43,249 nucleotides of DNA from Paracoccaceae bacterium (GTDB lineage: Bacteria; Pseudomonadota; Alphaproteobacteria; Rhodobacterales; Rhodobacteraceae): positions 1 through 43,249 of the forward strand of contig SBGD01000013.1 of assembly GCA_006226775.1 (NCBI GenBank). Reading direction: 5' to 3'. Both the position numbers and the translations under genes were made by a program. The notes below the pieces were generated by a model that was given only the letters and a program-made list of their open reading frames with translations, did no database searches and was not told where the DNA came from. Shown here piece by piece: positions 1 through 43,249 of the stretch; position 1 is the first letter of the stretch; the number at the start of each line of letters is the position of its first letter.

Positions 1-1340
1 CGCGCGCCTTTCGCACCCTGACCGATCCGGCGGATTGCGGGCCGGTCTGCCTCTCCTTCTGCCAGGACGTGCAGGCCGAGGCGCATGACTGGCCCGAGAG
101 CTTCTTTGCGCCGCGCATCTGGCGCCCGCGCCGGATCCGGCCCGACGAAATGGAACTGGCCGAGGTGGCGGACCTGATCCGCGGCGCGCGCCGTCCGGTG
201 ATCGTGGCCGGGGGCGGAGTGCATTATTCCGGCGCGACCGAGGCGCTGAAGGCCTTTGCCGAGGCGCATCACATCCCGGTGACCGAGACCCAGGCGGGCA
301 AATCCGCGCTGCCCTGGGACCATGCGCTGAACCTCGGGCCGATCGGCGTGACCGGGGGCGAGGCGGCCAATACGGTCTGCGCCGAGGCGGATGTGGTGAT
401 CGGTGTCGGCACACGGTTCCAGGACTTCACCACCGGGTCCTGGGGGCTGTTTGCCAACCCCGTGCGCCGGCTGATCTCGCTCAACGTGGCGGCTTATGAC
501 GCGATGAAACACGGGGCGGTGCCGCTTCTGGCCGATGCCCGCATCGGGCTGGAAGACCTGGGCGCCGCGCTCGAAGGCCACCGCGCGCCGGGCGGCATCG
601 AGGGGCTGAAATCCGACTGGTTCGCCAAGGTCGACCCGCTGACCGATGCCCCGGAGGAGGGCAACCAGCTTCCCACCGACATGCAGGTGGTGGGCGCGGT
701 GCAGCGCGCCGCCGGCGAGGACACCGTGGTGATGTGCGCCGCGGGCACCATGCCGGGCGAGTTGCACAAGCTGTGGAAGGCCGGCAGGCCGGGCAGCTAT
801 CACATGGAATACGGCTTTTCCTGCATGGGCTACGAGATCGCCGGCGCCATGGGCATCAAGATGGCCGAGCCCGAGCGCGACGTGATCTGCTTCACCGGCG
901 ACGGCACCTACATGATGGCCAACTCGGAAATGGCGACGGCGGCGATGATGGGCATTCCCTTCACCGTGGTGATCACCGACAACCGTGGCTTCGGCTGCAT
1001 CAACCGGCTGCAGATGGGCACCGGCGGGGCCGAGTTCAACAACCTGCTGGACCATACGATCCACGCGCAACCGTCGCGGATCGACTTTGCCAAGCATGCC
1101 GAGGCGATGGGCGCCACATCCGTCAAGGTGGGCTCGATCGCCGAGCTCGAAGAGGCGTTGGCCAAGCGGCACGCGGCGAAAGGCCCCTACGTGGTGGTGA
1201 TCGACACCGACCCCTATCCCTCGACCGAACATGGCGGGACCTGGTGGGATGTGGGCGTGCCCGAGGTCAGCACCCGCGCCGAGGTGCGCGACGCCTTTGC
1301 CCGCTACGCCGAGAACCGCAAGACCCAACGCGCGGATTGA
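1..1340 (+). CDS. iolD: 3D-(3,5/4)-trihydroxycyclohexane-1,2-dione hydrolase IolD, 5'-truncated
   Basis: This is the C-terminal part of the thiamine-diphosphate enzyme that opens the ring of the trione intermediate of myo-inositol breakdown to 5-deoxyglucuronate. The frame is open from base 3, and the residues before the first GTG (69) continue to read like IolD (a conserved QDVQAEA stretch), so the true start lies upstream of the window. About 446 codons are visible, against roughly 610-640 for the whole family. A central TPP-enzyme domain is followed by the cofactor-binding GDG motif (GDGTYMM, about 300 codons into the visible part) and its partner (ITDNRGFG). iolE begins 48 bases downstream, on the same strand. 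The family call is strong because gene order and sequence agree. Confidence 0.93.
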   Translation, partial: RAFRTLTDPADCGPVCLSFCQDVQAEAHDWPESFFAPRIWRPRRIRPDEMELAEVADLIRGARRPVIVAGGGVHYSGATEALKAFAEAHHIPVTETQAGKSALPWDHALNLGPIGVTGGEAANTVCAEADVVIGVGTRFQDFTTGSWGLFANPVRRLISLNVAAYDAMKHGAVPLLADARIGLEDLGAALEGHRAPGGIEGLKSDWFAKVDPLTDAPEEGNQLPTDMQVVGAVQRAAGEDTVVMCAAGTMPGELHKLWKAGRPGSYHMEYGFSCMGYEIAGAMGIKMAEPERDVICFTGDGTYMMANSEMATAAMMGIPFTVVITDNRGFGCINRLQMGTGGAEFNNLLDHTIHAQPSRIDFAKHAEAMGATSVKVGSIAELEEALAKRHAAKGPYVVVIDTDPYPSTEHGGTWWDVGVPEVSTRAEVRDAFARYAENRKTQRAD

Positions 1341-1388
1341 TCCGCGAGGGGCGTGGCGGCACGCCCCGCATCAGCAAGGATGACACCG

Positions 1389-2294
1389 ATGGCCGTGAAG
1401 ATAGGCATTTCCCTGATCGCCTGGCAGAACGACGACCTGCCCGATCTGACCCGCAACTACACCACCGAAGGCGCGATGGAGGATGCCGCGAAGATCGGCT
1501 ACCAGGGGGTCGAGCGCGGCCGAAGGATGCCCGCCGACACGCAAGGCCTGCGCGCCTATCTCGACCGCTACGGCGTGGCGCTTTGCGGCGGCTGGTGCTC
1601 GGGCGCGCTGATGACCAACGATCTGGCCACCGAGAAGGCGGCGATCCGCCAGCAGGTCGAACAATTCGCCGCCCTCGGCGCGCCCTGCATCGTCTATGCC
1701 GAATGCTCCAATACCGTGCAGGGCCAGCAGGAGACCCCGGTCAGCCAGCGCCCGAAGCTGACCCGTGACGAGGTGCTGGCCTATGCCGCGAAGCTCTCGG
1801 ACCTGGCGAAATGGGCGCGCGACGAGGGCGTCGTGCTGAGCTATCATCACCACATGGGCAGCATGATCGAGGATGCCGAGGATATCGACTGGCTGATGGA
1901 AGGCTCCGACCCGGCGCTGACGCTGCTCTATGACACCGGGCATCTGCATTTTGCCGGGGCCGATCCCCTGGCGGTGCTCGACAAATGGGGCGACCGGGTG
2001 CACCACGTCCACTTCAAGGACGTGCGCGAGACGGTGATCCGCGACATCCGCGCCCGCGACGGCAGTTTCCTCGATGCGGTGGCGGGCGGGGCCTTTACCG
2101 TGCCGGGCGATCCCGAGGGCTGCATCGATTTCCAGGCGGTGACCGACCGGCTCAAGGCGATGGCGTATCAAGGCTGGATCGTCGTCGAGGCCGAGCAGGA
2201 CCCGGCCAAGGCGCCGCCCTATGACTACTCGAAACTCGGCTACGAGCATATCCTCGAGATCTGCGCCCGCTCCGGCCTGACCATCGACCGTTAA
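1389..2294 (+). CDS. iolE: Myo-inosose-2 dehydratase IolE
   Basis: IolE dehydrates 2-keto-myo-inositol to the trione that IolD hydrolyses. It is a xylose-isomerase-like TIM-barrel protein of 301 residues, normal for the family. It starts KIGISLIAWQNDD and carries the metal- and substrate-site segments YHHHMGSMIE, YDTGHLHFAG and HHVHFKD, and ends with VVEAEQDP. The ATG at 1389 is chosen because an AAGGA ribosome site lies just upstream and because the family start is a few residues before the first beta strand. An in-frame codon at 1353 would add an unlike extension. It sits between iolD and iolB in one operon. Confidence 0.93.
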   Translation: MAVKIGISLIAWQNDDLPDLTRNYTTEGAMEDAAKIGYQGVERGRRMPADTQGLRAYLDRYGVALCGGWCSGALMTNDLATEKAAIRQQVEQFAALGAPCIVYAECSNTVQGQQETPVSQRPKLTRDEVLAYAAKLSDLAKWARDEGVVLSYHHHMGSMIEDAEDIDWLMEGSDPALTLLYDTGHLHFAGADPLAVLDKWGDRVHHVHFKDVRETVIRDIRARDGSFLDAVAGGAFTVPGDPEGCIDFQAVTDRLKAMAYQGWIVVEAEQDPAKAPPYDYSKLGYEHILEICARSGLTIDR

Positions 2295-2305
2295 GGAGAA
2301 CCGCC

Positions 2306-3112
2306 ATGCCCGACCTGCTTCGCAAACCCTTCGGCACCCGTGGCAAGGTGCATGAGATCACCCCCGAGAGCGCCGGATGGCGCCACGTCGGCTTCTCGCT
2401 CTATCGGCTGAAGGCCGGGGATACCGCCGCCGAGGCGACCGGCACGCGCGAGGTGATCCTCGTCATGGTCGAGGGCAAGGCGGCGATCCGCGGGGCCGGG
2501 CAGGACTGGGGTGTGCTGGGCGAGCGCATGAGCGTCTTCGAGAAATCGCCGCCGCATTGCCTCTACCTGCCGAACGGCAGCGACTGGAGCGCCGTGGCCG
2601 AGACCGATTGCGTGATCGCGGTCTGCTCGGCCCCGGGCAAGGGCGGGCACGCGGCGCGGCGCATCGGCCCCGAGGGCATCACCCTGACGGAACGCGGCCG
2701 CGGCACCAACACCCGCCACATCAACAACATCGCCATGGAGAACGAGGATTACGCCGACAGCCTGCTGGTGACCGAGGTCTTCACCCCCGCCGGCCACTGG
2801 TCCTCTTACCCCAGCCACCGCCACGACGAGGACGATTTTCCCCGCATCACCTATCTCGAGGAAACCTACTACCACCGCCTCAACCCCGCCTCGGGCTTCG
2901 GGGTGCAGCGGGTCTATACCGACGACGGCTCGCTGGACGAGACCATGGCGGTCAAGGACGGCGACGTGGTGCTGGTGCCCCGCGGCCACCACCCCTGCGG
3001 CGCGCCCTACGGCTTCGAGATGTACTACCTCAACGTCATGGCCGGCCCGCTGCGCAAATGGCGCTTCGTCGCGGCGCCGGAGGTGGAATGGATCATGGAA
3101 CGGGACGGGTGA
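2306..3112 (+). CDS. iolB: 5-deoxy-glucuronate isomerase IolB
   Basis: IolB isomerises 5-deoxy-glucuronate to 2-deoxy-5-keto-gluconate (DKG), the step after IolD. The 268-residue product is the usual length and shows the bicupin arrangement. The metal-binding SHRHDEDDFPR segment, followed by LEETYYHR, lies around residues 170-190, and a final GFEMYYLNVMAGP stretch is typical of the family. An AAGGAG ribosome site lies 11 bases after the iolE stop, which indicates tight translational coupling. It is the last iol gene here, and a repeat cluster follows before the convergent regulator. The later steps (iolC, iolJ, iolA) are not in the window. Confidence 0.94.
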   Translation: MPDLLRKPFGTRGKVHEITPESAGWRHVGFSLYRLKAGDTAAEATGTREVILVMVEGKAAIRGAGQDWGVLGERMSVFEKSPPHCLYLPNGSDWSAVAETDCVIAVCSAPGKGGHAARRIGPEGITLTERGRGTNTRHINNIAMENEDYADSLLVTEVFTPAGHWSSYPSHRHDEDDFPRITYLEETYYHRLNPASGFGVQRVYTDDGSLDETMAVKDGDVVLVPRGHHPCGAPYGFEMYYLNVMAGPLRKWRFVAAPEVEWIMERDG

Positions 3113-3126
3113 GCCGGGCGCACCCG

Positions 3127-3232
3127 CCCCGGACCTGATCCTGCCTGCCCCGGACTTGATCCGGCCTGCCCCGGACTTGATCCAGGAGGGCCTCTCCGCA
3201 AGCGGGCCAGGAGGTCCCGGATCAAGTCCGGG
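3127..3232. repeat. REP-like cluster of CCCGGACTTGATCC units, partly inverted
   Basis: Between the convergent iolB and LacI-type genes there are three direct copies of a roughly 21-base unit with the core CCGGACYTGATCC (about 3128-3185), then one inverted copy (CCCGGATCAAGTCCGGG, 3216-3232). The last direct copy and the inverted copy can fold into a long hairpin. It could act as a bidirectional terminator or be a member of a dispersed intergenic repeat family; the single window cannot tell these apart. Confidence 0.7.
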
Positions 3233-3243
3233 ACGCGGCGCGC

Positions 3244-4272
3244 TTACAGCGAATCCGGCGCCAGGAGATCGGGGCGCAGGTAGTGCTGGCTCGATCCCGA
3301 AACCCCGCCCCGGGCGGCGTCGGCCATGAGAGCCACCAGATCGCGGCAGAGCTTTTCCAGCGGCGTGGCGATGATCAGGCTGACGTAGCGCTCGGCCAGT
3401 GCCGCGCGGCTTTCCGCCGTCACCTCGTTGACCACCAGCGCCACCTTGCCCGGCGGGCGCACTTCGCGCAGCGCCGCAATCGCGCCCTCCATGCCGCCCC
3501 CCGCCACGTAGATGCCGCGCAGGTCGCCGTGCCGGTCCAGCAGGTCGAGCACCGCCTCGTAGGTGACCTGCCGCGTCTCGAGGTTCACCGTGGCATCCAG
3601 CAGCGCAAGCTGCGGCGCGTGGTCCCGGAGGTAGCTGCGCAACCCGGTCTCGCGCAGGATATGCCCGTGCCAGCGGTTGCCGCCGATGAAGACGGCAACC
3701 TTGCCCGCGCCTTTCGCCTGCAAGCCGATCATCCATCCCGCAATCCGCCCCACCTTGAGGTTGTCGAGCCCGACATAGCCTTGCTGCAGGCTCGCGGCGG
3801 CATCGTTGAGCACCGAGAACACCGGCTTGCCCCGGGCCTGCAACTGCCGGATCGTCTCGGACAGGCTGGAATGGGTGATCGCCGAGGTTGCCAGCACATC
3901 GACATGTTCCGAGATCGCCTGCAACGCCGTCGCGAAATCGGCCGGCGACTGCGAGGCCGAAAAGCGGATGTCACAGCTTCCGCGGATGTCGCGGCACCCG
4001 GCCACGGCGGCCTCGAGCCTGGCGGCGAAGTTGCGGTAGAACTCCTGCGAGGGCTTGTGCAGGACGAAGCCGAAGCGCACCGGCGGGTGCTCGGCATCGC
4101 GCCGCTCGGCATCGCGCCTGCCGGTCGGATAGCCGATGCGCGCGGCGGCCTCGAGCACGCGCGCCACCGTGGCCTCGCGCACCCCGGGCCGGTTGTTGAG
4201 CACGCGGTCGACCGTGGCACTGCCGACATCCGCGGCGCGGGCCAGGTCCTTCACGGTAGGGCGTCGCGCCAT
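3244..4272 (-). CDS. LacI-family transcriptional regulator
   Basis: This is a repressor-type regulator of 342 residues. An N-terminal LacI helix-turn-helix (TVKDLARAADVGSATVDRVLNNRPGV, in two overlapping pieces) covers about residues 4-30, with the hinge region to about 55. A periplasmic-binding-protein-like effector domain follows to the end. The ATG at 4272 is preferred: AAGGCGG lies five bases upstream and the HTH follows immediately. In-frame ATGs at 4296 and 4299 are possible. It is convergent with iolB and divergent from the mocDE-like pair, so inositol or a methylated or aminated inositol is the obvious ligand candidate, but this is inference. A short duplication (RRDAE twice) sits in the linker near residue 60. 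Confidence 0.88.
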   Translation of the reverse strand: MARRPTVKDLARAADVGSATVDRVLNNRPGVREATVARVLEAAARIGYPTGRRDAERRDAEHPPVRFGFVLHKPSQEFYRNFAARLEAAVAGCRDIRGSCDIRFSASQSPADFATALQAISEHVDVLATSAITHSSLSETIRQLQARGKPVFSVLNDAAASLQQGYVGLDNLKVGRIAGWMIGLQAKGAGKVAVFIGGNRWHGHILRETGLRSYLRDHAPQLALLDATVNLETRQVTYEAVLDLLDRHGDLRGIYVAGGGMEGAIAALREVRPPGKVALVVNEVTAESRAALAERYVSLIIATPLEKLCRDLVALMADAARGGVSGSSQHYLRPDLLAPDSL

Positions 4273-4333
4273 CTGTCCGCCTTGGTGTGATTGCATCATT
4301 CCGCACCCGAGATTGATGTGATCTGATGTAAAA

Positions 4334-4351
4334 TGCAACGGCGCGTTCGCA
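4334..4351. promoter_or_regulatory. Candidate LacI-type operator
   Basis: TGCAACGGCGCGTTCGCA is an imperfect palindrome with a perfect AACG-GCG-CGTT core (4337-4347). It lies in the 136-base divergent interval between the LacI-family gene and the desaturase gene. Position and symmetry suit an operator for the adjacent regulator; no second copy was found near iolD because that promoter is outside the window. Confidence 0.35.
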
Positions 4352-4408
4352 CAAACCGGCGCCTGCGATGTATCTTTCGGACAACCGCTGCTTTTCCGGG
4401 AGGAGACC

Positions 4409-5488
4409 ATGACCAAGCGCGACTATTCCCTGCTGGGCCCCGAGGCCCGGCGCGCCGTCGAGACCGGGCTGGCGACCGCCCAATGGTATCACACCGAGAT
4501 CCCCCGCAAGGAGATGAAGGCGCTGATGCAACGTTCGGACCAGCCGGCGATCCGCGACACGGTCCTCCTGTTCGGATCGATGCTGGTGCTGGCCGCGATC
4601 GGTATCGCGCTCTGGCCGTCCTGGGCTTCGGCGCCGTTCTGGCTGGGCTACGGCGTGCTCTATTGCTCGGCGATGGACAGCCGCTGGCACGAATGCGGCC
4701 ATGGCACCGCCTTCCGGACGCCGTGGATGAACAACGTCCTTTACCAGATCGCCTCGTTCTGCATGGTGCGCAACCCGGTGGAATGGCGCTGGAGCCATGC
4801 GCGGCACCACACCGACACGGTCATCGTCGGGCGCGACCCCGAGATCGTCGCCATGCGCCCGCCCGCGCTGCTGCGCATCTTCCTGAACTTCTTCGGCATT
4901 CTCGATGCGCTGACCGGCTGGAAACGGATGCTGCTGAACGCCGCCGGGCGGATCGACCCCGCCGAGGCCAGTTTCATCCCCGAGCCGGAGCAGCCCAAGG
5001 TGATCCGCGTCGCCCGTATCTGGGTGCTGATCTACGCCGCGACCCTGGGGCTGGCGCTCTGGATGCAGTCGATCCTGCCGCTGATGCTGATCGGCCTGCC
5101 GCGGCTTTATGGCGCCTGGCATCATGTGCTGACCGGCCTGATGCAACATGCCGGGCTGGCCGAGGATGTGCTCGACCACCGGCTCAACAGCCGCACGGTC
5201 TACATCAACCCGGTCAGCCGCTTCATCTACTGGAACATGAACTACCACGTCGAACATCACATGTTCCCGATGGTGCCCTATCACCGGCTTCCCGAGTTGC
5301 ACGAAAAGATCAAGCACGACCTGCCGGCGGCCAATCCCTCGATGCTCGACGCCTACCGCGAGATCTGGCCCGCGCTGAAACGCCAGCTGCGCTACGAGGA
5401 TCATTTCATCAAGCGCGCTTTGCCCGCCACCGCGCGGCCCTATCGCGAAGACCTGCACGCGGCAGCACTCAGCGCCCCGGCCGCCTGA
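4409..5488 (+). CDS. Fatty-acid-desaturase-like membrane di-iron oxygenase, MocD-like
   Basis: This is a 359-residue membrane-bound di-iron monooxygenase of the fatty acid desaturase/AlkB superfamily. Three histidine boxes are visible: HECGH at residues 94-98, HARHH at 130-134 and HVEHH at 280-284. Hydrophobic segments lie at about 52-85 and 203-235. A GGGAGGAG ribosome site precedes the ATG. The next gene is a Rieske ferredoxin that would supply electrons. This pairing resembles MocD/MocE of rhizopine (3-O-methyl-scyllo-inosamine) catabolism, where the oxygenase is thought to act in demethylation. The iol genes alongside support an inositol-related substrate, but lipid or hydrocarbon hydroxylation remains possible. 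Confidence 0.85.
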   Translation: MTKRDYSLLGPEARRAVETGLATAQWYHTEIPRKEMKALMQRSDQPAIRDTVLLFGSMLVLAAIGIALWPSWASAPFWLGYGVLYCSAMDSRWHECGHGTAFRTPWMNNVLYQIASFCMVRNPVEWRWSHARHHTDTVIVGRDPEIVAMRPPALLRIFLNFFGILDALTGWKRMLLNAAGRIDPAEASFIPEPEQPKVIRVARIWVLIYAATLGLALWMQSILPLMLIGLPRLYGAWHHVLTGLMQHAGLAEDVLDHRLNSRTVYINPVSRFIYWNMNYHVEHHMFPMVPYHRLPELHEKIKHDLPAANPSMLDAYREIWPALKRQLRYEDHFIKRALPATARPYREDLHAAALSAPAA

Positions 5489-5511
5489 CCCAAGACGAAA
5501 GGACACCCCCC

Positions 5512-5823
5512 ATGGCCCAATGGATCGACGCCTGCGCGACCGACGACATCGACGAGGAAGACCTGATCCGGTTCGATCACGGCGACCGGACCTTCGCGAT
5601 CTATCGCAGCCCGAAGGACGAGTATTTCTGCACCGACGGGCTGTGTACCCACGAGCAGGTGCATCTCGAAGACGGGCTGGTGATGGATTACGTGATCGAA
5701 TGCCCCAAGCACAACGGCCAGTTCGACTACCGCACCGGCGAGGCAAAACGCGCGCCGGTCTGCGTCAACCTTGCCACCTACCCGGTCAAGGTGGAAGACG
5801 GCCGGGTTTTCGTCGAGATCTGA
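5512..5823 (+). CDS. mocE: MocE-type Rieske [2Fe-2S] ferredoxin
   Basis: A 103-residue soluble electron carrier. The Rieske cluster ligands are plain: C45-T-H47 and C64-P-K-H67, the latter inside ECPKHNGQFDYRTGEA. The start ATG has GAAAGGA upstream and follows the oxygenase stop by 23 bases, so the two genes are almost certainly co-transcribed and form an oxygenase-ferredoxin pair. The reductase that should complete the chain (MocF in rhizopine users) is absent from the window. The symbol follows the family name; the actual substrate of the system is not shown by the sequence. Confidence 0.88.
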   Translation: MAQWIDACATDDIDEEDLIRFDHGDRTFAIYRSPKDEYFCTDGLCTHEQVHLEDGLVMDYVIECPKHNGQFDYRTGEAKRAPVCVNLATYPVKVEDGRVFVEI

Positions 5824-5830
5824 ACCGCGG

Positions 5831-5852
5831 GCCGGGGCGTCATGTCCCCGGC
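5831..5852 (+). terminator. Possible terminator after mocE
   Basis: GCCGGGG (5831-5837) and CCCCGGC (5846-5852) form a perfect 7-bp stem with an 8-base loop, starting 8 bases after the mocE stop. There is no T tract, so it may only pause or stabilise the transcript. Confidence 0.4.
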
Positions 5853-5986
5853 TGCACTCCGCGGCGGGCGTGGTTTAACATAACGCGGATTATGGGTGGC
5901 GGCTCTTTGGCCGGGGCACAGTCCCAACCGCGGCGCGACATTTCCGCTGTCTGGGCCTCCTGCCCGCTCCGAAGCCGCGGGGTTCC

Positions 5987-6000
5987 GGGGCGCCCGCCCC
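5987..6000 (-). terminator. Possible terminator after the CcdB-like gene
   Basis: A GGGGCG-CC-CGCCCC hairpin lies directly after the stop of the minus-strand toxin-like gene. It is compact and GC-rich, with no clear T run on the minus strand. Confidence 0.3.
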
Positions 6001-6002
6001 GC

Positions 6003-6296
6003 TCAAACCCCGTCGATCAGGATATCCAGCGCGCGTTTGAGCGCGTCGCGATGGTCGGCCAGCGATCCCACCACGGTCTGCAATTCGGTCCCCGGAACGG
6101 CGGCCAGCTCCTGCACGCGCACGATCCACATCGCGCCCTCGACCTCGACCAGCGGCGTCAGACCTGGAAAGGCGGTGTAGCGCCCGGCCTCGCGCAGGGG
6201 GGCGACGATCCGGGTCGCCTCGATGCCGATCAGGTCGGTCTGCAGATCCACGACCAACTGACCGCCGCGCAGGCGGAACAGGTCGAATTGCGCCAT
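6003..6296 (-). CDS. ccdB: CcdB-like toxin
   Basis: A 97-residue protein of the CcdB family, which poisons DNA gyrase. It begins AQFDLFRLRGG, contains VVDLQTDLIGIEATRIVAPL and ends in an amphipathic helix (RDALKRALDILIDGV), the layout of CcdB, whose last residues carry the killing activity. Length agrees with the family (about 100). It starts 12 bases after the stop of the CcdA-like gene, giving the normal antitoxin-first order. On a repABC replicon it probably acts as a post-segregational stability module. Confidence 0.85.
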   Translation of the reverse strand: MAQFDLFRLRGGQLVVDLQTDLIGIEATRIVAPLREAGRYTAFPGLTPLVEVEGAMWIVRVQELAAVPGTELQTVVGSLADHRDALKRALDILIDGV

Positions 6297-6308
6297 CCCG
6301 GTCGCGTC

Positions 6309-6530
6309 CTAGAAACTTCTGTATTGCGCCAGGGGCAGGCCCTCGCGGGCCACCTCCTCGGCATAGGCGCGGATCGCGGCGCGGTTCTCCGCGCGCCACA
6401 GCCGATTGCGCTCGGCCTTGGCGGCCTCGGAAATCGCCGTCTCGGCAAGACGCGACATGTTGAGGCCAAGCGCCCGGGCCGCCGCGGCGACCTCGGCATC
6501 CAGCGTCAGGTTGACCTTGACCCGTGCCAT
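6309..6530 (-). CDS. ccdA: CcdA-like antitoxin
   Basis: A 73-residue antitoxin with an N-terminal ribbon-helix-helix region (ARVKVNLTLDAEVAAAARAL) for operator binding and a charged C-terminal tail (NRLWRAENRAAIRAYAEE) that would wrap the toxin. The ATG at 6530 has GGGAGGC upstream; a longer in-frame extension to 6596 lacks family resemblance. The short region upstream (6531-6600), including CATACGTATG, is the likely autoregulated promoter. Paired with the following ccdB-like gene. Confidence 0.85.
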   Translation of the reverse strand: MARVKVNLTLDAEVAAAARALGLNMSRLAETAISEAAKAERNRLWRAENRAAIRAYAEEVAREGLPLAQYRSF

Positions 6531-6602
6531 ATGAGCCTCCCGCACCATACGTATGACGCAGGAGTATAACCCGGGCGCCCCTTTGCGACAAGGCACGGCC
6601 GT

Positions 6603-6854
6603 TCAGCCGCCCTTGAGCTGTTGCATCAGGTAGATCTCGCTGCCGGGGGTGACCGGGGCGTGACGGTCGGGCACCATCTCGCCGTCGATCACCACCGAGA
6701 CCCCGGCCTCGATGATCGGCTCAAGCCCGGGGTAGGCCGCGACCAGCGCCGCGAGGGCGCCGCCGACGGTGGTGGCCTCGACCTCCACCACCCGCGCGCC
6801 CTCGGTAAAGCGGGTCAGGCCGGACCACAGGTGCACCGATACTTTCTGCGTCAT
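6603..6854 (-). CDS. MoaD/ThiS-family small beta-grasp protein
   Basis: An 83-residue ubiquitin-like protein ending in the diagnostic Gly-Gly (QQLKGG). That terminus is adenylated and thiocarboxylated in MoaD and ThiS. It contains the EVEATTVGGALAALVAAYPGL segment typical of MoaD-like proteins. The start at 6854 is seven bases past the stop of the molybdenum-hydroxylase large subunit, so it is the last gene of that operon. It may supply sulfur for the molybdenum cofactor (for example the terminal sulfido ligand) or serve a dedicated maturation step. Which partner enzyme charges it is not visible. Confidence 0.8.
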   Translation of the reverse strand: MTQKVSVHLWSGLTRFTEGARVVEVEATTVGGALAALVAAYPGLEPIIEAGVSVVIDGEMVPDRHAPVTPGSEIYLMQQLKGG

Positions 6855-6861
6855 GCCCGGA

Positions 6862-9102
6862 TCACCCGCGCGCCCGGATCGCCGCCAGCACCGCCGGCGG
6901 CGACATCGGCAGATCGCGCAGTCGCGCGCCGGTGGCGGCGTGGATCGCATTGGCAATCGCCGGCAGCGGCGGGGTGATGCCGGTCTCGCCCACGCCGCGC
7001 ACGCCGAAGGGATGGCCGGGGTTGGGCACCTCGACGATCACCGTGTCGATCATCGGCAGATCCGAGGCCACCGGAATGCGGTAATCGAGAAAGACCGAGT
7101 TCTGCAAGCGCCCGTCCTCGCCATAGATATAGGCCTCGTTCAGCGCCCAGCCGATGCCCTGCACCGCGCCGCCCTGGTACTGGCCCTCGACATAGGAAGG
7201 ATGGATCGCCCGGCCTGCGTCCTGCACCACGAGATAGCGCAGGATGGTGCAATGGCCGGTTTCGGGATCGACCTCGACATCCACCACATGGGTGCCGAAA
7301 CTGGCGCCGACGCCCTCGGGCACCGACTCGTGGTGGCCCGAGATCGGCCCGCCGGTCGAGCCCATCTTGGCGGCGATCTCGGCGATGCTCATCGGCGGGA
7401 ATTCCCCGGCGTTCGGTCCCGCGGGCTGGGCCGCGCCATCGACCCATTCCACCGCTTCCGGCTCGATCCCCCAGGTCTTGGCGGCGCGGCGGCACATCTC
7501 GGCAATCGCCTGTTCCGCCGCGACCACCGCCGCCTTGCCGCTGGCGAATGTCGCGCGGCTGCCGTGGGTCGGCTCGTTCACCCCGAGCGCGCCGGTCTCG
7601 ACCACGTTGACGCGCACATCCTCGTAGGGAATGCCCAGCGTCTCGGCGGCCATCAGCGCGATCGAGGCGCGCGAGCCGCCGATATCCGGCGTGCCGATCG
7701 ACACCTGCGCGGTGCCGTCCTCGGAGATCGCCACCGAGACCGAGGTCTCGCCGCTGTGGTTGAACCAATAGCCGGTGGCGACCCCCCTGCCCTGGTTCTC
7801 GCCCAGTTCCGCCGCCAGGTTGGGATGCGCCCTGGTCGCCGCCAGCACCTCCTCCAGCCCGATGGAGCCGAATTTCGGCCCGTAGCTGGCCCGGTCGCCG
7901 GATTTGACGGCGTTCTTCTCGCGCACCTCCAGCGGGTCGAGGCCCAGCTCGCGGCACATCTCGTCGATCAGGCTTTCCACCGCGAAGGCGCCCATGGGCG
8001 AGCCCGGCGCGCGGTAGGCGGCGCATTTCGGGCGGTTGGCCAGCACGTCATAGCCGATATGCTCCAGCGCCGGCACATTGTAGGCCGCAAAGGCGCAATA
8101 GAGCGCCATGTCCACCGGCGCGCCGGGGAAGGCGCCGCCCTGCATGCGGAACTCGACCCGACCGGCGGTCAGCGTGCCATCCTTCTTCATGCCGATCTTG
8201 GCATCCATCGAGGCCGAGGCGGTCGGCCCGGTGGCGCGCAGCACCTCCGAGCGGGTCATCACGATCTTGACCGGACGCCCCCCCGCCTTGCGCGACAGCG
8301 CCAGCGACAGCGGCTCCATGAAGATCGTGGTCTTGCCGCCGAAACCGCCGCCGATCTCGGACGGCGTGACGCGCAGCTGCGCGGTATCCAGCCCCAGCAC
8401 ATCGGCGCACATCTTGCGGATGAACCACTGGCCTTGCGTGCAGACCCACATCTCGCCCTTGCCGTCCTCGCCCAACTGGCCGAGACAGGCATGCGGCTCG
8501 ATATAGCCCTGGTGCGTCGCCTCGGTGCGATAGGTGCGTTCCATCACCAGATCGGCCTCGGCAAACCCGGCGTCGAGATCGCCGCGGCCGAATTCCATGT
8601 AGCGCACCACGTTGGGCGGCATCCCTTCGGGCACCGAGGCATCGGCGGCGCCTTCGCGGATCACCGGCGCGTCGGGCTTGATCGCGTCGTCGACGTCGAT
8701 CACATGCGGCAGGACCTCGTATTCCACCTCGATCAGCCGCGCGGCATCCTGCGCCAGGAAGGGCGAGGTCGCGGCCACCGCCGCCACCGCGTGACCGTCA
8801 TAAAGCGCGCGTTCGCCCGCCATGGTGTTTTCCTGCAGGTTCCATTCCTCGCCGGTCAGCCCCTCGGGGAAATCCGCCCGGGTGACCACCGCCTTGACGC
8901 CGGCCAGCGCCTCGGCCTTCGAGGTGTCGATTTTCACGATCCGCGCATGGGCATGGGGGCTGCGCACCACCGCGCCCCAGAGCATTCCCGGCGCGGTGAC
9001 ATCGGCGCCATAGCGCGCGCGCCCGGTGACCTTGTCCAGCCCGTCGGGACGGTCGGGCCGCGTGCCGACCAGCTTGAATTCCTTGAACTCGTCCTTCGCC
9101 AT
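6862..9102 (-). CDS. Xanthine-dehydrogenase-family molybdopterin-binding large subunit
   Basis: The catalytic subunit (746 residues) of a three-subunit molybdenum hydroxylase. The N-terminal a/b hammerhead domain (VTGRARYGADV at about 25-36, then RSPHAHARI) is followed by the Mo-pterin domains with GGGFGGKTTIFMEP near residue 250 and AYRAPGSPMGAF near 335. A late GVRGVGETG motif is near the C-terminus. The AYRAPG loop differs from the AYRCSFR loop of form I CO dehydrogenase, so CO oxidation is unlikely. The substrate is unknown and is probably an N-heterocycle or aldehyde. The ATG at 9102 has AGGAGG seven bases upstream and overlaps the preceding stop; a GTG at 9105 is adjacent. Confidence 0.9.
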   Translation of the reverse strand: MAKDEFKEFKLVGTRPDRPDGLDKVTGRARYGADVTAPGMLWGAVVRSPHAHARIVKIDTSKAEALAGVKAVVTRADFPEGLTGEEWNLQENTMAGERALYDGHAVAAVAATSPFLAQDAARLIEVEYEVLPHVIDVDDAIKPDAPVIREGAADASVPEGMPPNVVRYMEFGRGDLDAGFAEADLVMERTYRTEATHQGYIEPHACLGQLGEDGKGEMWVCTQGQWFIRKMCADVLGLDTAQLRVTPSEIGGGFGGKTTIFMEPLSLALSRKAGGRPVKIVMTRSEVLRATGPTASASMDAKIGMKKDGTLTAGRVEFRMQGGAFPGAPVDMALYCAFAAYNVPALEHIGYDVLANRPKCAAYRAPGSPMGAFAVESLIDEMCRELGLDPLEVREKNAVKSGDRASYGPKFGSIGLEEVLAATRAHPNLAAELGENQGRGVATGYWFNHSGETSVSVAISEDGTAQVSIGTPDIGGSRASIALMAAETLGIPYEDVRVNVVETGALGVNEPTHGSRATFASGKAAVVAAEQAIAEMCRRAAKTWGIEPEAVEWVDGAAQPAGPNAGEFPPMSIAEIAAKMGSTGGPISGHHESVPEGVGASFGTHVVDVEVDPETGHCTILRYLVVQDAGRAIHPSYVEGQYQGGAVQGIGWALNEAYIYGEDGRLQNSVFLDYRIPVASDLPMIDTVIVEVPNPGHPFGVRGVGETGITPPLPAIANAIHAATGARLRDLPMSPPAVLAAIRARG

Positions 9103-9584
9103 CACGCCGCCTCCTGCCGCATTTCCGCCGCCGCATCCATCACGGCGCGGACGATCTTGTCATACCCGGTGCAGCGGCAGAGATTGCCCGCCAGCCAATA
9201 GCGCACCTCGGTCTCGGTCGGGTCGGGGTTCTGTTCCAGCAGCACCTTGGCCGCCACCAAAAAGCCTGGCGTGCAGAAGCCGCATTGCAGCGCCGCATGT
9301 TCGATGAACTTGCGTTGCAGCGGGTGCAGCTCCTGGCCATCGGCCATGCCTTCGATGGTGCCGATCTCGCGGCCCTCGACCTCGACACCGAGCACCAGGC
9401 AGGAACAGACCAGCGTGCCATCCAGCGTCACCGAACAGGCGCCGCAATCGCCGGTGCCGCAGCCTTCCTTGCTGCCGGTCAGGCCCAGGTCGTCGCGCAG
9501 GCAGTCCAGCAGGCTGGCGCGCGGATCGGCCAGGAACTCGACCGTGTCGCCGTTCACCTTGGTCGTTACGTGGGTCTTTTTCAT
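9102..9584 (-). CDS. Molybdenum hydroxylase [2Fe-2S] small subunit
   Basis: A 160-residue iron-sulfur subunit carrying two [2Fe-2S] clusters. The plant-type ferredoxin domain has GCGTGDCGAC at about 41-50 with a further Cys near 60. The helical domain has QCGFCTPGF near 100 and LCRCTGY near 135. It passes electrons from the Mo site to the FAD subunit. Its stop overlaps the start of the large subunit and its start is three bases after the FAD-subunit stop, so the three are translated together. Confidence 0.94.
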   Translation of the reverse strand: MKKTHVTTKVNGDTVEFLADPRASLLDCLRDDLGLTGSKEGCGTGDCGACSVTLDGTLVCSCLVLGVEVEGREIGTIEGMADGQELHPLQRKFIEHAALQCGFCTPGFLVAAKVLLEQNPDPTETEVRYWLAGNLCRCTGYDKIVRAVMDAAAEMRQEAA

Positions 9585-9587
9585 CTC

Positions 9588-10448
9588 TCAGGCTCCCTTG
9601 GCGCGGGTCAGGGCGATGCGCGCGGCGCGTTTCGCCAGGACACCAGCCACTTCGATGCGGAACACCTTGGTGCCGCGCTTGTCGTCGATCGGATTGCAGG
9701 CGGCACTGGCGGCACTGGCCAGCGCCTCGAGCGCGGCCTCGTCCAGCGTGGTGCCGATGATCGCCTCGGCCGCCTCGGGCACCAGCATCACCGTGGGCGC
9801 GACGGCGCCCAGCACCACCCGCGCCTCGGACACGGTATCGCCGTCCAGCCGCAGGCTGACCGCGCAGCCGACCACGGCAATATCCATCTCGGTGCGCGGA
9901 ATGAAGCGCAGATAGGCGTCGCCGGCGTGTTCGCCCCGCGGCGGCAGCAGGATGGCCGAGATCACCTCGCCCGGTTTCAGCGAGGTCTTGCCCGGCCCGG
10001 TGGGGATCTCCTGGACCGCGACAGAGCGCGTGCCACCGGTGCCGGTAATCTCGACCGTGGCACCCGCCGCCACCAGCCCGGGCACCGAATCCGCGGCCGG
10101 CGAGCCGTTGCACAGGTTGCCGGTCAGCGTCGCGCGGCCCTGGATCTGGGTCGAGCCGACCAGCTCCAGCCCCTCGACCACCCCGGGCCAGTCGGCGCGA
10201 AACGCCTCATGCGCGCCAAGCTGCGCACCCGAAACCGCGACACCGATGCGCCAGCCGCCGTCCTCGGTGCGGGTGATGTCGCTGGCGCCCGGGATCGCCT
10301 TGAGATCGATCAGATCGTCGGGCTGCACCATGCCGGCGCGCATCTGGACAAGCACATCCGTCCCCCCGGCCAGGTAGCGGGTCACGCCGGAGGCCGCCGC
10401 CGCCAGCCCGGCCGCATCCTCGAATGTCATGGGCCTGTGATATCTCAT
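9588..10448 (-). CDS. Molybdenum hydroxylase FAD-binding medium subunit
   Basis: First gene of the hydroxylase operon, 286 residues, CoxM-like. It starts MRYHRPMTFEDAAGL and has the FAD motifs LAGGTDVLVQMRAG near residue 30 and TLTGNLCNGSPAADSVPGL near 105-120. It returns electrons to an acceptor (NAD, quinone or oxygen). The ATG at 10448 is chosen because GGGGGAGAG lies just upstream; a start seven codons earlier is open. The promoter must lie in the 540-base interval shared with repA. Confidence 0.91.
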   Translation of the reverse strand: MRYHRPMTFEDAAGLAAAASGVTRYLAGGTDVLVQMRAGMVQPDDLIDLKAIPGASDITRTEDGGWRIGVAVSGAQLGAHEAFRADWPGVVEGLELVGSTQIQGRATLTGNLCNGSPAADSVPGLVAAGATVEITGTGGTRSVAVQEIPTGPGKTSLKPGEVISAILLPPRGEHAGDAYLRFIPRTEMDIAVVGCAVSLRLDGDTVSEARVVLGAVAPTVMLVPEAAEAIIGTTLDEAALEALASAASAACNPIDDKRGTKVFRIEVAGVLAKRAARIALTRAKGA

Positions 10449-10991
10449 CTGCTCTCCCCCGAAAGTCATGTCTGAAAGTGCGGATCCGGCATGTCCCGTC
10501 CGATCACGGGTCCAGCCGGCACGCGGCCGGTCCGGCCATTGCCGGCATTCTTCGCGAGATGGCGGCGGAATTCAAGCAGGTCGGGCGGGAATGTCGCGGC
10601 GATGTTCCGCCCGACCCGACGTCACGGCTGCGCGGGCGCGGCCCCCCTGCCCTTCCCTTTCGCCGGGTTTTCCGGCGGCGCGCGTCGTCACGTGGCGTTT
10701 CGATTCGGGGCCGCGCACAAACCCACGACGTCTAGAGGCTGCAATCGGGTCGCATACCACATCTTGACGGCCCGGTGCGCGGATCATGAAATCCTATCTG
10801 TTTTCAATATGTTACCCAAAGATCTCCCGACACGCCCCCGATCCTCGCCCCGGACGCCAAGCCCTGCGCCGTGAAAAATGTGTTGTCTGGGAGATAGTTG
10901 CGTGGCATGAGTTGAGTTGTCGCAAGATTGCGGATTTTGCGCCTTTTCGCGACGAAACAAGGATGACCCACCAAGAGGTCACGAGGGCAGC
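10449..10991. other. Divergent intergenic region upstream of repA
   Basis: About 540 bases without a convincing gene; the short frames here have no recognisable motif and no ribosome site. The left half is GC-rich like coding DNA. The right half (from about 10780) is AT-richer and holds a promoter-like pair and two small inverted repeats close to repA: CGCAA-GA-TTGCG at 10921-10932 and TGACC-N8-GGTCA at 10964-10981. These could be operators for RepA/RepB autoregulation. Confidence 0.5.
10764..10792 (+). promoter_or_regulatory. Candidate sigma-70 promoter for repABC
   Basis: TTGACG (10764-10769) and TGAAAT (10787-10792) are separated by 17 bases and face repA, leaving a leader of roughly 195 bases. 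The -35 element is good and the -10 is weak. Confidence 0.35.
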
Positions 10992-12194
10992 ATGAATACC
11001 AAGGCAGACTTTGCCAATCCCGGTTCGATCGCGGCGTCGATTGCCTCGAACGCAATCCGATTGTCCGAGGCATTGGACTATCATATGCGCAACAGCTTTC
11101 AGCCCGAAAGCCGAAAGACGCTGCGCAAGTTCCATCCGGCGGAAGTGTCGGAGCTGACCGGCATCAGCATGTCCAACCTGCGGACCCGCCACCAGGAAGG
11201 CGATTTCCCCGAGGTCGAGACCGACAGCCGCGGGCGCAGGCTCTATTCCGCGCAGGAGATCGACCAGATCCGCCACGTCATGGCGCGCACCGGGCGCAAC
11301 GGCGACTCCTACCTGCCCGGGCGGCGCGAGGGCGATGCGCTGCAGGTCATTTCCATCGTCAACTTCAAGGGCGGATCCAGCAAGACCACCACCGCCATTC
11401 ACCTGGCCCAGCGCTATGCGCTGCGCGGCTACCGCGTGCTGGCGGTCGACATGGACCCGCAGGCCAGCCTGACCACCATGTTCGGCTACCGTCCGGAAAT
11501 CGAGTTCGCCGAAAGCGGCACGGTCTATGACGCGCTGAAATACGAGGATCCGCTGCCGCTGAGCCAGGTGGTCCGCAAGACCTATTTCCACAATCTCGAC
11601 CTGGCGCCGGCCGGGCTGCTGCTGTCGGAATACGAGACCGAAACCGCCTATGCGCTGCAACACAAGGTCGACCCGCCGTTTACCCAGCGGCTGGCGATTG
11701 CCATGGACGAGATCGAGGCGAATTACGATCTGGTGATCATCGATTGCCCGCCGCAACTGGGCTTCACCACCATGACCGCGCTTCTGGCCTCGACCGGGAT
11801 GCTGATCACCGTGGTGCCCTCGATGCTCGACGTGGCCTCGATGGCGCAGTTCCTGGAAATGGCCGGCGAGACCGTACAGACCCTCGAGGATGCCACCGGC
11901 CCGATCGACTGGAACTTCCTGCGCTTCCTGATCGCGCGGTACGAGCCCACCGATGTGCCGCAATCGCAGATGGCCGGGTTTTTGCGGTCGATCCTGCTCG
12001 ACCAGGTGCTCAACACGCCGATGCTGAAATCCACCGCGATCTCGGATGCCGGGATGACCCAGCAGACGATCTATGAACTGGAACCCTCGCAGGTGGTCAA
12101 GAAGACCCTCGACCGGATCCTCGAAAGCGTGAACGGCGTGGCGGATGAATTCGAGAAGACGATCCAGCAGGCCTGGGGACGGGAGGTTGACTGA
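10992..12194 (+). CDS. repA: Plasmid partitioning ATPase RepA
   Basis: RepA is the ParA-type ATPase that segregates repABC replicons and, with RepB, represses the operon. The 400-residue protein has a MerR-like DNA-binding region at about 46-100 (HPAEVSELTGISMSNLRTRH). The deviant Walker A KGGSSKTTT is at about 126-134, with VDMDPQAS near 155 and DCPPQLGFTT near 250. Size and motifs are normal for the family. The ATG at 10992 is taken as start because residues upstream (from 10917) do not resemble RepA; its ribosome site is weak. The stop overlaps the repB start (TGATG). Confidence 0.94.
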   Translation: MNTKADFANPGSIAASIASNAIRLSEALDYHMRNSFQPESRKTLRKFHPAEVSELTGISMSNLRTRHQEGDFPEVETDSRGRRLYSAQEIDQIRHVMARTGRNGDSYLPGRREGDALQVISIVNFKGGSSKTTTAIHLAQRYALRGYRVLAVDMDPQASLTTMFGYRPEIEFAESGTVYDALKYEDPLPLSQVVRKTYFHNLDLAPAGLLLSEYETETAYALQHKVDPPFTQRLAIAMDEIEANYDLVIIDCPPQLGFTTMTALLASTGMLITVVPSMLDVASMAQFLEMAGETVQTLEDATGPIDWNFLRFLIARYEPTDVPQSQMAGFLRSILLDQVLNTPMLKSTAISDAGMTQQTIYELEPSQVVKKTLDRILESVNGVADEFEKTIQQAWGREVD

Positions 12195-13156
12195 TGGCAC
12201 GTAGAAACCTGTTCCAGCCCCCTCCCCCGCCCGACGCCGCGGCAAAGGACACCAAGCCGCGCTTTCCGAACACCGGCGCGATGAGCGGCGTCAAGTCGAC
12301 GCTGAAGGATCTCTCGAGCAATGCCGTTCGCGACATCCCGATCGACGCCATCGAGGAGAACGGGCCGAAAGACCGGCTGTCGCTGAACGACGCCGATGTC
12401 GCCGCGCTGGCCGAGAGCATCCGGGCGCATGGCCAGCAGGTGCCGATCATGGTCCGCCCGATTGCCGACCGGCCCGGGCAATACCGCATCGTCTATGGCC
12501 GCCGCCGCCTGCGGGCGCTGCGCACCCTGGGCCTGCCGGCCAAGGCGCTGGTGCGGTCGCTCTCGGACGAGCAGGCGGTGCTGGCCCAGGGCCAGGAAAA
12601 CGCCCAGCGGCTTGACCCGAGCTTCATCGAGAAGGCGCTCTTTGCCGCCGAACTGCTCGATACCGGCTACGATCAGGCGGTGATCCTCGATGCGCTGGCG
12701 ATCGACAAGCCGATGCTGTCGCGGATGACCAAGGTGGCGCGGACGATCCCCGAGGCGGTGATCCAGATCATCGGATCCGCCCATGGCATCGGCCGGCGAC
12801 GCTGGGAAGACCTGGCCGACAGCCTGCGGACCCATGAGATCGATCTGGCGGCGCTGGTCTCCGGGCTCGACCACGCGGGCATCGGCAGGTCCGACGACCG
12901 CTTCGCGCTGGTCAGCGATGCGGTGGCCCGCGCGCTCAGGGCCCGCGCCACGCCGCCGCCCGGCCCTGCCCCCGGCCTGTCGGTCACGGCCCAGGACGGC
13001 ACGAGGCTGGCCGAGGTCAAGGAGACCGCCCGCGCCCTGACGCTCAAGCTGTCGAAGACCGAGACCCCCGAATTTGCCCGGTGGATGCGTGACAACGCCG
13101 AAGCCGAGCTCATGCGCCTGTACGAGGCGTGGCAGTCGGACACCCGATCCGGCTGA
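12194..13156 (+). CDS. repB: Plasmid partitioning protein RepB
   Basis: RepB is the ParB-type centromere-binding partner of RepA. The product has 320 residues. The N-terminal segment PRFPNTGAMSGVKSTLKD is the region by which RepB contacts RepA. The ParB nuclease-like core follows at about 45-135 (DAIEENGPKDRL, then IVYGRRRLRAL), with a helix-turn-helix region after that. The GGGAGG ribosome site lies within the end of repA and the start codon overlaps its stop. It should bind the palindromic parS-like sites at 13437 and 14490, though this is inferred. Confidence 0.94.
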   Translation: MARRNLFQPPPPPDAAAKDTKPRFPNTGAMSGVKSTLKDLSSNAVRDIPIDAIEENGPKDRLSLNDADVAALAESIRAHGQQVPIMVRPIADRPGQYRIVYGRRRLRALRTLGLPAKALVRSLSDEQAVLAQGQENAQRLDPSFIEKALFAAELLDTGYDQAVILDALAIDKPMLSRMTKVARTIPEAVIQIIGSAHGIGRRRWEDLADSLRTHEIDLAALVSGLDHAGIGRSDDRFALVSDAVARALRARATPPPGPAPGLSVTAQDGTRLAEVKETARALTLKLSKTETPEFARWMRDNAEAELMRLYEAWQSDTRSG

Positions 13157-13295
13157 CGATAACCGAGCAGAGAAACCAGCAACAGGAGCACGACAAGCAG
13201 CCCGAAAAGAAAGAGCCCCCCAAGGTCATCCCCCGGAGAGCCCGATCTGTTCTTAGCACTTTCAGATGTACCAGCTTCTCCGCCACAGTCAACAA

Positions 13296-13310
13296 CAACC
13301 GATTCGGTTG
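13296..13310. repeat. 15-bp palindrome CAACCGATTCGGTTG
   Basis: A perfect 7-1-7 inverted repeat upstream of repC. A near copy with a 2-base centre occurs inside repC (14151-14166). It may be the stem of the antisense RNA terminator or a protein-binding site. Confidence 0.55.
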
Positions 13311-13328
13311 AACGGTGATTTGCGGCCT

Positions 13329-13371
13329 TTTCCCTGAAAATCTGGGAAACCGGGGCTTTTCCCGACCGGTT
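13329..13371 (+). promoter_or_regulatory. Mutually exclusive hairpins in the repC leader (attenuator)
   Basis: TTTCCC (13329-13334), GGGAAA (13344-13349) and TTTCCC (13358-13363) allow either of two hairpins but not both. An AACCGG/CCGGTT stem (13348-13353 with 13366-13371) strengthens the second. The second structure ends 15 bases before the repC ATG, where no strong ribosome site is seen. This matches the attenuation control by ctRNA known for repABC leaders. Confidence 0.55.
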
Positions 13372-13385
13372 GCCGTGAAAAAATC

Positions 13386-14480
13386 ATGGCTTTCATCCAA
13401 GCATCCGCCTCGGTCCGAGAGCGGGCCGGTGATCTTTTGTCCGCGGACAATGGCCTGCCGGAACGACACATCCTCATGGCGCTTCTGCGCAAGGTCGGCC
13501 CGCGCCTGGGCCTCGGCGCGCCGGTTCTTGCCACCCTGGACGCGATGTTGTCCTGCCTGCCGCCGAAGCGCAATCACCACACAGTCTTTGCCTCGAACGC
13601 CACCCTGAGCTTTCGTCTCAACGGCATCTCCGAGCGCACCATCCGGCGCCATACGGGCGTCCTGCAGGAGGCCGGGTTGTTGATCCGGCGCGACAGCGCC
13701 AACCGCAAACGCTTCGTCCGCCACAATGCCCAGGTCGGCAAGGTCCTGCGCTTCGGCTTCGACCTGACGCCGCTCTTCGAGCGCCTGCCCGAGATCGCGC
13801 GGCAGGCTGCGGAAGTCACCCAGGAGCAGGAGACCCTTGCCTACCTGCGGACAAAAATCCGCGCCGCCGCGACGGCCATTCTCGACACCGATCCGGAGCA
13901 TGAAGCCGCGCTTGCCGCCCGCCGGATGCTGCGCCGCAAGCTGTCGATTGCCCAGTGCGAGACCCTGCTTGACGGGCTCTCCACCGATGGGCTGGAGGCC
14001 GAGACAGAGGTCGATCCTGTCGAGCCCGGCGCAAGGGAGATGACCGGCAAAGACGGCCAGAATGTCCGGCACCATCATAGGTCAAAAACAGAAATTACTG
14101 ATAAGAAGGCTGGGGAGATGGCACAGCCCGTTACCAACCGCGCTGACACCCAACCGATCTCGGTTGCCGAACTGCTCGCCGCCTGCCCCGATGCTGTGCA
14201 GTTTTCGCCCGGGGAGATCAAGACGCCAAGAGATGTGATCGCCCATGCCCGAACGCTCGCCCCGATGATCGGCATCGACGACAGCAATTACCGACAGGCG
14301 CAGGACCGGCTTGGTCCCCTGGGTGCGGCAGCGACCGTCTGGGCGCTGATGCAGTTCCACGACCGGATCAACAGGGTCGGCGCTTACTTCCGATCGATCA
14401 CCAGCGGCACGAGGAGCCGGGATTTCGATCCGTTCCGGCTGGTCCGGCGGCTTGCCCTGTCCCAGGGCCGCGCGGCGTGA
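13386..14480 (+). CDS. repC: Replication initiator RepC
   Basis: RepC is the initiator that fires replication from an origin usually located within its own coding sequence. The 364-residue product has the family's N-terminal winged-helix part (NATLSFRLNGISERTIRRHTGVLQ in two overlapping pieces, about 72-95, then LIRRDSANRKRFVRH). A variable linker follows at about 210-255, and the C-terminal domain ends YFRSITSGT and FDPFRLVRRLA. The ATG at 13386 follows the hairpin leader. A 14-bp palindrome lies 52 bases into the gene and a second exact copy 10 bases after its stop. An intact repC indicates an autonomous replicon. Confidence 0.94.
   Translation: MAFIQASASVRERAGDLLSADNGLPERHILMALLRKVGPRLGLGAPVLATLDAMLSCLPPKRNHHTVFASNATLSFRLNGISERTIRRHTGVLQEAGLLIRRDSANRKRFVRHNAQVGKVLRFGFDLTPLFERLPEIARQAAEVTQEQETLAYLRTKIRAAATAILDTDPEHEAALAARRMLRRKLSIAQCETLLDGLSTDGLEAETEVDPVEPGAREMTGKDGQNVRHHHRSKTEITDKKAGEMAQPVTNRADTQPISVAELLAACPDAVQFSPGEIKTPRDVIAHARTLAPMIGIDDSNYRQAQDRLGPLGAAATVWALMQFHDRINRVGAYFRSITSGTRSRDFDPFRLVRRLALSQGRAA
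13437..13450. other. Candidate parS site, copy 1
   Basis: TTGTCCGCGGACAA is a perfect 14-bp palindrome within the start of repC. It fits the core TTNNNNGCNNNNAA of parS sites described for repABC plasmids. An identical copy lies just after repC. Confidence 0.7.
14151..14166. repeat. Second palindrome CAACCGATCTCGGTTG inside repC
   Basis: Arms are identical to those of the palindrome at 13296-13310, with a TC centre instead of T. It falls in the repC linker region (residues about 256-261), an AT-richer part where the origin of such plasmids is expected. Chance occurrence in coding DNA is possible. Confidence 0.4.
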
Positions 14481-14489
14481 TCCGGGCCG

Positions 14490-14503
14490 TTGTCCGCGGA
14501 CAA
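14490..14503. other. Candidate parS site, copy 2
   Basis: Exact repeat of the 14-bp palindrome at 13437, placed 10 bases after the repC stop. Extended by one base on each side it reads GTTGTCCGCGGACAAA, close to the 16-bp GTTNNNNGCNNNNAAC consensus of rhizobial repABC centromeres. Confidence 0.75.
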
Positions 14504-14925
14504 AAAATGCGGGAGAGGGCGATGGGGCGAGTTTCGGGCGGGTCTGAACCTGGAGGCGACGGGGCAGGGAGCGGCACCGGTCGATCTCGGTGCTTTTCAT
14601 CTCAGCCAGTGGCCAAGGTCGGCAGCGGGCTTGCCTTCCCACTTGACGTCGCCAGCTTCGGGCTTCAGCATGTGGCGCAGCGACGCGCGGGATTTTTTAC
14701 GCCGAAAGGCAAGGACCGCTGCGATACAAGGACTGAGACTCCGAGCGTGGATGCATGGCCACAAGCCTCAGCGCCTCTGCTTTCGCAAACTCTATCTTTA
14801 CCGATGCCACTTATCGGACATGAAGCCAAGCCGAACGCTGCGGCGCTTACCCCGCGGATTCCCCGCCAAAAGCGCCGCGCCCAAGGCCCACGCAAGCCTC
14901 GCCGCACGGCCCCCACGAGAGCCGA
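14504..14925. other. Gene-poor interval after repC
   Basis: About 420 bases between repC and the convergent ABC ATPase gene. Frames are open on both strands but show no recognisable motif, ribosome site or family resemblance. No clear terminator was seen. It may hold remnants of older DNA at the edge of the replication module. Confidence 0.4.
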
Positions 14926-15936
14926 TCACGCTGCCTCGGCCAGCACCCGCTCGTCGGCCTCGTCGAAATGAAACGCCAGCGCATCGTCGAAATCGAGGCT
15001 GATGCGCGCGCCGACCGGCGTGTGGTCCTGGCCGAACAGCCGCAGGGTCAGCGTCTCGCCCTGATCGGTCTTGACCAGGAGGTTGGTATCGCCGCCCAGC
15101 CGCTCGACATAGGTGACCTCGCCGCTGATCCGCCCCTGGTCCACCACCCGCAGGTACTCCGGCCGGATGCCGATGGTGAAGCCGGGCCGCAGGCCGGGGA
15201 CGGAGGCTTGCAGGAAATTCATCGAGGGCGAGCCGAGAAACCCGGCGACGAAACGGTTGGCGGGGTTGTTGTAGAGGTCGAGCGGGCTGCCCACCTGTTC
15301 GATCCGCCCGTCACGCAGCACAACGATCTTGTCGGCCAGGGTCATCGCCTCGATCTGGTCATGGGTGACATAGATCATCGAGGCCGACAGCGTGCGGTGC
15401 AGCGCGGCAATCTCGACCCGGGTGTTCATGCGCAGTGCGGCGTCGAGGTTCGACAGCGGCTCGTCAAACAGAAAGAGCTTGGGCTGGCGCACGATGGCCC
15501 GGCCGATGGCGACGCGCTGGCGCTGGCCGCCGGACAATTCCGCCGGGCGGCGGGCGAGGTATTTGTCGAGGTCGAGCATGGCGCTGGCACGGGCGACGCG
15601 CTCTTCGACCTCGGTTTTCGGCTGGCCTTCCTGTTTCAGCCCCAGCCCCATGTTGTCGCGCACGTTGAGATGCGGGTAGAGCGCGTAGCTCTGGAACACC
15701 ATGGCGATGCCGCGCTTGGCCGGGGGCACGCGGTTGACCACCTCGCCGCCGATGGCGACGGTGCCGCTCGAGGCATCCTCCAGCCCGGCGATCACCCGCA
15801 GAAGCGTGGACTTGCCGCAACCGGACGGGCCGACGAAAACCACGAATTCGCCCTCTTCGACGGTCAGGTTGATGTCCTTCAGCACATGCACCTGGCCGAA
15901 GGACTTGTTGACGTTTTCCAGTTTCAGGGCGGTCAT
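14926..15936 (-). CDS. Sugar ABC transporter ATP-binding protein (MalK/UgpC type)
   Basis: The cytoplasmic ATPase of the carbohydrate importer encoded upstream in the same operon. It has 336 residues. Walker A GPSGCGKST is at about 37-45, the Q-loop VFQSYALYP follows, signature LSGGQRQR is near 134, Walker B LFLFDEPLSNLD near 155 and the switch His in THDQ near 190. A TOBE/OB regulatory domain fills 235-336, as in MalK-type proteins. Its ATG overlaps the stop of the oxidoreductase gene (ATGA), and it is the last gene of the operon. Confidence 0.93.
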   Translation of the reverse strand: MTALKLENVNKSFGQVHVLKDINLTVEEGEFVVFVGPSGCGKSTLLRVIAGLEDASSGTVAIGGEVVNRVPPAKRGIAMVFQSYALYPHLNVRDNMGLGLKQEGQPKTEVEERVARASAMLDLDKYLARRPAELSGGQRQRVAIGRAIVRQPKLFLFDEPLSNLDAALRMNTRVEIAALHRTLSASMIYVTHDQIEAMTLADKIVVLRDGRIEQVGSPLDLYNNPANRFVAGFLGSPSMNFLQASVPGLRPGFTIGIRPEYLRVVDQGRISGEVTYVERLGGDTNLLVKTDQGETLTLRLFGQDHTPVGARISLDFDDALAFHFDEADERVLAEAA

Positions 15937-16964
15937 GTCGGGTCTCCCAGGGTGACAGGTGTGCCGGTGCGGATGCTGGCGTCGGCGGCAAGGCAGATGG
16001 CAAGCGAGGTGACGGCGTCGCGCATGTGGCGCGTCAGGTCGGTGTCCTCGGCGATGGCGGCGAGCATATAGGCCTGTTCGGCCTCGCAAAGCGCCTGGTG
16101 GCCGGGCTCGTCGGGCAGGTCGATGCGTTGGTCGCCGTCCAGCCGATGCACCAGCAGCCCGCCGACGCGGGTATGGCCGTCGACATCGTCGGACCGGCCC
16201 TTGTCGGCATCGGTGATCGAGACCGAGCCCATCGGGCTGACCACGTCCTTCACGAAAAACGCGGTCTCGGAGATCATCGGCCCCCAGCCGGCCTCGTACC
16301 AGCCGATGGAGCCGTCGTCGAAGAAGACCTGGAACTGGCCGTAGTTGTACATGTCCGCGGCGATCTCGTCGCTCAGCCGCAGGCCCATCCCGTGCAGGCG
16401 CAGGGGCCGCGCATCGGTGATCTGGCACATGACATCGACGTAATGCACGCCGCAGTCGACGATGGGCGAGGTGGTCTGCATCAGCGCCTTGTGGGTCTCC
16501 CAGGTCGCGCCGGTGGATTGCTGGTTGAGGTTGAAGCGAAAGACATAGGGCCCGCCCAGGGCGCGCGCCTCGGCGATCAGCCGCTGCCACGAGGGGTGAT
16601 GGCGCAGGATGTAGCCCACCACCAGCTTGCGGTTCAGGCGGGTGGCGGTCTCGACCACCGATTGCGCCTCGGCCACGGTCAGCGCCAGGGGCTTTTCGAC
16701 AAAGACATGACACCCCGCCTCCATCGCGGCGATGGCATAGGGCACATGGGTCTCGGTATAGGTGGCGATGATCACGAGGTCGGGCTTGGTCTCGGCCAGC
16801 GCGGTATGAAAATCGGTGAACAGCGGGTAGGGGGCCAGGTCGGGATGCCCCGCCGTGCCCGAACGGTCGACCAGCCCGACGATCCGCGCCGCGGGGTGGC
16901 GATGGTGGGCAAGGGCATGGGCGCGGCCCATGTTGCCCAGCCCGGCGATCAGCACCCGGGTCAT
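15933..16964 (-). CDS. Gfo/Idh/MocA-family oxidoreductase
   Basis: A 343-residue NAD(P)-dependent sugar dehydrogenase-type protein. The Rossmann motif GLGNMGRAHALAHH is at about 7-20, the conserved EKP (VFVEKPLAL) near 93, and the substrate-domain segment DCGVHYVDVM near 172. It overlaps its neighbours on both sides by 4 bases and lies between a permease and the ATPase gene, so it is strictly co-expressed with the transporter and probably acts on the imported sugar or a derivative. The precise reaction cannot be told from sequence. Confidence 0.88.
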   Translation of the reverse strand: MTRVLIAGLGNMGRAHALAHHRHPAARIVGLVDRSGTAGHPDLAPYPLFTDFHTALAETKPDLVIIATYTETHVPYAIAAMEAGCHVFVEKPLALTVAEAQSVVETATRLNRKLVVGYILRHHPSWQRLIAEARALGGPYVFRFNLNQQSTGATWETHKALMQTTSPIVDCGVHYVDVMCQITDARPLRLHGMGLRLSDEIAADMYNYGQFQVFFDDGSIGWYEAGWGPMISETAFFVKDVVSPMGSVSITDADKGRSDDVDGHTRVGGLLVHRLDGDQRIDLPDEPGHQALCEAEQAYMLAAIAEDTDLTRHMRDAVTSLAICLAADASIRTGTPVTLGDPT

Positions 16965-17800
16965 TTGACCGCCCCGGAGGTGATGCCGCGGATCAACTGG
17001 CGCGAGAAGATGACGTAGAGCACCATGACCGGCAGGATCGCCAGCGACAGCGCCGAGAGCACCGCGTTCCAGTCGGTGACGAACTGGCCGATGAAGACCT
17101 GACTGCCCAGCGTCAGGGTCTTGGTCTCCTCCGCCGGGGCCAGGATCAGCGGGAACCACAGGTCATTCCAGATCGGGATCATGTTGAACACCGCGACCGT
17201 GGCCATCGCCGGGCGCACCAGCGGCAGGACCAGCCGGAAGAAGATCTTGTATTCGCTCAGCCCGTCGATGCGGCCCGCGTTCTTCAGGTCGTCCGAAACG
17301 CCCTTCATGAACTCCGACAGGATGAACACCGCCAGCGGCAACCCCTGCGCGGTATAGACCAGGATCAGCGCCCAGAGCGTGTTGACCAGCCCGGTCGAGA
17401 CCATCATCTCGAGGATCGCCACGGTGCCGATGCGGATCGGGATCATGATCCCGAGCGCCAGGTACAGCCCCATCAGCGTATTGCCCTTGAAGCGGTATTC
17501 GGCCAGCGCAAAGGCCGCCATGGCGCCGAACAGCAGGATGAAGAACAGCGAGGCCACGGTGACGATCATCGAGTTCTGGAAATAGAGGAAGAAATCCCCC
17601 TGTTTCAGCACCGTCTCGTAGCCGATCAGGCTGAAGCTCTCGCCATCGGGCAGGGCCAGCGGTTCGCGAAAGATCGCGCGGCGGGTCTTGAAGCTGTTGG
17701 TGACGATGACGAAGACCGGAAACAGCGCGATGATCACGTAGAGGATCAGCACCCCATGCGTGCCAAGCCGGGTCGAGAGGGTGTCGCGGGCGGTATGCAT
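16961..17800 (-). CDS. Carbohydrate ABC transporter permease, MalG type
   Basis: An inner-membrane permease of 279 residues with about six hydrophobic segments (for example 15-35, 77-100, 105-130, 140-160, 240-265). The EAA-type coupling loop, in the form NAGRIDGLSEYKIFFRLVLP, is at about 190-210 and contacts the ATPase. It is preceded by the partner permease 13 bases upstream and overlaps the oxidoreductase start by 4 bases. Confidence 0.92.
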   Translation of the reverse strand: MHTARDTLSTRLGTHGVLILYVIIALFPVFVIVTNSFKTRRAIFREPLALPDGESFSLIGYETVLKQGDFFLYFQNSMIVTVASLFFILLFGAMAAFALAEYRFKGNTLMGLYLALGIMIPIRIGTVAILEMMVSTGLVNTLWALILVYTAQGLPLAVFILSEFMKGVSDDLKNAGRIDGLSEYKIFFRLVLPLVRPAMATVAVFNMIPIWNDLWFPLILAPAEETKTLTLGSQVFIGQFVTDWNAVLSALSLAILPVMVLYVIFSRQLIRGITSGAVK

Positions 17801-17813
17801 GTCCTGTCCTCCT

Positions 17814-18740
17814 TCAGTACTGGTAGTGGCGCAGGCGGCGCTGGATGCCGAAAAGATAGAGGCAGACGCCGATCAGGATGATGACGAACATGGCCGAGGC
17901 GATGGCCGAGCCCATGTGCGGATCGCCCAGTTGCAGCTGAAAGCCGAAGAAGGTGCGATAGAGGAAGGTGCCCAGGATGTCGGTACTGAAATCCGGCCCG
18001 GCCAGCGCGCCCTGGGCGGCATAGATCAGGTCGAAGGCGTTGAAGTTGCCGACGAAGGTCAGGATCGAGATGATGCCGATCGACGGCAGGATCAGCGGCA
18101 GCTTGATCTTCCAGAAGGCGCTCATCCCGGTGATGCCGTCGCATTCGCCGGCCTCCAGGATCTCTTCCGGGATCGACAGAAGTGCTGCATAGATCAGCAT
18201 CATCGGGATGCCGACGAACTGCCAGACCGAGACGAGGGCCAGCGTGGTCAGCGCGTATTCCTCCTTGCCCAGCCAGGGCGCGTAGAGGAACTTCAACCCG
18301 ATGGCATCGAGCATTTCCGGCGCGATGCCCCAGATCGGCGACAGGATCAGCTTCCAGGCGAAACCCACGATCACGAAGGACAGGATGGTCGGCACGAAGA
18401 TTGCCGTGCGGTAAAGCGCGGCAAAGCGCAGCCGCGGCGACGACAGCAGCGCGGCCAGCGCCACGCCGATGGGGTTCTGCACCAGCATGTGGACAAGAAA
18501 GAACCAGAAGTTGTTGCCAAGCGCGTTCCAGAACTGGTCCGACCAGATGGTATTGCCGAACAGCGTGCGGAAGTTCTCGAGCCCGACGAAGACCCGCTGC
18601 TGATCCACGGTGTCGAAGAACGACAGCCGCAGGGTGTTGAACAGCGGGTAGATCATCACCGCGGTATAGACGAGCACGGCAGGGGCCAGGAAAACCACCA
18701 CGTGCCACTTGATCTTCGACGGTCCTGTGGGCGTCGCCAT
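17814..18740 (-). CDS. Carbohydrate ABC transporter permease, MalF type
   Basis: The first permease of the importer: 308 residues, about six membrane segments starting with VVVFLAPAVLVYTAVMIYP at about 15-33. The coupling loop EAGECDGITGMSAFWKIKLP lies around 200-220. The ATG at 18740 has a GGGAGAG ribosome site; a longer in-frame extension to 18782 is not needed. It follows the binding-protein gene after a hairpin-containing 79-base gap. Confidence 0.92.
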   Translation of the reverse strand: MATPTGPSKIKWHVVVFLAPAVLVYTAVMIYPLFNTLRLSFFDTVDQQRVFVGLENFRTLFGNTIWSDQFWNALGNNFWFFLVHMLVQNPIGVALAALLSSPRLRFAALYRTAIFVPTILSFVIVGFAWKLILSPIWGIAPEMLDAIGLKFLYAPWLGKEEYALTTLALVSVWQFVGIPMMLIYAALLSIPEEILEAGECDGITGMSAFWKIKLPLILPSIGIISILTFVGNFNAFDLIYAAQGALAGPDFSTDILGTFLYRTFFGFQLQLGDPHMGSAIASAMFVIILIGVCLYLFGIQRRLRHYQY

Positions 18741-18783
18741 CGGGGTCTCTCCCTTGTCGGATCGGTCTGGAATTCGGGACATT

Positions 18784-18812
18784 GCCCCGGGCCGCAGCGA
18801 TCGGCCCGGGGC
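18784..18812 (-). terminator. Hairpin between binding-protein and permease genes
   Basis: GCCCCGGGCC (18784-18793) pairs perfectly with GGCCCGGGGC (18803-18812) around a 9-base loop. It stands just after the binding-protein stop. Such stems usually act as partial terminators or mRNA 3' caps, giving more binding protein than permease. Confidence 0.6.
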
Positions 18813-18819
18813 GGCGCGC

Positions 18820-20070
18820 TTATTGCTGCGGCGCGTACCAGCTGGCCAGGCCCTCCTGCAGGCGCTTGGCGGCGTCCTCGGGCGTCTCGGTGCCCTTGAT
18901 CACGGCGGCAGAGGCGTTCCAGGTGTCGTTTTCCAGGTTCGGCGTGCCGCGCGACAGGATCTGATAGGTCGAGCGGATGGTGCTTTCACATTCCTCGCGC
19001 CAGGACAGGAATTCCTGCGCCAGCGGGTCTTCCAGCTCGACCGCGCCGCTCGACAGCGGGAAGAAGCCGGGCAGGGCATTGGCAAAGATCGTCGCGAACT
19101 CGGGCGAGGCGACCCAGTTGAGGAAGGCCTTCGCCGCTTCCGGGTGCGCGGTGGCGGCATTCATGCCGATGCCGATATCGGTGTGGTCCGAGATATAGCA
19201 GGTGTCGCCCGCGTTCGGCACCGGCGGATAGAAGGCGCCCATCTCGAAATCGACGAGGGTGTTGAAGCCCGAGATCTCCCACGACCCCGCCGGATAGATC
19301 GCCGCGCGGCCGAGGGTGAAGATGTTCTGGCTGTCGGGATAGGTCTGCGCCTCGAAGCCGTCGCCCAGGTAGGGGCCCCATTTCGCCAGTTGCCGGAACG
19401 GCGCCACCCAGCCTTCGTCGGTCAGCTTCTGCTCGCCCGCGATCAGCGCGTTGCGGCCTTCCTCGCCTTTCCAGTAGTTCGGGCCGATGTTGTTGTAGCC
19501 CATGGTGGCCGCTTCCCACTGGTCATTGGTGCCCATGGCCATGGGGATATAGCTGCCGTCCTCCTTGATCTTGTCGAGCACGGCAAAGAACTCGGCTTCG
19601 GTCTTCGGCACCTCGACGCCGACCTCCTCGAAGGCCTCCTTGTTGTAGATGAAGCCGTGGATGACGCTGGCCATCGGCACGCAATAGGTGGCCGAGCCGT
19701 CATCGGTGCTCCAGCCCGATTTCGCCACGTCCGAGAAATTGGCCATGCCTTCCAGGTCCGACAGATCTGCCAGGTGGCCGTTGTCGTAAAGCGCCAGCGA
19801 GGCATCGAAGGGACGGCAGGTGATGATGTCGCCGGCGCTGCCTGCGTCGAGCTTGGAGTTCAGCACGGCATTGTATTCCGCCGGGGCGGAGGGGGTGAAT
19901 TTCAGCGTGATGCCGGGGTGTTCGGCCTCGAAGGCGGGAATGATCTTGTCCTGCCAGATCGCCAGGTCGTCGTTGCGCCAGCTTTCGATGATCAGCTCGG
20001 CGTCCTGCGCGAAGGCCCCGGTGGCAAGGACCGTGGAGGCCAGCAGCGTTGTCGCGGTATGTTTGAACAT
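18820..20070 (-). CDS. Sugar-binding periplasmic protein of ABC transporter
   Basis: An extracellular solute-binding protein (family 1) of 416 residues. A signal peptide is clear: K3, a hydrophobic core, and cleavage after AFA at about residue 21. The mature part starts QDAELIIESWRNDD. The fold is the type seen for oligosaccharide and amino-sugar binders (YNNIGPNYWKG, AAIYPAGSWEI). The ribosome site GAGAGGAAAA precedes the ATG and murQ ends 21 bases upstream. Because murQ and, across the promoter region, nagA share the locus, the ligand is probably MurNAc, GlcNAc or a small peptidoglycan sugar. Confidence 0.92.
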   Translation of the reverse strand: MFKHTATTLLASTVLATGAFAQDAELIIESWRNDDLAIWQDKIIPAFEAEHPGITLKFTPSAPAEYNAVLNSKLDAGSAGDIITCRPFDASLALYDNGHLADLSDLEGMANFSDVAKSGWSTDDGSATYCVPMASVIHGFIYNKEAFEEVGVEVPKTEAEFFAVLDKIKEDGSYIPMAMGTNDQWEAATMGYNNIGPNYWKGEEGRNALIAGEQKLTDEGWVAPFRQLAKWGPYLGDGFEAQTYPDSQNIFTLGRAAIYPAGSWEISGFNTLVDFEMGAFYPPVPNAGDTCYISDHTDIGIGMNAATAHPEAAKAFLNWVASPEFATIFANALPGFFPLSSGAVELEDPLAQEFLSWREECESTIRSTYQILSRGTPNLENDTWNASAAVIKGTETPEDAAKRLQEGLASWYAPQQ

Positions 20071-20091
20071 GGGTTTTCCTCTCTGTTGCAG

Positions 20092-20976
20092 TCAGTCTGT
20101 CGATGCGGCCCGGCGTTCGAGGCAGGGCCGCAGGCGGTTGTCGTATTGGCTGAGCAGGCGCCGGGCCTCGTCCGGGGCGGCCCCGGTGGCGACAAGCACG
20201 GCGCATTTGGTGTCATGGCCGGTGGCCGCCAGCGCGGCTTCGGCGGCGGCGCGGCCGACCCCGGTGATGCGGCTGACGATGGCGGCGGCGCGGGCGCGCA
20301 GCTTGATATTGTCGGGGCGCAGGTTGACCATCAGCCCGTCGTGCACATGGCCCAGGCGCACCCCCGCCAGCGTCGAGATCATGTTGAGCGCGATCTTCTG
20401 CGCCGTCCCCGCGCCCAGCCGGGTCGAACCTTCGACCACCTCCGGCGCGGTGGGAATGGCGATGGCGACATCCGCGAGGTCAAGCAGCGGCGCCCGGGCG
20501 ACATTGGCGATGGCAATGACCGGCAGGGCGCGGGCGCGCACCGCCTCGGCCACCGCCAGCGCATAGGGCGTGGTGCCGCTGGCGCTGACCACGATGGCGA
20601 GATCGCCCGCGCCCATTGCGGCGGCAATGCGGGCGGCGGCGGTGGTGTCGTCCTCGGTATCGCCGGGCATCACGGCATCTACGGGCACGCCGCCGGCCAT
20701 CTCGATCCGGGTCTGGCGGGGCGCGATGCCGAAGGTGCCGGCCAGTTCGCTGGCATCCGACAGCGCCATCAGCCCCGAACTGCCCGCCGCCGCATAGGTC
20801 AGCGCACCACCCCGGCCCAGCGTCGCCGCGACCAGGTCGGCGGCGCGGGCCAGCGCCGGAAGGGCAGGGCGCACCGCCTCGGCAGCGGCAAGATGCGAGG
20901 CCAGCATGACGCTCAGCGCCTCGTCGCCGGGCAGCGCGTCAATGGCCGGTGGTGGCCGGTCGGTCCCCTGGTGCAA
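20092..20976 (-). CDS. murQ: N-acetylmuramic acid 6-phosphate etherase MurQ
   Basis: MurQ splits MurNAc-6-P into GlcNAc-6-P and D-lactate. A SIS-fold protein with TYAAAGSSGLMALSDASE around residue 60, SASGTTPYAL in the phosphosugar site and EVVEGSTRLGAGTAQKIALN, all family hallmarks. I prefer a TTG start at 20976: AAGGGGGG lies six bases upstream and the resulting 294 residues match the usual length near 300. The ATG at 21003 has no ribosome site. First gene of the minus-strand operon with the sugar ABC transporter. Confidence 0.9.
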   Translation of the reverse strand: MHQGTDRPPPAIDALPGDEALSVMLASHLAAAEAVRPALPALARAADLVAATLGRGGALTYAAAGSSGLMALSDASELAGTFGIAPRQTRIEMAGGVPVDAVMPGDTEDDTTAAARIAAAMGAGDLAIVVSASGTTPYALAVAEAVRARALPVIAIANVARAPLLDLADVAIAIPTAPEVVEGSTRLGAGTAQKIALNMISTLAGVRLGHVHDGLMVNLRPDNIKLRARAAAIVSRITGVGRAAAEAALAATGHDTKCAVLVATGAAPDEARRLLSQYDNRLRPCLERRAASTD

Positions 20977-21004
20977 GTGATTCCCCCCTTCGTTGCGCCG
21001 CATG

Positions 21005-21020
21005 ATACCGGAGCAATACC
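21005..21020 (-). promoter_or_regulatory. Candidate GntR operator at the murQ side
   Basis: On the minus strand this reads GGTATTGCTCCGGTAT, a direct repeat of GGTAT with 11-base spacing. It matches 12 of 16 positions of the element before the kinase gene on the other strand. A shorter related stretch (TGGTCCGGTAT) lies at 21043-21053. Confidence 0.5.
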
Positions 21021-21116
21021 TTTTGTCTACCATTTCCTTAAGTGGTCCGGTATTTTTGCATTTGCTGCGCCGAGAGCCGGGCAACCATCTGTCTTTGGTC
21101 TTTTATTGGCAAAATA

Positions 21117-21132
21117 GGTATGGTACTGGTAT
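21117..21132 (+). promoter_or_regulatory. Candidate GntR operator at the kinase side
   Basis: GGTATGGTACTGGTAT ends three bases before the kinase ATG and overlaps a likely -10 element (TATTAC, 21130-21135, with TTGGCA 18 bases upstream). Occupation would block transcription of the kinase-regulator-nagA operon. The mirrored copy near murQ suggests one regulator controls both directions. Confidence 0.5.
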
Positions 21133-21135
21133 TAC

Positions 21136-22020
21136 ATGAGCAAGACGCGCGTGACATATCTGATTGGCGTGGACGGCGGCGGATCCGGCTGTCGCGCGGC
21201 TTTGGCCGATGCGGCGGGCCGGGTGCTGGGGCAGGGGGCGGCGGGGCCGGCCAATGCCACCACCGATCTTGCCCAGGCGATCGGCAATGTGCAGGCGGCG
21301 CTGAAGGCGGCGCTCCGCGAGGCCGGGGTGAAGCGCGGCGCGGTTGGCGCCGGGGTGGCCCATGTCGGGCTGGCCGGGGTGCTGGACGAGGCCACCGCCC
21401 GGCAGATCGCCGCGGCCCTGCCGGTCGGATCGGCCAGCGTCACCGATGATCGCGCCACCTCGCTCGTCGGCGCCTTGGGCGCGCGCGACGGCGTGCTGGC
21501 GGCGATCGGCACCGGCTCGACCCTGGCGGCGCAGCGCGGCGGGCGGGTTCTGCGGATCGGCGGCTGGGGGCTGAACTTGGGCGATCAGGCCTCGGGCGCC
21601 TGGCTGGGGCGCGCGGTCTTGGAGCATGTGCTGCTGGTCCATGACGGGCTGGCCGAGGCGACGGCGCTGAGCGACGCGGTGCTGGCGGAGTTCGACGGCG
21701 ACCCGGGCGCCATCGTCGGGTTTGCCGCCCGCGCGCGGCCCTCGGACTACGCGGGCCAGGCGCCGCGCATCGTCGCCATGGCGCTGGGGGGCGATGCCGC
21801 GGCGCGAATGCTGATGCAGCGCGGGGCCGACTACCTGCTCCGCGCGCTGGAGGTCATGGAGTTCGGCGGCGCCGATGTGCTCTGCCTCGGCGGCGGGCTG
21901 GGCCCGCAATACGCGGCCTTCCTGCCCGAAGACATCCGCGCCCGCATCAGGCCGCCGGAGGGCTCGGCGCTGGAGGGCGCGCTGGCGCTGGCCAAGGCCG
22001 CGCTGGAGCGGCGCGCATGA
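21136..22020 (+). CDS. BadF/BadG-family amino-sugar kinase (GlcNAc/MurNAc kinase-like)
   Basis: An ASKHA-fold kinase of 294 residues. The phosphate-1 loop GVDGGGSGCRAAL is at about 11-23, AAIGTGSTLAA near 120 and GGWGLNLGDQASGAWLG near 140, ending with a CLGGGLGP adenosine-type motif. Members of this family phosphorylate GlcNAc, and the clostridial MurK also phosphorylates MurNAc. Next to murQ and nagA, one kinase could feed both enzymes. No ribosome site precedes the ATG; a GTG at 21151 is the alternative, or the mRNA is leaderless. It overlaps the GntR gene by 4 bases. Confidence 0.88.
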   Translation: MSKTRVTYLIGVDGGGSGCRAALADAAGRVLGQGAAGPANATTDLAQAIGNVQAALKAALREAGVKRGAVGAGVAHVGLAGVLDEATARQIAAALPVGSASVTDDRATSLVGALGARDGVLAAIGTGSTLAAQRGGRVLRIGGWGLNLGDQASGAWLGRAVLEHVLLVHDGLAEATALSDAVLAEFDGDPGAIVGFAARARPSDYAGQAPRIVAMALGGDAAARMLMQRGADYLLRALEVMEFGGADVLCLGGGLGPQYAAFLPEDIRARIRPPEGSALEGALALAKAALERRA

Positions 22021-22775
22021 ACATCAAGGATTTCCTCGACCCCGCCGCATGGTTCCAGGCCGATGCCGGGCCGCGCTACGTGCAGTTGCGCAACCGGCTG
22101 GCGGAAGCGGTCGACCAGGGCGTGCTGACCCCGGGAAGCCCCCTGCCGCCCGAGCGCGAGATCGCCAGCATCACCGATTTCTCGCGCGTGACCGTGCGCA
22201 AGGCGTTTCAGGACCTGGTCGGCGACGGCATGATCGTCCAGAAGCAGGGCTCGGGATCCTTCGTTTCCGCCGCGCCCGCGCGGGTGGAGCAGAAACTCTC
22301 GCGCCTGACCTCGTTTTCCGAGGACATGGCGCGGCGCGGCAAGACCTCCTCGGCGCAATGGCTGGAGCGGGGGCTCTTCATGCCCTCGCCCGAGGAGACG
22401 CTGGCGCTGGGCCTCTCGCCCGAGGCGTCGGTGGCGCGGCTGGGCCGCTTGCGGCTGGCCGATGACCGGCCGATGGCAATCGAGCGCGCCTCGCTGCCCA
22501 CCGAGATCCTGGCCAATCCGCTCGAGGTCGAGACCTCGCTCTACGAGGTGCTCGAGCGCCACGGCACCCGCCCGGTCCGCGCGATCCAGAAGATCTCGGC
22601 GGTCAACCTGGTCGGCCACGATGCCGACCTGCTGGCCGTCGCGCCGGGCAGCGCCGGGCTCAGCATCGAGCGCACCTCCTATCTCGACGGCGGGCGGATC
22701 GCCGAATTCACCCGCTCGCTCTATCGTGGCGACGCCTATCATTTCGTCGCCGAACTGCGCCTTGCAAAGGAATGA
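22017..22775 (+). CDS. GntR-family (HutC/NagR type) transcriptional regulator
   Basis: A 252-residue regulator with an N-terminal winged helix (YVQLRNRLAEAV, PPEREIASITDFSRVTVRKAF at about 45-65) and a C-terminal UTRA ligand domain from about 95 to the end. Relatives such as NagR and DasR respond to GlcNAc-6-P or GlcN-6-P. It is translated with the upstream kinase (ATGA overlap) and is followed by nagA. It probably binds the two mirrored GGTAT-N6-GGTAT elements in the 159-base promoter interval between murQ and the kinase. Confidence 0.9.
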   Translation: MNIKDFLDPAAWFQADAGPRYVQLRNRLAEAVDQGVLTPGSPLPPEREIASITDFSRVTVRKAFQDLVGDGMIVQKQGSGSFVSAAPARVEQKLSRLTSFSEDMARRGKTSSAQWLERGLFMPSPEETLALGLSPEASVARLGRLRLADDRPMAIERASLPTEILANPLEVETSLYEVLERHGTRPVRAIQKISAVNLVGHDADLLAVAPGSAGLSIERTSYLDGGRIAEFTRSLYRGDAYHFVAELRLAKE

Positions 22776-22842
22776 CCATGCCTGTCGCCCCCCACATCCC
22801 CCGCAGCGCGCCGCGTGACCCGCGCCAGCAGGGGACAACCCC

Positions 22843-23991
22843 ATGACCCGCACCGCCTATACCGGCGCCGCGATTTTCGACGGCACGCGCCTGCACGAAA
22901 CCGGCGTTCTGCTGGCCGAGGACGGGCATTGTCGCGGGATCGCAGAGGCGGTGCCCGCGGGCTACGAAGTGGAGCGGCTGGCGGGCGGTCTCCTCGCGCC
23001 GGGCTTCGTCGACCTCCAGGTCAATGGCGGCGGCGGGGTGATGCTCAACGACGAGACCACGCTTGAGGGCGTGCGCCGGATCGCCGAGGCCCATGCGGCG
23101 ACCGGCACGCTGGCGCTCTTGCCGACGCTGATTACCGACACGCCCGCGCGCAGCCGCGCCGCCGTCGACGCGGTGGAGCGCGCGATTGCCGAGGGCGTGC
23201 CGGGGGTGCTGGGCCTTCACCTCGAAGGCCCGCACCTGTCGCTGGCGCGCAAGGGGGCGCATGACCCGGCGCTGATCCGCGCCATGGGGCCGGAAGACGA
23301 AGCCTTCCTGATCGAGGCCGCCGGGCGCCTGCCCAATGTGCTGAGCACCGTGGCGCCCGAAAGCGTGACCCCGGAGCAGATCGCCCGGCTGAGTGCCGCC
23401 GGGGTGATCGTCTCGCTCGGCCATACCGATTGCACCTTCGCCATGGCCGAAGCGGGGTTCGCCGCCGGGGCGCGCTGCGTCACGCATCTGTTCAACGCGA
23501 TGAGCCAGCTGGGCAATCGCGAGCCCGGGCTGGTGGGTGCAGCACTTGGGGCAGGTGGCGTCTCGGCCGGGCTGATCGCCGATGACATCCACGTCCATGC
23601 CGCCGCCATCCGCACCGCGCTTGCCGCCAAGCAGGGGCCGGGGCGGATCTTCCTCGTCACCGATGCGATGTCGACCGTGGGGTCGGATATTGCCGAATTC
23701 ACGCTGAATGGCCGCCGCATCCTGCGCCGCGACGGGCGGCTGACCCTGGCCGATGGCACCCTGGCCGGGGCCGATCTCGACATGCCGCGCGCGATCTCGG
23801 TGATGACGGGGCGGGTCGGGGTCGATCTTGCGCAAGCCTTGGCCATGGCCACCTCGGTGCCGGCGGGCGTGCTGCGCGATGCGCAGCGCCACGGCGCGCT
23901 CACTGACGGGGCGCCGCTTCGCGCGGTGCATCTGACGCGGACGGCATCGGGTGAGTTCGGCTTTGCGCGGCGCATCGGGGCGGGGGTCTGA
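22843..23991 (+). CDS. nagA: N-acetylglucosamine-6-phosphate deacetylase NagA
   Basis: NagA removes acetate from GlcNAc-6-P, the product of both the kinase and MurQ, giving GlcN-6-P. It is a 382-residue amidohydrolase with GFVDLQVNGGGGV near 48. HLEGPHLSLARKGAHD near 125 supplies the metal-binding Glu. GHTDCTF (about 195) and THLFNAMSQLGNREPG (about 212) supply the His ligands, and LVTDAMSTVGSD (about 268) the catalytic Asp. The ATG at 22843 is 67 bases after the regulator stop. GlcN-6-P deaminase (NagB) is not in the window. Confidence 0.94.
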   Translation: MTRTAYTGAAIFDGTRLHETGVLLAEDGHCRGIAEAVPAGYEVERLAGGLLAPGFVDLQVNGGGGVMLNDETTLEGVRRIAEAHAATGTLALLPTLITDTPARSRAAVDAVERAIAEGVPGVLGLHLEGPHLSLARKGAHDPALIRAMGPEDEAFLIEAAGRLPNVLSTVAPESVTPEQIARLSAAGVIVSLGHTDCTFAMAEAGFAAGARCVTHLFNAMSQLGNREPGLVGAALGAGGVSAGLIADDIHVHAAAIRTALAAKQGPGRIFLVTDAMSTVGSDIAEFTLNGRRILRRDGRLTLADGTLAGADLDMPRAISVMTGRVGVDLAQALAMATSVPAGVLRDAQRHGALTDGAPLRAVHLTRTASGEFGFARRIGAGV

Positions 23992-24071
23992 GCGGCGCAA
24001 CCGGTCAATAGGGCTGGCGCGGCCCCGGCAGGCTGGGGTATCACGGCATTCCAGAGTTTCAGGAGCCCGCC

Positions 24072-26390
<2,319 letters not shown>

Positions 26391-26404
26391 GTGGGGCGCA
26401 GGAT

Positions 26405-26458
26405 GTAGGCCGGGCTTCAGCCCGGCTTCGCGGGGTGCCGGGCTGAAGCCCGGCCTAC
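26405..26458. terminator. Perfect 22-bp hairpin after tex
   Basis: The 22 bases at 26405-26426 are exactly complementary to 26437-26458, with a 10-base loop; each arm contains its own palindrome (GCCGGGCTTCAGCCCGGC type). It follows the tex stop by 14 bases. It may terminate tex or belong to a dispersed REP-like family. Confidence 0.7.
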
Positions 26459-26535
26459 GGTGGGTGACTTCCCGAGATCTTTGGCCCGCGCCGTTGTGAT
26501 TGGACCGGCGGGGCGCGAGGGTGCATCCTGCCTCC

Positions 26536-27330
26536 ATGACTCGGATCCTGGCGTTCATTGCGGCTTTCGTGCTGGCCGCGCCCGTTGCGGCGCAGGACAT
26601 CGATGTCGACCTGGAACTGGCGCTGATGGTCGATGTCTCGCGCTCCATGAGCCCGGCGGAGCTCGAGATCCAGCGCCGGGGCTATGCCGCGGCGCTGCGT
26701 TCGGACATCGTGCTGTCGGCGATCCGCTCCGGCCCGCTGCAACGGATCGCGGTGAGCTATATCGAATGGGCCGGCACCCAGGCGGTGATCGTGCCCTGGC
26801 AGGCGCTGGAAACCCGGACGGATCTCGACGGCTTTGCCGATGCGCTGTCGAATGCCTTCAACCCGACCCTGCGGCGCACCTCGATCTCGGAAGCTCTGAT
26901 CTATGGCGCCGAGAGCATGGGCCACAACGCCTTTCACGGCTTCCGGCGGGTGATCGACATTTCCGGCGACGGGCCCAACAACCAGGGCCGCCCGGTGACC
27001 GAGGCCCGCGACCGCGTGCTGGAGGCGGGCATCGTCATCAACGGGTTGCCGCTGATGACCCGCGACGGCTTTGACAACCGCTGGCATCTCGAGGATCTCG
27101 ACGTCTATTACCGCGCCTGCGTGACCGGGGGCTGGGGGTCTTTCGTCATTCCCGTGCTGACCTGGGAGGACTTCTCGGAAGCGGTGTTGCGCAAGCTGGT
27201 GATGGAGATCTCGGGGCTGCCTGCGGGCATGGATGTCGTGCCGGTGCAATACCGCGCGCCGGAGAGCTACGATTGCCTTGTCGGCGAAAAGCGCTGGCAG
27301 GAGCGGCAGCGCTACTGGCAGGAGCCGTGA
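26536..27330 (+). CDS. Secreted DUF1194 (von Willebrand A-like) protein
   Basis: A 264-residue exported protein. The N-terminus is a signal peptide (ILAFIAAFVLAAPVAAQ, cleavage near residue 17-18). The mature part opens with a vWA-like strand and a MIDAS-type DVSRSMS motif (about 30-36), then RVIDISGDGPNNQG near 142, which fits the DUF1194 family common in Rhodobacterales. The function is unknown; metal-dependent protein binding in the periplasm is the fair guess. The ATG at 26536 gives a normal signal sequence; a further upstream start is open but unlikely. Confidence 0.85.
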   Translation: MTRILAFIAAFVLAAPVAAQDIDVDLELALMVDVSRSMSPAELEIQRRGYAAALRSDIVLSAIRSGPLQRIAVSYIEWAGTQAVIVPWQALETRTDLDGFADALSNAFNPTLRRTSISEALIYGAESMGHNAFHGFRRVIDISGDGPNNQGRPVTEARDRVLEAGIVINGLPLMTRDGFDNRWHLEDLDVYYRACVTGGWGSFVIPVLTWEDFSEAVLRKLVMEISGLPAGMDVVPVQYRAPESYDCLVGEKRWQERQRYWQEP

Positions 27331-27346
27331 TCCTCGGGTCGGACGC

Positions 27347-28741
27347 TCAGGGCGCACCGATCACGAAGGCATAGAGCAGCACCCAGAGGCAGAGCGCGCT
27401 GCCCACCACCGCCACGTAGCTGCCGTTCCAGCGCAGGCCGACGTGCAAGGCGCTGACATTTCCGAAGGCGCCCACCAGCAGCGTCGTCGCGGTGAAGGGC
27501 GAGCAGATGCCGCTGATGGTCCAGCCCGCCACGATGGCGGTGACCAGCGCCGAGGGGGAGATGCCCAGCACCTCGGGCGCCGGGATCAGCGGGGCGATCA
27601 GCGTGACGCCGAGGATCGGGTTCATGCCCAGCTGGCCCAGCACCGGGATCAGCCAGACCAGCCCCACCAGCAGCACCCAGCCCGGCAGGGCGCCGAAATC
27701 GAGGCCCAGCCCGGCCATGATCGGCGCCAGCAGCGGTGCGCCCAGGGTGCCGATGTAGCCTGCCATCATCAACAGCACGATCTCGCCGCGATAGCCGGGC
27801 AGGTCCTCGAACACGAACCCCCGAGCGCGCGTCGCAAGGCTTGAGGCGCCGCCCCGGGCCTGGATCAGCGCCCAGCCCAGCGACAGGAGCGGCACCACGA
27901 CGATGACAACGCCGACGATCCGGACGCCGGTCAGCACATGCAGCCCGCCGGCAAGCACGGTCAGCAGCAAAAGCAGGAGCAGCAGCGGCGACAAGCGGCG
28001 TGCGCTGCCCTCCACCGGGCGGCGCGGCGCGGGCGCGGCGAGGCGCGGCTTGAAGATCGTGTCGAGCGCCCAGCCGAGGCCGAACAGGATCGCCATCGAC
28101 CCCAACCCCGGCAGCACCGCGTCGTTCCAGGACGCGCCGGGGATCAGCACCGTGGTGATCGCCATGGCAAAGCCCAGCGGCGACCAGGCCAGCGACGAGA
28201 TGAAGCCGCGCTGGATCGCCAGCAGCATCCGCCTCGTGCGGTGGCGGCGGATCTCGGGGTCGGGCTCGGCGGCCGAGGCCTGGGTGGCGAGGCTGCCCAG
28301 CAGCGAGATCGCGCCGTAGCTCAGCAAGAGGGCAAAGAGATGCCCGCCGAGGCTGAGCGCCGCATAGCGCCGGCCAGGCGGTTGCGAGGCGAGGTAGCGC
28401 CCGGCGGCGCCGATCGCGGGCGAGGTCTGGGCGACATTGCGCAGGGTGGCCAGCGCGCCGAAGAAGGCGCCGATGAAGCCCGCGGACGCCGCGCCCCGGC
28501 CCACCACCGACAGCCAGTCGGGATTGACCGCGACGCTCCAGAGCGTCAGCGCCAGCCCGACGGCGACAAAAGCCTTGCGCGAGGGCCGCACCGCCACCGC
28601 CAGCGTCACGATCACGCCCAGGGCAACAGCCCCGCGCGCGGTGTCCAGCCCCGGCACGCCCCAATCGACCCCGGCGGTCAGGATCACGAGGAGGACAAGC
28701 AGCACCGCGCCGGCCCGGTCGGATATGGTCTTGAATGTCAT
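27347..28741 (-). CDS. Polytopic membrane protein, possible ion-transporter-like
   Basis: A 464-residue protein with roughly 11-13 hydrophobic segments and very little soluble sequence. A charged loop near 160-180 (AAEPDPEIRRHRTRRM) splits it into two halves, each with a re-entrant-looking Gly/Pro stretch (SLAWSPLGFAMAITTVL; LGMNPILGVTLIAPLIP). This two-half layout is reminiscent of ion-transporter-superfamily carriers for organic anions, but I do not recognise a specific family and no substrate can be assigned. It is convergent with the DUF1194 gene (16-base gap) and transcribed alone. Confidence 0.75.
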   Translation of the reverse strand: MTFKTISDRAGAVLLVLLVILTAGVDWGVPGLDTARGAVALGVIVTLAVAVRPSRKAFVAVGLALTLWSVAVNPDWLSVVGRGAASAGFIGAFFGALATLRNVAQTSPAIGAAGRYLASQPPGRRYAALSLGGHLFALLLSYGAISLLGSLATQASAAEPDPEIRRHRTRRMLLAIQRGFISSLAWSPLGFAMAITTVLIPGASWNDAVLPGLGSMAILFGLGWALDTIFKPRLAAPAPRRPVEGSARRLSPLLLLLLLLTVLAGGLHVLTGVRIVGVVIVVVPLLSLGWALIQARGGASSLATRARGFVFEDLPGYRGEIVLLMMAGYIGTLGAPLLAPIMAGLGLDFGALPGWVLLVGLVWLIPVLGQLGMNPILGVTLIAPLIPAPEVLGISPSALVTAIVAGWTISGICSPFTATTLLVGAFGNVSALHVGLRWNGSYVAVVGSALCLWVLLYAFVIGAP

Positions 28742-28824
28742 GCCTGTCCCGGCCCACGTCCTTGCCGGTCCTGCATAGCCGCGGACCGGGTGGCTTGTCG
28801 ATCACCCTGCCGCCGGGGCGGGGG

Positions 28825-28890
28825 CCGATCTGTCGACAGATCGGTGCCGATCCATCAATGGATCGGGACAAAATCCGTCAACGGATTTTG
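28825..28890. repeat. Three consecutive short palindromes
   Basis: Three separate inverted repeats stand side by side: CCGATCTGTCGACAGATCGG (28825-28844, no loop), CCGATCCATCAATGGATCGG (28847-28866, CA centre) and 10-bp arms CAAAATCCGT/ACGGATTTTG (28869-28890, CA centre). They lie 12 bases beyond the korB stop and 84 bases upstream of the membrane-protein gene. The third, followed on the minus strand by GTCCCG, is not a classic terminator. Confidence 0.75.
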
Positions 28891-28901
28891 CTCCCGGATC
28901 C

Positions 28902-29951
28902 CTAGCGCAGGCCTTCGTTGATGCTGTCGAGCACCCGCTGACCGGGGCACAACTCGTCCATCCCCAACGTGTTCAGCGGCCGCGACGCCAGGTTGAGGCT
29001 CTGGTTCAGGTCCTGGGAATTGGGATCGAGGTAGAGCAGCCCGGTCAGGTGACGCCCCTGCGCCTCGGCCTCCTGCACCGCGCCCAGCGCCGCGCGCCGG
29101 TCATCGGCCTGGTAGTCGCGCGCCGCCTTGTGCAGATGGATGACCGAGCCGTCATGCAGGGTCACGCTCTGCGTCGTGCCGGCCTCGTAATGGGTGCGGA
29201 TCTCGTCGCGCATCGGCACGAAATCCAGCGCCATGGTCTCGAGCTGGTCGCGCGTGCGGGCATAGCTCTTGGTCGATCCGGCGTGGTTGTTGAAGGTCAC
29301 GCAGGGCGAGACCACGTCGATGAAGGCAAAGCCCTTGTGCGCCATGGCGGCGCGGATCAGCGGCTCGAGCTGCGCCTTGTCGCCGGAAAAGCTGCGCGCC
29401 ACGAAGCTCGCGCCCTGCAGCAGCGCGAGGCTGGCAAGATCGATGCCCTCGAAGGTATTGGCATGGCCGTACTTGCTGACCGATCCCATATCGGCGGTGG
29501 CGCTGTCCTGGCCCTTGGTCAGCCCGTAACAGCCGTTGTTGGCGACGATATAGGTCATGTTGACGTTGCGCCGGATCAGGTGGATGAACTGGCCCATGCC
29601 GATCGAGGCGGTATCGCCGTCGCCCGACACGCCGATATAGATCAGGTCGCGGTTGGCGACGCTGGCGCCGGTGGCGACCGAGGGCATGCGGCCATGCACC
29701 GAGTTGAAGCCATGGCTCTTGCCCAGGAAATAGGTCGGCATCTTCGACGAACAGCCGATGCCCGAGACCTTGGCAATCCGGTGCGGCGGGATCGACGACA
29801 GGAAACAGGCGTTGCGGATCGCCGTAGAGATGCTGTCATGCCCGCAGCCGGCGCAGAGCGTCGAGATCGCCCCGTCGTAATCGGCGACCGTATGGCCCAA
29901 CGCATTGGTGGGCAGGCGGGGATGGCGGAACTTCGGCTTGACGTAGGACAT
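28902..29951 (-). CDS. korB: 2-oxoacid:ferredoxin oxidoreductase beta subunit
   Basis: The TPP- and Fe-S-carrying subunit (349 residues) of a KorAB-type enzyme that oxidatively decarboxylates a 2-oxoacid to acyl-CoA. LCAGCGHDSIS near residue 32 and SGIGCSSKMPTY near 63 give the cluster cysteines. SGDGDTASIGMGQ near 109 and ANNGCYGLTKGQ near 137 form the TPP-Mg site. The GLTKGQ form resembles 2-oxoglutarate-type KorB, but substrate cannot be fixed by this. Its ATG follows the korA stop with no gap. Last gene of the three-gene operon. Confidence 0.92.
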   Translation of the reverse strand: MSYVKPKFRHPRLPTNALGHTVADYDGAISTLCAGCGHDSISTAIRNACFLSSIPPHRIAKVSGIGCSSKMPTYFLGKSHGFNSVHGRMPSVATGASVANRDLIYIGVSGDGDTASIGMGQFIHLIRRNVNMTYIVANNGCYGLTKGQDSATADMGSVSKYGHANTFEGIDLASLALLQGASFVARSFSGDKAQLEPLIRAAMAHKGFAFIDVVSPCVTFNNHAGSTKSYARTRDQLETMALDFVPMRDEIRTHYEAGTTQSVTLHDGSVIHLHKAARDYQADDRRAALGAVQEAEAQGRHLTGLLYLDPNSQDLNQSLNLASRPLNTLGMDELCPGQRVLDSINEGLR

Positions 29952-31832
29952 TCAGGCGCTCTCCCTGCGCAGGGGCACGATATCGGCGCCGGAAGTGCCC
30001 AACGCCTGGCGGATCTGGTGGGCGATGGTGCGCGCGGTGATCGGCGTGCCGGAATAATTCAGCACCGACATCAGTTTGACCGGTGCGATCTCGCATTCGT
30101 TCATGATCAATTGCCGCATCTGGCCGTCGCGGTTCTGCTCGATCACGAAGACGAGGTCATGGGCATGCACGAATTCGTCGAGCGAGCGGTGGAACGGAAA
30201 GGCGCGGATGCGCATGGTGTCGATCGGGTAGCCTTCGTCGGCGAGGATCTCGATCGCCTCATAGGCGGGCGAGGCCGAGGTGCCGAAAAACAGCGCGCCG
30301 AGGTTCAGATCGGTCTTCGGCGCGGTCACCTTGATCGGGTCATGGGTCTTGGGCTGCGGCACCAGCCCCTTGGCGGTCTCGAACTTGCGCAACAGCCGGT
30401 CGACGTTCTGCACGTAGTCCTCGCCCATCTCGGAATAGATCGCCATTTCGTTCTTCGACGAGCCGCGGGTGAAGAAGGCCCCCTTCTCGGGATGGGTGCC
30501 GGGCAGCGTGCGGTAACAGATGCCGTCGCCGTCCAGATCCTTGTAGCGGCCCCAGTCGGTGGCCCGGTCCAGCGCCTCGGCATCCAGCACCTTGCCGCGG
30601 TCCATCCGGTAGCTGTCATCCCATTCCAGCGGCGGCGACATCCAGTCGTTCATGCCGAGGTCAAGGTCGGACATCATGATCACCGGGGTCTGCAACCGTT
30701 CGGCCAGGTCGAAAGCCTGCACCGTCATGTCGAAGCACTCGCGCGGGGTGGCGGGAAAGAGCAGCACATGCTTGGTGTCGCCATGGCTGGCATAGGCGGC
30801 GGCGAGGATGTCGGATTGCTGCGAGCGTGTGGGCATGCCGGTGGAAGGCCCCGACCGCTGGACATTGATCAGCACCGCGGGGACTTCGGCGAAATAGGCC
30901 AGCCCCAGGAACTCGCTCATCAGCGACAGGCCCGGCCCGGAGGTGGCGGTAAAGGCCCGCGCGCCGTTCCAGCCGGCACCCACCACCATGCCCATGGCGG
31001 CCAGTTCGTCCTCGGCCTGGATGATGGCAAAGTTCTTCTTGCCGCTGCCGGGATCGATCCGCATCCGCTCGGCATACTTGGAAAAGGCGTCCACCACCGA
31101 AGTCGAAGGCGTGATCGGATACCAGGCCGCCACCGTCGCCCCGCCATAGATCGCCCCCAGTGCGGCGGCGGTATTGCCGTTCATCAGGATATGGCGGCTT
31201 TCCTTGATATGCGGCGCGTCGTTGCCGCCCTGTTCCAGCCGGATCGGCAGCGGGCAGGTGAAATTCTCGGCGGCATATTGATAGCCCATCTCAAGCGCCC
31301 GCACATTGGGCGAGATCAGCTTTTCCTTGCCCTTGAACTGATCGTTCAGCAGGTCCTTGAGGATGCCGAAGTTCATGTCGAGCAGCGCCGCCAGGGCGCC
31401 CACGTAAACCACGTTCTTCATCAACTGCTGCATCCGCGGCGCGCTGTATTCGCGCATGCACATCTCGGTCAGGGGGATGCCCAGGAAGGTGATGTCGTCG
31501 CGGTGCAGATGCTCGGCCAGCGGCTTGGTGCTGTCATAGACGAAATAGCCGCCCGGCTCGACGCTGGCCACGTCCTTTTCCATGCTTTGCGGATTGACGC
31601 AGAGCATCAGGTCCACCCCGCCGCGCCGTCCGAGATAGCCCCGGGAACTGACCCGCACCTCGAACCAGGTGGGCAGGCCCTGGATGTTCGAGGGAAAGAT
31701 ATTGCGCGGGCTCACCGGGATGCCCATGCGGAAAATTGCCTTGGCAAACATGTGGTTGGCGCTGGCCGATCCGGTGCCGTTGACATTGGCGAACTTGACG
31801 ACGAAATCGTTGACGCCTGCAATCTGCTTCAT
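29952..31832 (-). CDS. korA: 2-oxoacid:acceptor oxidoreductase alpha subunit (gamma-alpha fusion)
   Basis: A 626-residue subunit formed by an N-terminal gamma-type domain (about 1-195; NGTGSASANHMFAKAI, SSRGYLGRRGGVD) and a C-terminal alpha-type pyrimidine-binding domain (NGNTAAALGAIYGG near 213, YPITPSTSVVDAF, TATSGPGLSLMSEF near 290). This is the usual fusion of two-subunit KorAB enzymes. Its ATG overlaps the stop of the flavoprotein gene by 4 bases (ATGA), so stoichiometric synthesis with the electron-transfer subunit is expected. Confidence 0.92.
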   Translation of the reverse strand: MKQIAGVNDFVVKFANVNGTGSASANHMFAKAIFRMGIPVSPRNIFPSNIQGLPTWFEVRVSSRGYLGRRGGVDLMLCVNPQSMEKDVASVEPGGYFVYDSTKPLAEHLHRDDITFLGIPLTEMCMREYSAPRMQQLMKNVVYVGALAALLDMNFGILKDLLNDQFKGKEKLISPNVRALEMGYQYAAENFTCPLPIRLEQGGNDAPHIKESRHILMNGNTAAALGAIYGGATVAAWYPITPSTSVVDAFSKYAERMRIDPGSGKKNFAIIQAEDELAAMGMVVGAGWNGARAFTATSGPGLSLMSEFLGLAYFAEVPAVLINVQRSGPSTGMPTRSQQSDILAAAYASHGDTKHVLLFPATPRECFDMTVQAFDLAERLQTPVIMMSDLDLGMNDWMSPPLEWDDSYRMDRGKVLDAEALDRATDWGRYKDLDGDGICYRTLPGTHPEKGAFFTRGSSKNEMAIYSEMGEDYVQNVDRLLRKFETAKGLVPQPKTHDPIKVTAPKTDLNLGALFFGTSASPAYEAIEILADEGYPIDTMRIRAFPFHRSLDEFVHAHDLVFVIEQNRDGQMRQLIMNECEIAPVKLMSVLNYSGTPITARTIAHQIRQALGTSGADIVPLRRESA

Positions 31833-33619
31833 GTGACCTCCACGAGGTTCGGCGCCGCCTTGGCGGTATTGTAGAGAAACATCTGCATGTCCCAGGCCGC
31901 GGTCGGGCAACGCTCGGCGCAAAGACCGCAGTGCAGGCAGACGTCTTCGTCCTTGACCATGACCTTGCCGGTTTCCAGCGGGCCCGAGACGTAGAGATCC
32001 TGCTCTTCGTTGGTGGCGGGCATCACCAGCCTGCCGCGCAACTCCTCCTCCGGGGCGTTTTCGACAAAGCTGATGCAACTGGTGGGGCAGATGTCGGTGC
32101 AGGCGTCGCATTCGATGCAATTGCCCGCGTCGAAAACGGTCTGCGCGTCGCAGTTCAGGCAGCGCTCGGCCTGGACAAAGGCCGCGGCTTCGTCAAAGCC
32201 CAGCTCGACCTCGAGCACCCGGTCGGCCAGCGCCGCTTTCAGATCGACCAGCGGCACCGCCTCGCGCTTGTCATCGACGGGAATGGAATCGTAGCTCCAT
32301 TCGTGGATGCCCATCTTCTGGCTGACGAGGTTGACGAAGGGGGCAGGGCGCTCGTCCAGCGAGTGCCCCTGGCAGAACAGGTCGATCGACACGGCGGCCT
32401 TGTGGCCATGGGCGACGGCGGTGATGATGTTCTCCGGCCCGAACGCCGCATCGCCGCCGAAGAACACCTCGGGCCGTGTCGATTGCAGCGTCTCGGCGTT
32501 CAGGATCGGCAACCCCTTGTGGGAGAAGTTGACCCCGAGATTGGACTCGATCCAGGGAAAGGAATTTTCCTGGCCGATGGCGATCAGCACGTCGTCGCAG
32601 GGCACCAGCACCGGGTCCTCGCCGGTGGGCACAAGCTCGCGCCGCCCGTCGTCGTGATAGACCGCCTCGACCCTGTCAAAGCGCATGCCGGTCAGCTTGC
32701 CATCCTCGACCACGAATTCCTTTGGCACATGGTTGTCGAGGATCGGGATGCCTTCGTGAAGGGCATCCTCCTTTTCCCAGGGGCTGGCCTTCATGTCGGC
32801 AAAGGGGCTGCGGACAATCACCTTGACCTCTTCGCCGCCCAGCCGGCGCGAGGTGCGGCAGCAGTCCATCGCGGTATTGCCGCCGCCCAGAACGATCACC
32901 CGCCTGCCGATCTCGGTCACATGGTGGAACGCCACGTTCGACAGCCAGTCGAGCCCGATGTGGATATTGGCATCCGCCTCCTTGCGCCCCGGCAGGTCGG
33001 GCAGGTCGCGCCCGCGCGGCGCGCCCGAGCCGATGAAGACCGCGTCGTAATCCTTGTCGAGGATCGCCGCGAGGCTGTCGACGAAGGTGTTGAAATGCGC
33101 GGTGATGCCCATGTTCAGCACATAGCCGACCTCTTCATCCAGCACGCTTTCCGGCAGGCGGAAGGCGGGGATTTCCGAGCGCATGAAGCCGCCGCCCTTG
33201 GCTTGCGCGTCATAAAGCTCCAATTCGTAGCCCAGCGGCGCCAGGTCGCGCGCCACGGTCAGCGAGGCCGGACCGCCGCCGATCAGCGCGATCTTCTTGC
33301 CATTGGGCGGGCCTGCCTTGGGCAGCTTGTCGGCCACCTCGTCCTTGAAATCCGCCGCCACCCGTTTCAGGCGGCAGATCGCCACCGGCTCTTCCTCGAC
33401 CCGTCCGCGGCGGCAGGCGGGCTCGCAGGGCCGGTCACAGGTGCGGCCAAGGACCCCGGGAAAGACATTGCTTTCCCAGTTGACCAGGTAGGCATCGGTG
33501 TAGCGGCGTTGGGCGATCAGTCGGATGTACCAGGGCACCGGCGTATGGGCCGGGCAGGCGTATTGGCAATCGACGACTTTGTGAAAATACTCCGGGTCGG
33601 AAATATCGGTCGGTTCCAT
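31829..33619 (-). CDS. GltD-like FAD/NAD(P)-binding subunit with extra 4Fe-4S clusters
   Basis: A 596-residue electron-transfer protein and first gene of the korAB operon. N-terminal Fe-S helical domain (CQYACPAHTPVP near 19, GRTCDRPCEPACRRG near 57); FAD Rossmann motif GGGPASLTVARDL near 113; NAD(P) motif VLGGGNTAMDCCRTSRR near 240. The C-terminal extension has two 4Fe-4S motifs, CIECDACTDICPTSC near 515 and CLHCGLCAERCP near 567. The C-terminal clusters replace a free ferredoxin. It should link the KorAB reaction to NAD(P). The ATG at 33619 is adjacent to an in-frame GTG at 33622. Confidence 0.9.
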   Translation of the reverse strand: MEPTDISDPEYFHKVVDCQYACPAHTPVPWYIRLIAQRRYTDAYLVNWESNVFPGVLGRTCDRPCEPACRRGRVEEEPVAICRLKRVAADFKDEVADKLPKAGPPNGKKIALIGGGPASLTVARDLAPLGYELELYDAQAKGGGFMRSEIPAFRLPESVLDEEVGYVLNMGITAHFNTFVDSLAAILDKDYDAVFIGSGAPRGRDLPDLPGRKEADANIHIGLDWLSNVAFHHVTEIGRRVIVLGGGNTAMDCCRTSRRLGGEEVKVIVRSPFADMKASPWEKEDALHEGIPILDNHVPKEFVVEDGKLTGMRFDRVEAVYHDDGRRELVPTGEDPVLVPCDDVLIAIGQENSFPWIESNLGVNFSHKGLPILNAETLQSTRPEVFFGGDAAFGPENIITAVAHGHKAAVSIDLFCQGHSLDERPAPFVNLVSQKMGIHEWSYDSIPVDDKREAVPLVDLKAALADRVLEVELGFDEAAAFVQAERCLNCDAQTVFDAGNCIECDACTDICPTSCISFVENAPEEELRGRLVMPATNEEQDLYVSGPLETGKVMVKDEDVCLHCGLCAERCPTAAWDMQMFLYNTAKAAPNLVEVT

Positions 33620-33645
33620 CACCTGCCTGTCCGAATGAAATCACT

Positions 33646-33661
33646 GTGTACGTCCGTATAC
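33646..33661. promoter_or_regulatory. Imperfect palindrome upstream of the kor operon
   Basis: GTGTAC-GTCC-GTATAC lies 27 bases upstream of the flavoprotein ATG, where an operator would sit. The factor is unknown. A small TTCCGC-GCAA-GCGGAA hairpin follows at 33671-33686. Confidence 0.3.
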
Positions 33662-33795
33662 TTACCCATGTTCCGCGCAAGCGGAATACAAATCTTCCCT
33701 CCGGGCAGCGATCATGCCGCGCCTGTTACCGGAAACGCGCCGTCATGGTTGTTTGATGCAGGCGATAAAGATTGTCAGGGTTGCAGGGCAGGGGC

Positions 33796-35286
33796 CTATA
33801 GCTTGATCCAGGCGGTCTTGAGATCGAGGTACTTGTCAAAGGCATGCAGGGACTTGTCATGCCCGTTGCCCGATTGCCCGACCCCGCCCAAGGGCACCGT
33901 CATGTCGGCGCCGCCATAGGTGTTGACGTGGACAACCCCGGCCCGGATGCGGCGCACCATGCGATGGGCGCGCGACAGATCGGCGGTCCAGACGGCGGCG
34001 GCCAGCCCGAAGTCGGTGCCATTGGCGAGGGCAATCGCCTCCTTCTCGGTATCGAAGGGCAGCACCGCCAGCACCGGCCCGAAGACCTCCTCCTGCGCCA
34101 GCCGGTCGGTGGGGGCGACGCCGGTGACCACGGTCGGCGCCATGTAGGTGCCGCCGGTCTCTTCGAGGATGCGGTGGCCGCCGGTGACGATGGTGCGCCC
34201 TTGGGCGCGGGCCTCTTCGACGAAGGCGAGGTTCTGCGCCAGTTGCCGCTCGGAATTCACCGCGCCGGAGGCCGTCGAAGGGTCGAGCGGGTCGCCGACT
34301 TTCATCGCCTCGGCGGCGCGGGCCAGTTTCTCGACAAAGACGTCATGGATGGCGCGGTCCACCAGAAGCCGCGATCCGGCGACGCAGACCTGGCCGGAAT
34401 TGCGGAAGATGCCCATGGCCGAGACCTTGGCCGCCTCGTCCAGATCGGGCGCGTCGGCGAAGACGATATTGGGGGATTTGCCGCCCAACTCGAGGTAAAC
34501 GCGCTTGAGGTTGGAGCGCGCCGAAGCCTCGAGCAAGCGCCGCCCGGTGGCGCCCGAGCCGGTGAAGACCAGTGCGTCGACCTGCGGCGATTCGGCAATC
34601 GCGGCACCCACCACGCCGCCTTCGCCGGTCACGACGTTCAGCACGCCCGGCGGCATCCCGGCCTCAAGTGCCAGATCGGCGATCCGGAGCAGGGTCAGGG
34701 ACGCGGTCTCGGCCGGTTTCAGCACCACGGTGCATCCCGCGGCCAGCGCCGGGCCAAGCTTCCATGCGCCGATCATCAGCGGGAAATTCCACGGCACGAT
34801 GGCGCCGACCACCCCCACCGGGGCGCGATGCACCAGCCCCAGCGTGCCCGGCGCGGTCGGGGCAATCTCGCCATAGAGCTTGTCGATCGCCTCGGCGTAG
34901 TAGCGGATGGTGGCGACCGCCGAGAGCGGCTCGGCCTTCAGCGCCATGCCGATCTCGGTGCCATTGTCGCGCACGCCCAGAACGGCGATTTCAAGCGCCT
35001 GCGCCTCGATCAGATCGGCCCATTTCAGCAGGATCGCCTTGCGCGCCGCGGGCGCCAGATCGCTCCAGCGGCCATCGTCGAAGGCGCGCCGCGCGGCGGC
35101 AATCGCGGCTTCGGCGTCCTGCGCGGTGCCGCGCGGCATTGTGGTCAGGAGCGTGCCGTCAAGCGGCGAGATCACCTCCATCACCGCGCCGTCCGAGGCC
35201 GGGCGGTGGGCCCCGTCGATCAGGTGCGCGGCGGGGGGAACGGGTGCTGCGCGCAGCGTGTCTATGCGGGAGGTATCCATGGGCAT
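33796..35286 (-). CDS. NAD(P)-dependent aldehyde dehydrogenase
   Basis: A 496-residue soluble aldehyde dehydrogenase. The cofactor segment VGAIVPWNFPLMIGAWKLGP is near 155, the general base Glu lies in LELGGKSPNIVF near 268 and the catalytic Cys in NSGQVCVAGSRLL near 300. The closing PLGGVGQSGNGHDKS is characteristic. The set of motifs resembles PuuC-type enzymes that act on aminoaldehydes, but the substrate is not proven. The start may be the ATG at 35286 or the one at 35280; neither has a strong ribosome site. Divergent from the UPF0261 gene with a 207-base regulatory interval. Confidence 0.92.
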   Translation of the reverse strand: MPMDTSRIDTLRAAPVPPAAHLIDGAHRPASDGAVMEVISPLDGTLLTTMPRGTAQDAEAAIAAARRAFDDGRWSDLAPAARKAILLKWADLIEAQALEIAVLGVRDNGTEIGMALKAEPLSAVATIRYYAEAIDKLYGEIAPTAPGTLGLVHRAPVGVVGAIVPWNFPLMIGAWKLGPALAAGCTVVLKPAETASLTLLRIADLALEAGMPPGVLNVVTGEGGVVGAAIAESPQVDALVFTGSGATGRRLLEASARSNLKRVYLELGGKSPNIVFADAPDLDEAAKVSAMGIFRNSGQVCVAGSRLLVDRAIHDVFVEKLARAAEAMKVGDPLDPSTASGAVNSERQLAQNLAFVEEARAQGRTIVTGGHRILEETGGTYMAPTVVTGVAPTDRLAQEEVFGPVLAVLPFDTEKEAIALANGTDFGLAAAVWTADLSRAHRMVRRIRAGVVHVNTYGGADMTVPLGGVGQSGNGHDKSLHAFDKYLDLKTAWIKL

Positions 35287-35293
35287 CGGTTCA

Positions 35294-35318
35294 TTTATTG
35301 CACCAGCGTTTCAATAAA
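35294..35318. promoter_or_regulatory. Inverted repeat TTTATTG-N11-CAATAAA
   Basis: A perfect 7-bp inverted repeat, AT-rich in a GC-rich genome, begins 8 bases upstream of the aldehyde dehydrogenase start. It suits an operator controlling this gene or both divergent genes. A second AT-rich patch (TAAATTAAACC, from 35404) lies nearer the UPF0261 gene. Confidence 0.45.
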
Positions 35319-35493
35319 CGTGCCGGTTTTCCCGCAGCCTGTCAATCCGCGCGGCGCCGCGGGCAGGGGGCACAGCTTCATTGACAGGCCAAAGGCGCCG
35401 CCGCTAAATTAAACCAACGGTGGAAATAATGAACCGCCCGGGCCCGACCGGATCGAAAGGCCCGGCCAGAGCCCTGCCCGAAAGGCGACACGC

Positions 35494-36732
35494 ATGCGCA
35501 AGACCATCCTCGTCATCGGAACCTTCGACACCAAGGCCGACGAACTGGCCTACCTGATCGGGCGGATCGAGGGGCAGGGCGGGCAGGTGCTGGCCATGGA
35601 TGTCAGCGTCCTGGGCGATCCGCCGCACAAGGTGGATGTCACCAAGCACGAGGTCGCGTCGGCGGCGGGCGCCACCATCGACGCGCTGATCGCGCTTGGC
35701 GAGGAAAGCACCGCCTTCGAGACGATGAGCGCCGGGGCCGCCCGCCTGACCCGGCGGTTGCACGCGGCGGGCCGGATCGACGGCATGATCGCGCTTGGCG
35801 GCACCATGGGCACCGATCTGGCGCTGGATTGCGCCCAGGCGCTGCCCATCGGGGTGCCGAAATACATCGTCTCGACCGTCGCCGGATCGGCGCTGATCGG
35901 CGCCGACCGGATGGCGCCGGACGTGCAGTTCATCCTCTGGGCCGGCGGGCTTTTCGGGCTCAACCCGCTCTGCAAATCCTCGCTCAGCCAGGCCGCCGGT
36001 GCGGTGCTGGGGGCGGCGCGGGCGGTCGAGCCTCCGGCCTTCGACCGCCCGGTGATCGGCATGACCTCGCTGGGGTCGTCCTGCCTGAAATACATGAAAC
36101 ACCTGCACCCGGAACTGACCGCGCGCGGCTATGACGTGGCGGTGTTTCACACCACCGGCATGGGCGGCATGGCCTTCGAGCGGCTGGCGGCGGAAGGCGC
36201 CTTTGCCTGCGTCATGGATTTCTCGTTGCAGGAGCTGGTCAACATGCTGCACGGCTCGCTGGTCAGCGCCGGGCCCGACCGGCTGAGCGGCGCGGGCCGC
36301 AGTGGCACGCCGCAGATGGTGGCGCCGGGGGCCTCGGACATCCTCGACCTGGCGGGCTGGCAGGAGATCCCGGCGCGCTTTCGCGACCGGGCGTTCCACC
36401 CGCACAACCGGCTGATCAAGAGCGTCGGCTTCAACGCCGAGGAACGCCGCGAACTGGCGCAGGAGATCGCCACCCGGCTGGCCGTGGCCACCGGGCCGAC
36501 GCGGTTCTTTCTGCCCGAGGGCGGGATCGAGGAATGGGACCGCCCGGGCGAACCGGCGCATGACCCCGAGGGCCTTGCCGCCTTTGTCGAGGCGACCCAG
36601 GCGGCCATGGCGGACCGGGTGCCCGTGACCCGGCTGGCGTGCCACATCAACGACGCGGCCTTTGCCACCGCGGTCCTGGCGCAGCTTGATGCCTGGGTGG
36701 CCGAGGGGATCGTGCCGAAGGGCAAGCCCTGA
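35494..36732 (+). CDS. UPF0261 / Tm-1-like ATP-binding protein
   Basis: A 412-residue protein of the UPF0261 family, related to the ATP-binding domain of the tomato virus-resistance protein Tm-1. It starts with KTILVIGTFDTKADELAYL, and has ALGGTMGTDLALDC near 93 and GMTSLGSSCLKYM near 188. The second half carries HTTGMGGMAFERL near 217, AGRSGTPQMVAPGASDILDL near 270 and a late FFLPEGGIEEWDRPG. A biochemical role is not established; bacterial members often sit in catabolic clusters. A weak AAAGG site precedes the ATG. Divergent from the aldehyde dehydrogenase. Confidence 0.9.
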   Translation: MRKTILVIGTFDTKADELAYLIGRIEGQGGQVLAMDVSVLGDPPHKVDVTKHEVASAAGATIDALIALGEESTAFETMSAGAARLTRRLHAAGRIDGMIALGGTMGTDLALDCAQALPIGVPKYIVSTVAGSALIGADRMAPDVQFILWAGGLFGLNPLCKSSLSQAAGAVLGAARAVEPPAFDRPVIGMTSLGSSCLKYMKHLHPELTARGYDVAVFHTTGMGGMAFERLAAEGAFACVMDFSLQELVNMLHGSLVSAGPDRLSGAGRSGTPQMVAPGASDILDLAGWQEIPARFRDRAFHPHNRLIKSVGFNAEERRELAQEIATRLAVATGPTRFFLPEGGIEEWDRPGEPAHDPEGLAAFVEATQAAMADRVPVTRLACHINDAAFATAVLAQLDAWVAEGIVPKGKP

Positions 36733-36744
36733 CCGGCCCGCGGG

Positions 36745-37494
36745 TCAATCCGCAAGCTGGTCGGCAAAGCGCAGGAGATAGGTGTCGCAGATGGTGATGC
36801 GGCGCCCGTTGCGCGACCAGAAGGACGAGCCGGAGCAGGGTTTGACCGTCAGGGTGACGCGCGAATGCCAGTCGATGCCCGAGAGCAGCGCATAGGCCTC
36901 GTCCAGCGCGCCGCTCTCGGTCAGCGCCCGCGCGATCGGCGTTTCTTCCAGGTCGACCCCGGCCTCGGTGACGCGCGCCCCGGCGGGCATCCGGTAGTCG
37001 TCGATGATCCGACGCCAGCTGCGGCCCGCCTCGGTGGCGAAATCCCGGCAGTTGCCCGCTGCATCGCCGTCCAGCCCGAAGCGCCGGGCCATGGCGTCGA
37101 AGCGCTCGGGGTCCTGGCCGTAGAGCAGGCAGATCGAGCGGCCCGCGCGCTGATCGTCGCTGCGGTATTCGCTGAACATCCCGGGCCGATCGCCGTCCGC
37201 CATGTGCTGGCGCGCGCGGGCCGAGATGATGGCTTCGGCCCGGTCGGGCAGGGTGAGATAGACATAGATGGTGGCGAAATCGTCGGCGATATCCTCTTCC
37301 GGTCCGAGGATGGGAATGTCGAACTCCCGCAGGAAGGCATGGCCCATCTCATGCGCCACCACATGCAGGAAGGCATCGGTGCTGGCCGCGGGCAGATCGG
37401 CCGCGGATTGCGCGGAAACCGGCCCGCCGAACAGGCCCAGCCCGCCCGCGAGCACCGGCGCAAGCCAGCGGAACGGTCTCGGATCACGTGTCAT
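36745..37494 (-). CDS. Secreted DUF4344-type putative metallopeptidase
   Basis: A 249-residue exported protein with signal peptide (cleavage near VSA, residue 28). A zincin HEMGH motif lies at about 48-52, followed by LGPEEDIADDFAT (about 63-75), where the third zinc ligand is expected; this arrangement is typical of DUF4344. Cysteines in the second half (SICLLYG, NCRDFA, KPCSGSS, TICDTY) could form disulfides. It starts 42 bases after the HlyD-type gene on the same strand and could be the distal member of that secretion operon, perhaps acting on the exported product, though this is inference. Confidence 0.82.
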   Translation of the reverse strand: MTRDPRPFRWLAPVLAGGLGLFGGPVSAQSAADLPAASTDAFLHVVAHEMGHAFLREFDIPILGPEEDIADDFATIYVYLTLPDRAEAIISARARQHMADGDRPGMFSEYRSDDQRAGRSICLLYGQDPERFDAMARRFGLDGDAAGNCRDFATEAGRSWRRIIDDYRMPAGARVTEAGVDLEETPIARALTESGALDEAYALLSGIDWHSRVTLTVKPCSGSSFWSRNGRRITICDTYLLRFADQLAD

Positions 37495-37536
37495 CTTGAT
37501 ACCTCGGGGGATGTGGCGCGCGCCGGGACGGCGGGC

Positions 37537-38856
37537 TCAGGTGTCACGGAAGGCGCGGTCAAAGTAATACTTGATCGGTCGCAGGACGTATTTGATCGCG
37601 GTCTGGCTTTCGGTGGCCATGAAGGCCTCGACCGGCATCCCGGGGAGCAGCTTGCGCCCCTCCAGCTTGGCCAGTTCGTTCTCCAGCAACAGCACCTTGA
37701 CGTCGTAATAGAAGCCCTTGGTCACCGGGTCCTGGAGCGCATCCGCCGAGATGCGCGCCACGTCGCCAAGGATGATCGGCAGTTCGCGCTGGCCGAAGGC
37801 CTTGAACTTGATCGAGGCCGATTGGCCGATGTGCACCTGGTCGATATCGGCGGCCTCGATCTTGACCGCGACCTGGATCGGGTCGCTGTCGGGCACGATC
37901 ATCATCAGCGGTTTGGCCGCCACCACCACCGAGCGTTCGCCGAAGACCGCCGACTGGTGAATGGTGCCGCTGACCGGCGCGCGGATTTCCAGCTTGCTCA
38001 GGCTGTCGGTGATCTGCAGCCGCTTTTCCATGTGGCGCGTGCGCAGCGGGCGCAGCTTGCTCAGCGCCTCCTCGGCCTTTTCCTGGGCCGTGGGGATGAC
38101 GGCAAGGCGCTTGAGGTTCAACTCCGAGATCTTGCCGCGCAATTCGGCGATCTTGGCCTCGAGACTGCCGATCTGGCCGCGCGCGGTCACGTCGTCGCGG
38201 CGCAGGGCATAGAGCGTCGAGGACTTGATCAGCTTGCTCTTGGCCAGCGCCTCGGCATTTTCCAGCTCGACCGCCAGAAGCGCCAGTTCGTCGTGCTTGG
38301 CGGCGATCTGGGCCGAGACCCCGACGATCTCGGCGCGGGTCTGCACGATCTGCTCGTCCAGCAGGTCCATGCCCGATTGCACCGCCTTGAAATGCGCCTC
38401 GAGCTGCTCTTTCTGGCGGTCGATCAGGCGGCGCAGGTCGGGGCGCTCCGCCGAGGCCTCGATCAGCAGCGGATGCAGGTCGAGGGCCTCGCGGTTGTCG
38501 ATCATGGCTTCCAGCCGGGCGATATTGGCCAGCGTCTCGAACAGGTCGCTTTCGGTGACGTTGAGATCGGAGCGCAACTGCCGGCTGTCCAGCCGCACCA
38601 GCACCTGGCCGGCCTTCACCCGGTCGCCGTTGACGGCATGGATCTCGTCGACCACGCCGCCGATCGGGTGCTGGACGGCGGTCATGGTGGTGGATACCTC
38701 GATCGCGCCCTTGCCGATCACCGCGCCGTTGATATTGGCCTGCGTCGACCAATAGGCGAGGCCCCCGATGGCCAGGATCAGCGTGACCACGACGATGGAA
38801 AAGGCCCGCGCCGTCGTCCAGGTCCTGCGGTTCTTGCGGTGGCTGACGTCGGTCAT
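37537..38856 (-). CDS. HlyD/PrtE-type type I secretion membrane-fusion protein
   Basis: The 439-residue periplasmic adaptor of a type I secretion system. A short cytoplasmic tail is followed by one membrane anchor (about 19-37). Next come the first lipoyl half (VVDEIHAVNGDRVKAGQVLVRL, in overlapping pieces, about 69-90), a long coiled coil (about 95-270), the second lipoyl half (LEIRAPVSGTIHQS) and a beta-barrel end. It begins two bases after the ABC protein stop. It would bridge the inner-membrane ABC protein to an outer-membrane TolC-like channel, which is not in the window. Confidence 0.92.
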   Translation of the reverse strand: MTDVSHRKNRRTWTTARAFSIVVVTLILAIGGLAYWSTQANINGAVIGKGAIEVSTTMTAVQHPIGGVVDEIHAVNGDRVKAGQVLVRLDSRQLRSDLNVTESDLFETLANIARLEAMIDNREALDLHPLLIEASAERPDLRRLIDRQKEQLEAHFKAVQSGMDLLDEQIVQTRAEIVGVSAQIAAKHDELALLAVELENAEALAKSKLIKSSTLYALRRDDVTARGQIGSLEAKIAELRGKISELNLKRLAVIPTAQEKAEEALSKLRPLRTRHMEKRLQITDSLSKLEIRAPVSGTIHQSAVFGERSVVVAAKPLMMIVPDSDPIQVAVKIEAADIDQVHIGQSASIKFKAFGQRELPIILGDVARISADALQDPVTKGFYYDVKVLLLENELAKLEGRKLLPGMPVEAFMATESQTAIKYVLRPIKYYFDRAFRDT

Positions 38857-38858
38857 GG

Positions 38859-40652
38859 TTACCGCCTCGCGACCTTCCTGGTATCCGCCTCATCCGAGGA
38901 GCGCACCACCGAGACATGCGGGCGTTTCTCGGCCGTTGCGGCGACCTGTTCCTTGTCGGCCAGCTTGCGGTTCTGGTTGGACGAGGCCACCGATGTGCGC
39001 ATTTCGATCAGCTTGCCGTCCTTGAGCTCGAAACGCCGGTCGACATAGTCGAGGTTCAAGGTATCGCGCGCGGTCAGAAGGATGGTGGTGCCCGCCTCCT
39101 TCAGCGCGGTCAGCGTCTGCTTCAGCTTTCTGGGGATGCGCACCAGCATGTCGGAATCCAGCTGGTCGATCAGCAGGATCTGCGGCTCGTGATAGAAGGC
39201 GCGCGCCAGGCTGAGCTGGTAACGCTCGAACATCGACAGGCAGGTGCCGCGCGGGTCGATCACGGTCTTGAACCCGTCGGGCAGCGAGGTGATCGCCGCG
39301 TGCATCCGTGCCCGGCGCGCCGCCAGCCCCACCGCTTCGGGATCGGGGTTGAGCTCGAAACCCGAGATATTCTCTTCGATGGTGCCGGCGACAAAGCCCG
39401 GCGCTTCCGGCGCATAGCCGAAGATCCGCTGCGCCTCGGTATCGGTCAGCCGTTTGGTGTGCCGCCCGTTGACGAGGACTGATCCGACGTTCTGCTCCCA
39501 CATGCCGAGGATGGTTTCCAGCAGGACGGTCTTGCCTTGGCTCGACAATCCGTTGATCTCGATGATCTCGCCGGCATTGGCGTTCAGCGACACCGATCTG
39601 AGGATCATCTCGTTGGTGATCGGTGACCGCACCGAGACGTTCTGCAGCACCAGCCGGTGCTGGGATCCGGGCTGTTCGGCATAATCGTCTTCCAGTTCGG
39701 CGGCGCGGTTGGCGAGGATCCGGTTGAGCTTTTTCCAGTGCTGGCGCGCCTCGAACATCCGCGGGATCTGGACGAAGAACCGGTCGACTGGCCCGAGAAT
39801 GCGGGTCACCAGGAAGGTCGCGGCCACCATGGCGCCCACGGTCAGCGCGCCTTGCAGCGTCAGGTAGGCGCCGGTGGCCAGCACCAGGTAACGCACCACC
39901 ATGGCGGCGGTCCGTGACAGGGTCTCGAACCAGGCGGTCCAGTCCCGCAGCGCGATGGACTCGTCGCGCGCCTGGTTGCGCGCGCCCTGCCAGCGCGGGT
40001 GATAGCCGACGCCCATGTCCTGCGAGCGGACCGTATCGCGCGAGGCGATCAGCACGTTCTTCAACTGGTTGACCGAGGAGCTCGCCGCCTGCGCGCGTTC
40101 GCGCCGCCCGCCCATGAAGACCGCCTGGATCAGCGCCAGAAGCGCGATCACCCCGATGCCGCCGACACAGGCCCAGCCCAGCAGCGGATGGAGAAAGAAC
40201 ACCACGGCGATGAACATCGGCGCCCAGATGAAGTCGAAGACCGCGATCAGCGTGCCGGAATGAAAGAACCCGCGCAGGCCATCGACCTCGTCGAGCCCGA
40301 CGGCGGGTTTCGCCTTGTTGTGCTGGAAGACGTGGTTGCGCCCGGAATGCGTGATCAGCGTCTGTTCCATCTGTTCCTGGAACTGCGCCCCGAAACGCGC
40401 CAGAAGCCGTTTGCGCGCGTAATCCAGCACGCCCATGACCAGCAGCAACCCGATCACCAGAACCAGCAGCGCGACCAGGGTTTCGACCGACCGCGACGAC
40501 AGCACCCGGTCGTAGATCAGGATCATGAAGAACGGCCCGACCAGCCGCAGGACATTGACCAGAAAGCTGAGCGTGAAGGCGGAGGTCAGAATGAGCCCGC
40601 CTTTTCGGACTGCCGTTCGCGCGGAACCTCGAAGTGCCTTGGCTGAATTCAC
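38859..40652 (-). CDS. Type I secretion ABC protein with degenerate nucleotide-binding domain
   Basis: A PrtD/LapB-type fused permease-ATPase of 597 residues. The membrane domain covers about 20-310 with some six segments. The nucleotide-binding domain follows at about 323-535. Walker A survives as GLSSQGKT (368-375) and the Walker B Asp as D496. The Q-loop Gln is Glu (APEAP, 416), the LSGGQ signature is LSMFE (472-476), the catalytic Glu after Walker B is Gln497 and the switch His position reads Ala (LLTARD, 528). ATP may bind but hydrolysis should be poor. The start is GTG at 40652 with AAAGGA upstream. The frame is intact, so it is not a simple pseudogene. Co-transcribed with the HlyD gene. 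Confidence 0.88.
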   Translation of the reverse strand: MNSAKALRGSARTAVRKGGLILTSAFTLSFLVNVLRLVGPFFMILIYDRVLSSRSVETLVALLVLVIGLLLVMGVLDYARKRLLARFGAQFQEQMEQTLITHSGRNHVFQHNKAKPAVGLDEVDGLRGFFHSGTLIAVFDFIWAPMFIAVVFFLHPLLGWACVGGIGVIALLALIQAVFMGGRRERAQAASSSVNQLKNVLIASRDTVRSQDMGVGYHPRWQGARNQARDESIALRDWTAWFETLSRTAAMVVRYLVLATGAYLTLQGALTVGAMVAATFLVTRILGPVDRFFVQIPRMFEARQHWKKLNRILANRAAELEDDYAEQPGSQHRLVLQNVSVRSPITNEMILRSVSLNANAGEIIEINGLSSQGKTVLLETILGMWEQNVGSVLVNGRHTKRLTDTEAQRIFGYAPEAPGFVAGTIEENISGFELNPDPEAVGLAARRARMHAAITSLPDGFKTVIDPRGTCLSMFERYQLSLARAFYHEPQILLIDQLDSDMLVRIPRKLKQTLTALKEAGTTILLTARDTLNLDYVDRRFELKDGKLIEMRTSVASSNQNRKLADKEQVAATAEKRPHVSVVRSSDEADTRKVARR

Positions 40653-40779
40653 CGATCAATGTCCTTTCGCTTTTGGCGCGGACCGCCTGAGGGCCGAAAT
40701 CGGGCCCCTGTCCGGAAGGCGCGATCCCGGGCGCCGGAGGGCGCCGAGGATGCAGTTCCTGGGGACGTCTGCAAACGTC

Positions 40780-41439
40780 CTATTTCTTCTTCGCCGGCTT
40801 TTTCACCTGGTTGAGATTGAAGCTGATGATGATCCTGTTGGCGGCATTGCCCTCTTCCTCGGACAGGTTCGGATCGACGGCGTGATAAAGCCAGCTCGGG
40901 AAAATGAGCATCCGCCCCGCGACCGGCGTGAACCGGACCTTCGTCCAGCATTCCTTGGGCCGCTTCTTGTTGGGCATATACTTTGCCTGGTTCATCAAAT
41001 GCATGGTCCGCGGTTCAATGAACTCGATGTTACCACAATTTTCGGGCGCTTGGATATAGTAGACTCCGCTCCACAGGCAGCCGGGATGCACATGCGCCCG
41101 GTTCACGCCGCCCGGCGGGTTGATGATCGACCACATGGTGCCGATCTTGATCTCGTGGGAATCGGCGTAGCCGAGGTTTTGCGACAGCTTGGCCGTGGCC
41201 TGGCCGATCTTGCCCACAAGCTCGGCGTAATCCTTGGACTTGTGCAGGTCGTTGTGGCTGTGCCAGCCGCCCAGGGCGGGAATGTTTGAGCGGCTGATGC
41301 CCTTCTGGTCGCGAATGCGTTCGGAATAAATTTTTTCGGTAAGGTCCTTGTTCAGATCTTCGGGGTTTTCCAGATCGATCTGAAACACCATCGTGGGGAA
41401 GTACGTTCGCCGAACGAAGGTGAAGTCGTCCTTGCTCAT
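40780..41439 (-). CDS. TIGR02466-like putative 2-oxoglutarate-Fe(II) oxygenase
   Basis: A 219-residue protein with a double-stranded beta-helix pattern like the TIGR02466 family. Likely iron ligands are H116 and H118 (NRAHVHPGCLWSGVYY) and H186 (FPSWLYHAVDP). R202 in NRIIISFN is placed to bind 2-oxoglutarate. It ends in a basic tail (KKPAKKK). The ATG at 41439 has GAGAG upstream. It is first of the minus-strand group with the secretion genes and divergent from the M3-like peptidase. A plausible substrate is the Asp/Asn-rich repeat protein encoded 1.3 kb away, but no direct evidence exists in sequence. Confidence 0.82.
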   Translation of the reverse strand: MSKDDFTFVRRTYFPTMVFQIDLENPEDLNKDLTEKIYSERIRDQKGISRSNIPALGGWHSHNDLHKSKDYAELVGKIGQATAKLSQNLGYADSHEIKIGTMWSIINPPGGVNRAHVHPGCLWSGVYYIQAPENCGNIEFIEPRTMHLMNQAKYMPNKKRPKECWTKVRFTPVAGRMLIFPSWLYHAVDPNLSEEEGNAANRIIISFNLNQVKKPAKKK

Positions 41440-41606
41440 TCTTTCACTCTCTTGCTTTTCAATAATGCGTTTTGCTAAGGGTGGTCCGGCCCACCGATCC
41501 CGACAGTAACAGAGAATGCCATGCAGCCAAACATCTTGTTCAAGCTGGCATTTGATGCAGCTTATGATGGTATGCCGGCCTGCCGCCTCCGAAGGCGCCC
41601 CGGACG

Positions 41607-42347
41607 GTGCGAGGCGCGGATCTGACCCGTGACACGCCCCCCACGATGCAGGACTGGCTCGATCTTCACGGGCTGACGGCGCAGGGCTGCGCGGATCTGG
41701 TCTCCCATGCTCCGCCGATTGTGGAAGTGGCGACGGTTGCGGCCCCCGCAAGCTGGCCCGAGGGCGCGCGTCTCTGGGCGCTGGCCGCCGCGGCGCTGAG
41801 CGCGCACCTCCCCGATCTCGCGGAAGACATTGCGCATACCGCGGCGCGCACCGTGGTGAATTTCGCCCCGGATCCGGCCCGCCACCCGCGGCCCTTCACC
41901 GTCCGTCTCGCGGAAAAACGCATGGTCTATGCCTCCTGCCCGCTCTCGCAGGGCGCCGGAGACCCGATCCTGGTGGCGCATGAATTCGGACACGCCCTGC
42001 AGTTGCACCTCGTGGCGGACCGCGGCGTGCCGCCGATCCTGCGCGAAACCTGTGCCTTCCTGGCGGAGGAGGTGCTGCTGCGCGAGCTGCCCGGTCTGGC
42101 AGGCGACTATGCTGATGCGGTCGCGGCCAGGCTGGCCCGAGCGCGCATCCGCGACTTCGGACGCCTGCGCGAAACCCTGGTCGAAGCGCTGCGCGATCCT
42201 GCGGCGCGCTATAAATATGACTGGAATTATCCGCCCGCCCGCCGCCTTGCCCTCGGCCTGTGCCGGCACCCGGATACCGACGCCGCGATGGCGCTGTTTC
42301 ACGGCCGGATCACCCTGGGAAAACTGCGCGAAATCCTGCGCCTATAA
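41607..42347 (+). CDS. Small stand-alone M3-like zinc peptidase
   Basis: A 246-residue protein consisting of little more than a catalytic domain. HEFGHALQLHL (HExxH at about 125-129) is followed by PPILRETCAFLAEEVLL, where E147 is the likely third zinc ligand, in the pattern of oligoendopeptidase F/M3 enzymes. Those are usually about 600 residues, so this is a compact version and not an obvious truncation. No signal peptide is seen, so it should act in the cytoplasm. The start is GTG at 41607 or ATG at 41646; neither has a strong ribosome site. It precedes the repeat-protein gene on the same strand. Confidence 0.78.
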   Translation: MRGADLTRDTPPTMQDWLDLHGLTAQGCADLVSHAPPIVEVATVAAPASWPEGARLWALAAAALSAHLPDLAEDIAHTAARTVVNFAPDPARHPRPFTVRLAEKRMVYASCPLSQGAGDPILVAHEFGHALQLHLVADRGVPPILRETCAFLAEEVLLRELPGLAGDYADAVAARLARARIRDFGRLRETLVEALRDPAARYKYDWNYPPARRLALGLCRHPDTDAAMALFHGRITLGKLREILRL

Positions 42348-42748
42348 GCTGATCATGCAATCGCAGCAATAGCTTGCGGCATCGCGGCATCCGCGCGCCC
42401 CTGGCGGCCTGCGTTTCGCCGCCGCTGAGGCAATCCGTCCCATGGCATCCGGAAATCGACACCAGATTAACGTTGACAGGAAGCTGATTCGCAAAGAAAG
42501 TTGAGTCAGATCTGCATTTTCCGGGACCGTGGCGTCTTAGACACTTCACTTTGGTCCGCACCCCATTCGGCGTCCAACCGACATGATCGGTGTGCATTGA
42601 AAATGCCATTTTGATAATGTCATCCATTTTTTCGAAACACCGGACTTCCGCACGACGGACCACAGCATCATCCCATATTCGGCCTGCGCCGCAGGCTTCA
42701 TGCATCCTTTCTCGCACGAGAAGCTGCTCATAACCCTGGAGAACTCCC
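42348..42748. other. Leader region of the acidic repeat protein gene
   Basis: About 400 bases without a convincing gene, AT-richer than the surroundings. It contains TTGACA (about 42473) and a GATAAT box (42613-42618), but no pair with ideal spacing, so the promoter is not assigned. GGAGA (42738-42742) is a good ribosome site for the next gene. The long leader suggests separate regulation from the peptidase gene. Confidence 0.45.
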
Positions 42749-43249
42749 ATGACCGCCATCATCGCCACCCCCGCCCTGAACACCATTGCTCTGACCGACG
42801 AGCTGATCGCCCTGATCGACGACGCGCTGGCGGCGCAGGACCTGGCGACCGCGCTGAGCTTTGCCCCGGATCTCTACGACGGTGACGAGGGCAACGAAGG
42901 CGACGAATGGAACGAGGGCAACGAAGGCGACGAGGACGACGAAGGCGACGAGGGCGACGAAGGCAACGAGGAAAACGAAGGCAACGAAGGCGACGAAGGC
43001 AACGAAGGCGACGAAGACAACGAGCCCACCGACGGCAATGAAGGCGACGAGGGCAACGAAGGAAACGAGGGCAACGAGGGCAACGAAGACAACGAAGGCA
43101 ACGAAGGCGACGAGGACAACGAAGGCGACGAAGGCTTCGAGGGCGACGAGGACGACGAAGGCAACGAAGGCGACGAAGGCGACGAGGGCGACGAATACGA
43201 CGAGGGTGACGAAGGCGACGAACACGACGAGGACGACGAAGGCAACGAA
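42749..43249 (+). CDS. Acidic Gly-(Asp/Asn)-Glu triplet-repeat protein, 3' end beyond window
   Basis: The frame opens with ATG at 42749 (GGAGA six bases upstream) and is still open after 167 codons at the window edge. Residues 1-44 are ordinary and helix-prone (LTDELIALIDDALAAQDLATAL) with no Sec signal and no double-Gly leader motif. From residue 45 there are 41 unbroken triplets, mostly GDE or GNE. Position 1 is occasionally W, D, E, Y, H or P, position 2 once F, and one triplet reads PTD. There is no Lys, Arg or Cys in the repeat. With the type I exporter, the oxygenase and the peptidase adjacent, I infer an exported and possibly modified polymer. Low-complexity spacer or calcium/metal-binding protein are alternatives. 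Confidence 0.85.
   Translation, partial: MTAIIATPALNTIALTDELIALIDDALAAQDLATALSFAPDLYDGDEGNEGDEWNEGNEGDEDDEGDEGDEGNEENEGNEGDEGNEGDEDNEPTDGNEGDEGNEGNEGNEGNEDNEGNEGDEDNEGDEGFEGDEDDEGNEGDEGDEGDEYDEGDEGDEHDEDDEGNE
42881..43249 (+). repeat. Imperfect 9-bp tandem repeat, coding for G-D/N-E
   Basis: The unit is GGC(A/G)ACGA(A/G), repeated 41 times to the window edge with scattered substitutions and no frame break. Asp and Asn codons differ by one base (GAC/AAC), and both GAA and GAG are used for Glu. Confidence 0.95.

Follow-up and report, generated by a model that had tools for sequence, protein, structure and literature searches.

The window, that is, the whole stretch of DNA analyzed (43,249 nucleotides), is an entire contig (C103) of the genome of a marine bacterium (Paracoccaceae bacterium), and a set of six genes lies within positions 36745-43249 (cf. 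Table 1). An initial annotation had placed there a leader-bearing repeat protein, a minimal zinc peptidase, an oxygenase, an ABC protein with its HlyD adaptor, and a secreted metallopeptidase, and all six genes were confirmed at the positions it gave. As the window ends where the contig does, only the first 167 residues of the repeat ORF are present. A continuation of this ORF on another contig was considered and rejected, as the only other repeat gene found in the source genome is a separate and complete one. No promoter or terminator patterns were found at 41300-42800.

Table 1. Features of the leader-repeat locus (positions in the window)
Feature	Position	Strand	Basis
DUF4344 putative metallopeptidase, secreted-looking; system membership doubtful	36745-37494	-	PF14247 profile
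HlyD-type periplasmic adaptor	37537-38856	-	TIGR01843 profile
Type I secretion ABC protein, PrtD-like	38859-40652	-	NCBIfam and Pfam profiles
TIGR02466/PF13759 2OG-Fe(II)-type oxygenase, repeat-associated subfamily, H-x-H site	40780-41439	-	Profile scores, alignment, model
Minimal M3-like zinc peptidase (HEFGH, third ligand candidate E147)	41607-42347	+	Residues, profile and fold kinship
Leader-repeat precursor ORF, cut by contig end	42749-43249	+	Leader, then x-(D/N)-E triplets to end
Precursor leader, 44 residues	42749-42880	+	ALSF motif at 42851-42862

The repeat had initially been described as G-(D/N)-E. Its (D/N)-E part was borne out, while the fixed Gly was not: the unit is a strict x-(D/N)-E triplet, and in arrays of the window's type (type I; 2118 triplets, L079 and L093 excluded) position 2 is D or N in 2049 triplets, position 3 is E in 2085 and D in 9, and Gly, present in 1103, is merely the commonest letter of position 1. 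Two complete homologues are 993 and 1065 residues long, the shorter containing 561 acidic residues and a single basic one, and complete type I homologues with assembled ends have only 2-3 residues after the array. The leader and the triplet grammar are common to the window and other species, and alignments between the complete arrays from four relatives scored well beyond those of shuffles (205-380 versus 4-97, eight shuffles per pair), so the repeat is more than a product of chance; the window's own cut array aligns only about 1 to 4 standard deviations above shuffles. The order of D and N was considered as a conserved code and rejected, since position-2 identity among the four relatives' arrays was 0.67-0.74 versus 0.63-0.67 in aligned shuffles. 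The two residues are nearly interchangeable between orthologues, as at a site accepting both.

The oxygenase scored 262.6 bits against TIGR02466 (cut-off 62.5) and 82.3 bits against PF13759 (cut-off 27). Its predicted model (pLDDT 84.7) has the double-stranded beta-helix fold of 2OG-Fe(II) oxygenases, and Foldseek matched it to 3bvc and 2rg4, then to many known 2OG oxygenases, prolyl hydroxylases among others. The iron site of such enzymes usually has the form H-x-D/E...H. Here, H116-x-H118...H186 was found in all 40 aligned oxygenases, and H-x-H is also present in the solved relatives 2rg4 and 3bvc; because it replaces the usual H-x-D/E, activity of the oxygenase is not certain. The alignment and tree, of 40 rows, omit seven of the 46 named oxygenases: L062 is frameshifted, L077 has a stop near its start, a contig end truncates L091, only partial sequences exist for L092 and L093, and L066 and L081 are intact and both keep A-H-I-H-P. 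Falsiruegeria (L062) retains the cluster although its oxygenase is frameshifted.

The leader-repeat protein, the M3-like peptidase, the TIGR02466 oxygenase, the PrtD-type ABC protein and HlyD constitute a core of five genes, which occur together in the window and in 12 of the 46 named loci (13 loci in all, one of the named 12 with a frameshifted oxygenase) in varying orders and orientations. When loci were sought by the oxygenase alone, repeat ORFs were present in 33 of 46 (30 of 43 once the three seed loci are removed) and absent from 13. Among 394 genomes of the family, the oxygenase subfamily was found in 19 and repeat matches in 19, with both in 11 (p = 6.3e-12; 1.4e-7 without the four seed genomes), and eight oxygenase-positive genomes had no repeat match. 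A further 147 kb of DNA contained no repeat ORF; this control is weak, since a single gene family accounts for 25 of the 33 loci in it. Independent occurrence of the genes in related genomes, named at the outset as an observation that would count against a common system, was checked with the M3-like protein: strong matches occurred in five of the 394 genomes, four of which also had the oxygenase subfamily, while in the fifth (G090) an M3-like domain adjoins an HlyC gene and neither the oxygenase subfamily nor a repeat was matched. Elsewhere among bacteria, the oxygenase-repeat pair stands beside other maturation genes. Together with the retention of the five core genes through rearrangement, this supports the proposal that the genes form one system.

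The M3-like protein, whose true start may be an ATG 13 codons downstream of 41607, combines an HExxH motif and a downstream Glu with kinship to M3 profiles, and H125, E126, H129 and E147 are kept in all 13 members. It has 246 residues versus about 605 in full-length M3 enzymes, scored 9.9 bits against a curated M3 cut-off of 561.7, and matched no Pfam family at E ≤ 1. This component is not universal, since one genome (G309, locus L140) has the oxygenase, repeat, ABC and HlyD genes within 8 kb, with no M3-like gene and no SF motif detected. Among the 49 loci, M3-like genes were present in 16 and C39 genes in 10, never both, and the leaders follow this division: a [VILF]SF motif, going with M3-like genes, was found in every one of the 12 type I leaders whose N-terminus is assembled, and a GG leader, going with C39 genes, in 14 of 14 distinct C39-type precursors with an assembled N-terminus. 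These latter relatives (type II) comprise a GG-leader repeat precursor (625-2463 residues, with a Cys-rich C-terminal core), a C39-domain protein, a radical SAM maturase resembling TIGR04463 (475.8 bits, under the cut-off of 525) and the oxygenase. The view that the locus is RiPP-like gains from this sister type; judged by gene content only, the window has a leader-bearing precursor, a linked tailoring enzyme, a candidate leader peptidase and an exporter.

As to export, both the ABC protein and the HlyD adaptor of type I secretion are present. The former carries the Pfam domains ABC_tran and ABC_membrane with no C39 domain found by Pfam, and its best NCBIfam model is TIGR01842 PrtD (354.9 bits, under the cut-off of 510), while the adaptor matched TIGR01843 above cut-off (321 bits). 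The secreted-looking putative metallopeptidase is present as annotated (PF14247, 88.7 bits, above cut-off; N-terminus signal-like as judged by eye only), though its link to the system is loose, the DUF4344 gene occurring in three of 49 loci. Another secreted-looking protein family occurs in 22 of the 49, one of them a weak match.

The best overall explanation, to which we assign a probability of about 0.6, is that the products of the locus form a giant polyanion, modify it and export it; we infer its catalytic steps, export and product function as follows. In the precursor, a leader of some 44 residues would precede an array of x-(Asp/Asn)-Glu triplets, which in relatives is about 1000 residues long. 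The oxygenase would act on this array in the cytoplasm, most likely by beta-hydroxylating the position-2 Asp/Asn, with the Glu of the triplet as the second choice. The M3-like peptidase would cut the leader near the [VILF]SF motif, and the PrtD-type ABC protein, HlyD and a putative TolC-type outer-membrane protein would carry out the product, whose most likely role is to bind cations, either at the cell surface or beyond it. Recurrence of the oxygenase-repeat pair suggests a modified biological polymer of a kind that has not been described. In its broader form, which we hold to be slightly more probable than its opposite, a dedicated TIGR02466 subfamily in several bacterial phyla hydroxylates ribosomally made x-(D/N)-E polymers that can reach hundreds of triplets. 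These would be a class of modified biopolymers not yet described, with oxygenase and polymer as its constant core, whereas the modules that remove the leader and export the product (M3-like/ABC/HlyD, C39/radical SAM, Sec-like, RTX-like) are interchangeable.

The repeat protein might instead leave the cell without modification and serve as an acidic protein of the surface or matrix, while the oxygenase acts on the leader, the exporter or a small molecule. A polyanion could bind cations by itself, and the H-x-H site would fit this reading, which we nevertheless regard as unlikely: leaders and export genes differ widely between contexts while the oxygenase subfamily stays with the array, which makes the array the shared candidate substrate, and charge alone would not demand such strict D/N and E positions.

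It is considerably more doubtful that the M3-like protein, rather than being a leader peptidase, belongs to the RiPP-type HExxH hydroxylases, which depend on alphaKG. According to an excerpt of PMC12636437, such enzymes were once annotated as metallopeptidases, and the HExxH domain of ChlB (8s5f) was a weak Foldseek match of the model (rank 13, probability 0.85, E = 0.11). However, the best Foldseek matches were M3 oligoendopeptidase F, albeit at E = 1.5e-3 with none below 1e-3; hhalign gave the M3-like profile 95.5% (E = 1.5e-8) to M3 PepF versus 1.2% to five TIGR04267 proteins; and 12 of the 13 members matched TIGR02290 (M3) at E ≤ 1 (best 5.6e-9), TIGR04267 not being among the families matched in this profile search. 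The hydroxylase reading is thus disfavored.

A reading of the array as bacterial collagen, with an enzyme akin to prolyl hydroxylases modifying it, is highly improbable. The repeat ORF does match PF01391 Collagen above cut-off (38.3 versus 27.2 bits), and the oxygenase model has its resemblance to prolyl hydroxylases, but the collagen label is misleading, because Gly does not occupy every third residue (cf. the count above) and Pro is nearly absent from type I arrays; we rejected it on triplet grammar. Automatic annotation would tend to label such arrays collagen-like and so hide them. Mere adjacency of unrelated genes has a negligible probability, for although ABC, HlyD and PF13759 genes are each frequent by themselves (PF13759 at large in 100 of 149 genomes), the linkage is kept through rearrangement and the 394-genome table speaks against coincidence.

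The modified-polyanion system proposed here resembles several known ones in part. With RiPP systems of the TIGR04463 type (radical SAM/SPASM maturase and C39), the type II relatives share the GG leader, C39, the maturase and the Cys-rich core; they differ in precursors dominated by x-(D/N)-E arrays and in the TIGR02466 oxygenase, and the window's type has neither a C39 nor a radical SAM gene. ABC and adaptor genes are common to type I secretion, whereas the precursor here has an N-terminal leader, lacks RTX repeats and ends right after the array. Collagen with prolyl 4-hydroxylase is broadly comparable in that it pairs a 2OG oxygenase with a long protein of triplet repeats, but its oxygenase belongs to a different family. 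The Asp/Asn beta-hydroxylases AspH and FIH accept both Asp and Asn. By analogy, this matches the D/N alternation and suggests a similar acceptance here, although families and substrates differ. The alphaKG-HExxH peptide hydroxylases (TIGR04267) likewise have an HExxH protein beside a repeat-bearing precursor, and, in the same excerpt of PMC12636437, hydroxylate runs of residues and modify Asp, His, Gln and Asn in RiPP precursors; the M3-like protein lacks a match to their profile. In the open-licence PMC literature, no description of the system was found among the matches listed and no mention of TIGR04463 was found, and the TIGR02466/PF13759 family is named in no more than four papers.

Our findings give this oxygenase family a likely substrate, and would carry leader-guided maturation beyond short peptides, to proteins about 1000-2500 residues long. 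Siderophores use beta-hydroxy-Asp/Asn for iron binding, as described in an excerpt of PMC7100376. If the D/N sites are hydroxylated, the genomes of these bacteria would encode a polymer rich in beta-hydroxy-Asp/Asn, which might serve in metal binding, biofilm or mineral control.

All six genes that the initial annotation had placed between positions 36745 and 43249 (a leader-repeat precursor, an M3-like peptidase, a TIGR02466/PF13759 oxygenase, a PrtD-type ABC protein, HlyD and DUF4344) were found there. The oxygenase, ABC, HlyD and DUF4344 genes follow one another on the minus strand, separated by 127, 2 and 42 bases (stops included), and the plus strand carries the M3-like and repeat genes, which diverge from that unit across 167 bases. 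The window spans an entire contig of its genome, and the repeat gene is therefore cut off at codon 167. The same genome holds a second repeat gene on contig C4, whose leader ends in LLAPLSF, similar to that of the window precursor, and whose product is likely a substrate in trans for the window's system.

A search of 61 genomes with the M3-like protein revealed two other positives, both with adjoining repeat, oxygenase, ABC and HlyD genes. In Pseudoponticoccus marisrubri (G028), all five are on one strand in an order different from that of the window, so their linkage has outlived rearrangement. The M3-like profile matched 249 of 394 genomes of the family at E <= 0.001, only five of them strongly (80 to 439 bits); the remaining matches reached at most 30.3 bits, and all 25 weak ones fetched were M3 PepF-like proteins with HELGH. 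Within this fixed set of 394 genomes, the oxygenase subfamily (E <= 1e-60) and repeat-protein matches (E <= 1e-5) were each present in 19 and together in 11 (Fisher p = 6.3e-12; 1.4e-7 after removal of the four genomes from which query sequences came), the repeat match being missing at that threshold in 8 of the 19 oxygenase-positive genomes. The eight repeat-only genomes had a single match apiece (37-61% identity), and the sole one opened, G076, which gave the strongest match (E 3.1e-18), had no array. By contrast, PF13759 at large was found in 100 of 149 family genomes; no repeat ORFs occurred in the 7-kb stretch of the second PF13759 protein of the window's genome.

A census led by the oxygenase only covered 84,980 species, each represented by a single genome (query: a five-row alignment plus the patterns LGGWHSHN and [RK]IGTMWSI). 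Repeat ORFs, defined by 6 or more x-(D/N)-E triplets counted in runs of at least 4, were present at 33 of the 46 oxygenase loci obtained, or at 30 of 43 once the query seeds L048, L050 and L051 were removed; the 46 include near copies (L063/L090, L061/L064/L066 and L069/L073, by eye and tree), and four of the 33 are weak positives (L093, L067, L079 and L086, with 10, 12, 14 and 17 triplets). For seven of the 13 loci lacking a repeat ORF, the contig either ends there or is shorter than 9 kb (L072, L076, L080, L081, L083, L087 and L091). As judged by eye, L082 seems to have a short array, out of frame, after a GG leader, and at L089 nothing but a leader-like piece is left; the others are L060, L088, L092, with a truncated oxygenase, and L077, with a stop near the oxygenase start.

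The loci fall into four neighbourhood types. Type I, with all five genes (leader with [VILF]SF, M3-like protein, PrtD-type ABC and HlyD beside the oxygenase), comprises the window and 12 of the 46 census loci, including L062 with its frameshifted oxygenase; the [VILF]SF motif was seen in 12/12 leaders with an assembled N-terminus (orphan C4 gene included). Type II carries a C39 gene at 10 loci, with a radical SAM gene in range at 7, and two membrane or adaptor-like proteins of no assigned family. Among its distinct precursors with an assembled N-terminus, 14/14 have a GG leader and 13 a CGADGG/ACGADAC C-terminal core; in G008, G281, G132 and G134 there are precursors sited away from the oxygenase's contig stretch. 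The type II maturase scored 475.8 bits against TIGR04463 (cut-off 525), and the C39-domain protein 74.8 bits against PF03412; no ABC ATPase domain was found in the latter protein. Type III consists of nine typed MAG loci (Latescibacterota, Binatia, Planctomycetota and one Alphaproteobacteria) with arrays adjoining or near the oxygenase, and tests for the other genes found none at these nine; the precursors of L061, L064, L066 and L085 show, by eye, poly-Asp runs and signal-like N-termini. Type III oxygenases are very alike between MAGs of different phyla, and recent transfer or binning error is therefore possible. Near-alike oxygenases at L061, L063, L064, L069, L072, L073, L076 and L090, from MAGs labelled Latescibacterota, Binatota and Gemmatimonadota, may likewise reflect inter-phylum transfer or binning error. 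The loci left over, a mixed group with RTX-like, T1SS-like or HlyC-linked proteins, make up type IV; one of them is L086 of Amylibacter marinus, where an M3-like/HlyC fusion accompanies repeat, oxygenase, ABC and HlyD genes. In a quick tree of 40 oxygenases (16 of 38 inner branches open, outgroup very distant), the groups needed 4 changes, compared with a mean of 21.9 after shuffling (0/200 shuffles as low), and likewise 4 with only rows typed by neighbourhood.

For the repeat grammar, triplets flanked by a [DN]E pair on either side were counted, a choice conditioned on intact neighbours and not on the triplet itself. In type I arrays (14 loci, 2118 triplets), position 2 was D or N in 2049 and position 3 was E in 2085 and D in 9, with position 1 variable (G 1103, D 323, N 275, A 165, S 94, plus others). 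The corresponding D/N and E counts were 1004 and 1017 of 1079 for type II, 511 and 504 of 517 for type III, and 223 and 222 of 223 for type IV. As charge alone would permit D/E exchange, something appears to read the triplet pattern. Homology of complete arrays is visible in the interruptions, the choice of D or N being nearly free; the cut window array by itself gave alignment scores of 23-54 versus 16-42 for shuffles. Arrays can be long and extremely acidic: of the 993 residues of the L048 protein, 561 are acidic and 1 is basic, and a G008 protein has 708 triplets in 2463 residues. The window array exceeds the Pfam Collagen cut-off without following the collagen rule, which is likely to give rise to false annotations. 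Regular modules in type II arrays of L065, L070, L074, L078 and L084 (e.g., 6 triplets + AG, or 3 triplets + NVA/STP/ASP) suggest an ordered structure.

The oxygenase model (pLDDT 84.7) best matched 3bvc (E 6.7e-12) and 2rg4 (E 3.2e-11), followed by alphaKG oxygenases and prolyl hydroxylases, and H116, H118, H186 and R202 were invariant in 40/40 rows. The M3-like model (pLDDT 92.7) best matched M3 oligoendopeptidases (E 1.5e-3, prob 1.00, TM 0.54-0.56 by query length); profile comparison gave 95.5% for PepF and 1.2% for TIGR04267 proteins. Among 49 loci, M3-like genes occurred at 16 (15 with repeat ORFs) and C39 genes at 10 (6 with repeat ORFs), never together. An intermediate case is G309 (L140), where genes for oxygenase, repeat, ABC and HlyD sit within 8 kb, no M3-like match was found and the leader lacks SF.

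M3-like domains also occur with HlyC-type acyltransferases; proteins bearing an SFGGGG motif lie near each of these, which may form a separate acylated-peptide system. G090 has such a pair without oxygenase or array, and its small proteins share the motif. The protein that follows the L046 HlyC gene, with a weak Cupin_8 match, is maybe another oxygenase, in this array-free system.

Features located in the window and in related loci
Feature	Location	Details
Repeat array, window	42881-43249	Collagen 38.3 bits (cut-off 27.2)
Second repeat gene, window's genome	C4:1589-2908 (L013)	complete, unlinked, 439 codons (439 aa)
M3-like domain fused to HlyC-type acyltransferase	L047:9009-10571	PF02794 56.7 bits
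M3-like domain + HlyC-type acyltransferase in overlapping frame	L046:9003-10651	PF02794 93.3 bits
M3-like domain fused to HlyC-type acyltransferase	L086:6302-8206	PF02794 61.4 bits
Cupin_8 (JmjC-like) match	L046:10651-11637	14.7 bits (cut-off 27.4)

The oxygenase and the array are the two partners that stay constant, which makes the array the most likely substrate, and the oxygenase would hydroxylate its Asp/Asn residues, or possibly Glu instead; alternation of D and N at a fixed position fits an Asp/Asn hydroxylase. The M3-like protein would remove the leader, since M3-like and C39 genes swap along with the leader form. From gene content the array product would be exported, and from its composition it would bind cations. 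No system matching the oxygenase-polymer pair was found in the open-licence papers searched. Individually the parts belong to known kinds, and the logic of types I and II is RiPP-like.
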